Assembly (NCBI RefSeq): GCF_039691755.1
Contig: NZ_CP137552.1
Location: 1,178,001-1,242,000, forward strand
DNA from: Halomonas sp. Bachu 37
GTDB taxonomy: Bacteria > Pseudomonadota > Gammaproteobacteria > Pseudomonadales > Halomonadaceae
DNA: 64,000 nucleotides
Direction: 5' to 3'
The translations under genes and the position numbers were made by a program. The notes beneath the pieces are model-generated. The model did not search any database. It worked only from the letters and a program-made list of their open reading frames with translations, and had not been told where the DNA came from. The stretch's first letter is position 1. Every line of letters begins with the position of its first letter. Shown piece after piece: positions 1-64,000 of the stretch.

Positions 1-1247
1 ATCTCGGCTTACATGCCGATCTGCTACGTGCCGTTGAGGCACAAGGCTACTCAATCCCTACCCCGATCCAGCAGCAGGCGATTCCCGCTGTGCTCTCGGG
101 GCGTGATCTGCTGGCTAGCGCCCAGACCGGAACCGGCAAGACTGCGGGCTTCACGTTGCCCATGCTGCAACGTCTCAGCCAAGGCAAGCGGCCGGGCAAA
201 CGCCAGGTCAAGGCACTAGTGTTAACCCCCACACGGGAACTGGCCGCTCAGGTAGGGGAAAGTGTTGCCACCTATGGTGTGCATCTTCCCCTGCGCTCAC
301 ACGTGATTTTCGGTGGTGTCGGTCAACAGCCCCAGGTCGATGCCTTGAAACCCGGGCTCGACATTCTCGTCGCCACACCGGGCCGTTTGCTGGACCTGCA
401 CCAGCAACGCCATGTCGACCTGTCGGCGGTGGAAATTCTGGTGCTGGATGAAGCCGACCGCATGCTGGACATGGGCTTCATTCACGACATCAAGCGCATC
501 CTCAAGGTACTTCCACCCAAGCGCCAGAACCTGTTGTTCTCCGCCACGTTTTCCAACGAAATTCAGACGCTCGCCACCAATTTGCTGGATAACCCAGCTT
601 TTATCGAGGTCGCTCCGCGCAACACCACAGCGGAGAAGATCGACCAGGCTGTCTACCGGGTAGACCGTGAAAAGAAGCGCGACCTGCTGGCCCATTTGAT
701 TACTCAGCATCGCTGGTATCAGGTACTGGTCTTTACCCGTACCAAGCATGGCGCCAATCGCTTGGCGGAACAGCTTTCCAAGCAATCCATCCCCGCTATG
801 GCTATCCACGGCAATAAAAGTCAGAGCGCCCGCACACGTGCCTTGAGCTCGTTCAAGAGTGGAGAATTGCAGGTGCTGGTAGCCACCGACATCGCCGCAC
901 GCGGTCTGGATATCAACGAACTGCCCCATGTGGTCAATTTCGATCTGCCCAACGTGGCTGAAGATTATGTCCATCGTATCGGCCGTACCGGACGGGCGGG
1001 AAGCGAAGGTGAAGCAGTATCGCTGGTGTGTGTCGACGAGGATGGTTTACTCAAGAATATCGAGCGTCTGATCAAGCGCAACCTGGAAAAACGCGTTGAA
1101 CCCGGCTTCGAGCCCGATCCCAGCATCAAGCCCGAGCCCATCGAGAACGGCCGTCGTCAACAACGCAAGCCTTCCCGGCGCAGCGGACCTGCCAAAGCGG
1201 AGCGTGGAGCTCGCGAGGGTTCCGCACGGCGACGTCAAAGATCGTAG
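1..1247 (+). CDS. rhlE: DEAD-box ATP-dependent RNA helicase, RhlE-like (5' end missing)
   Basis: ATP-dependent RNA unwinding enzyme of the RhlE group, which acts in ribosome assembly and RNA turnover. The reading frame is open from base 3, so the gene starts upstream of the window. The GTG near base 90 lies inside the Q-motif region and is not a start. Visible in order are the Q motif (GYSIPTPIQ), Walker A (AQTGTGKT), PTRELA, the [13 protein letters not shown] box, SAT, and in the second RecA domain ARGLDI and [10 protein letters not shown]. The C-terminal tail of about 60 residues is rich in Arg and Lys, as usual for RhlE, and probably binds RNA. Family assignment is certain. RhlE rather than another DEAD-box subgroup is inferred from the core sequence and the basic tail. 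Confidence 0.9.
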
Positions 1248-1315
1248 CTAACATTTTCATTAGAAATATGCGATGGTTGCTACCTCATTGCCCCTAACAT
1301 AAATCTGGAGCCGCC

Positions 1316-1819
1316 ATGGAGCCTTCTCACTTGTTGGCCGAGTACCGACGCTGGTTGACCTTTCAGCGTCAGGAGCAGTTGAGCCGTGAACATCAGGGCA
1401 TTTCTCAGCGTTTGATGGATGCACGCGTCTCCGCCGATCAAGTGGTCAAGGCCTACCGCAGCATGGCGGAAAAAGCCTCGACCGAAGGCGCTTGTTATCG
1501 CACCCTGTATCTGCGCGAGCAGGAAACCGGCGAATCCCTTCCCTGCGAAGGCTGGCTCTTTATCAGGCGCATTCTCAGTGAAGGCAATACCACGCGGGTC
1601 AGAGCTACCTTGCTGGAAACCTTCAGCCTGGAGACGGGCCCTGTGGAAGTGGGTAAACAGCCTGCTCGCAAGGTGACCTTGGAAATCTTCGATCGTTTGC
1701 TGATAGACCAGGGCATGGCGACACAGGCCAGGGTTGACAGTATCGAATCACCGCGTGACCAGCATTTTCTGACCTTGCTGGATGCCGTACGAGGCGACCT
1801 TCGCCCCCATTTGAAGTAA
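1316..1819 (+). CDS. Conserved-looking hypothetical protein, 167 aa
   Basis: I do not recognise the family. The protein is soluble, with no signal peptide or membrane segment. A helical, charged N-terminal third (to about residue 65) is followed by a region that looks like beta strands, with the ordered hydrophobic pattern of a small alpha/beta domain. A ribosome site (CTGGAG) lies 7 bases before the ATG. It sits 69 bases after the helicase gene and 13 bases before the MFS transporter, so it is probably cotranscribed with the transporter. Coding is supported by the ribosome site, length and tight spacing. No function is proposed. Confidence 0.7.
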   Translation: MEPSHLLAEYRRWLTFQRQEQLSREHQGISQRLMDARVSADQVVKAYRSMAEKASTEGACYRTLYLREQETGESLPCEGWLFIRRILSEGNTTRVRATLLETFSLETGPVEVGKQPARKVTLEIFDRLLIDQGMATQARVDSIESPRDQHFLTLLDAVRGDLRPHLK

Positions 1820-1832
1820 CCCTGGGCTAGTC

Positions 1833-3032
1833 ATGTTGCCACGCCGCTCGCTGGTGTTCATTTTCTTGATGGTGATTGTGGGTCTCAACCTGAGACCCGC
1901 TCTCTCCTCCTTGGCCCCATTACTTTCGAGGCTGCAAGAGAATGCCGGACTGTCCGCCTTTGGTGCCGGTGCCCTGACCACGCTTCCTGTGCTATGCCTG
2001 GGCCTGGCGGCGCCACTGGCTCCATGGTTGGCCCACCGCCTGGGTAGCGAGCGTGCGCTGAGTCTTGCCTTGCTCCTGCTTGCCGGCGGCTTGCTCTTAC
2101 GCGGGGTGCCCTCGCCTTTATTTCTGTTCTTGGGCACGGCTCTGGCGGGAGGCGCCATCGGCATTGGCGGCACGCTGTTACCGGCCTTGGTCAAGCGTGA
2201 ACTACCGGTGGGAGCCGACCTTGTCACCGGCCTTTATACCATGGCCCTGTGTTTCGGCGGGGCGTTGGGCGCTGGTTTGAGCATACCCTTGACCGAGGCC
2301 CTGGGCGGCTGGCGAGCGGGTCTGATGAGCTGGGCCTTGCTGGCCTTGCTGGCCTTGGGGCTATGGCAAGGGCTGATGCCACGTCAAAGCACCACCCAAC
2401 TCGCCCAGATCAACCAGAAAATGCTGGGACCTTTATTGAAGAAGCCCCTGACGTGGCAAGTCATGTTCTTCATGGGGATGCAATCCTCAATGGCGTACAT
2501 CGTGTTTGGCTGGTTGCCTACACTGCTGATCTATCGCGGCTATGGCGAGGCCGAGGCAGGCTGGACAATGGCCATATCGATCATGTGCCAACTGGCTTCC
2601 GCGCTCGGCGCCCCATGGCTTGCCCGCTTGGGACGCGACCAGCGACCGGCGCTGATGGTAGTGATGGGCTGCACCGCCCTGGGCCTTTGGCTCTTGTTGA
2701 TGGCGCCGATTGAGTGGCGCTGGCCGGGTGCGGCCTTGCTGGGCCTTGGCCAAGGAGGAAGCTTCAGCCTGGCCCTCACCCTATTGGTGCTGCGTACCGC
2801 CAATTCGCGACTGGCTGGACAATTATCCGGCCTGGTTCAAGGAGGGGGATATACCCTGGCATCTCTTGGACCGCTAGGTGTAGGGTTGATGCTCCAGCAA
2901 GGCGCCAGTCTGGCTCATATCGTCTGGCTGTTGATGATACTGATAGGGGCTTCCAGCGCCTTCGCCCTGCTGGCAGGACGCAACCACCGCCTCGACGACG
3001 CAACCGGTGAGCTGATGACACATCGCGATTAA
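1833..3032 (+). CDS. MFS transporter, CynX/NimT family
   Basis: Inner-membrane secondary transporter of about 399 residues with roughly 12 hydrophobic segments. The N-terminus (LNLRPALSSLAPLL) and the overall pattern are typical of the CynX/NimT branch, which includes the cyanate transporter CynX and the 2-nitroimidazole exporter NimT. No cyanase or nitroimidazole gene is nearby, so the substrate cannot be named. The ATG follows the hypothetical gene by 13 bases. The next gene, an asparaginase, is 71 bases further on, and a functional link is not evident. Confidence 0.85.
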   Translation: MLPRRSLVFIFLMVIVGLNLRPALSSLAPLLSRLQENAGLSAFGAGALTTLPVLCLGLAAPLAPWLAHRLGSERALSLALLLLAGGLLLRGVPSPLFLFLGTALAGGAIGIGGTLLPALVKRELPVGADLVTGLYTMALCFGGALGAGLSIPLTEALGGWRAGLMSWALLALLALGLWQGLMPRQSTTQLAQINQKMLGPLLKKPLTWQVMFFMGMQSSMAYIVFGWLPTLLIYRGYGEAEAGWTMAISIMCQLASALGAPWLARLGRDQRPALMVVMGCTALGLWLLLMAPIEWRWPGAALLGLGQGGSFSLALTLLVLRTANSRLAGQLSGLVQGGGYTLASLGPLGVGLMLQQGASLAHIVWLLMILIGASSAFALLAGRNHRLDDATGELMTHRD

Positions 3033-3103
3033 CGGGCATCCGAGGGAGCCTTCCCCTCGACCGGTTCACGCCATTTCATGCAGGCTATCCAATAGGTAGG
3101 ATC

Positions 3104-4174
3104 ATGGCTTATCCACAAAACCTTACCGCCACGGCTCCCCAGGATACTCGGTTACTCGTGATCTACGCGGGAGGCACCATAGGCATGGAAATGACCCCCC
3201 ACGGGCTGGCTCCCGGAAGCCATTTTGCCGAGCGCCTGGAGCAGGCCCTGACACACCTGGCAGCGCGTAATCGACAGCGTCTCCCCAGTTTCGACATTAT
3301 CAGTTACTCCACGCCCATTGATTCGAGTGCGGCGAATCCTGTCACATGGCAACAATTGGCCAGCGATATCGCCACTCAATATCAGCACTATGATGGTTTC
3401 GTGATTCTGCATGGTACCGACACCCTGAGCTGGAGCGCCTCCAGCCTTGCCTATCAGTTGCAGGGCCTCGCTTGCCCCGTGGTAGTGACCGGCGCCATGC
3501 AGCCGCTGGAAGTCGCCAATGGCGATGCCTTGGAGAACATCGAGGGAGCCTTGCATTTTGCCAGTAACTCCGGCCTTCAAGAGGTTGCGGTTTATTTTGC
3601 GGGGCAACTACTGCGTGGCGTGCGCACCACAAAGCAGCACACAGAGTCCCCCATGGCATTTACCAGTCCCAATCACCCATTGCTCGGCGAGCGCATAGGA
3701 GAAGAATTCGTTTACTACCCAAGCCATGGCCTGGCAGCCTCCCAACGAGGCGCACCACGCTTCGAGCTAGCCGACTACCATGGAATGGGAGAAGGCAAGG
3801 TGGTACGTATTTCATTATGGCCGGGTATAGCTCCATGGCAGCTTGAAGCCTGGCTGGGAGATTCACGCGTTCAGGGCGGATTGCTGCAGTTATGGGGAGC
3901 GGGCAATTTCCCGCCACACCCCGAACTGCTCGAAGTGCTGGCCACCGCCAGCGGGGAAGGCAAATTGATCGCCGGTATTAGCCAATGCCCGCAGGGTAGC
4001 GTTCATCTCGGCAGCTATGCGGCCGGCCATGACCTGGTAGAGGCCGGCGTGCTTTCGGGTGATGGCATGACGCCCGAAGCGGCTTATACGAAGCTTGTCC
4101 ACCTGCTGGCCCAGCCTATCGACGATACAGACCGGCGCAGGCGTTTTCTCACCCCTCTGGTAGGAGAACGTTGA
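3104..4174 (+). CDS. ansA: Type I L-asparaginase
   Basis: Hydrolyses L-asparagine to aspartate and ammonia. The family is cytoplasmic in its type I form, and no signal peptide is present here. The two catalytic threonine motifs are clear: YAGGTIGM near residue 27 and HGTDTLSWSA near residue 105. VVVTGAMQPL follows, as in AnsA. The length of 356 residues fits type I enzymes. The start is the only well-placed ATG, after a TAGGAT sequence. The gene probably contributes to nitrogen or aspartate supply; no regulatory site was identified. Confidence 0.9.
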   Translation: MAYPQNLTATAPQDTRLLVIYAGGTIGMEMTPHGLAPGSHFAERLEQALTHLAARNRQRLPSFDIISYSTPIDSSAANPVTWQQLASDIATQYQHYDGFVILHGTDTLSWSASSLAYQLQGLACPVVVTGAMQPLEVANGDALENIEGALHFASNSGLQEVAVYFAGQLLRGVRTTKQHTESPMAFTSPNHPLLGERIGEEFVYYPSHGLAASQRGAPRFELADYHGMGEGKVVRISLWPGIAPWQLEAWLGDSRVQGGLLQLWGAGNFPPHPELLEVLATASGEGKLIAGISQCPQGSVHLGSYAAGHDLVEAGVLSGDGMTPEAAYTKLVHLLAQPIDDTDRRRRFLTPLVGER

Positions 4175-4250
4175 AGTTTCACGTGCCATTAGGATTAATT
4201 GCCGCTATGTTTAATGAATGAGTACGTACGCATAAAGGAGAACACGACTT

Positions 4251-4490
4251 ATGGAACAACCAGTCCATCATTTTAGTGAGCTTTTTGAACAACTCGGGCT
4301 GCCTTCGGATGCCGCTTCGATCGAGAGGTTCATCTCTCGGAACTCACCGCTGCCTCCCAATATGTCCTTGTCGGAGGCCCCATGCTGGAATGAAGGGCAA
4401 GCTGAACTTCTGCGCGAAGCGGTACAGGAAGACGCCGACTGGGCGGAGGTAGTGGATCATCTTGATGCGTCAATGCACAAGCAACAATAA
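4251..4490 (+). CDS. DUF2789 family protein
   Basis: A small acidic protein of 79 residues. The opening (HHFSELFEQLGLP), the central PLPPNMSLSEAPCW and the closing LREAVQEDADWAEVVDHLD match my memory of the DUF2789 family, which is found in Pseudomonas and related bacteria and has no known function. A strong ribosome site (AAGGAG) stands 11 bases before the ATG. It lies alone between the asparaginase and the HDOD-GGDEF gene. Only conservation supports a role. Confidence 0.85.
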   Translation: MEQPVHHFSELFEQLGLPSDAASIERFISRNSPLPPNMSLSEAPCWNEGQAELLREAVQEDADWAEVVDHLDASMHKQQ

Positions 4491-4592
4491 TGTTCTGATA
4501 AACCATAACTTATAATCTCAAGCCGTTCTCCTCTACAGAGATTAGCAGGACGAAAAGCTTGGACTAGACTTCATGAAGTCAACGAGGCGTTT

Positions 4593-6134
4593 ATGCTCCA
4601 TTCACCGACATCCCCCTTACCATCAGGCAATGATGAAGCTCCCCTTCCCGAGCTCCCCTGCTTGGTGGCTGAGCATCTGCAGAACTGCAGTACTCTCCCG
4701 GCGATCCCGGGGGTTGTTTTTCAAGTGCTCCAAGCTTCACGGAATCCCGATAGCTCGTTGAGCGAGTATATCAAAGCCATCGAACGCGACCCGGCCCTTA
4801 CCCTACGCCTCATTTCAGTGGCTAACAGCGCGCTGCACGGTGCTGACAAGCCGCCGGTCAGCTCTTGCCAAGCGGCGGTAAATCGGCTAGGTACAGACAC
4901 TACTCTGGCGGTAGTGCTGGGTTTCTCGCTTATCGATACGACCAAGAACGTCCCGGGCCACATGCATTTGTGGCAGCGAGCCATCATCGCCGCGCTGAGC
5001 GTACAGTGCCTGTGTGAGCACCTCTGTCCCGCCGAATCCACCCAGCTCTTCACTCTCGCGCTGTTGCAGGATATCGGGATGCTGGTGTTCCATGAAATCG
5101 ATAGCTACTATCCGGTTATCGTGGAAAAGCATCTCCATGATCATGACGCGCTGGTCGCCCAGGAAAAACTCGACTATGGCTGCGATCATGCACTTGCGGG
5201 CGCCTGGTTGTCATTGAGTTGGGGAGCCCCTGTCTCGCTTGCTACCGGGATCGCCAACAGCCATGATATCTACCCAAATTCGGATCCAGGCGGCTATTGC
5301 CTGAACCTTTCCAGCCAGATAGCGGAGGCCTGGTTATCGGAAGAACCCGAAAAACGTCTCAACGACTTCTTCATGTCTCGTAAACCCGGCAGCCTGTTGA
5401 ACCCGGAACTGTTCTCGCAGGTCATCCAGCAGCTACAAGAACTGCTTCCGCCGATGACACGGCTATTCAACATCATCATGCCGCCTCATCTGGATGCCGA
5501 AAATCTGCTGCTGGAAACCCGGCAGGCACTGCTTAACCAGAATCAACGGTTGCATGAGCAGCTCTCCGCTGAACGAGAGAAATTCAAGGAACTGGAGAGG
5601 CACAACGAGCTTCTCGATCACCAGAGCCGCACCGATCCCTTGACCGGCATCTCCAATCGCTCTCACCTGGAAAAGCATCTCAACGAGTTCTTTTACGAAG
5701 CCGAGCGAAACGATTCACCTTTCAGTGTGATATTCATCGATCTCGATCATTTCAAGCAACTCAACGATCGTCACGGCCACCAGGTCGGCGACCAAGTGTT
5801 GCGTAGCTTCGCCCAGTTGCTCGCTGCACTTAGTGATGAGCATGAATGTCTTGTGGGTCGCTATGGTGGCGAGGAGTTTCTCGTGCTTCTTCCGCAGAAG
5901 ACGGCTGCCAAGGCGGAGGAACTGGCGCAGTCGTTGTCGCACTCATTAGCGAAGAGTGTATTGGCGCTAGTGAAGGGAGAGCCGATCAAGGTTACCGCTT
6001 CGATTGGCATTGCCAGCATGAGCGATGCTATTTTCCGGTCCCCCCTGGAGCTGATAGAAGCCGCCGATCAGGGCATGTATCTGGCAAAACGGAGAGGACG
6101 CGCGCGAATTTCCCGCTTCATGGATAGCGCTTGA
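4593..6134 (+). CDS. HDOD domain plus GGDEF diguanylate cyclase
   Basis: Signalling protein of 513 residues. An HDOD domain (about residues 20-270, with LPAIPGVVFQVLQ and DPALTLRLISVANSA) is followed by a short coiled linker (about 290-345) and a GGDEF domain (about 350-510). The cyclase motifs are intact: the metal-binding FIDLDHFKQLND and the active-site GGEEF, so synthesis of cyclic di-GMP from GTP is likely. The usual RxxD inhibitory site just upstream of GGEEF is not visible; that region reads SDEHECLVGRY. No membrane segment is seen. The HDOD domain is probably the input, but its signal is unknown. A TATAAT at 4511-4516 could be a -10 element, without a convincing -35. Confidence 0.88.
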   Translation: MLHSPTSPLPSGNDEAPLPELPCLVAEHLQNCSTLPAIPGVVFQVLQASRNPDSSLSEYIKAIERDPALTLRLISVANSALHGADKPPVSSCQAAVNRLGTDTTLAVVLGFSLIDTTKNVPGHMHLWQRAIIAALSVQCLCEHLCPAESTQLFTLALLQDIGMLVFHEIDSYYPVIVEKHLHDHDALVAQEKLDYGCDHALAGAWLSLSWGAPVSLATGIANSHDIYPNSDPGGYCLNLSSQIAEAWLSEEPEKRLNDFFMSRKPGSLLNPELFSQVIQQLQELLPPMTRLFNIIMPPHLDAENLLLETRQALLNQNQRLHEQLSAEREKFKELERHNELLDHQSRTDPLTGISNRSHLEKHLNEFFYEAERNDSPFSVIFIDLDHFKQLNDRHGHQVGDQVLRSFAQLLAALSDEHECLVGRYGGEEFLVLLPQKTAAKAEELAQSLSHSLAKSVLALVKGEPIKVTASIGIASMSDAIFRSPLELIEAADQGMYLAKRRGRARISRFMDSA

Positions 6135-6211
6135 GCTATCGAGAACGAGAATAACAAGACTTGAGTCTGAGATTGGTTACTCGATGCAAGACCGACCACA
6201 GCGGAACCGGT

Positions 6212-6877
6212 TTAGTCGCGCTTGTCGGAGACCAGGCGCCGACGCATCCAGGCCCCAAATAATAATAAAAGGGTTAATGCCAGCAAAGGCAATACTATTT
6301 CGAAGGTCAGAGCGTCCTCCCCCTCCAACGACTGCAATGTTCCGTAGATGGCATTGCTATAAACCGTCCACTTGATTGCCAATCCGACGGCAGCGGCAAG
6401 CAGAAACCTTTCCAGGGGAAGACGACATAGTCCCGCCGCGTAATTGACGACCGAATGAGGAAAACCCGGCAAGACCCGCAAGGCACATTGAGTCAGCAAA
6501 TCACTTCGCTGCTCTAGGATATGCATAATTTTCAGGGTAAATTTACTCGGACGTAGACTCTTACCCAATCTCGCCGCCAGCAGGTAGGCTCCCCAGGCGC
6601 CCGCAACACTACTCAGCGTCAACATCGATGTCGCTAGCCAAGGCGTATAGAAAGGCGCGATCAGCCACAAACCGATGCTACCAGGTAAGCCGATCGCTAA
6701 CGTCAGAGCGATAATAAGCATGACCCCCATCACCACTAAAGGATGATGAGAGGCTTCCATCGCCCACTGTTTGAACATTATCAACTCGGGCGTGTGCCAC
6801 ACCCAAGCATAAACGGCCATCGCCAGCAGCGCCCCCAGCGTCAGCCAAACCCAACGACAACCCTGTTCACGCTTCAT
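6212..6877 (-). CDS. TVP38/TMEM64 family membrane protein
   Basis: Inner-membrane protein of 221 residues with about five hydrophobic segments. The SNARE-associated/DedA-like core carries the typical G-x-x-G-x-x-G-A-x-x-A-Y pattern (SSVAGAWGAYLLAARLG) and the FPHSVVNYAAGL motif. Members are thought to act in lipid or membrane homeostasis; the substrate is unknown. I chose the ATG at 6877, which overlaps the end of the SRPBCC gene by 11 bases and implies coupling. A GTG at 6895 is the alternative. It is the last gene of the minus-strand group trhP, SRPBCC, TVP38. Confidence 0.8.
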   Translation of the reverse strand: MKREQGCRWVWLTLGALLAMAVYAWVWHTPELIMFKQWAMEASHHPLVVMGVMLIIALTLAIGLPGSIGLWLIAPFYTPWLATSMLTLSSVAGAWGAYLLAARLGKSLRPSKFTLKIMHILEQRSDLLTQCALRVLPGFPHSVVNYAAGLCRLPLERFLLAAAVGLAIKWTVYSNAIYGTLQSLEGEDALTFEIVLPLLALTLLLLFGAWMRRRLVSDKRD

Positions 6878-7286
6878 GCAGACGTGCTTCGACACGCTCG
6901 AGTATCTGACGGCTCACCTTTCCCACCAGCGGAGTCGCCGCCTTATTGACGGCCTTGGCCATTAACCGATTGCGAATTTCGTAGGTCAGGCTCAACGATA
7001 CCAGCGTTCCTTCGGCAACCGGGCGCAATCGATAACGCCCATGGTTTTTTACTCCGTCAAGCGACTCCCAAGCCAGCGTTTCGGGTGCCTTGGCCTCCGT
7101 CACTTCGACATCGAACGCCCAGTTCATGCCAACCGCTTTCACGTGCCAACGGTAGCGTTCGCCTCCCAGAGGCTCGATAGCCTGAATGAGATCCGAATAA
7201 TCGGCGAAATCCTCGACACGGCGTAGCAAGGCAAAAACCCGCTCCGGTGAAGCCTTGACGATTTCGCTATGTTCGATCGTGGCCAT
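6867..7286 (-). CDS. SRPBCC (START-like) family protein
   Basis: Soluble 139-residue protein with the START/polyketide-cyclase-like layout. It opens with an EHSEIVKASPERVFALLRRVEDF stretch, has a central W-containing beta region, and ends in a long C-terminal helix. Proteins of this kind bind hydrophobic ligands or act as lipid carriers, but the ligand cannot be predicted. A GGGAAC ribosome site precedes the ATG. It lies 95 bases downstream of trhP and overlaps the following TVP38 gene, so a shared role at the membrane is possible but not shown. Confidence 0.8.
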   Translation of the reverse strand: MATIEHSEIVKASPERVFALLRRVEDFADYSDLIQAIEPLGGERYRWHVKAVGMNWAFDVEVTEAKAPETLAWESLDGVKNHGRYRLRPVAEGTLVSLSLTYEIRNRLMAKAVNKAATPLVGKVSRQILERVEARLHEA

Positions 7287-7381
7287 ACCCGTTCCCTATA
7301 GTGAAGCATTCCTGACATCACCTAGCATCTCCACTACACGTCCTTTTGTCCACCTTACATGGACCTTTCCACTATCTATGG

Positions 7382-8815
7382 CTAGCGTCCGAGGTCACGC
7401 ATCAACAAGGCGAATTCGATGCGCTCTCCCGAGATTGGCTCGCCGGGTACGGGAATCTTGACGACATGACCCGATCCAGGCGCGGTAGCAACGGATTCTC
7501 CACGCTTGTTCTCGATATGCTCAAGCGTGAAACGCCGATTGCCGCCGGGAAGCATCAGCTCCATGCCATCGCCGACTTCAAAACGATTCTTGACGTCTAT
7601 TTCCAGAATCCCGCGGTCCGGATCATAACCAATGACTTCTCCCACAAACTGCTGGTGGACACCCACCGAATTACCCTGCTCGTAATTCTGGTACTCATCG
7701 TGCACGTGACGCCGATAGAAGCCCTCGGTATAGCCACGATTGGCCAGGTTATCCAGCTCGTCCATCAGCCGTATATCGAAAGGTCTGCCCGCCACCGCAT
7801 CGTCGATCGCCTGACGATAGACCTGAGCAGTGCGCGCCACATAGTAGGCAGATTTCGTGCGTCCTTCGATCTTGAGCGAGGTCACTCCCATCTGCGTCAA
7901 TTGCGGGACATGCTGCACGGCGCGCAGGTCCTTGGAGTTCATGATATAGGTGCCATGCTCATCCTCATGCACCGGCATCAGCTCACCGGGACGCGTACGA
8001 TCTTCTATCAGCGCGGAGAGTTCATCCTGACCTTCGACGCCGCCCGCCGTAGCCGTACTCTCACCCGGTACGCTGGGCATCTCGGCACTGCCACCACCGG
8101 AAGCAATCAAGCCACCTTGTTCCGGCGTCCAGATTCCACTCGCCGCATGCGCCCTCGCGGAATTGGCTGGCACCAGGTCCCCGGTTTCGTCTGTGGCAGC
8201 GGCAACCGTGTTGTACTTCCAGCGACAAGCATTGGTACAGGTGCCCTGGTTGGGATCGCGGTGATTGAAGTAACCCGAAAGTAGGCAACGTCCCGAATAG
8301 GCGATACACAAGGCACCATGGACGAAAGTCTCGATTTCAAGATCGGGACAGGCCGCACGGATTTCGCCGATTTCCGCCAGAGACAGCTCACGCGACAGGA
8401 TGATCCGGCTTATGCCCTGGCTCTGCCAGAATCTCGCGGCAGCGTAGTTGACGACATTGGACTGGACTGAAAGATGAATAACCTGCTCGGGCCAGCGTTC
8501 ACGGATCATCATGATCAAACCCGGGTCGGACATGATCAACGCATCCGGGCCCGCCTCGATCACCGGTTCCATGTCGCGCAGGTAGGTCTTCAACTTACTG
8601 TTATGAGGAGCGATATTGGACGCCACGTAGAACTGCTTGCCCCGCTCGTGTGCGTAAGCGATCCCCTTGTGCAAGTTTTCGATCTTGAAATCATTGTTGC
8701 GTACCCGCAACGAATAGCGCGGCTGCCCCGCATATACGGCATCGGCTCCATAGGCAAAGGCATAGCGCATGTTCTTGTAGGTGCCGGCGGGCGACAGCAG
8801 TTCGGGCGCATTCAT
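7382..8815 (-). CDS. trhP: Prephenate-dependent tRNA uridine(34) hydroxylase (U32 peptidase family, YegQ/TrhP)
   Basis: Member of the U32 'peptidase' family. The YegQ branch was shown in E. coli to hydroxylate wobble uridine 34 of tRNAs (ho5U), using prephenate. The 477-residue length and the N-terminal PELLSPAGTYKNMRYA fit this group. The cysteine-rich signature ALCIAYSGRCLLSGYFNHRDPN followed by GTCTNACRWKY near residue 170-200 is characteristic and likely holds an iron-sulphur cluster. I chose ATG at 8815; a TTG lies just before it. It is divergent from queC, another tRNA-modification gene, across about 140 bases. Confidence 0.88.
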   Translation of the reverse strand: MNAPELLSPAGTYKNMRYAFAYGADAVYAGQPRYSLRVRNNDFKIENLHKGIAYAHERGKQFYVASNIAPHNSKLKTYLRDMEPVIEAGPDALIMSDPGLIMMIRERWPEQVIHLSVQSNVVNYAAARFWQSQGISRIILSRELSLAEIGEIRAACPDLEIETFVHGALCIAYSGRCLLSGYFNHRDPNQGTCTNACRWKYNTVAAATDETGDLVPANSARAHAASGIWTPEQGGLIASGGGSAEMPSVPGESTATAGGVEGQDELSALIEDRTRPGELMPVHEDEHGTYIMNSKDLRAVQHVPQLTQMGVTSLKIEGRTKSAYYVARTAQVYRQAIDDAVAGRPFDIRLMDELDNLANRGYTEGFYRRHVHDEYQNYEQGNSVGVHQQFVGEVIGYDPDRGILEIDVKNRFEVGDGMELMLPGGNRRFTLEHIENKRGESVATAPGSGHVVKIPVPGEPISGERIEFALLMRDLGR

Positions 8816-8958
8816 CAAGGTTCACCACATTGGCAGCGGCGCGTCGGGCAAGCCATACCCGAGTCGCGCGGTAGGAAATCTAAGGGAGCGAATTCTAGCA
8901 ACTGCCGCCTTGGCTGGCTAGAATACGCGCCTTCATCCCTTCCTGAGAGTAGCGTTCA

Positions 8959-9645
8959 ATGGCTTCAGCGCGCCCCGTCACTACTGTGGTTATCTATTCT
9001 GGAGGAATGGATTCATACACGGTGCTTCACCGAGCCTTGCGTGAGGGAGCCAATGTTCACGCCCTCTCGTTTGATTACGGCCAGCGTCATGCCAAGGAAC
9101 TCGAGGTCGCACGAGGCGTATGCCAGCGACTGCAGGTACCCCATCAGGTCGTTGATATCCGCGCCATCCATGGCTTGATCGATAATTCCGCACTCACCGA
9201 TAATCAACGAGACATACCCGAAGGGGATTACCAGCCCGACAACTTGACCGATACGGTAGTCCCCAATCGCAACATGGTGCTGCTGTCATTGGCGATAGCC
9301 AAGGCAGTCAATATCGGTGCCGAGCGCGTCGACTACGGGGCACACGGCGGCGACCATACGCTGTATCCCGACTGTCGGCCCGAATTCGTGCAACGCATGG
9401 ATGACGTGGCAAAAATCGCCAATTTTTCTCCCATCGAAGTCCATGCGCCCTACCTCACCAGCAGCAAGGCCGAGATAGTGGCGGCAGGAATATCCATGAA
9501 TCTCGATTATGCCCAGACATGGACCTGCTATCGTGGCGAGGCGCTTGCTTGCGGGCGTTGCGGGAGCTGTCGCGAACGGCTGGCAGCTTTTGCCGCCAAT
9601 CGCATGGAAGACCCGCTGGCTTACGTCACGGTGCCTTCGTCATGA
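8959..9645 (+). CDS. queC: 7-cyano-7-deazaguanine synthase
   Basis: Converts 7-carboxy-7-deazaguanine to preQ0 with ATP and ammonia in queuosine biosynthesis. The N-terminal PP-loop ATP motif (YSGGMDSYT) is at residues 14-22. The zinc site is [19 protein letters not shown] near the C-terminus, with four cysteines. The 228-residue length is typical. It overlaps the next gene by four bases (ATGA), so the two are probably cotranslated. Its divergent neighbour trhP also modifies tRNA wobble positions. Confidence 0.95.
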
Positions 9646-9914
9646 GTTGTCACGCGCCACAACCAGCCGGCTGCCGTCCGGGATGCGGCGCTTGTTGTAT
9701 TGCCCCGTCGATCAGCTCGGCCATCCCCGGCATGCCCGAAGGCAAACCCGCCGGGGTGCGCTGTGTGCAACTCGATGCCAACAACCTGTGCCGGCTTTTC
9801 GGCCGTGCCGATCGGCCCGCAGTGTGCGAGCGATTCGGCTTCGACCCCCACGTCTGCGGGACCGATCGCTACCAGGCGATACGTATCCTCAGTGAACTCG
9901 AGTCCCTCACCTGA
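9642..9914 (+). CDS. YkgJ family cysteine cluster protein
   Basis: Small protein of 90 residues with a CxxxCGxCC-type cluster near the start ([16 protein letters not shown]) and further cysteines at [18 protein letters not shown] and VCG. This pattern defines the YkgJ/CxxCxxCC family, whose members probably bind zinc or an iron-sulphur cluster. The start is the ATG inside the queC stop (ATGA overlap). A longer frame upstream runs through queC and is not real. The biochemical role is unknown. Confidence 0.85.
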
Positions 9915-9985
9915 CCGAGTCTTGTTGACTGACAAAGCTGCAAGGGAAATAACGGCGGCTCGGACAAGTTGCGTACAGTATCGTC

Positions 9986-12900
9986 TCAGCTTTCCAGGCT
10001 AGCTTTTTGCGGCAGGCGGCGATCCAGCAAGCTGACCCAACGCACCAGCACAGGCGCATCGCTATGGCTGACGTCACTCAGCAAATGGCGGAAGGTATCG
10101 CGGGCTTGCTCATCTTCCGGCGCAATCCGGGTCAGCCACAATTCCAGTGCAGCAAGTTCCTGGTGTCGATTACCATGTTCTCTCGCCTGGCTTAGCGCCA
10201 TTTCCAGCAGCGCTTTCACTTCATCAGATGGATGCCCCAGAAGATCGCGCACCTTGGCCAACTGAGTCGCCAACTCGGGCAGAAACAAGGTAGTTCTTTC
10301 GCGAGCAATGACCAGACACTGATCGAGATAGTCCTCCGCGGTCTTCAGCTCACCCAGTGCGATACAGGCGTCGGCATACCACAGAACCGGACGCTGGAAA
10401 CGATCCCGTCCGTTAAGTTCCGCCATTTCATCCAGGCTATCCGCCATCTGCTGCAACCCGCCGGGGTCGCCTGACAATGCCCGCTGCCAGCCAAGCACAC
10501 CCTGGGCGGAAATCTGCCACAACTGCAGATCGGGCGTACCGGTCATTGCCGCCGCCTGTTCTGCATGGCGTGCCGCAAGGTGAACATGCCCCAGCTGGCG
10601 ATAGAGTGCAGCAGCGAACAGTAGTGCCATTGCCAAGGTGCCTGGATGACCGATCTTCTCCGCCAGACGAATTGCCGACGCGACTTGCCGCTCCGCCCGT
10701 TGATAATTGCCCCGCAGACACAATGCCCAGCCCTGAAAACAGGCCGCCGTCACCTGCGGGTGATCGGAAAACGGTAACCATTCGATCATCATGGGCGAGT
10801 TGAGCGGATCGATCTCATCGAGATGATCATTTGCCTGACTGATACGCCCTGCCCAGTATTCACAATGGGCACGAGCATAGTCCGCCAGGCGGCGATAACG
10901 AGGGTCATCCAGCCGAGAGGCGATTTCTGCCAGCGTGGAGGCCAGCGCGAACGCATCCGCGTGAGCATTGCGCTGGCTCCTGCCGACCCACAACCCCCAC
11001 TTCACCAGAAATATCTGTTCCAGATCCTCGGGATCCTCCGTCTCTTCTCCCGTCACCATCAATAATTCGCGAGCCCGTACGAAGCTTTCATGGGCGGTCG
11101 GAGAGCCGTGTCCTTCAAGAGCGAAGGCGGCTTGTCCGCGTACGGTGAGCAGGCTGACTTCACGCTCGACCTCATGCTCCACGTGGCGCAAGCTGGCCAA
11201 CCCCGCATCGGCCATGCGCAGGGCCGTGCGATTGGCGCTGACCTTCAGTGCTTCGCGAGCGGAAAGTTCGAAGTAACGCGCTCCTCTGGCGTAATGGCCG
11301 CTGCGTCGCAAATGAGTGGCGAAATCACCAGGGTGGCGGCTGATCCACACGGGAAAGCGCTCCTCGATCAGGTTCACCACCTGTTGATGCAAGTGTACTC
11401 TGACATCACGCGGACAGGAAAGGTAAGCCGCTTCCTGCAGTAGCTGGTGACTGAACTGGTATTCGTGAGCGCCGCCCTCCTTCTCCACGGGCTCGATGAT
11501 CTCCAGCGTTCGCATGTGCTCGAGCGCCTGGGTCAGGCGTGACATTTCCCAGCCGCTGCATTCCATGAGGAAATCCAGACGGAAGCGTTTCCCCAGCACT
11601 GCCGCTATATGAGCGACCTCCCGGTCGGCATCCAACTGGTCGATTCGGCTGGCCAACAAACCCAGCAGGCCCTTGGGCAATTCGTCGAATTGCACGCTGC
11701 GCCCTTCGCGCCGATCCATGTCCAGGCGGCGACATATCTCCTGCAGGTAAAGCGGCACCCCATCGCAACGCTCGATGATCTGATTGCGCAGGCGCGGACT
11801 GAAATGAATACGATAACGGCGTGCCAGTTGCGAAAGGAAACGGGAAGATTGCACCGCATCCAGCCTGCCGAGGGTGATCTGCTGGTCCCAGTGCAACTTG
11901 GCCGGCAACGTTTCACGCCCATGATGGCTCGCCACCAGCATAAAGGCGGTATTGATGGGAAGACGCGCCTGCAGCCCCGCCAGCACCTTGAAGGAGGGCT
12001 CATCCAGCCATTGCAGGTCATCGATCATCAGGACGAGCGTTCGGCTCTCGGCCAGGTGGGTGACCAACCGCTGCAGCAGGTTGACCACAAGCTCAGTGGC
12101 TTCGCCGTTTTGCGTGATCTGGGAGAGCTCCTGAACGTCGCGCACCCCCATGGCTTCTTCCAGCAACTGGGCTCGCTCATCATCGAGCGGTGGCATCGCC
12201 AGATGCTGTCGAAGCGCCTCGACTCTCGCAATATCCGGCTTGCAGTCCAGATGCCAGGCAAGTAGCGCCCGCGCCACGCCGTAAGGCTCAAGTACCGAAA
12301 GCCGGGTCGTGGGTAGCCAACAGATCGCTGCATCACGACTAAGTTCGAGCTGGCGAAATCCGACCATCAAGGCGGATTTCCCCATGCCCGAAGCCCCGCG
12401 TACCAGCACACTCTGGCGCAGGCCGATGCCCGCTCGTGCCAGGGCGTCACGAAGTGTTCTCAATGAGGTTTCCCGGCCCACCAGGCTAGGTGGCAAGGCC
12501 TCGCGCCCACCTTCGTTCTGACCCAGCACCAAGGCACGCAGACGTACCCTGCCATCGCTGGCAATCAGGCGTGAAACCAGGCGGGGCTGCAAGTCCAGTG
12601 CCGGCGGCATGTGCTGACTGGCTTCTTGCGAGATCACCAGTTCGCTGCCTTCCGCTGCGCTCATCAACTCGATCGAAACCTGGGTGACCTGCCCCAGGGG
12701 ATCGGCCAGTTGACGTTCCGGCAAATACACCACCCGACCGCTGTTGAGACCTGCCGAAAGTTCAAAATGCGGTGGCTCATCGCTACCGGCCCAGTGCTTG
12801 GCACACTCCTGGGGCAAGGCCTGACGACAATGCTCATACAGGGCCACCAGTTCCGCCAGCTGGTGGGCGGGTCCGTGGGTACCGAAGCACGCCAGACCAA

Positions 12901-13882
12901 GGCCTCCTGTGGCTCCGGGCAGCCAGAAGCCGCCCAGATGGTGGCATTGCTGCTCCAGCCAGCGCAGTAGCTCGAGTTGCAAGCCCAGGCAGTGGCGAGT
13001 TTCGGCACGATCCTGCCAGTCCCCTTCCAGGCGCAGGCGGATTGCCATCACGGAGAGCTGGCGCAGCTCTATTTCATCGTCTCGAAGGGGTCTGCTATCG
13101 GCTGCCAGGGCGCGGGAGAATGCCCCCTGAGGAGACATCGCACGGGGATCATGATGGTTATCGGACCAGTAGCTGGCGAGCTGGAGAAACCCCGGCTCAG
13201 GCTGTTGTCCAGATAGCGCCAGCAGCTGCAGGTAGCTGTTGTACTGCTCGTGAGCCGCGGCCATTTGATTCTTTTCGGCCAACTGGCGCACCAGGCGTTC
13301 ATGAAAAGGGCCGTAACCGGAAAAACGGCTGACCAGCGCCTCCAGAACATGATCCGGCACCTCCGTATGCGCTTCCAGTACTTGTTCGGCAAACCGAATC
13401 ACTCGCTGACGCCACTCATTACGCACCCGAACCAGCCAGCGCTGAAACTCGGCGCAATTGGTCAGCTGCAGCTCCTCGATAAGGTCGCCCTGGTAACACT
13501 CGAGCAGCGCCGTCAAGGTCTCGATATCGCGCGTTCCTTCCAGCAAGGCCTGGAGAGAGTGCAAGTCCACGTGCCAACGGGACGGTAACTGAAAGGCGAT
13601 GGTCTGGCGGGAAACGCTCAATACTTCCTCGGCATTGTCGCCCAGCGATTGGCGTAGACAGTGCAGCGCGTGGCGCAGATTGGTGCGCCCCGAAGAGAGG
13701 CCTTGATCCGGCCACAGCAGTTCCGCCAGAGCGGCACGATTGACAGGCTGGCGATGGAGCAGCAGATACACCAGCAGCGCTTTGACCTTGTCATAACTGA
13801 ATTGCGTCAGGACATCGTCACCTTGGGTCAGGGAAAAATGACCGAGGAGGATCAGTTGGTCAGATTCACAAGCGTCGCGCAT
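9986..13882 (-). CDS. Large BTAD/SARP-type regulator with degenerate nucleotide cyclase, AAA ATPase and TPR regions
   Basis: A 1298-residue cytoplasmic protein. Visible in order: an OmpR/SARP-like winged helix (about 10-100), with KALLVYLLLHRQPVNRAALAELLWPD; a BTAD helical domain (about 105-245); a class III cyclase-like region (about 275-455); an AAA/STAND-type ATPase with Walker A GASGMGKSAL near 494 and Walker B LVLMIDDLQWLDEP near 620; and TPR-like helical repeats from about 850 to the end. In the cyclase-like part the first metal Asp is absent (VMAIRLRLEGDW instead of an F-x-D-x-x-G-S motif), and the second motif reads GATGGLGLACFG rather than GDG. It is therefore probably catalytically dead and used for sensing. 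The gene starts 32 bases after miaE and is likely cotranscribed with it. Targets and signal are unknown. Confidence 0.85.
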   Translation of the reverse strand: MRDACESDQLILLGHFSLTQGDDVLTQFSYDKVKALLVYLLLHRQPVNRAALAELLWPDQGLSSGRTNLRHALHCLRQSLGDNAEEVLSVSRQTIAFQLPSRWHVDLHSLQALLEGTRDIETLTALLECYQGDLIEELQLTNCAEFQRWLVRVRNEWRQRVIRFAEQVLEAHTEVPDHVLEALVSRFSGYGPFHERLVRQLAEKNQMAAAHEQYNSYLQLLALSGQQPEPGFLQLASYWSDNHHDPRAMSPQGAFSRALAADSRPLRDDEIELRQLSVMAIRLRLEGDWQDRAETRHCLGLQLELLRWLEQQCHHLGGFWLPGATGGLGLACFGTHGPAHQLAELVALYEHCRQALPQECAKHWAGSDEPPHFELSAGLNSGRVVYLPERQLADPLGQVTQVSIELMSAAEGSELVISQEASQHMPPALDLQPRLVSRLIASDGRVRLRALVLGQNEGGREALPPSLVGRETSLRTLRDALARAGIGLRQSVLVRGASGMGKSALMVGFRQLELSRDAAICWLPTTRLSVLEPYGVARALLAWHLDCKPDIARVEALRQHLAMPPLDDERAQLLEEAMGVRDVQELSQITQNGEATELVVNLLQRLVTHLAESRTLVLMIDDLQWLDEPSFKVLAGLQARLPINTAFMLVASHHGRETLPAKLHWDQQITLGRLDAVQSSRFLSQLARRYRIHFSPRLRNQIIERCDGVPLYLQEICRRLDMDRREGRSVQFDELPKGLLGLLASRIDQLDADREVAHIAAVLGKRFRLDFLMECSGWEMSRLTQALEHMRTLEIIEPVEKEGGAHEYQFSHQLLQEAAYLSCPRDVRVHLHQQVVNLIEERFPVWISRHPGDFATHLRRSGHYARGARYFELSAREALKVSANRTALRMADAGLASLRHVEHEVEREVSLLTVRGQAAFALEGHGSPTAHESFVRARELLMVTGEETEDPEDLEQIFLVKWGLWVGRSQRNAHADAFALASTLAEIASRLDDPRYRRLADYARAHCEYWAGRISQANDHLDEIDPLNSPMMIEWLPFSDHPQVTAACFQGWALCLRGNYQRAERQVASAIRLAEKIGHPGTLAMALLFAAALYRQLGHVHLAARHAEQAAAMTGTPDLQLWQISAQGVLGWQRALSGDPGGLQQMADSLDEMAELNGRDRFQRPVLWYADACIALGELKTAEDYLDQCLVIARERTTLFLPELATQLAKVRDLLGHPSDEVKALLEMALSQAREHGNRHQELAALELWLTRIAPEDEQARDTFRHLLSDVSHSDAPVLVRWVSLLDRRLPQKASLES

Positions 13883-13914
13883 GATACATATCCTGCCTGA
13901 CGGAAGCGGCTAGC

Positions 13915-14598
13915 CTAAGCGGGTACGCCGCTATGAAAACGAAATGCCGTGTCCGGCGCGTTGATCAATTCAGCTTCACAATTGACAAAAAAAGCGATGC
14001 GATCGTCGATGGGAGTACGGGATTGCTCCTTGGCCAGCATCAAATAATCTTCGAAATGACGCCCTTCCGACTTAACCAGAGTGCGATAGAACTTGGCAAG
14101 CTCCATATCCAGATAAGGCAGCAGGCGGGCAAAGCGTTCGCAGCTACGTGCTTCTATCAAGGCGCCGATGATAAGAATGTCGATCAGCTTGTCGGGATCG
14201 TTGGTCCTGACATGACGCCGCAGCCCTTCTGCATAACGCGAAGCACTCAGATGACGGTAGGCTACGCCCCGATTTTCCATCAGCTTGACCACCTGTTCGA
14301 AATGCAACAGTTCCTCTCGCGCCAGCTGCGCCATCTTGCTCAGCAAGTTGGGCTGGTCGACATGACGGTATAACAAGCTCATCGCCGTCGAAGCGGCCTT
14401 CTTTTCACATTGCGCATGGTCGATCAACAAGAGATCGGGATTGGCCAGGGCCCACTCGACCCAGGCCATGGGAGTCGGGCACGCCAGGAAGTCGACCAAC
14501 GTGGCGGGCAAGAGATCTTCGGCAGTGATGCCATGGGCGGATGGTTTCATGGGCTTGATCGGTTGGAGAGTTGCCGCCAGCAACATTAGGCGGGCCAT
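13915..14598 (-). CDS. miaE: tRNA-(ms2io6A37) hydroxylase
   Basis: Diiron monooxygenase that hydroxylates the isopentenyl group of ms2i6A37 in tRNAs reading UNN codons. The ferritin-like iron ligands are visible: LLIDHAQCEKKAAS, then LAREELLHFEQV (E-x-x-H), and further down EARSCERF and EGRHFEDY (E-x-x-H). The start is uncertain. ATG at 14598 is given here, but ATG at 14550 (MKPSAHG) gives a length closer to known MiaE, and neither has a clear ribosome site. The multidomain regulator follows 32 bases later. Confidence 0.9.
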   Translation of the reverse strand: MARLMLLAATLQPIKPMKPSAHGITAEDLLPATLVDFLACPTPMAWVEWALANPDLLLIDHAQCEKKAASTAMSLLYRHVDQPNLLSKMAQLAREELLHFEQVVKLMENRGVAYRHLSASRYAEGLRRHVRTNDPDKLIDILIIGALIEARSCERFARLLPYLDMELAKFYRTLVKSEGRHFEDYLMLAKEQSRTPIDDRIAFFVNCEAELINAPDTAFRFHSGVPA

Positions 14599-14986
14599 TA
14601 AAACTGTGTACAAAATTTAACATATAAGAATTAAATGGAAAGAATTAACTTTTTTAATCGCCAACCTGGTTCGCAGCTCGTTTGTTCTTCAAGGATGGCG
14701 ACTCGATGTGGCAACACAGTAATCACGCCCCGTTCAAACGATATCCTATTCACTCATTACCGCCCTGTTTACCTACGGTCAGGCATGATGAAAAGGTCGA
14801 TATCAATCCAAAGTACAAGGTCGTGAAAGCCTCGCCAGCTTAACATTGTCGACAGTTTACCGTAGAATCGCGGCCACTTAGCGACACGCTGTTTGTCAAG
14901 AGCATTGCACTTGCCCAAGCGCTTCATATCGATGCTGGTTATCGATATTTCGCTTCGGCCATCATAACAGATGAGAGGTCCCCACC
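14599..14986. other. Intergenic region between miaE and acnB
   Basis: 388 bases between divergent genes. The miaE-proximal 50 bases are AT-rich and probably hold its promoter, although no clear -35/-10 pair was found. The acnB-proximal part has an 8-base inverted repeat (listed separately) and a GAGAGG ribosome site for acnB. I see no ORF with a good ribosome site, no tRNA and no terminator. Confidence 0.5.
14926..14948. promoter_or_regulatory. Inverted repeat upstream of acnB (possible operator)
   Basis: Perfect 8-base arms, ATATCGAT and ATCGATAT, separated by 7 bases. The repeat ends 38 bases before the acnB GTG start. Position and symmetry fit a binding site for a dimeric regulator, or a small hairpin in the 5' leader. 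The cognate protein is unknown. Confidence 0.35.
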
Positions 14987-17593
14987 GTGCTTGAAGCCTA
15001 CCGCCAACATGCAGAAGAACGCGCCGCCGAAGGCGTCCCACCCAAGCCATTGAATGCCGAACAAGTCGCTGCACTGCTTGAACTGCTCAAGACTCCGCCC
15101 GCAGGCGAAGAAGAGTTTATTCTTGATCTGATCACCAACCGCGTTCCCCCCGGCGTCGATGAAGCTGCCTACGTCAAGGCGGGCTTTCTGACCGCTATCG
15201 CCAAGGGCGAGGCACATTCGCCCCTGATCGACAAGATCCATGCAGTCAAGCTGTTGGGCACCATGCAGGGCGGTTACAACATTGTATCGCTGGTAGAGCT
15301 TCTGGATAACGCCGAATTGGCCCAGGAAGTCGGCGAACAGCTCAAGCATACTCTGTTGATGTTCGATGCGTTCCATGACGTGGAAGAGCGCGCCAAGAAC
15401 GGCAATGCAGTGGCCAAGGAAGTCATTCAATCCTGGGCCGAAGCCGAGTGGTTCCTGTCCAAGCCCTCCCTGGCGGACAAGATTACCCTGACCGTCTTCA
15501 AGGTGCCTGGCGAGACCAACACCGACGACCTTTCTCCCGCGCCGGATGCCTGGTCACGTCCCGATATTCCACTGCATGCCAATGCCATGCTCAAGAACGA
15601 GCGCGATGGCATCGAGCCCGAGGTGCCCGGTACCAAGGGACCGCTGGCACAAATCGAAGAGGTTAAGGCCAAGGGCTTCCCCGTCGCCTATGTGGGTGAT
15701 GTGGTCGGCACCGGCTCCTCGCGCAAGTCCGCCACCAACTCGGTGCTGTGGTTCTTCGGCGACGACATTCCTTACGTGCCCAACAAGCGGGCCGGCGGCT
15801 TCTGCTTCGGTGGCAAGATTGCTCCCATCTTCTTCAATACCATGGAAGATTCAGGCGCTCTGCCCGTCGAGATGGATGTGTCCAACCTCGAGATGGGTGA
15901 TGTCATCGACGTCTACCCCTACGAAGGCAAGGTGTGCAAGCACGGCACCGACGAAGTTGTCACCACATTTGAACTGAAAACGCAGCTGATCCTCGATGAA
16001 GTCCGTGCCGGCGGCCGCATTCCGCTGATCATCGGCCGTGGTCTCACCGGCAAGGCGCGCGAATCGCTGGGTCTGCCCCAGTCGGACGTATTCCGCCTGC
16101 CCGAGCAGCCCGCCGACACCGGCAAGGGCTTTACTCTGGCCCAGAAGATGGTCGGCAAGGCTTGTGGCCTCGAAGGCGTTCGCCCGGGCATGTACTGCGA
16201 ACCCAAGATGACTACCGTGGGTTCTCAGGACACCACCGGCCCGATGACCCGCGACGAATTGAAGGATCTGGCGTGTCTCGGCTTCCAGGCCGACCTGGTG
16301 ATGCAGTCATTCTGTCACACCGCTGCCTACCCCAAGCCGGTCGACGTGGATACCCACCACACCCTGCCTGACTTCATCATGAACCGCGGCGGCGTTTCAC
16401 TGCGCCCGGGCGACGGTATCATCCACAGCTGGCTCAACCGCATGCTGCTGCCCGATACCGTGGGTACCGGCGGCGACTCTCACACCCGCTTCCCGATGGG
16501 CATCTCGTTCCCCGCGGGCTCGGGGCTGGTGGCTTTCGCCGCCGCCACCGGCGTGATGCCTCTGGATATGCCGGAGTCGGTACTGGTCCGTTTCAAGGGC
16601 AAGCGCCAGCCGGGCGTTACCCTGCGTGACCTGGTTCATGCGATCCCGCTTTACGGTATCAAGCAAGGGTTGCTGACCGTAGCCAAGTCCGGCAAGAAGA
16701 ACGCCTTTTCCGGACGCGTGCTCGAGATCGAAGGTCTCGACGACCTTACCGTCGAGCAGGCGTTCGAGCTTTCCGACGCCTCCGCCGAGCGCAGTGCGGC
16801 GGGCTGTACCATCACGCTGTCCGAAGAGAGCGTGAGCGAATATCTGCAGTCCAATATCACCCTTCTCAAGTGGATGCTGGCCAATGGCTACGGTGACGAA
16901 CGCACCATCAGCCGTCGCATCGAAGGCATGGAAGCATGGCTTGCCAACCCCAGCCTGATGCGGGCCGACAAGGATGCCGAATACGCTGAAGTCATCGAGA
17001 TCGACCTCGACGAACTGAAAGAGCCCGTGCTGTGTGCGCCCAATGACCCGGACGATGCCCGTCTGCTGTCCGATGTCGCTGGCGAGAAGATCGATGAAGT
17101 CTTCATCGGTTCGTGCATGACCAACATCGGCCACTTCCGCGCCGCTGGCAAGTTGCTCGAGAAACAGCCCGCCGGTAGCCTCAAGACTCGCCTGTGGCTG
17201 GCTCCGCCGACCAAGATGGACCAGCATCAGCTAACCGAAGAGGGTTATTACGGCATCTACGGTCGTGCCGGTGCACGCATGGAGATGCCCGGCTGCTCGC
17301 TGTGCATGGGCAACCAGGCGCGGGTCGCGGCCAAGAGCACGGTGGTATCCACTTCCACCCGCAACTTCCCCAACCGCCTGGGTGACGGGGCCAATGTCTA
17401 CCTGGCTTCCGCGGAGCTCGCGGCAGTCGCGGCGGTTGAAGGACGCCTGCCCAGTGTGGAAGAGTATCAGCGTTACATGGGCGAATTTGACGCCATGGCT
17501 GGTGAAATCTATCGTTACATGAACTTCCACGAAATCGAGGAGTATCAGAAGATGGCCTCGAACGTGATCCCGGTGGCTCAGGAAGCTTCCTGA
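14987..17593 (+). CDS. acnB: Aconitate hydratase B
   Basis: TCA-cycle enzyme that interconverts citrate and isocitrate with a [4Fe-4S] cluster. The 868-residue length and the HEAT-like N-terminal domain ([19 protein letters not shown]) are specific to AcnB rather than AcnA. The cluster cysteines are at about residue 710 ([10 protein letters not shown]) and 769 and 772 ([10 protein letters not shown]). The start is GTG after a GAGAGG ribosome site. A strong terminator follows at 17673. In E. coli the apo form binds mRNA; nothing here shows whether this is so. Confidence 0.97.
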
Positions 17594-17672
17594 GACGGCA
17601 CCGACTCGTCGCCGATGCTCGCAACATCGCAGACGAAATAGGTTTCGACCCGTGAGTCTGAGCCGATGACCG

Positions 17673-17706
17673 ACACCCCGCCTGCATCGCAGCGCGGGGT
17701 GTTTTT
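17673..17706 (+). terminator. Intrinsic terminator after acnB
   Basis: Perfect 9-base stem (ACACCCCGC / GCGGGGTGT) with a 12-base loop, followed by TTTT. It lies about 80 bases after the acnB stop and ends 31 bases before the rraA start, so it separates the two genes. Confidence 0.85.
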
Positions 17707-17737
17707 ATCCATGGAGCAGAAGGAAAAGGAAAGTAGC

Positions 17738-18226
17738 ATGCCTACGATCATTACCCCCGATATCTGTGACACTTATCCCGAAGTGACCGTTCTCAACCCT
17801 ATCTTTGCCAACTATGGTGGAATAGAAGCGTTTTACGGCCCAATACGCACCATCAAGTGCTTCGAGGATAATTCTCTGGTCAAGCAAGCCGTTGCCGAGC
17901 CCGGCGATGGTGCCGTGCTTGTCGTCGATGCCGGTGGCTCACACCGCTGCGCCATGCTCGGCGACATGCTGGCGGAACAGGCAGTGAAGAACGGCTGGGC
18001 CGGTGTGTTGATGTACGGCTGTGTTCGCGACGTGGATATTCTGGCCGAGCTGGAACTCGGCGTGCAGGCGATTGGCCATCACCCGCGCAAGAGCGAGAAA
18101 CGCGGTGAGGGCCAACGCGATGGAGAGGTTACTTTCGCCGGAGCCACCCTGGTGCCGGGGCAATGGTTGTATGCCGATAACAATGGCGTACTCATCGCCA
18201 CTAACGAACTGAAATTGCCGGTTTAG
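17738..18226 (+). CDS. rraA: Regulator of ribonuclease E activity A (RraA family)
   Basis: A 162-residue protein of the RraA fold. In E. coli RraA binds RNase E and lowers its activity; related proteins are aldolases. The sequence [22 protein letters not shown] and the [22 protein letters not shown] and [13 protein letters not shown] stretches are typical of gammaproteobacterial RraA. I chose the ATG at 17738 after an AAGGAAA site. A longer frame from 17666 would run through the acnB terminator. The RNase J-like enzyme at 31.5 kb makes the RNA-decay setting of this organism interesting. Confidence 0.9.
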
Positions 18227-18242
18227 TGCTTCTGCCGACTTG

Positions 18243-18271
18243 TCAGGATGGAAGCTGCGATGCCATCCTGA
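18243..18271 (+). terminator. Hairpin after rraA (weak terminator)
   Basis: Perfect 9-base arms, TCAGGATGG and CCATCCTGA, with an 11-base loop, 17 bases after the rraA stop. Only a broken T run (ATTCATTTTCG) follows, so termination may be partial. The hairpin argues that the next gene starts at 18285 rather than at the TTG of 18240. Confidence 0.5.
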
Positions 18272-18284
18272 TGATTCATTTTCG

Positions 18285-20189
18285 ATGATGTTCCCGTCCA
18301 TGCTGCCACTTTCCCGCCTTGGCTCCGATGTCGCCAGGACGCTACGCGACCATCTCCGGCCGTTGATTGCGTATCATCTTTTTTTCACTCTGCTCGCCTC
18401 GGCCCTGCTGCTCCCCTTGGTCGCCTGGATCATTCGCCATTTTCTGGCACGCCTTCAGCGCACGGTGATCGGCATCGAAGAGTTCATGGCGCTGATATTC
18501 AGTCCAGTCGGGTTGCTCACCATGCTGGTGGTAGTGGGGTTGAGCTTCCTGCTGCTCTATCTGCAACATGCTGGAATGATGCTGGTCGCGGTGCGCCCCC
18601 GCGACAATCACTATCGATTAGCGTTCGAGGCACTATGGCGGTGCCTGCGCCGGCTTCCCGCATTGTCTGGGCTCGTGGTAATGCAGGTGGGTTCACACTT
18701 GCTGCTCCTCGCGCCTTTCATGTTTGCCTGCGCCTGGCTCTATGACTTCTGGCTCGGTGGACTTGATCCTTATTATGTCCAACGCATACGCCCCCCAGCA
18801 TTCTGGTATTTCCTGGTGTCAGCGCTACCTTTGGTGCTTTGCTGGGCGGCTGTGGCTGCCTGGTTGTACCTACGCTGGCTTCTGGCCTTGCCGGTCCTGA
18901 TACTCGAGGGCCAGGGGCCCCGTGCAGCCCTCAAGCGCAGTGTCTCGTTGACCCGGGGCTGGCGACGCTCCATCGCGATAGCTATCATCAGCTTGCTCGT
19001 ACTGATCGTTGCCTTGCCGTTTCTAGTCACCTGGGTATTCGATGAAGTCGTCACCCCGCTTTTATGGTGGCTACCGGAACGTAACGCGGTACTGATTCCC
19101 GCCATGCTGGCTTACCTGACCGGCTACGTACTGATAACCCTGACCGTCACCTTTTTGGGTGTTGCCGCCAATGCGCTGCTTTCCGCTTGTCTCTACATGC
19201 GACTCGCCCATGAGGCGCCACGACCTTTGCCACCACAGCCGGACGCTCACCCGGGACGTTTGGCGTGGGCCGTCGAGCTTAGTGTTCTGCTCTTTGCTGC
19301 CAGCCAGGCATGGTGGATCGTCAACAGCTTCGAAATTCGCGATGAAGTGACGATCATCGCCCATCGCGGTAGTTCAATGACAGCGCCGGAAAACACGATT
19401 GCCGCTCTTCAGCAAGCCGTGGCTGACCAGGCCCACTATATCGAGCTCGATGTTCGGCTCAGTGCCGACAACGAAGTTCTGCTCTATCACGACACCAACA
19501 TGATGCGACTTACCGGTGATCCACGTGAATTCGGCGAGCTGACTCGGCAGGAGCTGCAGGAGTTCGATGTGGGTAGCTGGTTCGGCGACCGTTTCATCGG
19601 CGAAACCATCCCCGGGCTGGACCAGGCATTGACGGCGGTACGCGGCAAGGCGGGATTGATGATCGACATGAAACCGCTTCTCGGCGAGGAGCGAGCCTTG
19701 GCGGAAGCCGTCTTGACCACGCTGCGCGAAGAAGCCGAACAACGTACCGCGTGTTACCAACGCCTCGATGCCGACCGCCCGGAAGCGCTGACCGAATGTG
19801 GGAATCGTGACGTCATGCAGGAGATGCGTCTGGCCACCATGTCCCCCGAGATGGCCACTTACCTCAAGGCTCGTGAACCCGACTTGCGCATCACCCTGCT
19901 CGCTCAACTGGTTCTTCCGGGGACGCTCAACCGCAGTGGTTTCGATGCCCTGGGACTACGCCACACGCGCATCAGCGAGGAGGAGATAGAGCTGGCCCAT
20001 CGTTTCGGTTACGAGATTCATGCCTGGACGGTCAACGGACGCGCACGCATGTCGCAACTTATCGACCTTGGCGTGGACGCCATCATCACCGACTATCCGG
20101 TGCACCTGAGAGAGCTGATGGACGAGCGCCGCGAACTAAGCGACGGCGCCCTGATGCTGGTCAAGCTGCGTAACTGGCTACGCCAATGA
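18285..20189 (+). CDS. Membrane-anchored glycerophosphodiester phosphodiesterase
   Basis: Protein of 634 residues from the ATG at 18285. The N-terminal half (to about residue 330) has about seven or eight hydrophobic segments, matching the GDPD-associated membrane domain. The C-terminal half is a GDPD barrel with IIAHRGSSMTAPENT, the metal and catalytic ligands in YIELDVRLS and VLLYHDTNM, LMIDMK, and a final ITDYP. It should hydrolyse glycerophosphodiesters to glycerol-3-phosphate and an alcohol; the site faces the cytoplasm or periplasm depending on topology. A stretch DADRPEALTECGNRD inside the barrel is an unusual insertion. The start could also be 18300. Confidence 0.85.
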   Translation: MMFPSMLPLSRLGSDVARTLRDHLRPLIAYHLFFTLLASALLLPLVAWIIRHFLARLQRTVIGIEEFMALIFSPVGLLTMLVVVGLSFLLLYLQHAGMMLVAVRPRDNHYRLAFEALWRCLRRLPALSGLVVMQVGSHLLLLAPFMFACAWLYDFWLGGLDPYYVQRIRPPAFWYFLVSALPLVLCWAAVAAWLYLRWLLALPVLILEGQGPRAALKRSVSLTRGWRRSIAIAIISLLVLIVALPFLVTWVFDEVVTPLLWWLPERNAVLIPAMLAYLTGYVLITLTVTFLGVAANALLSACLYMRLAHEAPRPLPPQPDAHPGRLAWAVELSVLLFAASQAWWIVNSFEIRDEVTIIAHRGSSMTAPENTIAALQQAVADQAHYIELDVRLSADNEVLLYHDTNMMRLTGDPREFGELTRQELQEFDVGSWFGDRFIGETIPGLDQALTAVRGKAGLMIDMKPLLGEERALAEAVLTTLREEAEQRTACYQRLDADRPEALTECGNRDVMQEMRLATMSPEMATYLKAREPDLRITLLAQLVLPGTLNRSGFDALGLRHTRISEEEIELAHRFGYEIHAWTVNGRARMSQLIDLGVDAIITDYPVHLRELMDERRELSDGALMLVKLRNWLRQ

Positions 20190-20210
20190 CAGGATAGCGC
20201 CAGGAAGGAC

Positions 20211-22007
20211 TCAATCACCCATTACCACCCCTTCCCGGCGCGGATCGGCTCCCCCTCGCAACGTGCCATCTTCCTGACGTACCAGCGCTTGAAGACCGCT
20301 GGTCAGTTCTCTTTCACTTACCTCGTGGCCACGTTCTTGCAAGGCTTTCAGTGTTTCCTCGGGGAAGCGATCCTGCTCGAGATATACCGGCCCGCCCAAG
20401 GTGATCGCATGGGGCAATTCCAGTGCTTCCTGGGCATCCAACCCCCAATCGCGTAGGGCAGCAAGGGTACGTGCCGTGTAATGGATGATCGCCGCACCAC
20501 CCGGTGAACCCAGGCTGGCCACCAACTCACCACTTTCCCGCTCGAAGACCAAGGTAGGGCTCATGCTGGAACGCGGCCGCTTACCCGGTTCGACCCGGTT
20601 GGCGACCGGTTCTCCATCGACTTCAGGAGTGAAAGAGAAATCAGTGAGCTCATTGTTGAGCAGGTAGCCTCCCGCTAGTCCAGTGCCACCATCGCTCATG
20701 ATGCGTGACCCGAACGCCTGCTCGATAGTGGTGGTCATGGCCACGGCATTGCCCTCTTCATCCAAGATGCTGATATGGCTGGTGCCGTATTCCGGTTGCT
20801 GCGGTTGCGTCGCCCACGAGGTCGCAAGCTCTCCGGGCCGGCCCGGCTCGGCGTTCTCGCCCATGCTTACATCGTTTTCGATCAGCTCGGCGCGGGTCTG
20901 CAGGTACTCCGGCGCCAGCATTGTTTTCCAGTCCCCGCCCGGTGCCTCGACAAAATCGGGATCCGCGATATAGCGGCCGCGGTCGGCGAAGGCCAACCGC
21001 GAGGCCTCGAGGAATTGATGCAGATAAGTGTCGCCGGGCTCTCCCCCTTCAAGGGGCGCTTCCACCATCGGCAAATGATCGAGAATGCCGAGTATCTGCA
21101 TGATGGTAAGGTGGCCTGAAGATGGCGGCGGAAAACCGCACACTTCCCATTGTTGCCATGGCGTGCAAAGCGGTTCCCGCTGCACGGCTTCATAGGTATT
21201 CAGATCTTCCAGTGTCAACTCGCCTGGGCGCTGCGGGTGTGATTGCACACGCGCCACCAGGTCTTCGGCGAATTCACCTTGATAGAGCGCCGCGCTACCC
21301 TGCTCGGCTATGGTACGCAAGATTGCGGCAAGAGCAGGGTTGCGCAGCGTTTCGCCCGCTTCAACCGGCTGTCCGTCTTGCGAGTAATAGAGCGTTCTAG
21401 CCAATTCGTCATCTTGCAGATAGGTCTCTTCCGCCACGCTGGTATGCAGGCGAGGGCTCACGGCAAAGCCCTCTTCCGCCAAGGTGATGGCGGGACTGAA
21501 AAGGTCCTTCCAGGGTAACTTTCCATGCTCGGCGTGAGCCATCTCCAGCACTCTCAACGTGCCCGGCACACCGACGGAAAGCCCGCTGGCAACCGCTTCC
21601 ATGAACTCCAGCGGCTCACCCTCTTCATTCAGAAACAACGCTTCGTCCACGCCACTCGGTGCCGTTTCGCGGCCATCGTAGGCCTGTACCTCGTTGCCGT
21701 CATAATGCATGAGAAATGCCCCACCGCCGATGCCGCTGGATTGCGGTTCCACCAGGGCAAGTACCATCTGTACCGCTACGGTGGCATCAATGGCGCTACC
21801 ACCCGCCTTGAGTACCTGGTAGCCAGCATCGGTCGCCAGCGGATTGGCTGCCGCCACGGCGAAACGCTCCGCCGACCAGCCCGGTTTCTCTTCATAGCCG
21901 GAGGCAACCTCGGGCTCGATCGAAGGGGAATTGTAGGTAAAGGCAAGCGCCGACATCGGCAGCGCCAGCAAGCATGAGAAGGTGCCAAAGCTGAGCCGTT
22001 GAAGCAT
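20211..22007 (-). CDS. ggt: Gamma-glutamyltransferase
   Basis: Periplasmic enzyme that cleaves glutathione and other gamma-glutamyl compounds. It is an autoprocessed Ntn-hydrolase. A signal peptide ends near residue 22 (LPMSALA). The precursor cleaves before the nucleophile Thr at about residue 408 (YGTSHISILDEEGNAVAMTTT). The substrate loop PRSSMSPTLV and the GSPGGAAII stretch are present. I chose the ATG at 22007, which has an AAGGA site; a TTG at 22022 is the alternative. The length of 598 residues is normal. Confidence 0.95.
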   Translation of the reverse strand: MLQRLSFGTFSCLLALPMSALAFTYNSPSIEPEVASGYEEKPGWSAERFAVAAANPLATDAGYQVLKAGGSAIDATVAVQMVLALVEPQSSGIGGGAFLMHYDGNEVQAYDGRETAPSGVDEALFLNEEGEPLEFMEAVASGLSVGVPGTLRVLEMAHAEHGKLPWKDLFSPAITLAEEGFAVSPRLHTSVAEETYLQDDELARTLYYSQDGQPVEAGETLRNPALAAILRTIAEQGSAALYQGEFAEDLVARVQSHPQRPGELTLEDLNTYEAVQREPLCTPWQQWEVCGFPPPSSGHLTIMQILGILDHLPMVEAPLEGGEPGDTYLHQFLEASRLAFADRGRYIADPDFVEAPGGDWKTMLAPEYLQTRAELIENDVSMGENAEPGRPGELATSWATQPQQPEYGTSHISILDEEGNAVAMTTTIEQAFGSRIMSDGGTGLAGGYLLNNELTDFSFTPEVDGEPVANRVEPGKRPRSSMSPTLVFERESGELVASLGSPGGAAIIHYTARTLAALRDWGLDAQEALELPHAITLGGPVYLEQDRFPEETLKALQERGHEVSERELTSGLQALVRQEDGTLRGGADPRREGVVMGD

Positions 22008-22073
22008 GACCGATTCCTTCAATGAAGTTCAGGAGGGTGAAATGAGCATAGTCGATATTTCCGCATCACAATG

Positions 22074-22098
22074 CAAACGCCCGGCATAAGCCGGGCGT
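22074..22098 (-). terminator. Intrinsic terminator after ppsA
   Basis: Perfect 9-base stem (ACGCCCGGC / GCCGGGCGT) with a 4-base loop, and a short T run on the minus strand. It sits 29 bases beyond the ppsA stop, ahead of ggt. Confidence 0.75.
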
Positions 22099-22126
22099 CT
22101 GTCGGAACATGGAGCTAGCGATACGA

Positions 22127-24499
22127 TCAGGCGATCTGTTCTCCCGCCAGCATGAACCAGGTTTCCAGTACCGCATCGGGGTTCAACGAAACGGAATCGA
22201 TGCCTTGCTCCATCAGCCATTTGGCCAGGTCCGGGTGATCCGAGGGCCCTTGACCACAAATCCCCACATATTTCCCCTGAGCCTTGCACGCCTCGATTGC
22301 CATGGCCAACAACTTCTTCACTGCCGGGTTACGCTCGTCGAACAGGTGAGCGACAATACCCGAGTCGCGATCCAACCCCAGCGTAAGCTGAGTCAGGTCA
22401 TTGGAGCCGATCGAGAAGCCATCGAAATATTTCAGGAACTCATCCGCCAGCAGGGCGTTGGCCGGCAGCTCGCACATCATGATGACTTTGAGACCGTTAT
22501 CGCCCCGCCTGAGCCCATTGGCTGCCAGGAGCTCCACCACCTCGCGCGCTTCATCCGTGGTACGTACGAACGGCACCATGATCTCGATATTGTCCAGGCC
22601 CATCTCTTCGCGGACTCGCTTGAGCGCACGACACTCCAGCTCGAAACAGGGGCGGAAGGCGTCGGAGATGTAACGTGACGCCCCGCGGAAACCGAGCATG
22701 GGATTCTCTTCTCCCGGCTCATACAGCTTGCCGCCGATCAGGTTTTCGTACTCGTTGGACTTGAAGTCGGATAGCCGAACTATTACCCGCTGGGGATGGA
22801 AAGCCGCCGCCAAGGTGGAAATACCCTCCACCAGCTTGTCGACATAAAAGCTGACCGGATCGGCATATCCCGCCGTACGCAAATCGATGATCTGTTGCAG
22901 ATCAGAAGGTAGCGTATCGTACTCCAGCAGCGCCTTGGGGTGGACCCCGATCATGCGATTGATGATGAATTCGAGCCGCGCCAGCCCGACCCCGGCGTGG
23001 GGCAAGCCAGCAAAACCGAAGGCGCGATCGGGGTTACCCACGTTCATCATGATCTTGAACGGAATCTCGGGCATGGACTCGACACTGGAAACCTTGCAGT
23101 CGAACTCCAGCAAGCCTTCGTAGACATGGCCGGTATCGCCTTCGGCACAGGAGACGGTCACGTCCCGCCCCTCTTCCAGCAGCTGTGTGGCGTCACCGCA
23201 TCCCACCACTGCAGGGATACCCAGCTCGCGGGCAATAATGGCGGCATGACAGGTTCGCCCGCCCCGGTTGGTCACGATGGCCGAGGCGCGCTTCATGATC
23301 GGCTCCCAATCAGGGTCGGTCATGTCGGTGACCAACACATCACCCGGATTGACCTTCTCCATCTCATCGGGAGAAAGCACGATCTTTACCGCCCCGCGGC
23401 CGATACGCTGACCGATGGCACGGCCGGTAACCAGGGTTCTGCCTTTTTCCTTGAGATGGAAGCGTTCCAGCTTGCCGCCTTCCTGCTGGGACACCACCGT
23501 TTCGGGCCGAGCCTGGACGATGTACAGCTCGCCATCGTCGCCGTCCAGCGCCCATTCGATATCCATGGGGCGGCCATAATGCTGCTCGATGGTGACGGCC
23601 TGGCGCGCCAATGCCATGACCTGGTCATCGCCGATACAGAAGCGGTTTCGATCGGCCAAGGGAACATCCACGGTAGCGACTGACTTGCCGGCACTGGTCT
23701 GCTCGGTATACACCATCTTGATCAACTTGGAACCCAGATTGCGGCGCAATACCGCAGGCCGTGAGGCCGCCAGGGTGGGCTTGTGCACGTAGAATTCATC
23801 GGGGTTGACGGCGCCCTGGACCACGGTCTCGCCCAGCCCCCACGAGCCGGTGACGAAAACGGCATCGCGGTAACCGGACTCGGTATCCAGTGTGAACATC
23901 ACGCCGCTGGCGCCGGTTTCCGAGCGCACCATTTTCTGCACGCCCGCCGATAACGCGACGTTCTCATGAGCGTAGCCACGATGCACCCGATACGAAATGG
24001 CACGGTCGTTGAACAGCGAGGCGAAGACCTCATGTACCGCTCGCTTGATATTGTCGAAGCCTTCGATATTGAGGAAGGTTTCCTGCTGGCCGGCAAACGA
24101 TGCATCGGGGAGATCTTCAGCAGTGGCGGAACTGCGCACGGCGACCTTGAGATCCTGATGCCTGGACTGCAGTGAGTCATAGGCTTCGCGCAGGGCGTTT
24201 TCGAACGCCGGGGGCAGGGGCGTATCGATAATCCACTGACGAATCTGCGACCCTACCGTAGCCAGTTCCTTTACATCATCCACATCCAGCCGAGCCAAAG
24301 CCTGGTTGATGCGTTCGTTGAGTCCTTCATGGGACAGAAACTCACGGTAGGCATGAGCGGTGGTGGCAAAGCCTCCCGGCACCGTGACGCCGGCGCCCGC
24401 CAGGTTCGAAATCATCTCGCCGAGTGATGCGTTTTTTCCCCCCACGCGTTCGACATCGGCCATACCTAGCTGATTGAACCACAGAATGTACTCTTCCAC
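22127..24499 (-). CDS. ppsA: Phosphoenolpyruvate synthase
   Basis: Pyruvate, water dikinase: makes PEP from pyruvate and ATP in gluconeogenesis. The protein has 790 residues. The ATP-grasp domain is N-terminal, the phosphohistidine domain has its His at about residue 417 ([11 protein letters not shown]), and the PEP-binding barrel has the catalytic Cys near 746 ([11 protein letters not shown]). I chose the GTG at 24499, which follows an AAGGGGG ribosome site; the longer frame from 24601 is not supported. It is divergent from ppsR, its expected regulator. Confidence 0.95.
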
Positions 24500-24791
24500 G
24501 CAACCCCCTTGTATAACGCTACCGTTTGGCCCAGGAGGGCCGCCAGAAATGGACGCTGTCACCCTATCACCGCACCGGGGTATTCGCCATTGGTCTAACA
24601 TCGAAGGGAGTGAAGGTTTTTTACAACAAACAGGGGAATTCGCTCATTTCTGTAGTCGCGCCGCAGGAAATTTCAGCTACGAGAGTAAACCCGATGCACG
24701 AGCAAGGGGAAGAGGCGAAAACCGTTGTACACTCCAGAGCCTCGGCCGACAATACCGTTTTCTTATACTTATTCGTGCAAGGGCCAGGCAG

Positions 24792-25625
24792 ATGACACGC
24801 ACCGCTTTTTTCATTTCCGATGGTACTGGTATAACGGCGGAGAGTCTGGGACGCAGCCTGTTAGCGCAGTTTTCCAATGTCGAAATCGCCATGATAACCA
24901 AGCCCTACGTGGACACACTGGACAAGGCGCGGGAGCTGCTCAAGGTGATCGAAGCGACAGCAGCCCGGGACGGCCATCGCCCCTTGATCATCGACACCAT
25001 CGTCGACCAGGGCATACGAGATGTCATTCGCCAGGCGCCGGGCTTCAAGGCGGATATCTTCTCTACCTTCCTTGAGCCGCTGGAACAGGAGTTGAATACC
25101 CACTCCTCCTACAGCGTGGGGCGCACCCATTCGATCGGCAGCGAGGATGTCTACATGGATCGCATCCATTCGGTACATTTCGCCCTGGACAACGATGACG
25201 GCGCTCGAACCCATCAATACGACCAGGCCGATATCATTCTCGTCGGCGTATCACGCTGCGGCAAAACGCCGACGTCACTTTACCTGGCACTTCAATTCGG
25301 AATTCGTGCGGCCAACTATCCGCTCACCGAAGATGACCAGGACGAGGATGGCGTCCTGAAACTGCCGAAATCCCTCGCTCCGCATCGCCACAAGCTGTTC
25401 GGCTTGACCATCGACCCGCGGCGCTTGGCCGCCATTCGCCATGAACGGCGGCCCAACAGCCGTTACAGCTCAATGGATCAATGCATGCAGGAAGTGGAAC
25501 AGGCGGAATCGCTCTACCGTACGATGAATATCCCCTCTATCGACACCACCCGCTTTTCCGTTGAGGAGATATCCACCCGCATGATTGCCGAAACCGGTTT
25601 GGCACGGCGCTTCTCGCCCCGTTGA
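24792..25625 (+). CDS. ppsR: PEP synthase regulatory kinase/pyrophosphorylase
   Basis: DUF299 protein of 277 residues. It inactivates PEP synthase by ADP-dependent phosphorylation of a threonine next to the catalytic His, and reactivates it by phosphorolysis. The opening [19 protein letters not shown] and the P-loop-like [16 protein letters not shown] near residue 150 are diagnostic. The ATG at 24792 gives the family start; a longer frame from 24474 runs into the ppsA promoter and start. It faces ppsA across 292 bases, as in many gammaproteobacteria. Confidence 0.95.
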
Positions 25626-25666
25626 ATGAACTCATCACGCCCCGGCCCATGGCTGTGGGCGCTGAG

Positions 25667-26245
25667 TCATAGCCCCTTGGGAGCGAAGATGCCGGGTGCG
25701 TTGCGCCAGTAGCCCTTGTAGTCCATGCCGAAACCGAACACATAACGGTCCACGACTTCCAGGCTGCAGTAATCGGCCTTGAGCCCCGGCACCGCCTTGC
25801 GATCGTGAGTCTTGTCGACTAGAACCGCGGTGGTGATGCTGGCTGCCTTGGCCTCTCGGCAGTAGGCCAGGATCGCCGCCAACGTCGCGCCTTCGTCCAG
25901 AATGTCATCGACGATCACGACGTGACGCCCCGCCATGGGAATCTCGGGCGAGACCCGCCAGAAAAGCTCTCCGCCACGCAACTCATTGCGATACCGGGTG
26001 GCATGCAGGTAATCCACTTCCAGGGGAAAACCCAGACGAGTCAAGAGATGGCCGGTAGTGATCAAGCCGCCATTCATCACGCAATAGAATACGGGCAGTT
26101 TATCGCCCAGGTCCCGGGTAATTTCTGCGGCCATTCGATCCAGGGCAAGCTCGACTTCCTCTTGGGAAATCAGGCAATCGGCGTTATCCATGACCTCACG
26201 CATGGTGGCAAGAGACTCTAACGCCTCCTTATCCAGCTTCGGCAT
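25667..26245 (-). CDS. hpt: Hypoxanthine-guanine phosphoribosyltransferase
   Basis: Purine salvage enzyme joining hypoxanthine or guanine to PRPP. The PRPP-binding loop is VVIVDDILDEGATL near residue 107, with DKTHDRK and VVDRYVFGFGMDY downstream. The 192-residue form, with its N-terminal extension before FYCVMNGG, resembles the Pseudomonas enzyme more than the E. coli one. An AGCAG-type site with GGAG lies upstream of the ATG. A second, different purine transferase (gpt) is at 38.9 kb. Confidence 0.9.
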   Translation of the reverse strand: MPKLDKEALESLATMREVMDNADCLISQEEVELALDRMAAEITRDLGDKLPVFYCVMNGGLITTGHLLTRLGFPLEVDYLHATRYRNELRGGELFWRVSPEIPMAGRHVVIVDDILDEGATLAAILAYCREAKAASITTAVLVDKTHDRKAVPGLKADYCSLEVVDRYVFGFGMDYKGYWRNAPGIFAPKGL

Positions 26246-26300
26246 TGCTGCACTGCTCCATTGGTAACTGATGGGAAAAACATATACATAAAAACATAGA

Positions 26301-26328
26301 CATAACCGTCATGAGTAAAACGGTTATG
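26301..26328. repeat. Inverted repeat between nagZ and hpt
   Basis: Arms CATAACCGT and ACGGTTATG with a 10-base loop, in the AT-rich 163-base gap. On the minus strand it lies downstream of nagZ and is followed, after a few bases, by TTTTTATG. It may be a weak nagZ terminator or a site in the hpt leader. Confidence 0.35.
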
Positions 26329-26408
26329 GGTAAAAACGCTTGAAATCTATTGCGGACCCTAGCGACATGAACAGGATGGAACTCGCACAGACCTAATGCG
26401 CCGATGGA

Positions 26409-27431
26409 TCAGCTAGAGCCCTCGGCGGCAAGTGCCTCGAGACGGGCATGGGTGCGACGCCATCGGGCCAGAGCGGTCAGGGCTTCCAGATTCGGCCTGG
26501 CTCGGCCATAGCGCAATTTTGCAGCTCGACGGCAATCTAGGCTCTCGCAACTTTCCAGCACCTCAACCGCCGCCTCGCGGTCGTTGCATACCAGCAGCAT
26601 GTCGCAGCCGGCATCCAGCGCGGCCCGAGCCCGCTCACTGGGGCTCCCCGCCTCGTGGGCACCGGCCATGCTCAAGTCATCGGAAAATATACAGCCCTTG
26701 AAGCCCAGAGACTCACGCAACATTCCCAGCCAGCTCGGCGAGAACCCTGCGGGACGCGAATCGAAGGCGCTGTAGACGACATGTGCCGGCATGATGCCAT
26801 CCAGCTGGGAGGCAAGGTGGGTGAACGGTACAAGATCGGTGGCCTTCAGGGTGTCCAGCGAACGTTCATCCACCGGCAACTCCAGATGAGAATCGGCAGC
26901 TATTCCGCCATGGCCGGGGAAGTGCTTTCCTACCGCCGCCATGCCGGCTTCGTGCAAGCCGTGGATAAAGGCCTCCCCCAGGCGAGCCACCCGTTTGGGG
27001 TCGGCACCGAAGCTACGATCGCCGATCACGCTGGAAACACCGGTATCAACATCAAGCACCGGGGCAAAGCTCAGATCGAGTCCGCAAGCAGCCATCTCCA
27101 TGCCCAGCAACCATCCGGCGTCCTTGGCGATACGCAGCGTGGTTTCAGGATCTTCCTGATAAAGCCCGCCTAAAGTGGCCATCGACGGCAATCGCGTCAC
27201 ACCGGACTGGATGCGCTGCACCCGCCCCCCCTCCTGGTCCACCGATAGCAACAACTCGGGCCTTATCCGGCGAATATCGGCGCATAGCTCACGCACTTGA
27301 GTGCCATCGACAACATTGCGCGCAAACAGAATCACACCACCGACGGCGGGATGCTGCAATAACCGCTCATCATCCTTGGTCAGGTGTGTCCCCTCGAGGT
27401 CGAGCATCACGGAGCCGATCGTCTGGGTCAT
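26409..27431 (-). CDS. nagZ: Beta-N-acetylhexosaminidase (NagZ)
   Basis: Cytoplasmic family 3 glycosidase that removes N-acetylglucosamine from anhydro-muropeptides during peptidoglycan recycling, and so influences beta-lactamase induction where AmpC is present. The 340-residue protein begins MTQTIGSVMLDLEG and has the family signature KHFPGHGGIAADSHLELP with the catalytic Asp/His loop. I chose the ATG at 27431; the longer frame to 27500 lacks family similarity. It lies downstream of the L,D-transpeptidase and psrA, as in Pseudomonas. Confidence 0.93.
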   Translation of the reverse strand: MTQTIGSVMLDLEGTHLTKDDERLLQHPAVGGVILFARNVVDGTQVRELCADIRRIRPELLLSVDQEGGRVQRIQSGVTRLPSMATLGGLYQEDPETTLRIAKDAGWLLGMEMAACGLDLSFAPVLDVDTGVSSVIGDRSFGADPKRVARLGEAFIHGLHEAGMAAVGKHFPGHGGIAADSHLELPVDERSLDTLKATDLVPFTHLASQLDGIMPAHVVYSAFDSRPAGFSPSWLGMLRESLGFKGCIFSDDLSMAGAHEAGSPSERARAALDAGCDMLLVCNDREAAVEVLESCESLDCRRAAKLRYGRARPNLEALTALARWRRTHARLEALAAEGSS

Positions 27432-27556
27432 GGAGTGACATCCTGAAAATGGGGCGATAATTCTAGACCAAAGTGGTGCCTGGATGCGACAGCAACGCAA
27501 ACACAGCCATTAGCCTCGAGATTCCATCACACCTCTCACGAATGAGCGCCGTTATT

Positions 27557-28075
27557 TCACCCGTGAATCCATACAGCAGTGCCTGGCCTGGCCTGGTCGA
27601 ACAGCGCCATAAGGTCTGCGTCGCGCATGCGTATACAACCATGGGAGCGCGCGACACCCATCGGCTGGTCGAGAGGTGTACCATGCAGATAAATATAGCG
27701 TCTTTGGGAATCCACGCTCCCGCCCCGATTGACACCAGGCTCCAGTCCGCACAGCCAGAGGATCCGCGTCAGTATCCAGTCGCGCTCGGGATAGCGCTCG
27801 GCCAAGGCTTCGCTAAAAATCTCACCGGTCGGCCGACGGCCGCGAAACACACTTCCCGGCGGCTTTTCCCGACCGATATGGGCACGAATATAGTGCCATC
27901 CCAGCGGGGTTCTGCCGCTACCCTCCTCCTGGCCGGTTCCCGCTTGTGCCGTGGAAACCTGACATGACCATTGCACCTCCTGACCGTGCCATAGCACCAG
28001 GCACTGGTCGGCAATATCGATTTCCACCCAGGCAGCAGCTTTCGGAGGAAGGGTTTCAAGTCGCGGCGTGTACAT
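27557..28075 (-). CDS. L,D-transpeptidase (YkuD domain)
   Basis: Protein of 172 residues with a single YkuD domain. The catalytic motif is H-G-(11-12 residues)-S-H-G-C-I-R (YIYLHGTPLD, then VARSHGCIRM) near residues 127-145. The family forms 3-3 crosslinks or attaches lipoproteins to peptidoglycan. No signal peptide is visible, which is odd for a periplasmic activity, although the start MYTPRLETLPP has a good GGGGAG site. The start overlaps the end of psrA by 20 bases, so they are cotranscribed. NagZ, also a murein enzyme, follows. Confidence 0.85.
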   Translation of the reverse strand: MYTPRLETLPPKAAAWVEIDIADQCLVLWHGQEVQWSCQVSTAQAGTGQEEGSGRTPLGWHYIRAHIGREKPPGSVFRGRRPTGEIFSEALAERYPERDWILTRILWLCGLEPGVNRGGSVDSQRRYIYLHGTPLDQPMGVARSHGCIRMRDADLMALFDQARPGTAVWIHG

Positions 28076-28727
28076 GACGCTCCCCTGCCGGTTCCGGCAA
28101 CGGTGCATTCATCGCCGCGACCACCACCGGGCGCATGCGGCGAACCAGATCCTTTACCGTTACCTGTTCCTGATAATCCTTGGCGGCAATGTCGCGCAAA
28201 GCGTCCAGTCCCGAAAGCGTGAAGATCACCGTCCCCAACATGAAATGAAGGCGCCAGAAACGTTCGGCATCGGGCAGCTCGGGAGTTGCCTGGCGGACCA
28301 GTTCGGTAAAGCGTGTGAAAGCTTCCCCGTACTCCGACTGGATATGCCGGCGCAAATGTCCTTGGGCCTGGCTATAGGCAAGCCCCAGAAGACGCATGAA
28401 CACTTTTAGGCTGTTGCGTTCCGCCGGTACTTCCAGAACCGTCCTGGCCATGGTCTCGAGCAGTTCTTCCAGCGGGATGACTTGTCCGTTGTAACGGTTT
28501 TCCAACTCATCCAGAGCCGCATGAAAGCGCTGGGTAAAGGGATCGAGATAGCGGGAAAAAACGGCTTGTATCAATGCTTTCTTGGAACCGAAGTGATAAT
28601 TGACCGCCGCCAGGTTGACCTTCGCCTTGCTGGTGATATTGCGCAAGGATGTCTCCGCAAACCCCCTTTCGGCAAACAGCACCTCCGCCGTATCGAGAAT
28701 ACGGGTAACGGTATCAGATTGGGCCAT
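28056..28727 (-). CDS. psrA: TetR-family regulator PsrA
   Basis: TetR repressor of 223 residues. The helix-turn-helix stretch (SLRNITSKAKVNLAAVNYHFGSKKALIQAVFSRYL) closely matches Pseudomonas PsrA. PsrA responds to long-chain fatty acids, represses beta-oxidation genes and itself, and in Pseudomonas activates rpoS. The divergent neighbour lexA is also conserved there. A PsrA-like palindrome lies 17 bases upstream of the start (28744-28757), pointing to autorepression. Confidence 0.9.
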   Translation of the reverse strand: MAQSDTVTRILDTAEVLFAERGFAETSLRNITSKAKVNLAAVNYHFGSKKALIQAVFSRYLDPFTQRFHAALDELENRYNGQVIPLEELLETMARTVLEVPAERNSLKVFMRLLGLAYSQAQGHLRRHIQSEYGEAFTRFTELVRQATPELPDAERFWRLHFMLGTVIFTLSGLDALRDIAAKDYQEQVTVKDLVRRMRPVVVAAMNAPLPEPAGERHVHAAT

Positions 28728-28743
28728 AGGGGAGCTCTCCGGA

Positions 28744-28757
28744 TAAACGTATGTTTA
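28744..28757 (-). promoter_or_regulatory. PsrA-type operator
   Basis: TAAAC-N4-GTTTA inverted repeat immediately upstream of psrA. It fits the published PsrA consensus (G/C)AAAC-N(2-4)-GTTT(G/C) in its AAAC/GTTT core. The position over the psrA leader suggests autoregulation. Confidence 0.6.
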
Positions 28758-28943
28758 AAACAGAACAAAAGCTTACGTTATTGCAGATCGACTCTCAACG
28801 ATTGAAATGCCGTGGAATTTCAATTAGTAAATTCTATTTTAAAACGCACGACTGAAGCTGACGAGTAGTACTGACGAACTAGAGCTTGAACAGGACGGAA
28901 CATGATAGGTCGGATTGGGTCATATACTGGACAGAGCAACATG

Positions 28944-28959
28944 CTGTATACTTAACCAT
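28944..28959 (+). promoter_or_regulatory. Possible LexA (SOS) box upstream of lexA
   Basis: The left half CTGTATA matches the gammaproteobacterial SOS box; the right half (ACCAT) is weak. It overlaps a TATACT that could be a -10 element, about 57 bases before the lexA start. Autoregulation of lexA is expected, but this site is imperfect. Confidence 0.4.
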
Positions 28960-29015
28960 TAGTGTAATGTTAACACGACCATTTTCAGCAACTTGACGAC
29001 TCCATGGAGCTTGCC

Positions 29016-29693
29016 ATGTCTCGACCCTTAACAGCTCGCCAACAACATGTCTACGACTTCATCGTAAAGACCATGAACGAGCTGGGATATCCGCCGACAC
29101 GGGCAGAGATCGCCAAAGCGCTTGGCTTTCGCTCACCCAATGCTGCAGAAGAGCATCTACGGGCGCTGGAGCGCAAGGGGGCGATACGCATCATTCGCCA
29201 TACTTCCCGTGGTATCCGCCTCCCCTCGCAGGAGCCACAGGAACCGGCGGAGCTTATGGAAGGGACGGAAAGCCCGGCGGAAGCCACCTTTCCACAAGGC
29301 TTGCCGGTGATCGGTGAAGTTGCAGCCGGCAGTCCGGTACTCGCCGCTGAGCATATCGATCGTTACTGCCCGCTGCCTCCTGAGTACTTCACTCCCCGTG
29401 CAGATTACCTGTTGCGCGTGCGCGGTTTATCGATGAAGGATGCCGGCATTCTGGAGGGCGATTTGCTTGCGGTGCATCGTACCGAGAAGGTACGTAACGG
29501 CCAGATCGTCGTAGCCCGTCTGGGAGAGGAAGTCACGGTGAAACGTTTCTTGCGTCAGGGTCACCGAGTGACGCTTGAAGCGGAAAATGCCGATTTCCCT
29601 GCTATCGAAGTGGATCTACGCCATCAGCCCCTGGAAATAGAAGGTGTGGGTGTCGGCGTCATCCGTGGCGGCAATGGCCAGGCCTTGGGCTAG
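29016..29693 (+). CDS. lexA: LexA repressor
   Basis: SOS-response repressor and self-cleaving serine protease of 225 residues. The winged helix covers residues 1-70. Cleavage is expected between Ala104 and Gly105 (EVAAGSP). The catalytic pair is Ser139 (RGLSMKD) and Lys176 (EVTVKRF). I chose the ATG at 29016, which has a GGAG site 6 bases upstream; an in-frame ATG at 29004 would add four residues. The linker between domains, rich in Glu and Pro, is longer than in E. coli LexA. It is divergent from psrA, as in Pseudomonas. Confidence 0.97.
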
Positions 29694-29741
29694 CGAGACA
29701 GGGACTGTCGCAAGGATGCATCACTCCTTACTTACTCCTCG

Positions 29742-30413
29742 TCATTTGGTATCGATGTAGCGGTGGCCGTTCAAGGTGGCCACCCATTCGGGACGATACA
29801 CCACCATGATGCTGAACAGCATGCCGGTGATAAGCGCCTCAGAGGGCATCAGTAACGGCAAGAACCGCGCATACTCCTGCGCCAGGTAGAAGGCGTCGGG
29901 ACTCGTCGTTCCCGCCCAGACCGCCAATACGACAGTCAACCCACCCGCCAGGGTCGCCAGAGCGGACCCAAAGAAGCCACACACAAAGATATAAACCATC
30001 AGATGGTCGGGTAGATAGCGATCCACCAGGCGCCAGACCACCACCACCACCAGCGCCGGTATCACACCGGTGACCAGGATGTTGACGCCCAGCAGCGGCC
30101 AGTCATTGCGCCCGATCGCGATCATGGCGCCATTCACCAGCACGTTGGTAATCAGGGCCAGGGGCGCCTTGAACAGCAGCGTCATCAGGGCGGTAAAAAC
30201 CAGATGAAGGGTCAACCAGTCGACCGCCTGGGCACGCATCTGCCACATCAAGGCAATGGCGACCGTCGCTCCCAACCAGCGATGCTGCAGTGCAGAGTCT
30301 TCTATTAGCGTCCGCCAAGGGCGCTGCTGCAGCGCCAGCAATACAAATCCGACGGCCAGAAGCGCGCCAAGCCATAGCACCCATGGAGCCAATACCACTT
30401 CGTCAAACGACAT
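29742..30413 (-). CDS. Energy-coupling factor (CbiM-like) transporter permease
   Basis: Inner-membrane protein of 223 residues with about six or seven hydrophobic segments, resembling the CbiM/ECF substrate-binding membrane subunits annotated in Pseudomonas and Halomonas. No ATPase or T-component gene is adjacent, so the ligand (vitamin or metal) and the partner are unknown. An AAGGGGT site stands directly before the ATG. It lies 25 bases downstream of purU on the same strand and may be cotranscribed. Confidence 0.75.
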   Translation of the reverse strand: MSFDEVVLAPWVLWLGALLAVGFVLLALQQRPWRTLIEDSALQHRWLGATVAIALMWQMRAQAVDWLTLHLVFTALMTLLFKAPLALITNVLVNGAMIAIGRNDWPLLGVNILVTGVIPALVVVVVWRLVDRYLPDHLMVYIFVCGFFGSALATLAGGLTVVLAVWAGTTSPDAFYLAQEYARFLPLLMPSEALITGMLFSIMVVYRPEWVATLNGHRYIDTK

Positions 30414-30438
30414 ACCCCTTTTTCTCCGTCGGGTCCGC

Positions 30439-31293
30439 TTAACTGAATACCACGGTCTTGTTGCCGTGAATCAACACTCGATCTTCCAGATGCCAGCGCA
30501 AGCCTCGCGCCAGCACTGCCTTCTCCACATCCCGCCCGAACCTCACCAGGTCCGTTGGCGTATGGCAATGGCTGACTCGATGAATATCCTGCTCGATGAT
30601 AGGCCCAGCATCCAGTTCCTCAGTGACATAGTGACAGGTGGCACCGATAAGCTTAACGCCCCGTTCATAGGCCTGGTGGTAGGGCTTGGCACCGGCAAAA
30701 GACGGCAGGAAACTGTGATGGATATTGATCACCTTGCCGATATAGCGCTGGCATAGCGCCGGGGGCAATATCTGCATGTAGCGAGCCAGGACGATACAGT
30801 CGGCTTCCATTGCGTCGATACAGGCCTGAACCTTGGCAAAAGCGGACTCCTTGTCGGCTGGATCCACCGGCACATGGTAATACGTGATGCCATACCACTC
30901 CGCCAAGGAGCGCATATCGTCGTGGTTGGAAATCACCCCGACGATATCGCAGTCCAACTCCCCCGCCTGCCAGCGATACAGCAAGTCCACCAGGCAGTGG
31001 GACTCCCGGGAGACCATCAGCACCACCCGCTGTCGCTTTCGCGTATCGGTCAGAGCCCATTGCATCTCGAATTCCCGGGCCACCGGTTCGAAGGCTAGCC
31101 GCAGAGAGGCAGACGACATCTCCAGCGAATCGGCCAGAATTTCGTAACGCATGAAGAAGCGCCCGGTCTCGAGATCGGAATGCTGGCTGGCCTCGGTGAT
31201 CGATCCTCCCTGCTGGGCAATAAAGCCCGATACTCGAGCGACAATCCCGACCTTGTCGGGGCAGGAAACAATCAAGCGATAATAATGAGACAT
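30439..31293 (-). CDS. purU: Formyltetrahydrofolate deformylase
   Basis: Hydrolyses 10-formyl-THF to formate and THF, which supplies formate for purine synthesis and balances one-carbon pools. The 284-residue protein has an N-terminal ACT domain (CPDKVGIVARVSGFIAQQGG) and a C-terminal formyltransferase fold with INIHHSFLPSFAGAKPYHQA and ATCHYVTEELDAGPIIEQD. The length and both domains match PurU. It is divergent from the RNase J-like gene. Confidence 0.95.
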   Translation of the reverse strand: MSHYYRLIVSCPDKVGIVARVSGFIAQQGGSITEASQHSDLETGRFFMRYEILADSLEMSSASLRLAFEPVAREFEMQWALTDTRKRQRVVLMVSRESHCLVDLLYRWQAGELDCDIVGVISNHDDMRSLAEWYGITYYHVPVDPADKESAFAKVQACIDAMEADCIVLARYMQILPPALCQRYIGKVINIHHSFLPSFAGAKPYHQAYERGVKLIGATCHYVTEELDAGPIIEQDIHRVSHCHTPTDLVRFGRDVEKAVLARGLRWHLEDRVLIHGNKTVVFS

Positions 31294-31421
31294 GAACCAA
31301 CCATCTTAGGGGAAGACGAAAAAGATCGAGTCCCGCGGCGCTTGACGCTGAGCGGAACCGACAACGATGCGGCCTAGTCTAGCGAAACCCGAGACGCCAC
31401 GCACCGCCTCTCGCCTTCCGA

Positions 31422-31451
31422 TTGTGAGACCTTGCTTCAATCCCGTATAGT
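31422..31451 (+). promoter_or_regulatory. Candidate promoter of the RNase J-like gene
   Basis: TTGTGA and TATAGT separated by 18 bases, ending 31 bases before the ATG at 31483. This is a reasonable sigma-70 match, judged by eye only. Confidence 0.45.
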
Positions 31452-31482
31452 TACGATCTACATTCAAGGTTTACGTTTATCA

Positions 31483-33150
31483 ATGTTTTCACCGCGTGTT
31501 CATGTTCGCCCCCGCCGTCGCCAGCCACTGCACTTCTTGCCACTGGGCGGCTGTGGTGAAATCGGGATGAATCTGAGCCTTTACGCTTACGATTCACACT
31601 GGATCAGTATCGATTGCGGCATGATGATTCGGCAGGACCTGCCCGATTCTCCTCTTCAGGTCCCCAATCTGGATACGGCCAAGGCCCTGGGCATCATCCC
31701 CCAGGCCCTTTTCATCACCCATGGACATGAAGATCATATTGGCGCGGTAGCCTGGTTGTGGCCACACTGGGGATGCCCCATCTACGCCACACCACTGGCT
31801 GGGGCGCTGCTACGCTTGAAATTCGCCGAGCGCAACTTGAGTCCCGCCGCAATACATATCGTCGAACCCGGCGAGGCCCTGGAAAGCGGTCCCTTTACCT
31901 TGCGCTACCTGCCAGTCACCCACTCCATTCCCGAAAGCTGCGCCTTGATGGTATCGGTTGGTCCATACCGTCTACTGCATACTGGTGACTGGAAACTCGA
32001 CTCGGATCCGTTAATCGGCACTCCGGTAACGGCAGCGCAATTTCGCGCCCTGGCTCCCGTCGACCTGGTGGTCGGCGATTCCACCAACGCACCGATGCCC
32101 GGCCATTCAGGGAGCGAAGGCGAGGTCGCTGCCGCCCTGGAGCGCACCTTGCGCCAATGTCCCGGCCGAGTCGTGGTGTCATGCTTTGCCAGCAACCTGG
32201 CGAGAATCAGCGCAATCGGCCAGGCGGCAAGACGTTGCGGGCGTAGAGTCAGTCTGATGGGACGCTCCATGGAGCGCATGGTGTCGGTCGCACGCGGTCT
32301 GGGTTACCTTGAAGACTTTCCCTCTCTCGTTCCTCTCCACGATCTGGGTTACTTGCCTCCCGACGAAATCGTGGTCATTGCCACCGGTAGCCAGGGCGAA
32401 CCGCGAGCGGCACTGCATCGCCTGGTCCAGGGACACCACCCGCTTTTCGAATTGAAGCCTGACGATAGCGTCATTTTTTCGGCAAAGGCGATTCCCGGAA
32501 ACGAGCGCCTCATCGAGCGTTTGAAGCAAGGCCTCGACCGTCTCGGCGTAACAGTTTATGACGAGTTCTCTCATCCCGAACTGCATGCCACTGGGCACCC
32601 GGCGCAAGAGGAACTCAAGAAACTTTATCAGTGGCTTCAGCCGGGTCACTTGCTGCCCGTCCATGGGGAAGCGCGTCATCAGCAGGCCCATCAGCAACTT
32701 GCCTCCGAGCTGGGCATCGAGGCACCCTTGGCGCCGGTCAATGGCGATCTCATTCGCTTCGACAACGATGGGCTTAACCTCGAGCGCCGTCATCCTCAGC
32801 CACCCTGCATCGTCAGCCAGAACAGCGTGGTTCCCCACCCAGGGCTTGAAGCGAACAATAGAAACAGACGCCACGGCAGTCTTTACCTGGCTCTTTCGGT
32901 TACCGCTACTGAAACCGGCTGGAGTCGCATCGGCAGGCTGATTCTGGATAATAGTGAAACGAGCCCGATGGATGAACAAAGCTTTACCGACTGGCTGGAC
33001 GAGCAAGTGGAGGAGATACATGCCGAGACGCTGGCAGAACTGAGGTTAGCGTTGCAACCCCGCTTGATAGGTTGGCTTGCCGAACACCTGCATCGTATGC
33101 CCGATGTCCATTTGCAGATAATGGCAGCGGAAATGCCCGCCGATTCCTGA
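31483..33150 (+). CDS. RNase J-like metallo-beta-lactamase nuclease
   Basis: Protein of 555 residues with the metallo-beta-lactamase and beta-CASP layout of ribonuclease J. Zinc motifs: THGHEDHIGAV near residues 77-87, later HSIPESCAL, LHTGDWKLD and GDSTNA. The beta-CASP part has CFASNLARI and IATGSQGEP, then SAKAIPGNE and LLPVHGEARHQ. The family combines 5' exonuclease and endonuclease action on RNA. RNase J is typical of Firmicutes, Actinobacteria and Alphaproteobacteria and is less usual in Gammaproteobacteria. The C-terminal domain is short and partly diverged, so activity is likely but the substrate is unproven. The ATG at 31483 is preferred to a TTG at 31432. Confidence 0.85.
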   Translation: MFSPRVHVRPRRRQPLHFLPLGGCGEIGMNLSLYAYDSHWISIDCGMMIRQDLPDSPLQVPNLDTAKALGIIPQALFITHGHEDHIGAVAWLWPHWGCPIYATPLAGALLRLKFAERNLSPAAIHIVEPGEALESGPFTLRYLPVTHSIPESCALMVSVGPYRLLHTGDWKLDSDPLIGTPVTAAQFRALAPVDLVVGDSTNAPMPGHSGSEGEVAAALERTLRQCPGRVVVSCFASNLARISAIGQAARRCGRRVSLMGRSMERMVSVARGLGYLEDFPSLVPLHDLGYLPPDEIVVIATGSQGEPRAALHRLVQGHHPLFELKPDDSVIFSAKAIPGNERLIERLKQGLDRLGVTVYDEFSHPELHATGHPAQEELKKLYQWLQPGHLLPVHGEARHQQAHQQLASELGIEAPLAPVNGDLIRFDNDGLNLERRHPQPPCIVSQNSVVPHPGLEANNRNRRHGSLYLALSVTATETGWSRIGRLILDNSETSPMDEQSFTDWLDEQVEEIHAETLAELRLALQPRLIGWLAEHLHRMPDVHLQIMAAEMPADS

Positions 33151-33204
33151 GCCAGGTCGGGATGGTTGTCAGTACACCGCAAGCGATGTAGGTATCATCT
33201 TCGC

Positions 33205-33480
33205 TTATTTCTTCTTGGGAGGACGGCCGCGCCTGGGTGTTTCAGCAATCAGGTCATCCATCGACAATCCTGCGCTTTCCATGGCCTCGCGAATCTCCGC
33301 AAGCTTTTTTTCCTTCCTTGCCTCTTGTTGACGACGCTCGATCTCCAGCTGCTGCTTGTGTTCGATGACCTCCTGAATGACCGTGGCCAGTTTATTCAAC
33401 TGTTCCATGCTCAATTGTCGCGCAGCGGCACGGGCGACATTCTTGTTTCGGGCAAATTGTTCCAGCGTCTCGCCTGCCAT
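33205..33480 (-). CDS. Short H-NS-like protein with AT-hook-like tail
   Basis: Basic protein of 91 residues. Residues about 20-75 form a strongly predicted coiled coil (QLEIERRQQEARKEKKLAEIREAM region), followed by AGLSMDDLIAE, typical of the H-NS oligomerisation/linker segment. The usual H-NS DNA-binding core (Y-x-x-x-x-G-x-x-x-T-W-x-G-x-G-R) is absent; instead the protein ends in RRGRPPKKK, an AT-hook-like motif. It may act as a nucleoid protein or as a modulator of full-length H-NS. It has an AGGAG site and its own promoter at 33560-33587. The family call is an inference from layout. Confidence 0.65.
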   Translation of the reverse strand: MAGETLEQFARNKNVARAAARQLSMEQLNKLATVIQEVIEHKQQLEIERRQQEARKEKKLAEIREAMESAGLSMDDLIAETPRRGRPPKKK

Positions 33481-33559
33481 ACTTTACTCCTTGAGACATT
33501 AGTTGAAATCCATGATCGCTTTCTGGTGAAACAGCAAGATTCATCTTGTTGTGTAAAAA

Positions 33560-33587
33560 AGTATAACGATCAACAGAGACTTGGCAA
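33560..33587 (-). promoter_or_regulatory. Promoter of the H-NS-like gene
   Basis: On the minus strand TTGCCA and TATACT are 16 bases apart, about 80 bases upstream of the ATG. Both hexamers match the sigma-70 consensus at five of six positions. It separates this gene from moaE upstream. Confidence 0.6.
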
Positions 33588-33603
33588 GGAGTACGACCAG
33601 CGC

Positions 33604-34074
33604 CTATTTTTCATCAAATGCCTCCCAACGCTGAGCGTCCCGCTGGTCCGAGGCACGCTCCTTTACCCAATAAGCGCCCTTTTCGGCGTGCTCCTTTTTC
33701 CAGAAAGGCGCCCGGGTCTTGAGGAAGTCCATGATGAAATCACAAGCGCAGAATGCCTCTCGTCGATGTGCCCCGGTTACCATTACCAGCACGATAGGAT
33801 CGCCCGGACTTAGATAGCCCACCCGATGGATGATTCGCACACCGTCCAGCGTCCATCGCCGCGCTGCCTCCTGGGCGATAGCGTCAAGACTGGCTTCCGT
33901 CATTCCCGGATAGTGCTCGAGTGTCAAACCCGTCACCTCGGGGGTTTCATTGAAATCCCGCACCAGACCAGTGAAACTAACCACCGCACCAATATGCGTA
34001 TTGCCAGCCAGCAATGCCTGCTGCTCGTGGCCGATATCAAAGTGTTCTTCCTGAACCTTTACCGATAGCTGCAT
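33604..34074 (-). CDS. moaE: Molybdopterin synthase catalytic subunit
   Basis: Large subunit of molybdopterin synthase, which transfers sulphur from MoaD thiocarboxylate to precursor Z (cPMP). Sequence features: GAVVSFTGLVRD, LEHYPGMTEASLDAIAQEA, and HRVGYLSPGDPIVLV, AHRREAF, and the active-site lysine region APFWKKEH. The 156-residue length is normal. The ATG has a GGGAGG site and follows the moaD stop by 7 bases. Confidence 0.95.
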   Translation of the reverse strand: MQLSVKVQEEHFDIGHEQQALLAGNTHIGAVVSFTGLVRDFNETPEVTGLTLEHYPGMTEASLDAIAQEAARRWTLDGVRIIHRVGYLSPGDPIVLVMVTGAHRREAFCACDFIMDFLKTRAPFWKKEHAEKGAYWVKERASDQRDAQRWEAFDEK

Positions 34075-34081
34075 GGCTACA

Positions 34082-34888
34082 TCATCCTCCCGTCACAGGC
34101 GGGAAGAAGGCCACTTCATCGTCATCGGTGACCCGTGTAGTGTCATTTGCCATGACCTGGTTGACCGCACAAAGTACCCGCTCCTCACTCAATAAAGCGA
34201 AACGAGAATCGCGCTGCACAAGCGCCGACTTCAAACCCGCCACATCACGCCTGGGTAAGCTATCCAGACTTAGCACAATGTCATTGATATTCAGGCGTTC
34301 CCGCAGTTCGGCGAGGAACTTGATCCGCACACAGGGGGAAGGACAACGCTCACCCAACGATACTTCTCCCGTCGCGCCTTCTCCGGTGACAATCGGCACG
34401 GGCGCAACGTTTTTATTTTCACGCTGATAATCACCGCTCTTGCCGCCCTGCTTCTTATCCAGCTGGATAGCTTCGATCCGCATATCCTTGTCGACGGCCT
34501 TGCACATGTCGTACAGGGTGAGACACGCCACGGAAACCGCCGTCAATGCTTCCATTTCCACACCGGTGCGTCCATGCAGGCGGCAGGTAGCCTTCACTTC
34601 CACGCAAGAGCGCGAGGAATCCAGCGTAAAATCGACTGACACCTTGGACAGCGCCAGGGAATGGCAAAGCGGAATCAGCTCGTGAGTTCGCTTGGCCGCC
34701 TGTATTCCGGCGATACGCGCGGTGGCCAGGACATCGCCCTTGGGCAGCCCACCTTCAGCCAGCAGCGCCAATGTTGCGGGCTGCATGTTGATTCGCCCCG
34801 ATGCCACGGCCTCCCGGTGGCTTTCTGGCTTGTCTCCAACATCCACCATGTTGGCTTCCCCATGCGCGTTAAGGTGCGTCAGTGGCAT
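34082..34888 (-). CDS. moaC: MoaC-MoaD fusion: cPMP synthase accessory protein plus molybdopterin synthase sulphur carrier
   Basis: One uninterrupted 268-residue frame. Residues 1 to about 160 are MoaC, with [39 protein letters not shown] and the end motif [14 protein letters not shown] linker of about 28 residues follows, then a MoaD domain ([13 protein letters not shown]) ending in the required Gly-Gly (FFPPVTGG). MoaC makes cPMP with MoaA; MoaD carries sulphur to MoaE, the next gene. In most bacteria these are separate genes. A GTG at the MoaD boundary might allow internal initiation, but it has no good ribosome site. ATG at 34888 has a GAGGGAG site. Confidence 0.85.
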
Positions 34889-34954
34889 CTTGTCTCCCTC
34901 TTCATGGCTGTATGGCTGTGTATCGTCTCGTAAACCTGATGCAGACGCCACGGC

Positions 34955-35548
34955 TTATCGTGTCGGCTTGTCTTCGGTCAGGCCTCGACTTATCTCTTGC
35001 TTCCACTTGGCCGGCCAGGCCGCCACCCAATCGGCGATTGCGCTAATATCGTCAAGTTCCAATCTCGCCACGTCATCGGCGAGCGCCAGTTCATCCAGAC
35101 AGTTCGACGCCACCGCCCTTATCCAGCCATTCTGGTTGACAAGCTGATCGGAACCGACCGACTCGCGATAAAGTGCCAACTTGGGAATCGGCCAGTTCTT
35201 GAACCCCTCCACCAGAATCAAGTCGGGTTCGTGGCTATATAACGAATGAATCAAGTGGGCCAGGTCAGGCTCCTGCTGACCGGGCGTTTCCATCATCAAG
35301 GCAAAACGGTTGCGCGACGCTACCAGCATGGGACTCGCACCGGCAACACGCAGGCGATGGCTATCCTTGCCCGGCTGGTCCACGTCGAATTCATGATGAG
35401 CATGCTTGATAACGGCCACGCACAACCCTCGTAAACGCAGCAAAGGCAAGAGCGTTTCCAATAACGTGGTCTTGCCGGTACCACTCCACGCAGCAATTCC
35501 CAACAGAGGGAACTCCGGTTCGAATCGCAACGTGGCCGGTGTGGACAT
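34955..35548 (-). CDS. mobB: Molybdopterin-guanine dinucleotide biosynthesis protein B
   Basis: GTP-binding accessory protein that helps MobA attach GMP to molybdopterin. Walker A (AAWSGTGKTTLLETLLPLL) lies near residues 18-30, followed by VAVIKHAHHEFDVDQPGKDS and LILVEGFKNWPIPKL, all typical of MobB. 197 residues. It starts 5 bases after mobA, with an AGAGAGG site, so the two are cotranscribed. Confidence 0.95.
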   Translation of the reverse strand: MSTPATLRFEPEFPLLGIAAWSGTGKTTLLETLLPLLRLRGLCVAVIKHAHHEFDVDQPGKDSHRLRVAGASPMLVASRNRFALMMETPGQQEPDLAHLIHSLYSHEPDLILVEGFKNWPIPKLALYRESVGSDQLVNQNGWIRAVASNCLDELALADDVARLELDDISAIADWVAAWPAKWKQEISRGLTEDKPTR

Positions 35549-35553
35549 GTTTC

Positions 35554-36183
35554 TTATCCTCTCTCACGGTAGTGTGTCTCGTTTAATCGCGCTTCCAGCG
35601 CTTGGCACTGGTCGAGGCTATTCAAATTGATGAATGCGTCGGGACAATCGCTGAAATCCACTTCCATGACCTTGTGAGTTGCAAACCAGGTGGTCACCTT
35701 GCGCTCCCCTCTAGCCAAGGCCTGTTTCAGGCTATCGACAAGCCCTCGGTGCAAAAGTGCCACCACTGGATGGTTGCGTTCACCATCATGCGCCACGGCG
35801 ATATCGGCCTTGCCGATGCCTGCCGCCAGACGCGCGACCAGGTCAAGGGGCAAGACGGGAGTATCGCAAGGCACCAATAGCACCCACCGGGTAGGACTGG
35901 TTTTCAATCCCGCCTGGATTCCCATCAGCGGACCTTGATACCCCTTCTGCTCATCCGATACCACAGTCACGCCGCGGCGGGAGTATTCAGTGCAGTGGCG
36001 ATTGGCGCTGATGATGATGTCATTGACCTGCCCCTGGAGCCGCGCCATGACATGATCGACCAACGCCACCCCGGCCAGGCTTTCCAGCCCCTTGTCCACG
36101 CCGCCCATGCGCCGCCCTCTGCCACCGGCGAGAATGACGCCGGTGATCTCATGGCGTCCGGGTGCGCACGAGATCCTACTCAT
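35554..36183 (-). CDS. mobA: Molybdenum cofactor guanylyltransferase
   Basis: Transfers GMP from GTP to molybdopterin to form the MGD cofactor. The nucleotide-binding start is GVILAGGRGRRMGGVDKGL, and the metal-binding LLVPCDTPVLPLDL follows near residue 103. 209 residues. The ATG lies inside the end of uraA (8-base overlap), with a GGGAG site, so it is translationally coupled to uracil permease even though the functions differ. Confidence 0.95.
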   Translation of the reverse strand: MSRISCAPGRHEITGVILAGGRGRRMGGVDKGLESLAGVALVDHVMARLQGQVNDIIISANRHCTEYSRRGVTVVSDEQKGYQGPLMGIQAGLKTSPTRWVLLVPCDTPVLPLDLVARLAAGIGKADIAVAHDGERNHPVVALLHRGLVDSLKQALARGERKVTTWFATHKVMEVDFSDCPDAFINLNSLDQCQALEARLNETHYRERG

Positions 36184-37414
36184 CGTCTCCCGCCCTGGGC
36201 AGCAGCCAGTTCAACACGATGCCCACCAGGGCCGCCAGGCTGACGCCTTGTAGCGTGAATTGTCCGCCACCGAACTGCATCCCGCCGATGCCGAAGACCA
36301 GAATCAAGGAGACCACCACCAGATTGCGCGGCGCGGTAAGCGACGCCCCAGCGCGTACCAGCGTGTTCATGCCGATTACGGCAATCGAGCCGAACAACAG
36401 CGTCATGATGCCCCCCATGACCGGGCCGGGAATGGTCTGCAACAAGGCGCCGAGCTTGGAAACGAATGCCAGCAGAATAGCAATCACCGCTGCTACCAGC
36501 ATGTATTTGGGATTGAAGGCACGGGTCAACGTCACCGCCCCTGTCACTTCGGAATAGGTGGTGTTCGGCGGGCCACCGAACAGCGCCGCTATCGTGGTGG
36601 CCAGACCATCACCCAACAAGGTACGGTGCAGCCCCGGTTTTTCCAGATAATTGCGGCGTGTTACCGAGCCGATCGCCACCATGTCGCCGATATGTTCGAC
36701 GGCCGGGGCGATAGCGACCGGAATCATGAACAGAATGGCCGCCCAATGGAACGCTGGGGCGGTAAAGTTGGGCAGTGATACCCACGCTGCCTCGCGTACC
36801 GGAGTGAAATCCACGACTCCCATCAACAAGGCCAGGCAATATCCCGTGACGATGCCACCCATGATAGGAATGAGACGCAGCAGGCCGCGTCCGAACACCG
36901 CCAGCACCAAGGTTACCAGTAAGCTGGCCATGGAAAGAAAGATGGCGGCAGGATAATCGATGTTGTCGCTGGTTTCCCCCGTGGCCATGCTCACTGCCAC
37001 CGGTGCCAATGCCAGGCCGATCACCATGATTACCGGCCCCACCACTACCGCCGGTAGCAACCGGTGCAGCCAGGCGGTTCCCTTGAGCCTGACGGCCTGG
37101 GCAATCACCACGTAGACCAGCCCCGCCGCCATCAAGCCACCCATCGTCGCCGGAATACCGAAGTTGGCGATGGAGCCTTGGATGGGAGCAATGAAGGCAA
37201 ACGACGAGGCAAGAAAAACTGGCACGCTCTGCCGCGTGACGAGATGGAACGCCAGGGTCCCCACTCCTGCGGTAAACAGAGCCACGCTCGGGTCCAGGCC
37301 TGTGAGCAACGGCACCAATACCAGCGCGCCAAAGGCCACAAATAGCATTTGCGCCCCGGTCAACAGAGTATGAAGTGTGGAATCCGCCTTGGCGGCAGAG
37401 GGAGGGACACTCAT
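36176..37414 (-). CDS. uraA: Uracil permease (NCS2 family)
   Basis: Proton-linked uracil importer of the inner membrane, 412 residues with about 12-14 hydrophobic segments. Sequence features typical of UraA include GAQMLFVAFGALVLVPLLTG and the QDI-like EHIGDMVAIGSVTRRNYL region with the substrate Glu in PAVEHIGD. I chose the ATG at 37414, which has a GGAG site; a further ATG at 37429 has none. It follows upp, which converts imported uracil to UMP. A terminator-like hairpin lies between upp and uraA. Confidence 0.93.
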   Translation of the reverse strand: MSVPPSAAKADSTLHTLLTGAQMLFVAFGALVLVPLLTGLDPSVALFTAGVGTLAFHLVTRQSVPVFLASSFAFIAPIQGSIANFGIPATMGGLMAAGLVYVVIAQAVRLKGTAWLHRLLPAVVVGPVIMVIGLALAPVAVSMATGETSDNIDYPAAIFLSMASLLVTLVLAVFGRGLLRLIPIMGGIVTGYCLALLMGVVDFTPVREAAWVSLPNFTAPAFHWAAILFMIPVAIAPAVEHIGDMVAIGSVTRRNYLEKPGLHRTLLGDGLATTIAALFGGPPNTTYSEVTGAVTLTRAFNPKYMLVAAVIAILLAFVSKLGALLQTIPGPVMGGIMTLLFGSIAVIGMNTLVRAGASLTAPRNLVVVSLILVFGIGGMQFGGGQFTLQGVSLAALVGIVLNWLLPRAGDDE

Positions 37415-37444
37415 CTTTTTTGGCTCCATGAGAATCATCAGGAC

Positions 37445-37480
37445 AAAAAAATACCCCCGACGCTGGCTGCGCAAGGGGCT
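37445..37480 (-). terminator. Terminator-like hairpin between upp and uraA
   Basis: On the minus strand a G/C-rich hairpin (CCCC and GCGC arms pairing with GCGT and GGGG) is followed by seven T residues. It lies just after the upp stop and 31 bases before the uraA start. It could reduce uraA expression relative to upp. Confidence 0.5.
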
Positions 37481-37496
37481 TTATCGAACGGAACGC

Positions 37497-38126
37497 TTAT
37501 CGGGTTCCAAATATCTTGTCACCGGCATCGCCGAGCCCGGGAACGATGTAACCATTTTCATCCAGGCGTTCGTCAACCGAGGCGGTATAGATCTCGATGC
37601 CGGGGTAAGCCTCCTCGACACGCCGGATACCTTCGGGCGCCGCCACCAGCACGATCACCTTCATATGCTTGCAACCCCGGTCACGCAGCATGTCCAGAGT
37701 CGCGACCATGGAACCGCCTGTGGCCAGCATGGGATCGATGACAATCGCCATGCGTTCTTCGATATCATTGGCGAACTTGGCGAAATAAGGTACGGGCTGC
37801 AGGGTTTCCTCATCGCGGTAAAGCCCCACGACGCTGACCCGAGCACTGGGAATCAGGTCCGTCACCCCTTCCAGCATGCCCAGCCCAGCCCGCAGAATGG
37901 GGACGATGGTGACTTTCTTGCCTTTGAGGCGTCGGGTATCGATCGGCGCGCCGTTCCAGCCTTCGATTTCGTGTGTTTCCAGCTCCAGATCCTTGGTTGC
38001 CTCATAGGTGAGAAGCTTGGCCACTTCTCCCGCTAGTTCGCGAAAGCTTTTCGTGCTTAGATCGACTTCGCGCATCAGCCCCAGCTTATGCTGAACCAGC
38101 GGATGATCAATGGCATATACACTCAT
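37497..38126 (-). CDS. upp: Uracil phosphoribosyltransferase
   Basis: Pyrimidine salvage enzyme: uracil plus PRPP gives UMP. 209 residues. Features include [17 protein letters not shown], the PRPP loop [19 protein letters not shown] near residue 130, and the C-terminal [16 protein letters not shown] that contacts uracil. The ATG has a GAGGTTTG site. It is followed by uraA on the same strand. Confidence 0.97.
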
Positions 38127-38220
38127 GGGGCAAACCTCATTGCGGCAGATAGCGGGAACGACCTTGGTCGTAGGTCACACATAAAATTGCGCGCCATTCT
38201 ACTCTCAACCAGCGTCAAGG

Positions 38221-38907
38221 TTAAGGGGAATCAGGTAACTGCCAATCAATCGGCTCACGGCCATTGAGTGCCAGGAACTCATTGGCTTGAGAAAACTGAC
38301 GCGAACCGAAAAAGCCACGATGGGCGGAGAGCGGAGAAGGATGTGGCGATTCCAGAACGAGATGGCGCTGCTGGTCGATCAGGCTCTTCTTCTGCCTGGC
38401 ATGAGCGCCCCACAGCAGAAATACGCTAGGCTCGGCATTTTCACTTACTGTGCGGATTGCCTTGTCGGTAAACGCCTCCCATCCCTTTCCGCGGTGGGCG
38501 CCGGCGTTGCCTTGTTCGACCGTCAGCGAGGCATTGAGCAACAGCACGCCCTGGCGCGCCCAGGGTTCGAGAAAGCCATGCTTGACCGGCACGAATCCGA
38601 CGTCTGCGGCCAATTCCTTGTAGATATTGACCAGGGACGGTGGTACCCGAACCCCCGGCTTCACGGAGAAACTCAACCCATGCGCCTGATCGGGGCCGTG
38701 ATAAGGGTCCTGCCCCAGAATGACAACCTTGACGCTTTCCAGCGGGGTCAACTGAAACGCCCGGAACCAGTTCGAAGAGTGCGGATAGATGACCTTCTTG
38801 GCGGCCTTCTCATCCGCCAGGAAACGCTTCAGTTCGCGCATGTAGCCAGCATCGAACTCGTCACCCAGATAACGATTCCAGTCGGCCGGAAGCGGGCTTG
38901 CCGTCAT
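38221..38907 (-). CDS. ung: Uracil-DNA glycosylase
   Basis: Removes uracil from DNA, starting base excision repair. 228 residues. The water-activating loop is [22 protein letters not shown] (catalytic Asp in GQDPYHG, near residue 68), and the minor-groove loop is [16 protein letters not shown] near the C-terminus. Its ATG shares one base with the gpt stop (TAATG), so translation is coupled to gpt. Confidence 0.97.
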
Positions 38908-39386
38908 TACCTTTTCACCTGATCCACCAAGGGCTCGACATATGCCACGCCCATGTCCCAGGGAAACTGAATCCAGCAGTGTTGACCCACTTCCGTCAGA
39001 TACTGGTCCACCAGTGGGCGGCCCTCGGGTTTTGCATAGATAGTGACGAAATGCGCCTTGGGAAGCATTTCGCGCACCGCACGCGCTGTCTTGCCGGTAT
39101 CCACCAGGTCATCCACGAGCAGCCACCCTTCACCGTCGTGGTCGACTCCCTTCATGATATCCAGACCACCTTGATCCATATGGTCGTAGCTCTTGATACA
39201 GATGGTATCGATCAGGCGCACATTCAATTCACGGGCTATCAATGCCGCCGGGATCAAGCCTCCCCGGGTGATCGCCACGATGCCCTTGAAGTCACGTTCG
39301 ACCAGCTGATGGCATAGCTGACGTACATCCCGATGAAGCTGATCCCAGGATACGGTGAAATGTTGATGATAGCGTTCGCTGCTCAT
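38907..39386 (-). CDS. gpt: Xanthine-guanine phosphoribosyltransferase
   Basis: Salvages guanine and xanthine to GMP and XMP with PRPP. 159 residues. Visible features: [18 protein letters not shown], the PRPP loop [20 protein letters not shown] near residues 85-105, and the C-terminal IQFPWD that contacts the purine. It lies 9 bases after apt and is coupled to ung. Confidence 0.92.
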
Positions 39387-39395
39387 GGGTCGGTG

Positions 39396-39941
39396 TTACT
39401 CGTTTTCGGTAAAGGAACAAACCGCGAAGACACCATAACCGGCTTCGCGAATCTTGGCGGAACCACCCAGCTCGGGCAAGTCGATGATGGTGGCGGTTTC
39501 CACGACTTGTCCCCCACTACGCTGAATCAGGTTGGCGGCGGCCAGCATTGTGCCACCGGTAGCGATCAGATCATCCATCAACAGAATTCGATCGTGCGGT
39601 TTGAAGGCATCGGCGTGCAGCTCCACTTCGGAATGACCGTACTCGAGCGTGTAGGTCTCGCTGATGGTCTTGAAAGGCAGCTTGCCTTTCTTGCGTACCG
39701 GCACAAAGCTGCAACCCAGCTCATAGGCCAGCGGCGCCCCGATGATGAAGCCGCGCGCGTCGATCGCCGCGATGGCATCCAGGTTCATTTCCTGATAGCG
39801 ATGAACAAAGCTATCGATCAGCTTGCGAAATGCCGCGCTATTTTGCAGAAGCGGTGTAATGTCGCGGAAATTGACCCCGGGTTCAGGCCAATCGGAAACC
39901 GTGCGGATGACGGACTTGATGTAGTCGCCGTAGATGCTCAT
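39396..39941 (-). CDS. apt: Adenine phosphoribosyltransferase
   Basis: Converts adenine and PRPP to AMP. 181 residues from the ATG at 39941 ([15 protein letters not shown]), which has a GAGAG site; an ATG at 39953 has none. Features: [34 protein letters not shown] and the PRPP loop [21 protein letters not shown]. It lies between a purine permease and gpt, forming a purine salvage group. Confidence 0.95.
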
Positions 39942-39976
39942 CGCGTCTCTCATAGAAGGGAAAACAAAGGCTCGGA

Positions 39977-41278
39977 TTAATCCAGAAACAGATACTTGAT
40001 CGCGAACAGCAGCGCCAGACAGATGACAGCCGGATTGAGGTCCTTGAAACGACCCGACAGCAGCTTGATGCCAGCATAGCTGATAAAGCCAAGCGCGATG
40101 CCTTCGGCGATCGAGAAGGTCAACGGCATGGCCAAGGCTGCGATCAACACTGGAGCCGCATCAGTGGCATCATCCCAATTGGCATGAGCCAGGCTGCCCG
40201 CCATCAGTACCGCCACGTAGAGCAGCGCCCCGGCGGTGGCATAGGCGGGTATGGAACCGGCCAAGGGCGCGAAGAACAAGCTGATAAGGAATAGTGCCGC
40301 CACCACTACCGCGGTCAACCCCGTACGACCACCGGAGACGATACCGGCCGTGGATTCAATATAGCTGGTGGTGGTGGAGGTACCCAGCGCGGCGCCTGCC
40401 ATGGATGCTCCACTGTCGGCCATCATGGCGCGACCGATTCGCGGCAGCTTGCCATCCTTGTCCAGCAACTTGCCCCTCTGGGCCACACCGATCAGCGTAC
40501 CCGAAGTATCGAAGAGATCCACGAACAGAAACGCGAAGATGACGCTCAGCATCGCCACGTCCAATGCACCCATGAGGTCCATGGCCATGAACGTGGGCGC
40601 GATGGAGGGAGGCATCGACATGAAGCCGCCGTATTCGTTGTGCCCCAGCACCATCGAAAGCACGGTAACGCCGAGGATGCCGATCATGACCGCGCCGGTA
40701 ACGTTCAGGTAGGCAAGTGCCGTAATCACGAAGAATCCCAAAAATGCGTACAGGGCAGCCGGCTCGGAGAGGTCACCCAAGGCAACATAAGTCGCCGGAT
40801 TGGCCACCACGATTCCCGCGTTTTTCATCGCGATCATGGCCAGGAACAGACCGATACCGGCGGCGATGCCCAAGCGCAGGGAGAGTGGTATGGAATTGAT
40901 GATCCACTCGCGAATGCGGAAGATGCTCAGCAGAAAAAAACAGAAGCCCGAGAAGAACACCGCACCCAGGGCGGCTTCCCAGCTGTAACCCATGCCAAGC
41001 ACGACGCCGTAAGTGAAAAAGGCATTCAAGCCCATACCCGGGGCCTGGGCGATGGGATAATTTGCCCACAGCCCCATGATCAGACAGCCCACGGCAGCCG
41101 CCAGACAAGTCGCCACGAACACTGCCCCATAATCCATTCCCGCTTCGGAAAGAATGCTGGGGTTGACGAAAATAATGTAGGCCATCGTCAGGAAGGTGGT
41201 GATCCCGGCGATAATCTCAGTCTTAACGTTCGTCTTGTGCTCGGTGAGCTTGAAATAGTTGTCCAGTAAACGTTTCAT
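39977..41278 (-). CDS. NCS2-type adenine/hypoxanthine permease (AzgA-like)
   Basis: Purine importer of the inner membrane, 433 residues from the ATG at 41278 ([14 protein letters not shown]), about 12 hydrophobic segments. The start [32 protein letters not shown] and the later [23 protein letters not shown] and [14 protein letters not shown] are diagnostic of the AzgA/PbuG/AdeP group, which takes up adenine, guanine and hypoxanthine. It precedes apt and gpt by short gaps, so uptake and salvage are probably coexpressed. Confidence 0.92.
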
Positions 41279-41513
41279 TTGTGTCGTTATCCTGCGCGCG
41301 TAACGCCTTGAAGCGTTGGAGATGCGAGAAAAGCCGCACATATTACCGAAAGGCCTCGCTGGATGCGAGACCGGGACATGGCGGCATTCGTAAACGGGTC
41401 CGAGACCCGCTGATTATTATCAAGCAAACGCCGGGCCACTTTTAACCGATCGGTCAATAACAGCCAATACGTCAGCCGCGATCGCTTACCGTATTGTTAT
41501 GAGCACGGCCATC

Positions 41514-42143
41514 TTACCCGTGTCGGGCAGCCAGTACCCGTTCCACCGTTTCCACGATTGCCTGGGTCTGGGGATCGACTTCGATATTGACGTAATCGCC
41601 AGGGCCCCTTGTGCCCAAGGTAGTGCGCGCCAGGGTCTCAGGAATCAGATTGACACAGAACCGGGCATGCTCACTATCGTTCGCGGCCGTTACCGCGCCG
41701 ACCGTAAGGCTGATACCATCCACGCCGATATAGCCTTTCTCGAAGACGAAACGCCCCATTTCGGCAGGCAAGCCAAACCACAGGCGCCGATTGTTGGGGG
41801 CTTCTTCCAACTCCACCAGCTCCACCATCCCCAGCACATGACCCGACATGGCGTGACCACCAATTTCATCGCCGAAACGCGCAGCTCGCTCTATATTGAC
41901 GCAATCACCAACGTCTAATGCACCAAGATTGGTCAATTGCAGCGTCTCGCGCATCAAATCGAAGCTGATACGATTGTCGTCGATGTGCGTCACCGTCAGG
42001 CATACCCCGTTATGAGCGACCGAGGCTCCCAGGGCCAGGCCCGTACACAGATCGTTAGGCATTTTCACGACATGGGTGCGAAACGCCTCCAACTGGCGAA
42101 TCTCCACTACCTCCGCCACACCTTGCACGATACCGGTAAACAT
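41514..42143 (-). CDS. ribE: Riboflavin synthase alpha chain
   Basis: Dismutates two 6,7-dimethyl-8-ribityllumazine molecules to riboflavin. 209 residues with two tandem lumazine-binding domains (about 1-95 and 96-190). The start MFTGIVQGVAEV and the motifs GASVAHNGVCLTV and VDGISLTVGAV are typical. A GGAG site precedes the ATG. No FMN riboswitch is visible upstream, which is normal for a stand-alone ribE. Confidence 0.95.
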   Translation of the reverse strand: MFTGIVQGVAEVVEIRQLEAFRTHVVKMPNDLCTGLALGASVAHNGVCLTVTHIDDNRISFDLMRETLQLTNLGALDVGDCVNIERAARFGDEIGGHAMSGHVLGMVELVELEEAPNNRRLWFGLPAEMGRFVFEKGYIGVDGISLTVGAVTAANDSEHARFCVNLIPETLARTTLGTRGPGDYVNIEVDPQTQAIVETVERVLAARHG

Positions 42144-42415
42144 GAACTCTCCTTACTAGGCGACGCCATTAACTCGCGGCCAAACTGATGACAAGTGATA
42201 ATTGTGCATTAGGATGCCTCCCCATGCTTGCAGGCGCCAGCAAACGCACTTATGCCTTTCGTCATATGTGCGTCGATACCGGCCCTCAAGGTAACCGGAG
42301 CCCGAGCATATCGAGACCCAAGAGAGCGACTAAAAGAAAGATAAACTCTCAGATTGAAGAATTTTAGGCGTTACGACCAAGCAACTCCCATCCGTCATAA
42401 AAACCTGGCGAACGA

Positions 42416-42444
42416 TTGACAATCTTCAAGGTACTACCTAGACT
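42416..42444 (+). promoter_or_regulatory. Strong sigma-70 promoter of the metNIQ leader
   Basis: TTGACA (perfect -35) and TAGACT (-10, four of six) with an ideal 17-base spacer. The expected start is near 42451, at the foot of the riboswitch stem. The 270 bases between the ribE start and this promoter hold no other structure I can name. Confidence 0.75.
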
Positions 42445-42450
42445 TTCGCC

Positions 42451-42531
42451 GCAATTATTACGACGCCGATTTGAACCCAGATTGCGGGCGTCCGCTGGAA
42501 GCTTCCAGTGAAGTGCAGCTAAAAGGGTGTG
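42451..42531 (+). ncRNA. SAM-II-class riboswitch aptamer in the metN leader
   Basis: The RNA has the SAM-II layout. A 6-base P1 stem (GACGCC 42462-42467 with GGCGUC 42487-42492) encloses a loop with GAUUUGAACCC and AUUGC, closely matching GAUUUAACC and AUUGC of the known aptamer. Downstream GCAGCUAAAAGGG (42515-42527) matches GUAGCUAAAAAGGG, whose GGG forms the pseudoknot with the loop CCC (42476-42478). Between P1 and this segment lies an extra hairpin (CUGGAAGCUUCCAG, 42495-42508) not found in the minimal SAM-II structure. SAM binding is known to hold the 3' segment. It sits between promoter and terminator, upstream of methionine transport genes, as expected for SAM control. Assigned by eye from memory of the aptamer. 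Confidence 0.82.
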
Positions 42532-42543
42532 TCCAGCGTTGAT

Positions 42544-42570
42544 GGCCACCCGCCAGGGTGGCCTTTTTTT
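42544..42570 (+). terminator. Intrinsic terminator of the SAM-II leader (attenuator)
   Basis: Perfect 8-base stem (GGCCACCC / GGGTGGCC), 4-base loop and seven T residues, 62 bases before metN. The left arm's CACCC can also pair with GGGTG at 42525-42529, which lies in the riboswitch 3' segment. That gives a plausible antiterminator: SAM locks GGGTG in the aptamer and the terminator forms; without SAM, GGGTG captures CACCC and metN is transcribed. Confidence 0.85.
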
Positions 42571-42632
42571 GTTTCCCGCCCTACGCTTGCCCCTCGCATT
42601 CCGTCTTCGGCCTACCACAAGGCAGACGCCAC

Positions 42633-43676
42633 ATGATTCAATTGGAAAACATCACCAAGACCTACGGAACCGGCGATGCCGCCGTCCAGGCCTTGCAAAA
42701 CGTCGATCTGCATATTCCTGCCGGCCAGGTCCATGGCGTGATAGGCCTATCGGGGGCAGGCAAGTCCACCTTGATCCGCTGCGTCAATCTCCTGGAGCGC
42801 CCCAGTTCCGGCCGAGTCATTGTGGACGGTCAGGAGATGACCCGTTTGAGCGCCCCGCAGCTCAACAAGGCCCGCCATCGTATTGGCATGATATTTCAAC
42901 ACTTCAATCTACTCACCACCCGTACGGTATATGACAACGTCGCCCTCCCCCTGGAGTTGATGGGCACCAAGCGTCAGGCCATTCGACAGCGTGTCCTGCC
43001 GCTGCTTGAATTGGTCGGATTACAGGACAAGGCAAGCCAGTACCCCGCCCAGCTTTCCGGTGGCCAGAAGCAGCGGGTGGCGATTGCCAGGGCGCTGGCG
43101 AGTGAGCCCCGCGTGCTGCTATGCGATGAAGCGACTTCGGCCTTGGACCCGCAAACCACCGGCTCCATCCTGGAGCTGTTGCGGGATATCAACCAGAAGC
43201 TCAACCTCACCATTCTACTCATTACCCATGAGATGGAAGTGGTAAAATCGATTTGTCACCGGGTCAGTTTGATCTCAGACGGCCAGCTGGTCGAGGAAGC
43301 CGAAGTCGGCGAGTTCTTCACTGCGCCACGCACCCAACTGGGGCGAGAATTTCTCAATGACTTTTTGCAACTGGAACCGCCCGCGGCGCTCATGGAGCGC
43401 CTGCTTCCATCCGCCACGGAGGATAGCCATCCCGTGGTACGCCTGACATTTTCCGGCGATGCGGTTTCCACGCCCTTGATCTCTCGCCTGGCACGCGACT
43501 GTGGTGTCGATGTCAGCATTCTTCAGGCCAAGGTAGAATCGATCCAGGATCGCACCCTGGGATTGATGATCGCCGAGCTGCTCGGCAGCAGCGAACAGAC
43601 ACGTCAAGCCATGCAATATCTTGAATCCCATCAACTACACGTAGAGGTCCTTGGGCATGTCCAGCGCGATGATTGA
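42633..43676 (+). CDS. metN: D-/L-methionine ABC transporter ATP-binding protein
   Basis: ATPase of the MetNIQ methionine importer, 347 residues. Walker A is GLSGAGKST (residues 39-47), the signature is LSGGQKQR, and Walker B is LLCDEATSALD. The C-terminal part (about 265-347) is the ACT-like C2 domain (VRLTFSGDAVSTPLISRLAR, VEVLGHVQ) that binds methionine and shuts down transport in E. coli MetN. The ATG at 42633 has an AAGG site; the longer frame from 42558 overlaps the terminator. It overlaps metI by 20 bases. Confidence 0.96.
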   Translation: MIQLENITKTYGTGDAAVQALQNVDLHIPAGQVHGVIGLSGAGKSTLIRCVNLLERPSSGRVIVDGQEMTRLSAPQLNKARHRIGMIFQHFNLLTTRTVYDNVALPLELMGTKRQAIRQRVLPLLELVGLQDKASQYPAQLSGGQKQRVAIARALASEPRVLLCDEATSALDPQTTGSILELLRDINQKLNLTILLITHEMEVVKSICHRVSLISDGQLVEEAEVGEFFTAPRTQLGREFLNDFLQLEPPAALMERLLPSATEDSHPVVRLTFSGDAVSTPLISRLARDCGVDVSILQAKVESIQDRTLGLMIAELLGSSEQTRQAMQYLESHQLHVEVLGHVQRDD

Positions 43677-44310
43677 TCTGATTTTCCAGGCCACGCTGGA
43701 CACCCTCTACATGGTGGCGGTTTCAGGCGTGATCTCCACTCTGCTTGGCGTACCGCTGGGCATACTGCTGTATGTCACCCGGCCCCGGCAGATACTCGCC
43801 ATGCCTATCCTTAACCAGATATTGGGCGTCGTCACCAATATTGGCCGCTCGGTGCCGTTCATCATCTTGATGGTGGCCATTATCCCCTTCACCCGGATGC
43901 TGGTAGGAACGTCGATCGGCATCAACGCCGCTTCGGTTCCCCTCACCATTGCCGCCATTCCGTTTGTCGCCCGCCTGGTGGAGGGAGCTTTCAACGAGCT
44001 CTCGCCTGGACTGATCGAAGCCGCCCAGTCCATGGGCGCCACTCCCTGGCAAATCGTGCGGAAAGTACTTTTGCCCGAAGCCAGAGGCGGCATCATCACC
44101 GGCTTGACCATCACCCTGGTGACACTGGTCAGTTATTCCGCCATGGCCGGTGCCGTGGGTGGCGGTGGCCTCGGGGACCTGGGGATACGCTATGGCTACA
44201 ATCGCTTCAACCCGACCATCATGATAATAACTGTCGTCATCCTGGTCGTGATGGTGCAGGGCTTTCAAAGCCTGGGCGACTACCTGGTGCGCAAGAGCGA
44301 TCGAAAGTAA
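43657..44310 (+). CDS. metI: Methionine ABC transporter permease
   Basis: Membrane subunit of the methionine importer, 217 residues with five hydrophobic segments. The ABC coupling motif is in the cytoplasmic loop (EAAQSMGATPWQIVRKVLLPEARGGI: E-A-A-x-x-x-G). The start overlaps the end of metN by 20 bases. ATG at 43657 is preferred; ATG at 43669 is possible. Confidence 0.95.
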   Translation: MSSAMIDLIFQATLDTLYMVAVSGVISTLLGVPLGILLYVTRPRQILAMPILNQILGVVTNIGRSVPFIILMVAIIPFTRMLVGTSIGINAASVPLTIAAIPFVARLVEGAFNELSPGLIEAAQSMGATPWQIVRKVLLPEARGGIITGLTITLVTLVSYSAMAGAVGGGGLGDLGIRYGYNRFNPTIMIITVVILVVMVQGFQSLGDYLVRKSDRK

Positions 44311-44403
44311 CGTCGCCTTTAATAACTAAAATGAATTAGACAGACGATTCTTATTCCCGCAATATCATTCAGGTTGCTTCACTACATAGAGGAGACTGCT
44401 GAA

Positions 44404-45201
44404 ATGCATAAGCTACTACTGGGCGGCCTTACCGCCATTGCACTTGCCGTCAATACTGCCGCTGCCGAAACGCGTACCATCAAGATGGGCACCGTCGCCG
44501 GCCCCGAAACTGAAGTCATGCAGGTTGCGGCTCGCATTGCCCAGGAAGAGTACGACCTGAACGTCGAGATCATCGAGTTCACCGACTACGTCACACCCAA
44601 CGCCGCACTGGCTGATGGCAGCCTGGATGCCAACGCCTATCAGCACGAGCCCTACATGCAATCCATGGTCAATGACCGTGGCTACGACTTCGCCATTGCC
44701 GGCTACACCTTCGTCTATCCGATCGGTGCGTATTCCGAAAAGCACTCTTCCATCGACGAGCTGCCCGACGGTGCTCAGATCGCGCTGCCCAACGACCCTT
44801 CCAACGAAGGTCGCGCGCTGATTCTGATGCATAACGAAGGCCTGATCACCCTCGAAGATCCGACAAACCTTGAAGCCACGCCGATCGATATTGCCGAAAA
44901 CCCGCGCAATTTCCGCTTCCGCGAGATTGAAGCCGCTCAGCTGCCGCGTGTGCTCCCGGATGTCGACATGGCCTTCATCAACAACACCTTCGCCCAGCCG
45001 GCCGGCTTGCACCTCGATGATGCCTTGATCAAGGAAGGCCCCGAGTCTCCCTACGTCAATCTGATCGCGGTGCGCGGCGGTGACGAAACACGCGAAGATA
45101 TTCGTCAGCTGGTGGATGCCTACCAGCGTGAAGAAGTCATCGAAAAAGCGGAAGAGCTGTTCAAGGGCGGTGCGGTGCCGGGTTGGACTGAAGCCGAGTA
45201 A
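44404..45201 (+). CDS. metQ: Methionine-binding protein of the MetNIQ transporter
   Basis: Periplasmic binding protein of the NlpA family, 265 residues. A signal peptide ends at about residue 21 (VNTAAA). There is no lipobox cysteine, so it is probably soluble rather than lipid-anchored, unlike E. coli MetQ. Features: KMGTVAGPETEVMQVAARIA, EFTDYVTPNAALADGSLDANAYQH and the ligand region FINNTFAQPAGL. The ATG at 44404 follows a GGAGACTGCTGAA site. A terminator at 45231 ends the operon. Confidence 0.95.
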   Translation: MHKLLLGGLTAIALAVNTAAAETRTIKMGTVAGPETEVMQVAARIAQEEYDLNVEIIEFTDYVTPNAALADGSLDANAYQHEPYMQSMVNDRGYDFAIAGYTFVYPIGAYSEKHSSIDELPDGAQIALPNDPSNEGRALILMHNEGLITLEDPTNLEATPIDIAENPRNFRFREIEAAQLPRVLPDVDMAFINNTFAQPAGLHLDDALIKEGPESPYVNLIAVRGGDETREDIRQLVDAYQREEVIEKAEELFKGGAVPGWTEAE

Positions 45202-45230
45202 TACCCACTTCGTCTTTGTTGTAAGCAGCT

Positions 45231-45264
45231 ATCAGGCCGGCCATGTGCCGGCCTGATTTATTTA
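45231..45264 (+). terminator. Terminator after metQ
   Basis: Perfect 11-base stem (ATCAGGCCGGC / GCCGGCCTGAT) with a 5-base loop, followed by T-rich sequence (TTATTTAT), 30 bases after the metQ stop. It closes the metNIQ operon. Confidence 0.8.
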
Positions 45265-45331
45265 TAAAACGCATTGATAAAACGCATTAGTAACGTCTTT
45301 TGCATAATTCGATCATGGAGCCTGGCACGTC

Positions 45332-45817
45332 ATGTCCAGTACGAAACCCGAATACGCCCTGCTCAGCCGCCAGCTGGATGCCCTGCTGGATACGCGCGAC
45401 TGGCTGACCAACAGCGCTCAGACCTGCGCTTTTCTGATGCAGGCAATCGCCGATCTCAACTGGGTGGGGTTCTATCTACAGCGCCAGCCTGAAATGCTGC
45501 ATCTAGGGCCTTTCCAAGGCAAGCCGGCCTGCCACCCGATCCCTTTCAGCAAGGGCGTCTGCGGCGCCGCCGCCCGCACACGAATGGTCCAACGTATCGA
45601 GGACGTCCATGCGGTCGCCGATCATATCGCCTGCGATGCCGATTCACGTGCAGAGCTGGTGATTCCTCTGGTGACCGGCAACAGTGTATGGGGCGTGCTG
45701 GACCTCGACAGCCCGCTTCCCGGCCGATTCAGCGAGCATGACGCTGTTGGAATCACAGACTTGATGCGTGTCTTTGTCCAGCGTACCGACCTGCCCGACT
45801 GGCAAGCGCGAGCCTAA
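45332..45817 (+). CDS. msrC: Free methionine-(R)-sulfoxide reductase (GAF domain)
   Basis: Reduces free L-methionine-R-sulfoxide with thioredoxin. The 161-residue GAF protein shows the family marks NWVGFYL, LGPFQGKPACHPIPF, GVCGAAARTR and HIACDADSRAELVIP; the three conserved cysteines are in PAC, GVCG and IAC. The ATG at 45332 lies 20 bases after an ATGGAGCC site. Its position right behind metNIQ suggests that imported oxidised methionine is repaired. The metQ terminator lies between, so it probably has its own promoter. Confidence 0.9.
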   Translation: MSSTKPEYALLSRQLDALLDTRDWLTNSAQTCAFLMQAIADLNWVGFYLQRQPEMLHLGPFQGKPACHPIPFSKGVCGAAARTRMVQRIEDVHAVADHIACDADSRAELVIPLVTGNSVWGVLDLDSPLPGRFSEHDAVGITDLMRVFVQRTDLPDWQARA

Positions 45818-45842
45818 CCCACAAGTAGAAACGATCATAACC

Positions 45843-45875
45843 AAAAACGCCCCTGCACTTAGTGCAAGGGCGTTT
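45843..45875. terminator. Bidirectional terminator between msrC and the tRNA genes
   Basis: Long hairpin: arms ACGCCCC and AGGGCGT with an inner TGCAC/GTGCA stem and a TTA loop. T runs follow on both strands (TTT on +, TTTTTGG on -). It ends the tRNA transcript on the minus strand and may also stop msrC. Confidence 0.75.
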
Positions 45876-45878
45876 CAT

Positions 45879-45955
45879 TGGTAGGACCAGGCGGATTTGA
45901 ACCGCCGACCTCCACGATGTCAACGTGGCGCTCTAACCAACTGAGCTATGGTCCT
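45879..45955 (-). tRNA. tRNA-Val(GAC), copy 1
   Basis: 77 bases with encoded CCA. Read on the minus strand, it has a seven-base acceptor stem (AGGACCA/TGGTCCT), a D-arm with AGTTGGTTA, an anticodon stem CCACG/CGTGG with loop TTGACAT (anticodon GAC), and the T-arm GGCGGTTCAAATCCGCC. Valine codons GTC and GTT. Identical to the copy at 45993-46069, with 37 bases between. Confidence 0.95.
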
Positions 45956-45992
45956 GTTGTTCGGGCTGCGGCGTGTCGTTGATAAAACGATC

Positions 45993-46069
45993 TGGTAGGA
46001 CCAGGCGGATTTGAACCGCCGACCTCCACGATGTCAACGTGGCGCTCTAACCAACTGAGCTATGGTCCT
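45993..46069 (-). tRNA. tRNA-Val(GAC), copy 2
   Basis: Identical in all 77 bases to the neighbouring copy, with encoded CCA and anticodon GAC. It is the promoter-proximal one of the pair. Both are read from the promoter at 46091-46118 and end at the hairpin near 45843. Confidence 0.95.
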
Positions 46070-46090
46070 GCTGCCGTGCAACGGATGCGT

Positions 46091-46118
46091 ATTCTACGGA
46101 CCCGCCGCTGAAATGCAA
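46091..46118 (-). promoter_or_regulatory. Promoter of the tRNA-Val pair
   Basis: On the minus strand TTGCAT and TAGAAT are separated by 16 bases, ending 21 bases upstream of the mature 5' end of the first tRNA. The arrangement fits a strong stable-RNA promoter. Confidence 0.65.
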
Positions 46119-46355
46119 GCGTTTTTAGCTCTCTAGCAGCATGACGCTTGCTCGAGTCGTCCGCCCGTCTTGACGACAAGCGGGATACATTATTTGATGG
46201 GAACGAACGAGGCGTCGCCTCGACAACATGTCAAAACAGCGAAGCCAACCAGGATCATGGCCATTAAGCCGAGGAGATGCTGGATCAATACATGTATCGT
46301 CTTGGGCAACAACGAGTCTCCGCGCTGCCCAGCGGTACCATTCTGGAGTCAGGCC

Positions 46356-47429
46356 ATGTTCGGCCCATTGCTAGGAAGCATTGCAGTCCTGTTATTTCTC
46401 GCCACCGTGATTGCTCGGGTACCCATGCGCTGGTGGTGGATTCGCAGTTTCGAGTTTCCCCGCGTGCAGATAGCCACTCTTGCCCTGTTTCCGTTGTTAC
46501 TGGCTTTGGTACTCCCTATCTCCACCTCATGGCGTATATTCACTATCTGCGTCGCGCTACTGACGGTCGCACTCCAGCTTCGCCATATTCTTCCCTGGAC
46601 GCCCCTATGGGCCAAGGATGTGAATGACGCCGATGAATCGGAAGCGGCGCCAGGCATTACCCTGATGATTGCCAACGTGTTGACTCCCAATCGTCAGGCC
46701 GACACCCTCATCGACATGATCAAGGCGCGCCAGCCCGATGTAATATTGACTCTGGAGTCGGATGAATGGTGGCAAAGCCAGCTGGACCCTCACCTCGATC
46801 GAGAGTGGCCTTATAGCGTCAAGATTCCCTTGGATAACCTGTACGGGATGCATCTCTACTCCCGACTACCGATGGAGGACACCAAGGTCAACTGGCTGAT
46901 ACAGGACGATATCCCTTCCATCACTACCTACCTGGTGCTGGAAGACGGCAGCCGTATACGCTTTTACGCCGTACACCCCCGCCCCCCGGCACCCAGTGAA
47001 AGCAAACGCTCCCTGTGGCGTGATGGCGAGCTGTTACTGGTAGGCAAGACGATCCACAAGAAGCCTTACCCCACCCTGGTTGCCGGCGACCTCAATGACG
47101 TAGCCTGGTCACGCACCACTCGGGCGTTCTGCCGTATCAGCGGCATGCTCGATCCACGTCGAGGGCGTGGCATGTTCAGCAGCTTCCATGCCCACTATCC
47201 ACCGCTTCGCTGGCCTCTCGATCACATCTTTGTGACCCAGGAATTCACCCTGCTATCCATGCAGCGTTTATCCGCCTTCGGCTCCGATCACTTTCCCATC
47301 CTGGTAAGCCTGCGTTATCGGCCTTCTCGGGCCGACGAACATGACACTCCCAGCGCCGACAGCGAAGAGCGACAGGAAGCAAGGCAAACCATCGAGAAGG
47401 CCAAGTCAACGACCCAGCCCCGGGAGTGA
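46356..47429 (+). CDS. Membrane-anchored endonuclease/exonuclease/phosphatase family protein
   Basis: Protein of 357 residues. Two or three N-terminal hydrophobic segments (about 1-85) are followed by an EEP domain with the catalytic residues in ANVLTPNR, LTLESDEWW, VAGDLNDVAWS and FGSDHFPI. The domain is probably periplasmic. Members act on phosphodiesters of nucleic acids, lipids or sugars, and the substrate here is unknown. The C-terminal 40 residues are charged and low-complexity. ATG at 46356 has a GGAG site; the longer frame from 46170 has no support. It converges on fumC with a 9-base gap. Confidence 0.82.
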   Translation: MFGPLLGSIAVLLFLATVIARVPMRWWWIRSFEFPRVQIATLALFPLLLALVLPISTSWRIFTICVALLTVALQLRHILPWTPLWAKDVNDADESEAAPGITLMIANVLTPNRQADTLIDMIKARQPDVILTLESDEWWQSQLDPHLDREWPYSVKIPLDNLYGMHLYSRLPMEDTKVNWLIQDDIPSITTYLVLEDGSRIRFYAVHPRPPAPSESKRSLWRDGELLLVGKTIHKKPYPTLVAGDLNDVAWSRTTRAFCRISGMLDPRRGRGMFSSFHAHYPPLRWPLDHIFVTQEFTLLSMQRLSAFGSDHFPILVSLRYRPSRADEHDTPSADSEERQEARQTIEKAKSTTQPRE

Positions 47430-47438
47430 TTCTCGACG

Positions 47439-48815
47439 CTACTCGGGAACGCCACCATGGGTCAGCTTCATCGGGTCGAGCAGACGCTCCAGCTCTTCGC
47501 GGCTCAGGTCGGTCTGTTCCTGGGCCACATCGAGAATGGGCCGCCCCGCCTGGTAGGCTTGTTTGGCAATGGCAGCCGCGGCGTTATAACCAATCACGCC
47601 ATTGAGAGCCGTCACCAGAATGGGGTTACGGGCCAAAGGTTGTTGCAGGTTATCTTCGCGAACCTTGAATGTGGCGATGGCTCGATCCGCCAATAGCCGC
47701 GCGGTATTGCCCATCAGCGTGATGGAACTCAGCAAATTGGATGCAACCAGAGGCAACATGACGTTCAACTGGAAATTACCGCTCTGCCCGGCCACGGTGA
47801 TCGCCGTGTCATAGCCGATCACTTGAGCCGCGGCCTGGGCGGCGGATTCCGGAATCACCGGATTGACCTTGCCCGGCATGATGGAGCTGCCCGGCTGTAG
47901 CGCCTCCAGCTCGATCTCGCCAAGCCCCGCCAACGGGCCGGAATTCATCCAGCGCAGGTCATTGGCAATCTTCATTACCACACAGGCAAGGCCCTTGAGC
48001 TGACCGGAGAGCTCCACCGCCGCGTCCTGTGAGGCGAGGCTGGCGAAGAAGCTGTCATTGGGAACAAACGACAAACCGGTTTGCTCGCTGAGTCGGCGGG
48101 CCATCATTTCGGCAAACTGGGGCGGCGCATTGATACCCGTACCCACTGCCGTACCCCCTTGCGCCAGACGACACAGGCGCACCAAGGCGCTGTCGACTCG
48201 CTCGATAGCCTGCCCCACCTGGCTACCCCAGGCGCCCAGCTCCTGATCCATACGCAACGGCATGGCATCCATCAAGTGCGTACGGCCAGTCTTGACGATT
48301 TCCCGGCACTCATCGGCACGCTGCGCAATCTGTTTGCGCAGATGGATCAAGGCCGGGCGCAACGTCTGCGTCACGCCGAGCGCAGCCGCCACGTGAATAG
48401 CCGTCGGAATGACGTCGTTGCTCGACTGACCCATGTTGACATGATCGTTGGGATGCACGTCCACCCCATCACGTGAGGCCAGAGTCGCCAGGACTTCATT
48501 GACGTTCATGTTGCTTGACGTTCCCGAACCGGTCTGGAACACGTCCACGGGAAACTGGTCGTCGTGGTCGCCCTCAATTACCGCTTTCGCCGCCTTGATG
48601 ATCGCCTCGGCGCGCGGTGCATCGAGCAGCCCCAGTTCCAGATTGGTGCTCGCCGCCGCCAGCTTGATACGTGCTATGGCATGAATGAACTGGCTGGGGA
48701 GCGGCATCCCCGATACCGGAAAATTATTGATTGCCCGCTGGGTCTGTGCGCCGTAAAGCGCATCAACCGGCACTTCCAGCTCGCCCATGCTATCGCGCTC
48801 TATGCGTGTATCCAT
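47439..48815 (-). CDS. fumC: Class II fumarase
   Basis: Oxygen-stable, iron-free fumarate hydratase of the TCA cycle, 458 residues. Features: GSGTSSNMNVNEVLA near residue 96, TGRTHLMDAMPLRMDQE with the catalytic His, and the family signature GSSIMPGKVNPVIPE near residue 313. The assignment to FumC rather than aspartase follows the overall sequence. The ATG has a GAGGAG-type site. The gene stands alone. Confidence 0.95.
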   Translation of the reverse strand: MDTRIERDSMGELEVPVDALYGAQTQRAINNFPVSGMPLPSQFIHAIARIKLAAASTNLELGLLDAPRAEAIIKAAKAVIEGDHDDQFPVDVFQTGSGTSSNMNVNEVLATLASRDGVDVHPNDHVNMGQSSNDVIPTAIHVAAALGVTQTLRPALIHLRKQIAQRADECREIVKTGRTHLMDAMPLRMDQELGAWGSQVGQAIERVDSALVRLCRLAQGGTAVGTGINAPPQFAEMMARRLSEQTGLSFVPNDSFFASLASQDAAVELSGQLKGLACVVMKIANDLRWMNSGPLAGLGEIELEALQPGSSIMPGKVNPVIPESAAQAAAQVIGYDTAITVAGQSGNFQLNVMLPLVASNLLSSITLMGNTARLLADRAIATFKVREDNLQQPLARNPILVTALNGVIGYNAAAAIAKQAYQAGRPILDVAQEQTDLSREELERLLDPMKLTHGGVPE

Positions 48816-48948
48816 TCGTTGGTCTCCTCTCGGTATACATTCCGTCGTAAGGCACTATCTGATATCACCATGGTGGCATTTCTAGCTTCATGCAAGTGCC
48901 TCTCATCGTCACGCCTGTAGAGATACTTCAAATGCATACGTAAGAATG

Positions 48949-48977
48949 TTGCACCGCACAAAACGACTTGTTATGCT
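48949..48977 (+). promoter_or_regulatory. Candidate promoter of the phasin gene
   Basis: TTGCAC and TATGCT with a 17-base spacer, 77 bases upstream of the phasin ATG. The match is moderate (three and four of six). Confidence 0.35.
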
Positions 48978-49053
48978 GCGCTGCATGAAGATCAGAAGCG
49001 CCTTGCCTGGCCAATTCTGATCAAAGCCTGAACGACCCTGGAGGGTGCTAGCA

Positions 49054-49419
49054 ATGCGTACATTAAACACCAATGAAATGACTCAGCAATTCGATAACCT
49101 GTTCATGGCGCCCCTGCGTGCCTACGCCACCTTGAGTGCCGATTTCACCGAGAAAATGATCAATGCCCAATTGGATGCCGGCAAGGCATACAGCGATACC
49201 GGCTTGGCTCAGGTGCGTGAATTCTTCAGTATCAAGGATGCAGAAGGCCTGCGCAGCTACATGGAAAGCCAGCAGAAAGTGGCCAAGTCATTGACCGAAC
49301 GCGTCAAGGGCGATGCTGACAAGGTAGTGTCACTGCAACAGGATTTCATTCAGAAGAGCCAGAAACTGACTGAAGACAACGTCAAGCAAGCTCAGGAAGT
49401 CGCCACCAAGAGCGCTTGA
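49054..49419 (+). CDS. Phasin family protein
   Basis: Small, highly helical protein of 121 residues of the phasin_2 type, which coats polyhydroxyalkanoate granules and prevents their merging. It is amphipathic, with few aromatic residues and the FDNLFMAPLRAYATLSADFTEKM and QLDAGKAYSDTGLAQVREFF stretches common in halomonad phasins. The ATG has a GGAGGG site. A strong hairpin terminator follows at 49478. PHA synthase is not in this window. Confidence 0.85.
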   Translation: MRTLNTNEMTQQFDNLFMAPLRAYATLSADFTEKMINAQLDAGKAYSDTGLAQVREFFSIKDAEGLRSYMESQQKVAKSLTERVKGDADKVVSLQQDFIQKSQKLTEDNVKQAQEVATKSA

Positions 49420-49477
49420 ACGTCCCGTACTGATGTGAGCGCACGAGCTTGAGCTCCGCTGCTGCTCGCAGCAAAAC

Positions 49478-49518
49478 GAAAGCCGCCGCCGAATTGATTC
49501 GGCGGCGGCTTTCTGTTT
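49478..49518. terminator. Bidirectional terminator between the phasin and hda genes
   Basis: A 17-base perfect stem (GAAAGCCGCCGCCGAAT and its complement) with a 2-base loop and T-rich flanks on both strands. It lies between convergent genes and should stop both. Confidence 0.85.
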
Positions 49519-49566
49519 GATCGCCTGGTACGGGTTAGCATCGAATCACGACAGTATCACCAGCCG

Positions 49567-50268
49567 CTACCAACCCAGCGATTGTTTCACGAACGGAATG
49601 GTCAGCTTGCGCTGCGCCGACAGGGACGCCTGATCCAGCACCTCCATCGCGCGACACAGTTCGGCCAATTCACGCGGGCCGCGATGGAGGATATATCGGG
49701 CTACATCCTCGGGAAGCTGCATTCCCCTGGCCTTGGCGCGAAGCTGCAAAGCTTCGAGACGTTTGCCATCATCCAGCGGCTGCACATGGTAGGTCACCCC
49801 CCAGCCCAGTCGCGATGCCAGATCGGGTAGTTGCACCCCGACTTGTCTGGGAGAGGCGGAGGCCGCGATAACCAGGCATTTCCCCGCATCGCGCAAGCGG
49901 TTGAAAGCATGAAACAAGGCTTCTTCCCAACGCTTGCGGCCCGCCACACATTCCAGGTCATCGATAGCCACTAGATCCAGACGCTCGATATCCTCGAGCA
50001 TCAACGGTGGAAAGTGCCCCAGGTCCGCCAGTGGCAGGTAAAGGGCTCGCTTGTCATTATCCGAAGCGGCATGGCAAGCGGCTTGCAGCAGGTGGCTGCG
50101 ACCCGTTCCTGCCTGCCCCCAGAGATAGAGATAGGTTTCTCCCTGCGGGGTCAGCTGGTGCTTCAGATGTGCGACCAGCGAAGCATTGTCGGCGGGCAGA
50201 AAATTGGCGAACGTGGCATCGTCACGCAGCCCCACTCCCAGTGGCAATTGCGCCGGCAATCGGCTCAT
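49567..50268 (-). CDS. hda: DnaA regulatory inactivator Hda
   Basis: AAA+ protein of 233 residues that works with the DNA-loaded beta clamp to stimulate ATP hydrolysis by DnaA, which prevents re-initiation. Clamp-binding residues are at the N-terminus (QLPLGV). The nucleotide loop GQAGTGRSHLL has Arg in the usual Lys place, as in E. coli Hda. Walker B is LVAIDDLECVAG. I chose the ATG at 50268, which forms an ATGA overlap with the end of perM; the longer frame to 50709 runs through perM. In E. coli hda follows a uracil permease gene; here it follows perM, as in Pseudomonas. Confidence 0.93.
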   Translation of the reverse strand: MSRLPAQLPLGVGLRDDATFANFLPADNASLVAHLKHQLTPQGETYLYLWGQAGTGRSHLLQAACHAASDNDKRALYLPLADLGHFPPLMLEDIERLDLVAIDDLECVAGRKRWEEALFHAFNRLRDAGKCLVIAASASPRQVGVQLPDLASRLGWGVTYHVQPLDDGKRLEALQLRAKARGMQLPEDVARYILHRGPRELAELCRAMEVLDQASLSAQRKLTIPFVKQSLGW

Positions 50269-51341
50269 GACGACTCTTCCTCCTGCTGAAGTTTCCGGGG
50301 TGTATCGTACAGGTCGCTGTTCTTGTAGCGTTCCATAACCTCCTTCAAAAGCACCACGATGACAGCCGCAATCGGCAACGCCAGTAGGACGCCCGTGAGG
50401 CCGAACAGGCTGCCCCCGGCCAGTACCGCGAAAATCACCGCCACTGGATGCAGACCAATCTTGTCGCCAAGCAACTTGGGCTGAAGCACGACGCTTTCCA
50501 TCAACTGGCCGAACGAGAAAATCGCCACCACTGCCAGCAACGCCCACCAGGTACCGTACTGAAAGAAGGCGACGACCAGAGCGACACCGATACCGACGAT
50601 AAACCCAAGAAACGGTACGATACTGGCAAGACCCGCCATCAGTCCGATCAGCAGACCGAAACTCAACCCCATCAGCGTCAGGCCGATGGAGTAGATACCT
50701 CCTAGGCACAGCATCACCAGAAGCTGCCCCCGCAGGAAGGCAGAAAGCACTTCATCGCAGCGCTTGGCAAGTCTTGTCACATCGGGTTCCCAGCGCCGTG
50801 GCAACAGATCATGGATGCTCTGCAACAGCCGATCCCAGTCCAGTAGAAGATAAAACGCCACGACGGGAATCAGGGCGACATATGTTACCCATGAAATAAA
50901 GGCCATTCCCGAGCGCCCCACCTGGCCCAGCAGCTGAGCCAGATAGCTGCCGGCATCCCGCCAGTTGTCCCCGATCATCTGCTGCACGTTTTCCAGTTCG
51001 CCGGTCAGGTCGTACCCCGTCCACTCGAATACCTGAGGTGCCAGCACTTGTTCTACCCAGGCGAAGATTCCCGGAGTCATTGCACCTAATTGCCGAATCT
51101 GATGTACGGCAAGCGGAACGAGGATCAACAATGCAACCACCATGATAAACAGCAGCACCAGGAACACGCTGCTTACCGCAAACGGTCGGTTCATCCCCCA
51201 ACGCTCGAAACGGTCGGCCATCGGGTCGGCCAGATAGGTGAGGATCATCCCGGCGATGAATGGCATGAGCACCGCATCCAGGCGATAGAGCAGCAGCCCC
51301 ACGATCACAATGCCGATAGCGGCCCACCACGTATTTCGCAT
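50265..51341 (-). CDS. perM: AI-2E/PerM family membrane protein
   Basis: Inner-membrane protein of 358 residues with about seven or eight hydrophobic segments. The family includes TqsA (autoinducer-2 export) and Na+/H+ antiporters, so the function is not fixed. Conserved stretches: DAVLMPFIAGMILTYLADP, VAFYLLLDWD, PFLGFIVGIG and VLQPKLLGDKIGLHPVAVIFAVLAGG. The ATG at 51341 has a GGAAGGAG site. It is coupled to hda by an ATGA overlap and divergent from purM. Confidence 0.88.
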   Translation of the reverse strand: MRNTWWAAIGIVIVGLLLYRLDAVLMPFIAGMILTYLADPMADRFERWGMNRPFAVSSVFLVLLFIMVVALLILVPLAVHQIRQLGAMTPGIFAWVEQVLAPQVFEWTGYDLTGELENVQQMIGDNWRDAGSYLAQLLGQVGRSGMAFISWVTYVALIPVVAFYLLLDWDRLLQSIHDLLPRRWEPDVTRLAKRCDEVLSAFLRGQLLVMLCLGGIYSIGLTLMGLSFGLLIGLMAGLASIVPFLGFIVGIGVALVVAFFQYGTWWALLAVVAIFSFGQLMESVVLQPKLLGDKIGLHPVAVIFAVLAGGSLFGLTGVLLALPIAAVIVVLLKEVMERYKNSDLYDTPRKLQQEEESS

Positions 51342-51481
51342 GCAATAAACTCCTTCCAGGACAGAGCGCCGGCGGTGCGAGGCGCCCAAGCTGATGCTAC
51401 AATCCGCGCTTAACATTATCACCGGCGCAGGCCTGCCTGGCCGACGGTAAGCGTCGTCATTCTTGCTTCACAGGATCCGTC

Positions 51482-52558
51482 ATGACCGAGACTTCCTCTT
51501 CGCAGCCCGCCAAGCCCTCCTTGAGCTACAAGGACGCCGGCGTTGATATCGATGCCGGTAATGCCCTGGTGGATCGCATCAAGCACGTGGCCGGACGGAC
51601 GACCCGTCCTGAAGTCATGGGCGGCCTGGGCGGGTTCGGTGCATTATGCCAGCTTCCGTCCGGCTACCGGGAGCCCGTGTTGGTCACCGGTACCGACGGC
51701 GTCGGCACCAAGCTGCGCCTGGCCATGGATCTCGGCCGACACGATACGATCGGGATCGACCTGGTCGCCATGTGCGTCAACGACTTGATTGTCGCCGGTG
51801 CCGAACCCCTACTGTTTCTCGACTACTATGCCACGGGCAAGCTGGATGTGGATATCGCCGCCGATGTCGTCAGCGGTATCGGCGACGGCTGCGAGCAGGC
51901 CGGTTGTGCTCTTGTGGGAGGCGAAACCGCAGAAATGCCGGGCATGTACGAAGGCAGCGACTACGACCTGGCTGGTTTTTGTGTGGGCATCGTCGAAAAA
52001 TCCGAGATCCTCGATGGCAGCAAGGTCGGCGAAGGCGATGTGCTGTTGGGCCTGGCCTCTTCGGGTCCGCACTCCAACGGCTACTCACTGATTCGCAAGA
52101 TACTCGAGGTCAGTGACGCGGATCTCACCATGGAAATGGATGGTCGGACCCTGGGGGAGGCGTTATTGGCGCCGACTCGCATCTACGTCAAACCGTTACT
52201 TTCGCTGTTGCGTGATAGCGGCGTTCCGGTCCATGCGCTCTCGCATATTACCGGTGGCGGTCTGCTGGAAAATCTACCACGTGTGTTGCCGGAATCGATG
52301 GCAGCGCACATCGATGCCGCTGCCTGGACTCGTCCTGCGGTCTTCGACTGGCTGCAGGCCGAGGGCAATGTCGAAGAGAACGAAATGTACCGCGTACTCA
52401 ACTGCGGTATCGGCATGGTCATCGTGGTGCCGGCGGAAAAAGCCGATCAGGCAAGGGCTCACTTGCAGGCGCAAGGCGAGAGTGTCTACCGTATCGGTAG
52501 CATCGTCTCGCACGAAGCTCAGGCAGAAGCGGTCGTTCTGGAGAACCTTGCCTCATGA
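51482..52558 (+). CDS. purM: Phosphoribosylformylglycinamidine cyclo-ligase (AIR synthetase)
   Basis: Fifth step of purine synthesis: FGAM plus ATP gives AIR. 358 residues. Features: [20 protein letters not shown], the ATP-binding [48 protein letters not shown] and [18 protein letters not shown]. The stop overlaps the purN start (ATGA), so the two are cotranslated. No PurR site was identified. Confidence 0.97.
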
Positions 52559-53292
52559 GCGACTCGGACTTCAACGGAGAAGGTCTGGGCGGCTTTACCC
52601 CCGAAACTACCCGCCCACCCCGGGTCGTGGTTCTGATTTCAGGTAATGGCAGTAATCTGCAGGCCCTGATCGATGCCCAGGAACACGACCGCCTGGGCGG
52701 TGAAATCGTCGCGGTGGTATCGAATGTCGCCGATGCCTACGGGCTGCAGCGCGCCCGCGACGCAAACATCGATGCCGTCGTCCTGCCCCACGGGGAGTAC
52801 GATAATCGCGATGCCTACGACGGCGCACTGATCAAGGTGATCGAACGCCACGAGCCGGACCTGATCGTTCTGGCCGGTTTCATGCGCATTCTCAGTCAAC
52901 GCTTCGTGCAACGCTATCTGGGCCGCATGCTGAATATCCATCCCTCACTGCTACCCGCCTATCAAGGACTCGGCACGCATGCCCTGGCACTGGCCGACGG
53001 CGTCTCGGAACATGGCTGCAGCGTGCATTTCGTGACCGAAGAACTGGATAGCGGCCCCGTAGTGCTGCAAGCCGTGGTCAAGGTAGCCGAGGATGATACC
53101 GTCGACAGCTTGAAAGAGAAGGTGCATGCCCGCGAGCATCTGATCTATCCCATTGCTGTGCGCTGGTTTCTCGAAGGACGCCTGCAGTTCAGCGGTGACT
53201 CAGCCACTATGGATGGTGTTGCGCTGCCGCCGTACGGCATGCGCCTCTCGCATGAAGATGCCGCCGAGGAACTGGACGAAGGCGAAGAGTAA
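52555..53292 (+). CDS. purN: Phosphoribosylglycinamide formyltransferase
   Basis: Transfers formyl from 10-formyl-THF to GAR in purine synthesis. 245 residues. It carries an N-terminal extension of about 20 residues before the usual start [16 protein letters not shown], and an acidic C-terminal tail ([10 protein letters not shown]). Catalytic residues are in [16 protein letters not shown] and [19 protein letters not shown]. The ATG lies in the purM stop. The terminator at 53351 ends the operon. Confidence 0.96.
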
Positions 53293-53350
53293 ACAGCTAG
53301 GCATGAGAGCCGTTACGCTCACGGTTAACGCCTATTGAGCGTGCAACAAC

Positions 53351-53387
53351 AAAGAGCCGAGACGTATCACTACATCTCGGCTCTTTT
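53351..53387. terminator. Terminator between purN and dcd
   Basis: Perfect 12-base stem (AAAGAGCCGAGA / TCTCGGCTCTTT) with a 12-base loop and T-rich flanks on both strands, between convergent genes. It ends purMN and probably dcd. Confidence 0.85.
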
Positions 53388-53418
53388 CATTTCGTCAGCT
53401 TTTAAGCGGACGCCTAGC

Positions 53419-53985
53419 TCAGGTGCGCGGCAGTGTTACGCCACGCTGCCCCATGTATTTCCCGCCTCGATCCTTGTACGAGGTAGCACATACCTCGTCT
53501 GATTCCAGAAACAGCATCTGCGCTACCCCCTCGTGGGCATAGATCTTGGCCGGCAAATTGGTGGTGTTGGAGAATTCAAGGGTGACATGCCCTTCCCACT
53601 CCGGCTCCAGAGGTGTGACGTTGACGATGATGCCGCAACGCGCGTAGGTGGATTTGCCCAGGCAGATGGTCAACACGCTACGAGGAATACGAAAGTATTC
53701 GACGGTCCGCGCCAGCGCAAAGGAGTTGGGCGGAATGACGCAAACATCTCCTTTCACATCGACAAAGCTTTTTTCATCGAATGCCTTGGGGTCCACCACG
53801 GCGGAATTGATATTGGTGAAAACCTTGAAGTCATCGGCACAGCGCACATCGTAACCGTAGCTGGAGGTGCCGTAGGAAATGACGCGCTTTCCATCCACGT
53901 AACGCACCTGCTCCGCCTCGAAAGGCTCGATCATGGCGTCACGCTCGGCCATGCGTCGTATCCACTTGTCAGACTTGATACTCAT
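53419..53985 (-). CDS. dcd: dCTP deaminase
   Basis: Deaminates dCTP to dUTP, the main source of dTTP precursors in gammaproteobacteria. 188 residues. Features: [50 protein letters not shown] and [28 protein letters not shown], where the catalytic Glu lies. It starts 11 bases after apbC, so the two form an operon, as in many gammaproteobacteria. Confidence 0.97.
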
Positions 53986-53996
53986 GGGGTACTCGA

Positions 53997-54800
53997 TTAC
54001 TCGCTAAAGGAAATGGACGGCCCGTCATCGGAACTGCTCGCAACCTGTTCCGCCACCTGACGGGCGATCTCGCGGAATACTTGGGCGACCTCTCCCTCGG
54101 GTTCCGCAGCCACACTGGGGTTGCCGGAGTCTGCCAGCTCACGAATGGATAACGTCAAGGGGAGTCGTCCCAGAACCCGGGTATCATACTCAGCGGCGAT
54201 CTTATCGCCTCCGCCCGTGCCGAAGATCGGTGCCTGATGACCACACGCCTCGCACTGGTAAAGGCTCATGTTCTCCACCACTCCCAATACCGGCACGCTG
54301 ACCTTGCGGAACATCTCGATGCCCTTGCGCGCGTCCAGCAAGGCGATGTCCTGAGGAGTCGTCACGATCACCGCACCGGAAACCGGTACGCGCTGCGAAA
54401 GCGTCAACTGGATATCGCCGGTGCCCGGCGGCATGTCGATAAGCAGTATATCCACGTCCTCCCATGCCGTCTGGGTCAATAGCTGCTGAAAGGCACCGAC
54501 CACCATCGGCCCTCGCCACACCATCGGCTGACGGGTATCCACAAGAAACGCCATGGACATCGCCTGGATGCCATGAGCACGCATGGGGTGAAAGCTGTTT
54601 TCTCCCGCCGGCTGCGGACGCGAACCCTCGGCGATACCCAGCATTTGCGCCTGGCTGGGGCCATGAATGTCGGCATCGAGTACTCCCACGCGATGCCCCT
54701 CGGCTGCCAACGCCAGTGCAAGGTTCACGGTTACCGTGGATTTTCCCACACCGCCCTTGCCGGACGCGACGGCTACTATGTGCTTGACTCCTTCGATCAC
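53997..54800 (-). CDS. apbC: Iron-sulphur cluster carrier protein Mrp/ApbC (short form)
   Basis: P-loop ATPase of 267 residues that carries and delivers [4Fe-4S] clusters. The deviant Walker A is [17 protein letters not shown] at residues 11-20, followed by [33 protein letters not shown] and the cluster-binding CEAC near residue 190. The N-terminal MIP18/DUF59 domain of E. coli Mrp is missing. I chose the GTG at 54800, which has a GAGGAG site; a TTG at 54821 has none. It is cotranscribed with dcd. Confidence 0.92.
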
Positions 54801-54881
54801 GCGCGACTCCTCGATACTCAACGTTTAAAACTGCAGGAATGATACCTTCGGAGGCGTCCGGGTAAAACGCTTTTCCAACAG

Positions 54882-54914
54882 AAACGGCAGCTGCTTGGTC
54901 AACAGCTGCCGTTT
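54882..54914 (-). terminator. Terminator after the coiled-coil gene
   Basis: Perfect 12-base arms (AAACGGCAGCTG / CAGCTGCCGTTT) with a 9-base loop, 27 bases beyond the stop, with a modest T run on the minus strand. Confidence 0.7.
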
Positions 54915-54941
54915 GGCTGACGCTAGACTGACGAAGACTCG

Positions 54942-56297
54942 TTAGCCAGCGCTCTGTTCAGTCGTGGACTGGATCTCCTGCTCTTGCTCGGACGCGTCAT
55001 TCCCTTCACCCGGGGCGGGCTGCTGCTCGGATTGCTGCTGCGAAGAGGACTCTTGGCTCGAAGCGGACGGTGAATTTGTCACAGACTGTTGTCCCGAGGA
55101 CGACTGTTGATCCATGGAAGACTGCGATTGCGAAGAAGACTGCTGGCTCGAGGAAGTCTGGCTCTGCTGGTTCTCGACTTCCTGCTCATCTTCGGCAAGC
55201 CGAGACTCAAGGTTGGCAAGTTCTTCACGCCAGTCGGAGAGCTGAGTTTCCAGGCGCTCGAGACGTTCCTCACGCGCGCTGACCTGCTCTTCAACTCTGG
55301 CCAGTTCTTCACGGCCGATATCGAGTGCGACCATCAAGTCGTCGCGCTCGCTACGCACCTGGTCGAGGCTTTGCTGCTCTTCCTCCAGCAGGCCCTGTAT
55401 GCCTTCAACATCGTTCTGCAGGGTGTCACGTTCACTCTGCAGATTTTCCATTTCCTGGCCAAGCTCATCACGCTGGCTCTGCAGGCTCTGGACTTCCTCC
55501 TGTAATCCGCTCAGCTGCTCTTCGGCCTGTTGAGTCTGGTTGCTCAACTCTTCCAGCGAAGACTCGGCGGCATTGCGCTCTTCCACCGCCTGCTGACGGG
55601 CTTCTTCGGCTTGCTGACGGGCCTGCTCTGCTTCCTGGCGGGCATCTTCGGCGTCCTGGCGAGCCTGCTCGGCTTCCTGACGGGCGCGCTCGGTTTCGTC
55701 TCGTGCGGTTTGCACCTGTTCCAGCTCATCACGCAGTCCCGAGACTTCATCCTCTATGGAGGATCGCTGTTCTTCCAGCGCCTGGATATCGCTCTGCAGG
55801 GTCTCCTGCTCACTCACCAGCGAGTCGAGATTGCCTTGTACTTCTTCAGCGTTCGCCCGGTTCTCCTCCATGGATTGTTGCTGTTGAAGTCGTTGCTGCT
55901 CCAGAGACTCGATCTCTTGTTGCAATTGTTCGATGCTGGTTTCTGCCTCTTCCACCTCGGTCAAGCGGGCATTCAGGCTCCTGTTTTCACTCTCCATTGT
56001 CGTCAAGCGGCTTTCAAGGGTGTCTATTTCGTCCTGACGAGAACCGGCACTGCTTTGCGCCATGATCGCCCATATCACCGCGATCACTGCAATGGCGGCG
56101 ATAATCTTCACGCGATTATCCTGAAACAATCCTTTCATGCTTGATTGAGACGTCGCACCGACTGGCTCGTGCCGGCTTCCCGGCCCGCTGCCGTTACCTC
56201 TAGGCTCATTGTTCTTTGGGTCGTTGTTTTTAAGGTCATTGTTTTTAGAATCATTGTTTTCCGGTTTGGGTGTATCCGAGCTAGGTGTTTCCGACAT
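54942..56297 (-). CDS. Membrane-anchored long coiled-coil protein
   Basis: Protein of 451 residues that I cannot place in a family. An Asn/Lys/Pro-rich cytoplasmic start (residues 1-50, with four KNND-like repeats) is followed by one transmembrane helix near 60-77 (KIIAAIAVIAVIWAIMA). Next comes an almost unbroken coiled coil (about 85-390), including five seven-residue repeats of the type ARQEAEQ, and then a Ser/Gln-rich acidic tail (about 390-451). The coiled coil probably lies in the periplasm. A GAGAGGG site precedes the ATG at 56297. It sits downstream of cobA and upstream of apbC, and neither suggests a role. Confidence 0.8.
   Translation of the reverse strand: MSETPSSDTPKPENNDSKNNDLKNNDPKNNEPRGNGSGPGSRHEPVGATSQSSMKGLFQDNRVKIIAAIAVIAVIWAIMAQSSAGSRQDEIDTLESRLTTMESENRSLNARLTEVEEAETSIEQLQQEIESLEQQRLQQQQSMEENRANAEEVQGNLDSLVSEQETLQSDIQALEEQRSSIEDEVSGLRDELEQVQTARDETERARQEAEQARQDAEDARQEAEQARQQAEEARQQAVEERNAAESSLEELSNQTQQAEEQLSGLQEEVQSLQSQRDELGQEMENLQSERDTLQNDVEGIQGLLEEEQQSLDQVRSERDDLMVALDIGREELARVEEQVSAREERLERLETQLSDWREELANLESRLAEDEQEVENQQSQTSSSQQSSSQSQSSMDQQSSSGQQSVTNSPSASSQESSSQQQSEQQPAPGEGNDASEQEQEIQSTTEQSAG
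55581..55685 (-). repeat. Five 21-base tandem repeats inside the coiled-coil gene
   Basis: Five imperfect 21-base units, each coding for one heptad of the A-R-Q-x-A-x-x type. A sixth, more diverged unit may follow at 55686-55706. This kind of repeat can expand or contract by slippage without breaking the frame. Confidence 0.7.
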
Positions 56298-56467
56298 GAT
56301 ATTTCCCTCTCTTGAGTTGGATAGATACCACTGATCCACTTGATTGAGATATCGCTTGCGTGAAGCGAAGGCGTCTGAAACCTACTTAACAGCATACACA
56401 GCCAACCGCTACTGGCCAGTAAGATAGGCGATAAATTCTAAACGGTAGCCCGCATCGAATTAGCGCA

Positions 56468-57340
56468 TCAGCTCTCCGGCGGCTTACGCAGGGGCAAGCT
56501 TGCCTCACCGGGTTCGAAACCCGTGGCTAATCCCGTTGCCGGTGAAAACCAGTCCAGACGACCGTGTAGCGATACCACGCTGCCGACAATGAGCAGAGTC
56601 GGTGGCTGAACGATTCCGTCTGTTAGCGCCGTGGGAGGTGCCGACAAGGAACCGATATAGACTCTCTGGCGCCTGGTGGTTCCTTGTTCGATCAATGCCA
56701 GTGGCATCTCCTCGGGCATGCCATGGTTGATCAACGATTGCCGAATAAAGTCGATGCTGCCAAGCCCCATGTAGAACACCAGAGTCTGTCCCGGCCGGGA
56801 GAGAGAGTCCCAATCAAGTTCGGCATCAGCGCTTTTCAAGTGTCCGGTAACGAAACGCACCGACTGAGCATGGTCGCGATGGGTCAGGGGAATGCCGGCA
56901 TAGGCGGAACAGCCCGAGGCCGCCGTGATCCCAGGGACCACCTCGACATTGATCGCCGCGTCCAGCAGGGTTTCCAGCTCTTCCCCACCACGGCCGAAAA
57001 TAAAGGGATCGCCGCCTTTCAGCCTTACGACCCGCTTGCCCTTGTGCGCCCATCCCACCAGGGCTTCGTTGATCTCGTTCTGAGGCACGCTATGAAAGGA
57101 ACGGGCCTTGCCTACATAGAACTGCTCGGCCTGCGGCGCGATTAGCTGGCGTATTTCCGTGCTGACCAGACGATCGTAAAGAATCACGTCCGCCTGCTGG
57201 AGTCGCTTGTAGGCTTTCAGGGTCAGCAGCTCCGGATCGCCAGGCCCGGCCCCTACCAGGCTCACGCTTCCGGCCTGCTGAGGGAAAATCGCACTCAGAA
57301 AGGTATTCTGAGAAAAGAAAGTCTCGTTGCTCAAGGACAT
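56468..57340 (-). CDS. cobA: Uroporphyrinogen-III C-methyltransferase
   Basis: SAM-dependent enzyme that makes precorrin-2 for siroheme or cobalamin. 290 residues, without the CysG oxidase/chelatase domain. Features: [47 protein letters not shown] and the SAM-binding [22 protein letters not shown] chose the ATG at 57340; the long frame to 57523 has no family similarity. The TATAAT at 57362-57367 on the minus strand could be its -10 element. Confidence 0.93.
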
Positions 57341-57738
57341 ATCTCGATAAAAATAAAACGAATTATAGCTAAACGTAATCAACACTGGTGGCTTGTTCCA
57401 GCAAGGGCTTACCAGCCAAGCCTGCCAGCATGTCACAGGGGGCGATACCTCTCGACGAAATGAGAGCGGGCGCCTGTGCGAGCAAGTTCCAGAGTGGCGC
57501 ATTGTCGAGCACGATGGCATCATGAAACCGATATGAAATCGATGCGAAGCTTTGCGTTTGACGACTTCGCCCAGGCTTTGGCTTTTACACAGCGTGGGCG
57601 AGCTCGCCGAGCAGGCTGGTTACCATCCGGTCCTTGTTACCGAGTAGAGGCGAGTCACCGAGACCTGATGACCCACGCCCCGGCCTGCCTCACAATGACT
57701 TCATTCTTGCCGCCAGAACCGACGAGGTAGCGAAATAA
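57341..57738. other. Intergenic region between cobA and the aminotransferase
   Basis: 398 bases between divergent genes. The cobA side is AT-rich, with a TATAAT on the minus strand. An 84-codon frame at 57476-57730 (+) has no clear ribosome site or recognisable features. No RNA gene or terminator is seen. Confidence 0.45.
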
Positions 57739-58926
57739 ATGTTCGAGCAAATTGAGCGGGTCCCCGGAGACGCCATTCTAGGGCTTATCGAAGCTTTCAA
57801 GAAAGACACGAACCCCCAGAAAGTGGACCTTGGTGTCGGTGTCTATCGCGATGCCCAAGGCAACACGCCGGTCATGCGAGCCGTGAAGGAAGCCGAAGCC
57901 CTGCTGCTCAAGAACGAAACCACGAAGACCTACATTGGCTCCCATGGTGCTCCGTCCTATGGTGAAGTCATATTGCCCATGGTACTGGGGGAAAATTCGC
58001 CGGTACTCGAGGCCGGACGTGCCAGCGCCACCCAATCACCCGGCGGTACTGGCGCCTTGCGCCTGGCGGCGGACTTCATCGCCACCCAGCTGCCGGGCAG
58101 GGGAATCTGGGTCAGCGATCCGACCTGGCCCAATCATCATGGCATATTCACTGCCGCCGGTATCACGCTGCACAAGTATCCGTATGTGGATGCGGAGAAT
58201 CGCCTGGATTTCGCCGGTATGCTGGCCGCCGTAAAGCAGATTCCCGAAGGTGACGTCATCGTCCTGCATGCCTGCTGCCACAACCCGACCGGATTCGATC
58301 TTTCACAGGAGCAGTGGCAACAGGTACTCGAGGTGGTACGCGAACGCAACCTGCTGCCGCTGATCGACTTTGCCTACCAAGGCTTTGGCGAAGGGCTGGA
58401 TGAAGACGCCTTCGGCGTTCGCCTGATGGCGGAGCAGCTCGACGAGGTGATCATCACCAGTTCCTGCTCGAAGAATTTCGGCATCTATTGCGAACGTACG
58501 GGTTGCCTGATCATGGTGGCCAAGAATGCCGAGCAGATGGAGAACGTTCGCTCCCAGGTGGCCATCGTCGCGCGGGAGAACTACTCCAACCCACCGGCCC
58601 ATGGCGGTGCGATTGTCAGCGAAATCCTACACAACGCAGAACTTGCTGCCATGTGGCGCGAAGAGCTGACCGAAATGCGCGATCGTATCAATACTCTGCG
58701 CCGCGATTTCGTCGAAGCCCTGAAGCCCTACGGACTGGACCAGAAGTACGCATGCGTGGCCGAGCAGCGTGGAATGTTCTCCTATACCGGCTTGACTCCC
58801 CAGCAGGTCGACCGCCTCCGCGATGAGTTCGGTATCTACATGGTGCGCTCGGGACGTGCCAATGTGGCTGGTTTCTCCCATGAGAACCTACCCTACCTGG
58901 CCAAGGCTATTGCCGCGGTCAACTGA
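57739..58926 (+). CDS. Aspartate/aromatic amino acid aminotransferase (AspC/TyrB family)
   Basis: PLP-dependent class I aminotransferase of 395 residues. The lysine that binds PLP is in SSCSKNFGIYCERTG near residue 244. Supporting motifs are QSPGGTGALR, WPNHHGIF, LHACCHNPTGFD, DFAYQGFGEG and the C-terminal YMVRSGRANVAGF with the substrate Arg. AspC and TyrB cannot be separated with certainty from sequence alone; GDAILGLIEAFKKD and the Asn-Thr context resemble AspC slightly more. A terminator follows at 59003. Confidence 0.92.
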   Translation: MFEQIERVPGDAILGLIEAFKKDTNPQKVDLGVGVYRDAQGNTPVMRAVKEAEALLLKNETTKTYIGSHGAPSYGEVILPMVLGENSPVLEAGRASATQSPGGTGALRLAADFIATQLPGRGIWVSDPTWPNHHGIFTAAGITLHKYPYVDAENRLDFAGMLAAVKQIPEGDVIVLHACCHNPTGFDLSQEQWQQVLEVVRERNLLPLIDFAYQGFGEGLDEDAFGVRLMAEQLDEVIITSSCSKNFGIYCERTGCLIMVAKNAEQMENVRSQVAIVARENYSNPPAHGGAIVSEILHNAELAAMWREELTEMRDRINTLRRDFVEALKPYGLDQKYACVAEQRGMFSYTGLTPQQVDRLRDEFGIYMVRSGRANVAGFSHENLPYLAKAIAAVN

Positions 58927-59002
58927 TTTGCGCCGATAGCGGCAAGCACCGTTAGTCGCAACCGTGAGTCGCAAGTAAGTGTCACGGCAAAGCCAGTATC
59001 GA

Positions 59003-59032
59003 GATGCCCGGGTTACCCTCGGGCATTTTTTT
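59003..59032 (+). terminator. Terminator after the aminotransferase
   Basis: Stem of ATGCCCG with CGGGCAT and a GGTTACCCT loop, followed by six or seven T residues, 77 bases after the stop codon. It is a classic intrinsic terminator. Confidence 0.85.
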
Positions 59033-59202
59033 GCGCGTACCCGGCGTTTTTCACGATGCGTCTGTGTACAATTCCTCGCTCGCCGCCGGAGCCTGGGGCG
59101 CCCTGGTGGCGTTCCCGGCAGCCTTCACTTGACCGATTAGTCAGATCATCGGCACACTGACCGCTGCCTTGTATACAACCCCCAACGAACAAGAGGCTCG
59201 AC

Positions 59203-60696
59203 ATGGCGGCTCCCCGCGTTCACTACCCCTGGTACAAGAAAGAAGATACCGATGCGTTCTTCGCGCTCTTTCAGAACAATATTGCTAACTTCGTCATTAT
59301 TGCCATCACCATGCTGGGTATGGACTTCCCTGCCTCCATCGTATTCGGCCAGGTACTTCCCGGTGCCGCCGTTGCAGTCATGGCGGGTAATTTCTATTAC
59401 GCCTGGAGTGCTTCGCGGCTGGCGCGCAAGGAGAATCGCAGCGATGTGACCGCCCTCTCCTACGGCATCTCCACGCCGGTCATGTTCGTCTTCCTGTTCG
59501 GCGTGCTGCTCCCCGCCAAACAGCTTACCGGTGACGCCGAACTGGCCTGGAAGGTTGCTGTGGCGGCCTGCTTCATCAGCGGCGCCATCGAAGCGGCGAT
59601 CAGCCTGGTGGGCCGCTGGGTGCAATATCATCTGCCGCGTGCCGCCATGCTCGGAGCTGTTGCCGGCGTGGCGCTTACCTTCATTGCCGGCGAAATGCTA
59701 TTCAAGACGCTCGAGATGCCGATAATTGGCTTGCTGGTCTTGGCAATCATCATTGTCGGTCTGGTGGCTCGCGTGACCATGCCCTTTCGCCTGCCCACCT
59801 CCCTGTTTGCCATCATTGTCGGCACGGCGATGGCCTACTTGATCGGCGATGCAGGTAGCGACAATTTCAGCGATGCTTTCACCCACCTCGGCTTCTATCC
59901 GCTGCTTCCCGGCACGGCCTGGCTGGAGGGGCTGGGGCTGCTCTTCACCAGCATGCTGGCGGTTTTGACCGTGGTTCTGCCCATCACGCTCTACAACGCC
60001 ATCGAGACCATGAACAACGTCGAAGCCATGGAAGCCGCCGGCGACAAGTATGACGTTCGCGAGTGCCAGGCCGTCGATGGCGTGGGGACAATGATCGGCG
60101 CCCTGTTTGGCGGTGTATTCCCCACCACGGTCTACATCGCCACCGTAGGGGCGAAATGGATGGGTGCCGGACGCGGCTATAGCATCCTCAACGGCGCCGT
60201 TTACGGTATCGCCACGATGTTCGGTCTGATTGCCGCCCTGGCCGCCATCATCCCGGTATCGGTGGTAGCGCCTATTCTGGTGTTCGTCGGCATGTCGATG
60301 ATCGCCACGGCGTTCCAGTCCAATGACACTCGTTACTATCCCGCCGTCGCGTTGGCGATGCTGCCCTATTTCGCCAACTATGTGATGACCCGCTTCAATC
60401 GCGGCGCGGGTGATGTGGTAGCGGACATTTCCAGCTCGATCGTGGCAATGGGGCAAGGGGCGATGTTCATGGCCATCTTTATCGGCGCTATGACCGTTTC
60501 CGTGATCGACCACCAGTTCCGGCGCGCGGCGATATTTGCCCTGTTTGCCGCGAGCTTCTCGTTCGTCGGCTTGATGCACGCGCCGAAACTCGCCTTCAAT
60601 GCCGCTCCCGACTTCGTGCTGGGGTATCTGGTCATGGCCTTGCTGTTCGTCTACTTTGCCTTCCAGGAAGCAAGGCGCTCATCCATTTCCCGCTGA
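59203..60696 (+). CDS. NCS2-like xanthine/uracil/vitamin C permease
   Basis: Inner-membrane transporter of 497 residues with about 12-13 hydrophobic segments. The NCS2-like core includes FALFQNNIANFVIIAITMLG, TALSYGISTPVMFVFLFG, LYNAIETMNNVEAMEAAGDKY and ALFGGVFPTTVYIATVGAKWMGAGRGYS. The substrate is likely a purine or related base, but it is distinct from both uraA and the AzgA-like gene in this window and no enzyme gene is adjacent. An AGAGG site precedes the ATG. It converges on the MATE gene with an 8-base gap. Confidence 0.85.
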   Translation: MAAPRVHYPWYKKEDTDAFFALFQNNIANFVIIAITMLGMDFPASIVFGQVLPGAAVAVMAGNFYYAWSASRLARKENRSDVTALSYGISTPVMFVFLFGVLLPAKQLTGDAELAWKVAVAACFISGAIEAAISLVGRWVQYHLPRAAMLGAVAGVALTFIAGEMLFKTLEMPIIGLLVLAIIIVGLVARVTMPFRLPTSLFAIIVGTAMAYLIGDAGSDNFSDAFTHLGFYPLLPGTAWLEGLGLLFTSMLAVLTVVLPITLYNAIETMNNVEAMEAAGDKYDVRECQAVDGVGTMIGALFGGVFPTTVYIATVGAKWMGAGRGYSILNGAVYGIATMFGLIAALAAIIPVSVVAPILVFVGMSMIATAFQSNDTRYYPAVALAMLPYFANYVMTRFNRGAGDVVADISSSIVAMGQGAMFMAIFIGAMTVSVIDHQFRRAAIFALFAASFSFVGLMHAPKLAFNAAPDFVLGYLVMALLFVYFAFQEARRSSISR

Positions 60697-60704
60697 CCCG
60701 TCGG

Positions 60705-62063
60705 TCAGGAGCTCGCTTGCTGTCCAGCCCGTCTCTTCGGGCTGGACAGGATTCGGCGCAACACTCCCCAGGCAAGCAACCCGGCCAGAACATTGCCGGC
60801 CGCCGCTCCCACCGCCAGGCCTTGCCATCCCCACTGGCTTCCCAACCACAAGCAGGGCAGATAACAGACGAACAAGCGAGCGCTGGACAGCAGCATGGCA
60901 CGTAGCGGCCACCCCAGGGCATTGCCCGCCGACACTACCAGCATGCATACCCCCAACGCGGCATAGCTTGGCAATAAAAAGCGAATCAGCAAGGCCAGCT
61001 CGCTCTGCACGTCCGGGTTTCCCGACAGCAGTAGCGCCACCCACGGGGACAGCAAGGCTATCACCAAGCCCAAGAGTAGCTGCCACCCCACCGCCACCTT
61101 GAGGGCCAAAGACAGCAAATTTCGAATCTGTGTCCAGTCCCCCGCGCCATAACAGCGCCCAAGCCAGGGCGGAAGCGACATGGTCATGGCGAGAATAACC
61201 ATCAAGGAGACGGTCTCCAGGCGGCTTGCCAATCCCCATGCCGCCACCTGTGTTTCTCCCAGGCTCGCCACGATGGAAATCGCCAGCATGGCGGCCAGGG
61301 GAGGCATCAACTGGCTGACCATCGCAGGACCTGCGATTCCTGCAAAAGGAATCAACGAGACACGCGCTTCCTCTCCCAGCGCTTGCAGCGAGATCCAGCC
61401 GGCACGCTGCACCTTGGCCCCGGCCACCCACAAGCCGGAAGTGAACGCCACCACCGTAGCCCAGGCAGCTCCCGGCAAACCCATGCCTTCCCAGCTTCCG
61501 ATGCCGAAAATCAATATAGGGTCCAGAATCAGGTTGATCAGGCTGGTCGCCACCATCAACTTGCCCGGTAGCCGGGTGTCACCATGGGCACGGGAAATGC
61601 TATAGACGAAATAGAGAACCGCCCCTACCCATGCGGCAAGCAATTGTGGAGTCCAGTAGCTTCGTATCAAGCCCAGCGTGGATTGATCGGCTCCGAGCAA
61701 GGAGAAAACGGGAGCCTGGAGGAGCCATAGCAGGCCTGCCAGCATCGCGATGACACTATTGCCTATCAATAGCACCAGGCTGCCCAGGCGTCTGGCACGT
61801 TCATTTTCTCCCGCGCCAAGGGCACGCGAGATCAAGGCGGCAATGGCAATCCCCATCCCCACCTGGATACCGATAATCAGAAAGGACAATGGGAAGGTAA
61901 ACGACTGGGCGGCCAGGGGAGCCGTGCCCAGCCGGGCGATAAAGGCGCTATCGACCAGCTGAAAACCCAGCAGCGCCAGCACACCGATCGCCATCGGCCA
62001 GGTCTGTTGCCACAAGGTACGCGCCATGCTCTGCGATGCAGAAGGTGTTGAAGGTGAAGCCAC
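60705..62063 (-). CDS. MATE family efflux transporter
   Basis: Inner-membrane exporter of 452 residues with about 12 hydrophobic segments in two similar halves. The start LWQQTWPMAIGVLALLGFQLVDSAFIARLGTAPLAAQSF and the MGIAIAALISRALGAG stretch fit the DinF/NorM-type MATE proteins, which export drugs or metabolites in exchange for Na+ or H+. I chose the GTG at 62063, which has a GAGGAAG site; an ATG at 62027 is the alternative. The yceI terminator separates it from yceI. Confidence 0.88.
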   Translation of the reverse strand: MASPSTPSASQSMARTLWQQTWPMAIGVLALLGFQLVDSAFIARLGTAPLAAQSFTFPLSFLIIGIQVGMGIAIAALISRALGAGENERARRLGSLVLLIGNSVIAMLAGLLWLLQAPVFSLLGADQSTLGLIRSYWTPQLLAAWVGAVLYFVYSISRAHGDTRLPGKLMVATSLINLILDPILIFGIGSWEGMGLPGAAWATVVAFTSGLWVAGAKVQRAGWISLQALGEEARVSLIPFAGIAGPAMVSQLMPPLAAMLAISIVASLGETQVAAWGLASRLETVSLMVILAMTMSLPPWLGRCYGAGDWTQIRNLLSLALKVAVGWQLLLGLVIALLSPWVALLLSGNPDVQSELALLIRFLLPSYAALGVCMLVVSAGNALGWPLRAMLLSSARLFVCYLPCLWLGSQWGWQGLAVGAAAGNVLAGLLAWGVLRRILSSPKRRAGQQASS

Positions 62064-62105
62064 ACTGCTTCCTCGGTCAATCAAAAAAACTATTGTAACG
62101 GCCCG

Positions 62106-62137
62106 AAAAAAACCACCACCCCAGTAAGGGGTGGTGG
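62106..62137 (-). terminator. Terminator after yceI
   Basis: Perfect 10-base stem (CCACCACCCC / GGGGTGGTGG) with a 5-base loop and seven T residues on the minus strand, 22 bases after the yceI stop. Confidence 0.9.
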
Positions 62138-62159
62138 CGGAAGCACGCAGTAGTGGGTG

Positions 62160-62744
62160 TTACTGACGAATGCCTTCGAAGGTCACGTACAGTTCCAGCT
62201 CGTGCATCGCTTCGGGGAAATCGCTCATGTCGATATCGTAATCGCTGAGTGTCAACATGGTGCTACCTTCAAAACCGGCGCGGTAGTTACCCCAGGGATC
62301 TTCGCCTTCGCCCAGCAGCGTAACCGGCAGCTCGATTTCCTGAGTCTGGCCGTGCAGGGTGAGTTCGCCTTTCAGGGTGCCCTCGTTGTCACCCGACGGC
62401 TCGAAGCCCGTCGAAGTAAACGTTGCCGTGGGGTACTCTTCGGCATTGAGGAAATCGTCGCTCAAAAGGTGACGATCGCGCTCAGCATGGTTGGTGTTCA
62501 GGCTGTTGACCTGAACTTCCATTTCGACTTCGGAAGCTTCCAGGTCTTCGGGATCGTAATGGAAGCTTCCGGTGAACTCTTCAAAGCTGCCCAGGATATA
62601 GGAGTAACCCAGGTGGCTGATCTTAAATTGAACGAAGGCATGCTGGCCTTCCGTATCCAGGACATATTCATCTGCCTGGGCCTGGCTCAGCGGAACCAGC
62701 ATGGCGGAAGCCAGTGCAGCGGCGATGGCGGTTTTCTTCAACAT
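62160..62744 (-). CDS. yceI: YceI family periplasmic protein
   Basis: Lipocalin-like protein of 194 residues with a signal peptide ending near residue 24 (SQAQA). The YceI fold binds isoprenoid lipids in the known structures and is induced by osmotic or base stress in some bacteria. Typical stretches: FVQFKISHLGYSYILGSFEEFTG, DRHLLSDDFLNAEEYPTATF and GELTLHGQTQEIELPV. The mature part is very acidic, as expected in a halophile. The ATG at 62744 has an AAGGAG site. It follows cytochrome b561, the usual partner. Confidence 0.95.
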   Translation of the reverse strand: MLKKTAIAAALASAMLVPLSQAQADEYVLDTEGQHAFVQFKISHLGYSYILGSFEEFTGSFHYDPEDLEASEVEMEVQVNSLNTNHAERDRHLLSDDFLNAEEYPTATFTSTGFEPSGDNEGTLKGELTLHGQTQEIELPVTLLGEGEDPWGNYRAGFEGSTMLTLSDYDIDMSDFPEAMHELELYVTFEGIRQ

Positions 62745-62822
62745 AGTCGTTTCTCCTTGGTGCGTGGTAACAATCACGTCGGCTTTTACAACCGTACGCT
62801 GAAAAACTTCACGATACTGGGA

Positions 62823-63371
62823 TCAACCGGAGCGCTTTGGCTTGAGCATCCGAGTCAATGTGTCGTGATGATCGATATAATGATGTTTCAGAGCAGCCAG
62901 GGCATGACCTGCCGCCAGCAGCATGAGCAGCAACGCGGCATACCAATGGATGTTACCCGCGATAGTCGCCTGGTTGGGCAAGTCACTGGCCAGGGCCGGC
63001 ACGTCGAACCAGCCGAAAACGCTGACCCCACGGCCTTTGGCTGTGGAAATCAAGTAACCGCTCACCATGACCACGAGCAAAAGCACATAAAGCGCAATAT
63101 GACCGATATGGGCCGCAACCTTCTCCAGAGGCTTACCTTGCGCCCGAGGGGTGGGCTGCAGGAGCCGCCAACCGATTCTGAACAAGGTAGCGAAGAGAAG
63201 CAGCAAGCCGATGGAGCGGTGCCACCAGGGTGCCAGGTTATACCAGGCGTCATAATAGCCCAGACCGATCATCCACCAACCGAGAATAAACAGACCGATA
63301 ATGACGATGGCACTCAGCCAGTGCAGCAGGATACTGACGATTCCCCAACTCATGTGCGTATTCCGCCACAT
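62823..63371 (-). CDS. yceJ: Cytochrome b561
   Basis: Di-heme membrane electron carrier of 182 residues with four hydrophobic segments. Heme-ligand histidines are seen in SILLHWLSAIVI, WWHRSIGLLLL, HIGHIALYVLL and NIHWYAALLLM. The enzyme probably oxidises quinol; prokaryotic b561 of this type can reduce superoxide. I chose the ATG at 63371, which has a GAGG site; a GTG at 63380 is the alternative. It is followed by yceI (78 bases), a pair conserved in E. coli. Confidence 0.9.
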   Translation of the reverse strand: MWRNTHMSWGIVSILLHWLSAIVIIGLFILGWWMIGLGYYDAWYNLAPWWHRSIGLLLLFATLFRIGWRLLQPTPRAQGKPLEKVAAHIGHIALYVLLLVVMVSGYLISTAKGRGVSVFGWFDVPALASDLPNQATIAGNIHWYAALLLMLLAAGHALAALKHHYIDHHDTLTRMLKPKRSG

Positions 63372-63612
63372 CGCTACCACCTCAAGCGCCCGGACCGGGT
63401 CTGTTTAATCAATCATTCGGGATATATGGAAGTGGAATGAGCATAACCAAAAGCCAGCGAGAAAACTGCTGAAAAAAGCAGAATCTTCCATTCGTAAAAA
63501 ACGTCGATTACTCGAATCGAGCTGGCAAGGAGGTGGGTAAAAACCCGCTTGGACGGGGCTTCAATGAACTCGCCCCGACCGGGTGAAATGAAAGGTTATA
63601 AAGGATAGTGCG

Positions 63613-64000
63613 TCAAGCCATCAAGGCATCGAGTCCTCTGGCCAGGTCGCGTTGGATATCATCGATATCTTCCAGCCCAACCGCGACTCTGATCAACCCT
63701 TCGCTGATTCCCGCCGCCTGCTTCTGCTCGACAGAGAGTCGCCCATGAGTGGTCGTGCCGGGGTGGGTAATGGTGGACTTCACATCACCCAGATTGCCGG
63801 TTATCGAAAGCAGTCGTGTCGCGTCGATGACACTCCAGGCGCCGGCTTGGCCTCCCACGACCTCGAACCCCAGCACGGCTCCGAATCCCCGCTGTTGCCG
63901 CTTGGCCAGGTCATGCTGAGGATGAGACGGCAGGCCGCTGTAATAGACCTTTTCCACGGCGGGATGAGAGTCCAGCCACTGGGCAAGAAGCAGAGCGTTC
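63613..64000 (-). CDS. metZ: O-succinylhomoserine sulfhydrylase, C-terminal part
   Basis: PLP enzyme that makes homocysteine from O-succinylhomoserine and sulphide in methionine synthesis. Only about 128 C-terminal residues lie in the window; the frame runs on past 64000. LLSITGNLGDVKSTITHPGTTTHGRLS and VGLEDIDDIQRDLARGL are typical of MetZ rather than cystathionine gamma-lyase, but those relatives cannot be excluded without the rest. PLP-binding residues lie outside. It adds to the methionine theme (metNIQ, msrC). Confidence 0.85.
   Translation of the reverse strand, partial: NALLLAQWLDSHPAVEKVYYSGLPSHPQHDLAKRQQRGFGAVLGFEVVGGQAGAWSVIDATRLLSITGNLGDVKSTITHPGTTTHGRLSVEQKQAAGISEGLIRVAVGLEDIDDIQRDLARGLDALMA

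What the first reader, a model, noticed from the sequence alone, without database searches (positions are those of the whole stretch)
42416..42570. SAM-II-type riboswitch with its own promoter, an extra hairpin and an attenuator in front of metNIQ
TTGACA-17-TAGACT starts a transcript at about 42451. The first 77 bases match the SAM-II aptamer in the P1 stem, the GAUUU-AACC and AUUGC loop parts, and GCAGCUAAAAGGG. The GGG-CCC pseudoknot can form. A CUGGAAGCUUCCAG hairpin (42495-42508) is inserted where the minimal aptamer has none. A TCCAGCG downstream (42532-42538) can pair with CGCUGGA (42493-42499), giving alternative folds. GGGTG (42525-42529) can pair with the terminator's CACCC. SAM-II is best known from Alphaproteobacteria and often acts on translation; a transcription-attenuating version on a methionine importer in a gammaproteobacterium would be an unusual arrangement.
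Basis: partly seen in the sequence, partly recalled or inferred. Interest (0 to 1): 0.82.

Follow-up and report, generated by a model that had tools for sequence, protein, structure and literature searches.

The report
SAM-II riboswitch with inserted hairpin
A short RNA switch in front of a methionine importer in a salt-loving bacterium looks like a known S-adenosylmethionine sensor (SAM-II) that has gained an extra hairpin, and the hairpin hides it from the standard RNA-family search.

Summary
A promoter, a pseudoknot aptamer (42462-42529), a hairpin (42493-42510) and a terminator (42544-42570) precede metNIQ. The leader is in 37 of 37 genomes of the genus drawn and, by covariance model, in 111 of 151 family genomes.

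It is best read as SAM-II with a stem-loop inserted 3' of P1. Rfam's SAM-II model gives the window only 10.4 bits (cut-off 36). Three lines link it to SAM-II. A model without any Halomonadaceae picks the two halves of this element as the best two of 13 hits in the 64-kb window. A model from Halomonadaceae alone finds 143 places in 369 genomes, of which 101 are also found by Rfam's SAM-II model. Hairpin-less metN leaders of the same family reach 47.8, 38.9 and 36.9 bits with Rfam's model.

Likely mechanism, inferred: SAM locks GGG of GGGUG into the pseudoknot, so GGGUG cannot form the antiterminator with CACCC and transcription stops before metN. Binding and termination are untested. SAM-II in Gammaproteobacteria and its use of terminators were known; the hairpin form, missed by Rfam's model here and in six other families, is the new part.

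The parts
42416..42444 (+). Sigma-70-type promoter: TTGACA 42416-42421, 17 bp, TAGACT 42439-42444; start of transcription expected near 42451-42453 (inferred)
   Evidence: Sequence; TTGACA in 37 of 37 genus leaders, TA-initial hexamer at 17 bp in 36 of 37
42462..42467 (+). P1, 5' strand GACGCC, pairs with 42487-42492
   Evidence: Pairs 100% in 82 aptamers, one pair changed on both sides in 29 of them
42468..42472 (+). GAUUU, expected third strand of the SAM-binding triplex
   Evidence: Invariant in 37 genus members; ATTT invariant and the G nearly so in 44 canonical/minimal SAM-II; role taken from the SAM-V/SAM-II structures (PMC6061858)
42476..42478 (+). CCC, loop strand of the pseudoknot part P2a, pairs with GGG 42525-42527
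   Evidence: Standard pairs in 99.6% of cells, almost no variation, so no covariation support
42481..42485 (+). AUUGC, pairs with GCUAA (P2b) and forms part of the pocket
   Evidence: UUGC invariant; the A varies (A or C)
42487..42492 (+). P1, 3' strand GGCGUC
42493..42510 (+). Inserted stem-loop, in the position of SAM-V's P3 (7 bp, loop AGCU)
   Evidence: Two-sided changes in 7 of 7 pairs, 86.4% of cells paired; absent from metN leaders L292, L293, L296, L302 of the same family; insert folds better than 99.5% of mononucleotide shuffles
42511..42514 (+). AAGU linker; its counterpart AAGT/AAAT is kept in hairpin-less forms and follows P3 in SAM-V as stacked adenines
   Evidence: PMC6061858 passages
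42518..42523 (+). GCUAAA, 3' strand of P2b and expected SAM contacts
   Evidence: GCTAA invariant in 37 genus members; GCTAAA invariant in 44 canonical/minimal SAM-II
42525..42529 (+). GGGUG switch strand: GGG pairs with CCC 42476-42478 (aptamer) or GGGUG with CACCC 42547-42551 (antiterminator)
   Evidence: Antiterminator in the nascent minimum-energy fold of 106 of 119 leaders; window folds
42544..42570 (+). Intrinsic terminator GGCCACCC-GCCA-GGGUGGCC-U7
   Evidence: -18.8 kcal/mol alone; a terminator by my rule in 113 of 119 distinct leaders
42633..43676 (+). metN, methionine ABC transporter ATPase with NIL domain
   Evidence: TIGR02314 best family at 486 bits (cut-off 499.7, just missed); NIL domain PF09383
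43651..44310 (+). metI, permease (ORF as listed)
   Evidence: NF008049 256.7 bits, cut-off 212
44374..45201 (+). metQ, substrate-binding lipoprotein (ORF as listed)
   Evidence: TIGR00363 270.8 bits, cut-off 228.85; NF008285 284.3 bits, under its cut-off of 374

Best explanation
The leader is a SAM-II riboswitch into which a stem-loop has been inserted between the 3' strand of P1 and the 3' strand of the pseudoknot, the place where SAM-V carries its P3. Transcription starts near 42451-42453. When SAM is plentiful it binds the triplex made of GAUUU, AUUGC and GCUAAA, which locks CCC (42476-42478) to GGG (42525-42527). GGGUG is then not free to pair with CACCC (42547-42551), the terminator 42544-42570 forms and RNA polymerase stops before metN. 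When SAM is scarce, GGGUG pairs with CACCC as an antiterminator and metNIQ is transcribed, so that methionine is imported. Shown here by computation: homology to SAM-II, the hairpin (covariation, and hairpin-less leaders in the same family), conserved promoter and terminator, methionine-gene context. Inferred: SAM binding, the direction of control, and the hairpin's role (probably folding rate or stacking on P1 rather than ligand choice).
For: R2, a model from 14 canonical (RF00521-found) and 30 hairpin-less class members without any Halomonadaceae, returns 13 hits up to E 10 in the unfiltered 64-kb window; the best two are the two halves of this element in order on one strand (28.0 bits E 1.3e-5; 11.7 bits E 0.2), the third has 7.8 bits. 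The element is the top R2 hit in 28 of 28 further Halomonadaceae loci. R1, from Halomonadaceae alone, finds 143 places in 132 of 369 class genomes; RF00521 finds 133 at E<=0.001; 101 are shared. Hairpin-less metN leaders of the family pass RF00521: L293 47.8, L294 38.9, L292 36.9 bits. The hairpin covaries in 7 of 7 pairs. R1 hits elsewhere precede metK, metA, metN and metZ in the proteins checked. Terminator in 113 of 119 and antiterminator in 106 of 119 leaders. Experimental precedent: the S. meliloti metZ SAM-II leader gives a terminated RNA whose level rises under high SAM (PMC9373788, passages).
Against: RF00521 never reaches its cut-off in the hairpin-bearing Halomonadaceae leaders tested. 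The second R2 half alone is not significant (E 0.2). The 30 class members in R2 were found through R1, so R2 is not fully independent of Halomonadaceae; only its 14 RF00521-found rows are. Pseudoknot pairs are nearly invariant and so unproven by covariation; the number of pairs with two-sided change (8) is not above shuffles (mean 7.2). The finished terminator (-18.8) outweighs the antiterminator (-10.6), so control must be kinetic. Six of 119 leaders lack a terminator by my rule, 5 of 119 lack the GGGNG..CACCC-type motif, and no terminator is visible after L294, L295, L297 and L298. No ligand assay.
Confidence: 0.85

Rival explanations
1. The fold is SAM-II-derived but the RNA has shifted to another ligand, for example SAH or a methionine-related compound.
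For: Riboswitch variants with other ligands exist: rare SAM-I variants bind spermidine (PMC10853860, passages). The A of AUUGC varies to C in some members.
Against: The expected contact bases (GAUUU, UUGC, GCUAA) are invariant in 37 genus members and shared with canonical SAM-II; the spermidine variants changed their contact bases and are SAM-I, not SAM-II; the gene is a methionine importer in 137 of 138 leaders.
Confidence: 0.06
2. It deserves a class of its own, as SAM-V was separated from SAM-II, rather than being SAM-II with an insert.
For: The standard SAM-II model does not find it; like SAM-V it has a stem-loop 3' of P1; SAM-V was separated partly because search models sort the two apart (PMC2704228, passages).
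Against: Hairpin-less leaders of the same gene in the same family are SAM-II by Rfam's cut-off and keep the same platform in L292 and L293; everything but the insert aligns with SAM-II.
Confidence: 0.05
3. A constitutive attenuator or source of a short terminated RNA; the aptamer-like part no longer controls metN.
For: The terminator is stronger than the antiterminator; terminated SAM-II leaders accumulate as small RNAs in S. meliloti (PMC9373788, passages).
Against: Pocket, pseudoknot strands and antiterminator are all kept across the family, which a dead attenuator would not need.
Confidence: 0.03
4. Ordinary leader-peptide attenuation.
For: A terminator with a competing stem; Rfam does not call the leader.
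Against: The only mini-ORF that I saw (GTG AAG TGC AGC TAA, 42508-42522) has no methionine codon after its start and loses its start codon in several relatives; SAM-II homology.
Confidence: 0.01

Closest known systems
SAM-II riboswitch (SAM_alpha, RF00521)
   Same: P1, pseudoknot, GAUUU / UUGC / GCUAAA core, promoter just upstream of P1, terminator downstream, methionine genes (Corbino 2005, PMC1273637, passages).
   Different: A covarying stem-loop 3' of P1; below the Rfam cut-off; GGGUG:CACCC antiterminator. The 62 RF00521 places listed are at most 81 bases long over a 79-position model, so none shows such an insert (a model biased against inserts).
SAM-V riboswitch
   Same: Pseudoknot core that superimposes on SAM-II, plus a P3 stem-loop directly 3' of P1 followed by stacked adenines (PMC6061858, passages).
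   Different: SAM-V is translational, with the Shine-Dalgarno by P2a; the window has a terminator. No SAM-V match at E<=10.
metXZ RNA element of beta-proteobacteria (Leyn 2014, PMC4239095)
   Same: Described as a pseudoknot followed by a terminator, with a possible antiterminator, before methionine genes (section 10 read).
   Different: Reported as new and apart from SAM_alpha, on metX/metZ. The text read gives no sequence, so whether it is SAM-II was not tested.
preQ1-II riboswitch (recalled, no call)
   Same: A pseudoknot aptamer with an extra stem-loop embedded in it.
   Different: Other ligand and other sequence.

Membership tests
SAM-II (RF00521) | Score over Rfam's gathering cut-off (36 bits) | tested here: not met
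   10.4 bits at the window; no match at gathering. Hairpin-less metN leaders in the family do meet it: 47.8, 38.9, 36.9 bits
SAM-II (RF00521) | Conserved core: GAUUU, UUGC, GCUAAA in order around P1 | tested here: met
SAM-II (RF00521) | P1 stem enclosing the loop | tested here: met
   100% of cells paired, one pair with two-sided change in 29 of 82
SAM-II (RF00521) | Pseudoknot P2 including the 3' part P2a | tested here: inconclusive
   99.6-100% of cells can pair but there is almost no variation
SAM-II (RF00521) | Minimal architecture of one stem plus pseudoknot, no further stem | tested here: not met
   Covarying inserted stem-loop. It is absent in hairpin-less leaders of the family, so it is an insert rather than a different fold
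SAM-II (RF00521) | Binds SAM and discriminates against SAH | not testable with these tools
   Needs probing or calorimetry
SAM-V | Stem-loop P3 directly 3' of P1 | tested here: met
   Hairpin 42493-42510, same position
SAM-V | Match to the Rfam SAM-V model | tested here: not met
   No SAM-V row at E<=10
SAM-V | Translational control with the Shine-Dalgarno next to P2a | tested here: not met
   GGG lies about 105 bases before the metN start with a terminator between

The most novel reading that the evidence does not exclude
SAM-V-like P3 stem-loops have been gained or lost repeatedly on the SAM-II scaffold, so that SAM-II and SAM-V form one family with removable modules. A hairpin-bearing branch, fixed at metNIQ in most Halomonadaceae genera and present in at least six other families, has stayed out of sight because the reference model cannot bridge the insert; P3 tunes folding speed for a kinetic terminator.
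Probability: 0.35. Interest if true: 0.62.

Novelty: new variant of a known kind. Interest (0 to 1): 0.5.

Why it matters
It exposes a specific blind spot: hairpin-bearing SAM-II RNAs fall below the reference model although hairpin-less leaders of the same gene in the same family pass it. It supplies a candidate SAM sensor for metNIQ across much of Halomonadaceae, a family of industrial use (recalled). The hairpin-bearing and hairpin-less leaders with the same expression platform are natural controls for asking what a P3 stem does to a pseudoknot riboswitch, and they bear on whether SAM-II and SAM-V are really separate classes.

Tried and rejected
Direct Rfam calling of the window: only two tRNAs at gathering, no SAM_alpha row, 10.4 bits. 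RF00521 with E up to 10 in 58 relatives matched in 58 of 58 genomes and 13 of 14 controls, none over cut-off: noise. Plasmid DNA search: two records with a 25-base chance match. Of the 119 stretches of the genome contigs pattern scan, 17 (for example Shewanella L067, Marinosulfonomonas L112) are chance matches on inspection. R1 hit L174 lies in coding sequence and was dropped. Three of 14 long R1 matches in the class (L215-L217) have no inserted stem on inspection and were not counted as hairpin-bearing. Spermidine-type ligand change: that paper concerns SAM-I variants. Complementarity of the GCTAAA strand to the terminator arm in 41 minimal elements: mean 8.2 bp against 6.5 in shuffles, but only 14 of 41 individually at or below 0.05. 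In one search the insert of L223 was not parsed by my pattern, so 10 of 11 outside inserts were folded, against mononucleotide shuffles.

Literature: searches listed no report that I recognised of a hairpin-bearing SAM-II or of a SAM-II leader in Halomonas. They cover the open-licence library only and I read passages of eight papers, not the full lists.

Full report
What is there. On the + strand the window carries a promoter (TTGACA 42416-42421, 17 bp, TAGACT 42439-42444), an RNA element from 42462, a terminator ending at 42570 and metN from 42633, followed by metI and metQ. MetN has TIGR02314 as best family at 486 bits, just under the cut-off of 499.7, and the NIL domain; MetI passes its cut-off and MetQ that of the MetQ/NlpA family. 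On the other strand upstream lies riboflavin synthase (41514-42143).

Conservation. A DNA search of 58 relatives found the leader in 37 of 37 genomes of the window's genus, its own included (best E from 2.4e-114 to 3.5e-24); in the 21 genomes of other families the best E was 0.002. TTGACA is in 37 of 37 genus leaders and a TA-initial hexamer at 17 bp in 36 of 37. In 137 of 138 leaders the MetN motif GLSGAGKST follows within 700 bases; the other is cut by the end of its locus (some species are present twice, from two collections).

Structure. In 82 aptamers (82 of 104 distinct; A2) P1 pairs in every cell, with one pair changed on both sides in 29 sequences; the inserted hairpin has two-sided changes in 7 of 7 pairs with 86.4% of cells paired. 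Over the whole structure 182 cells show two-sided changes against 62.8 in shuffles, and the covariation score is 0.302 against 0.099 shuffled and at most 0.077 when slid; the bare number of pairs with two-sided change (8) does not exceed shuffles (7.2). The pseudoknot strands hardly vary, so covariation does not prove them. The pattern used for A2 fixed much of the core; the 37 genus members, found by DNA similarity, also keep GATTT, CCC, TTGC, GCTAA and the last GG without exception.

Is it SAM-II? Rfam alone says no: no SAM_alpha match at E<=10 in 1.3 kb, 10.4 bits when only 91 bases are given, the second of two families listed, and no match over the cut-off in any of 58 relatives. Three tests explain this.

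First, R2 was built from 14 canonical elements found with RF00521 in other classes of the phylum (presumably Alphaproteobacteria) and 30 hairpin-less elements of the class, with no Halomonadaceae. The 30 had been found through R1, so R2 is only partly independent. Unfiltered on the 64-kb window it gave 13 hits up to E 10. The best two are 42464-42490 (28.0 bits, E 1.3e-5) and 42509-42530 (11.7 bits, E 0.2), in order on the same strand, with the hairpin between; the third has 7.8 bits. In 28 of 28 further Halomonadaceae loci the element is the top hit, 22.2-34.4 bits.

Second, R1, built from Halomonadaceae only, matched 143 places in 132 of 369 class genomes at E<=0.001 (GTDB's class includes beta-proteobacterial orders, recalled). 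RF00521 on the same number of genomes drawn the same way matched 133 places in 117, with 30 genomes over the cut-off. 101 places are shared, 42 are R1 only and 32 RF00521 only. R1 finds canonical SAM-II in 11 of 27 loci at E<=1, 8 of them at E<=0.004, best 29.1 bits; 16 are missed and two further matches lie elsewhere.

Third, the family holds hairpin-less leaders. R1 matched 111 of 151 family genomes in 20 of 24 genera. By match length, read by eye from that list, 95 genomes have 67 bases or more, 6 have 60-64 and 10 have 53-56; three genomes carry a second, short element. I fetched 17 of these loci. L292, L293, L296 and L302 precede metN with the same platform (TGTGTCCAGCGTTGA, CACCC, GGGTGGC, T-run) but have a short linker in place of the hairpin; L294, L295, L297 and L298 precede metN without a visible terminator. 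Of the 60-64-base group, L300 and L303 keep the platform but show no MetN motif in the stretch fetched, L299 has it only 1.4 kb away, and L301 has lost GCTAAA. RF00521 gives L293 47.8, L294 38.9 and L292 36.9 bits (cut-off 36), and L302 29.6, L297 27.8, L296 25.4 and L298 23.3; L299, L300, L303 and the hairpin-bearing L306 and L308 give nothing at E<=1. So the metN leader of this family is SAM-II where the hairpin is absent, and the hairpin is what hides it.

The hairpin form is not confined to Halomonadaceae. Of 14 long R1 matches in other families of the class, 11 carry an inserted stem, in six families (L188, L194, L204, L214, L218-L224); 0 of these 11 have an RF00521 match at E<=1. Ten of the 11 inserts were folded and each lies at or below 0.035 against mononucleotide shuffles. 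Best protein families downstream: metZ for L194 and L221, metN for L218 and L219, a Cys/Met PLP enzyme for L188 and L224 and an ABC ATPase with NIL domain for L223. Minimal elements checked precede metK (L178), metA (L171, L182), metN (L175, L184) and metZ (L192); in 16 of 17 R1-hit loci scanned with Rfam the minimal element scores 25.9-38.9 bits with RF00521, 5 of them at or over 36, and L169 scores none.

How it likely works. The SAM-V structure paper describes third-strand uridines, a U-U-G stretch and a U-A-A-A strand as the pocket, a P3 stem-loop 3' of P1 followed by stacked adenines, and near-identical SAM binding in SAM-II (PMC6061858, passages). The window has these elements, with the hairpin in P3's position followed by AAGU. 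SAM should stabilise GGG:CCC. GGGUG is also complementary to CACCC in the terminator's 5' arm. Folding the growing chain, the antiterminator forms when the 3' end is at 42552-42556, and it is in the nascent minimum-energy fold of 106 of 119 leaders. In L292 and L293 its inner part is built from different pairs. Once the 3' arm is out, the terminator (-18.8) beats the antiterminator (-10.6), so the choice must be kinetic. In 41 minimal elements the GCTAAA strand itself is complementary to the terminator region, 8.2 bp on average against 6.5 in shuffles, 14 of 41 individually at or below 0.05: the same logic, modest evidence. Elsewhere, the S. meliloti metZ SAM-II leader gives a terminated RNA that rises under high SAM (PMC9373788, passages).

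Against, and limits. Six of 119 leaders lack a terminator by my rule (L059, L068, L092, L109, L145, L156; L092 has the hairpin but an interrupted T-run). Energy folding cannot represent the pseudoknot. One genome of the genus (G1105), and 40 of 151 in the family, gave no match. Nothing here measures SAM binding.

Known or new. [quoted passage not shown] A 2014 survey of about 200 proteobacterial genomes with Rfam profiles reports SAM_alpha only in Rhizobiales and Rhodobacterales (PMC4239095). All these were read as passages. The searches named in Tried and rejected listed no report of the hairpin form or of a Halomonas SAM-II; subscription papers are not covered. I rate it a new variant of a known kind.

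Noticed in passing
L170:863-1079 and L173:1492-1716: A SAM-II element (32.9 and 33.5 bits, under cut-off) is followed at once by a SAM-I/IV aptamer (62.9 and 58.0 bits, over cut-off): two unrelated SAM aptamers in tandem in one gammaproteobacterial family (f9), before an AAA/MoxR-type ATPase frame.
   Followed up: partly
L191, L196, L197, L225, L227, L228, L229, L304, L305: Two SAM-II-like cores in tandem in gammaproteobacterial genomes, among them Halomonadaceae (L225, L304, L305); an AzlC-family gene lies downstream in L225 and L305.
   Followed up: partly
L170, L173, L177, L191, L196, L204, L214, L225, L228, L304, L305: Rfam RF02424 (Burkholderia sRNA Bp2_287) matches the opposite strand of SAM-II elements at 24-38 bits (cut-off 70): that family may be a SAM-II leader read on the wrong strand.
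   Followed up: no
42445-42452: The stretch between the -10 box and the expected start is G+C-rich (TTTCGCCG) and kept in many genus members, as in stringently controlled promoters (recalled); alignment.
   Followed up: no
L059, L068, L109, L156, L145: Five Halomonas leaders keep the hairpin-bearing aptamer but have a different downstream stretch without the usual terminator; they may use another expression platform.
   Followed up: no
45879-46069: Two tRNA-Val (GAC) genes in tandem on the minus strand.
   Followed up: no
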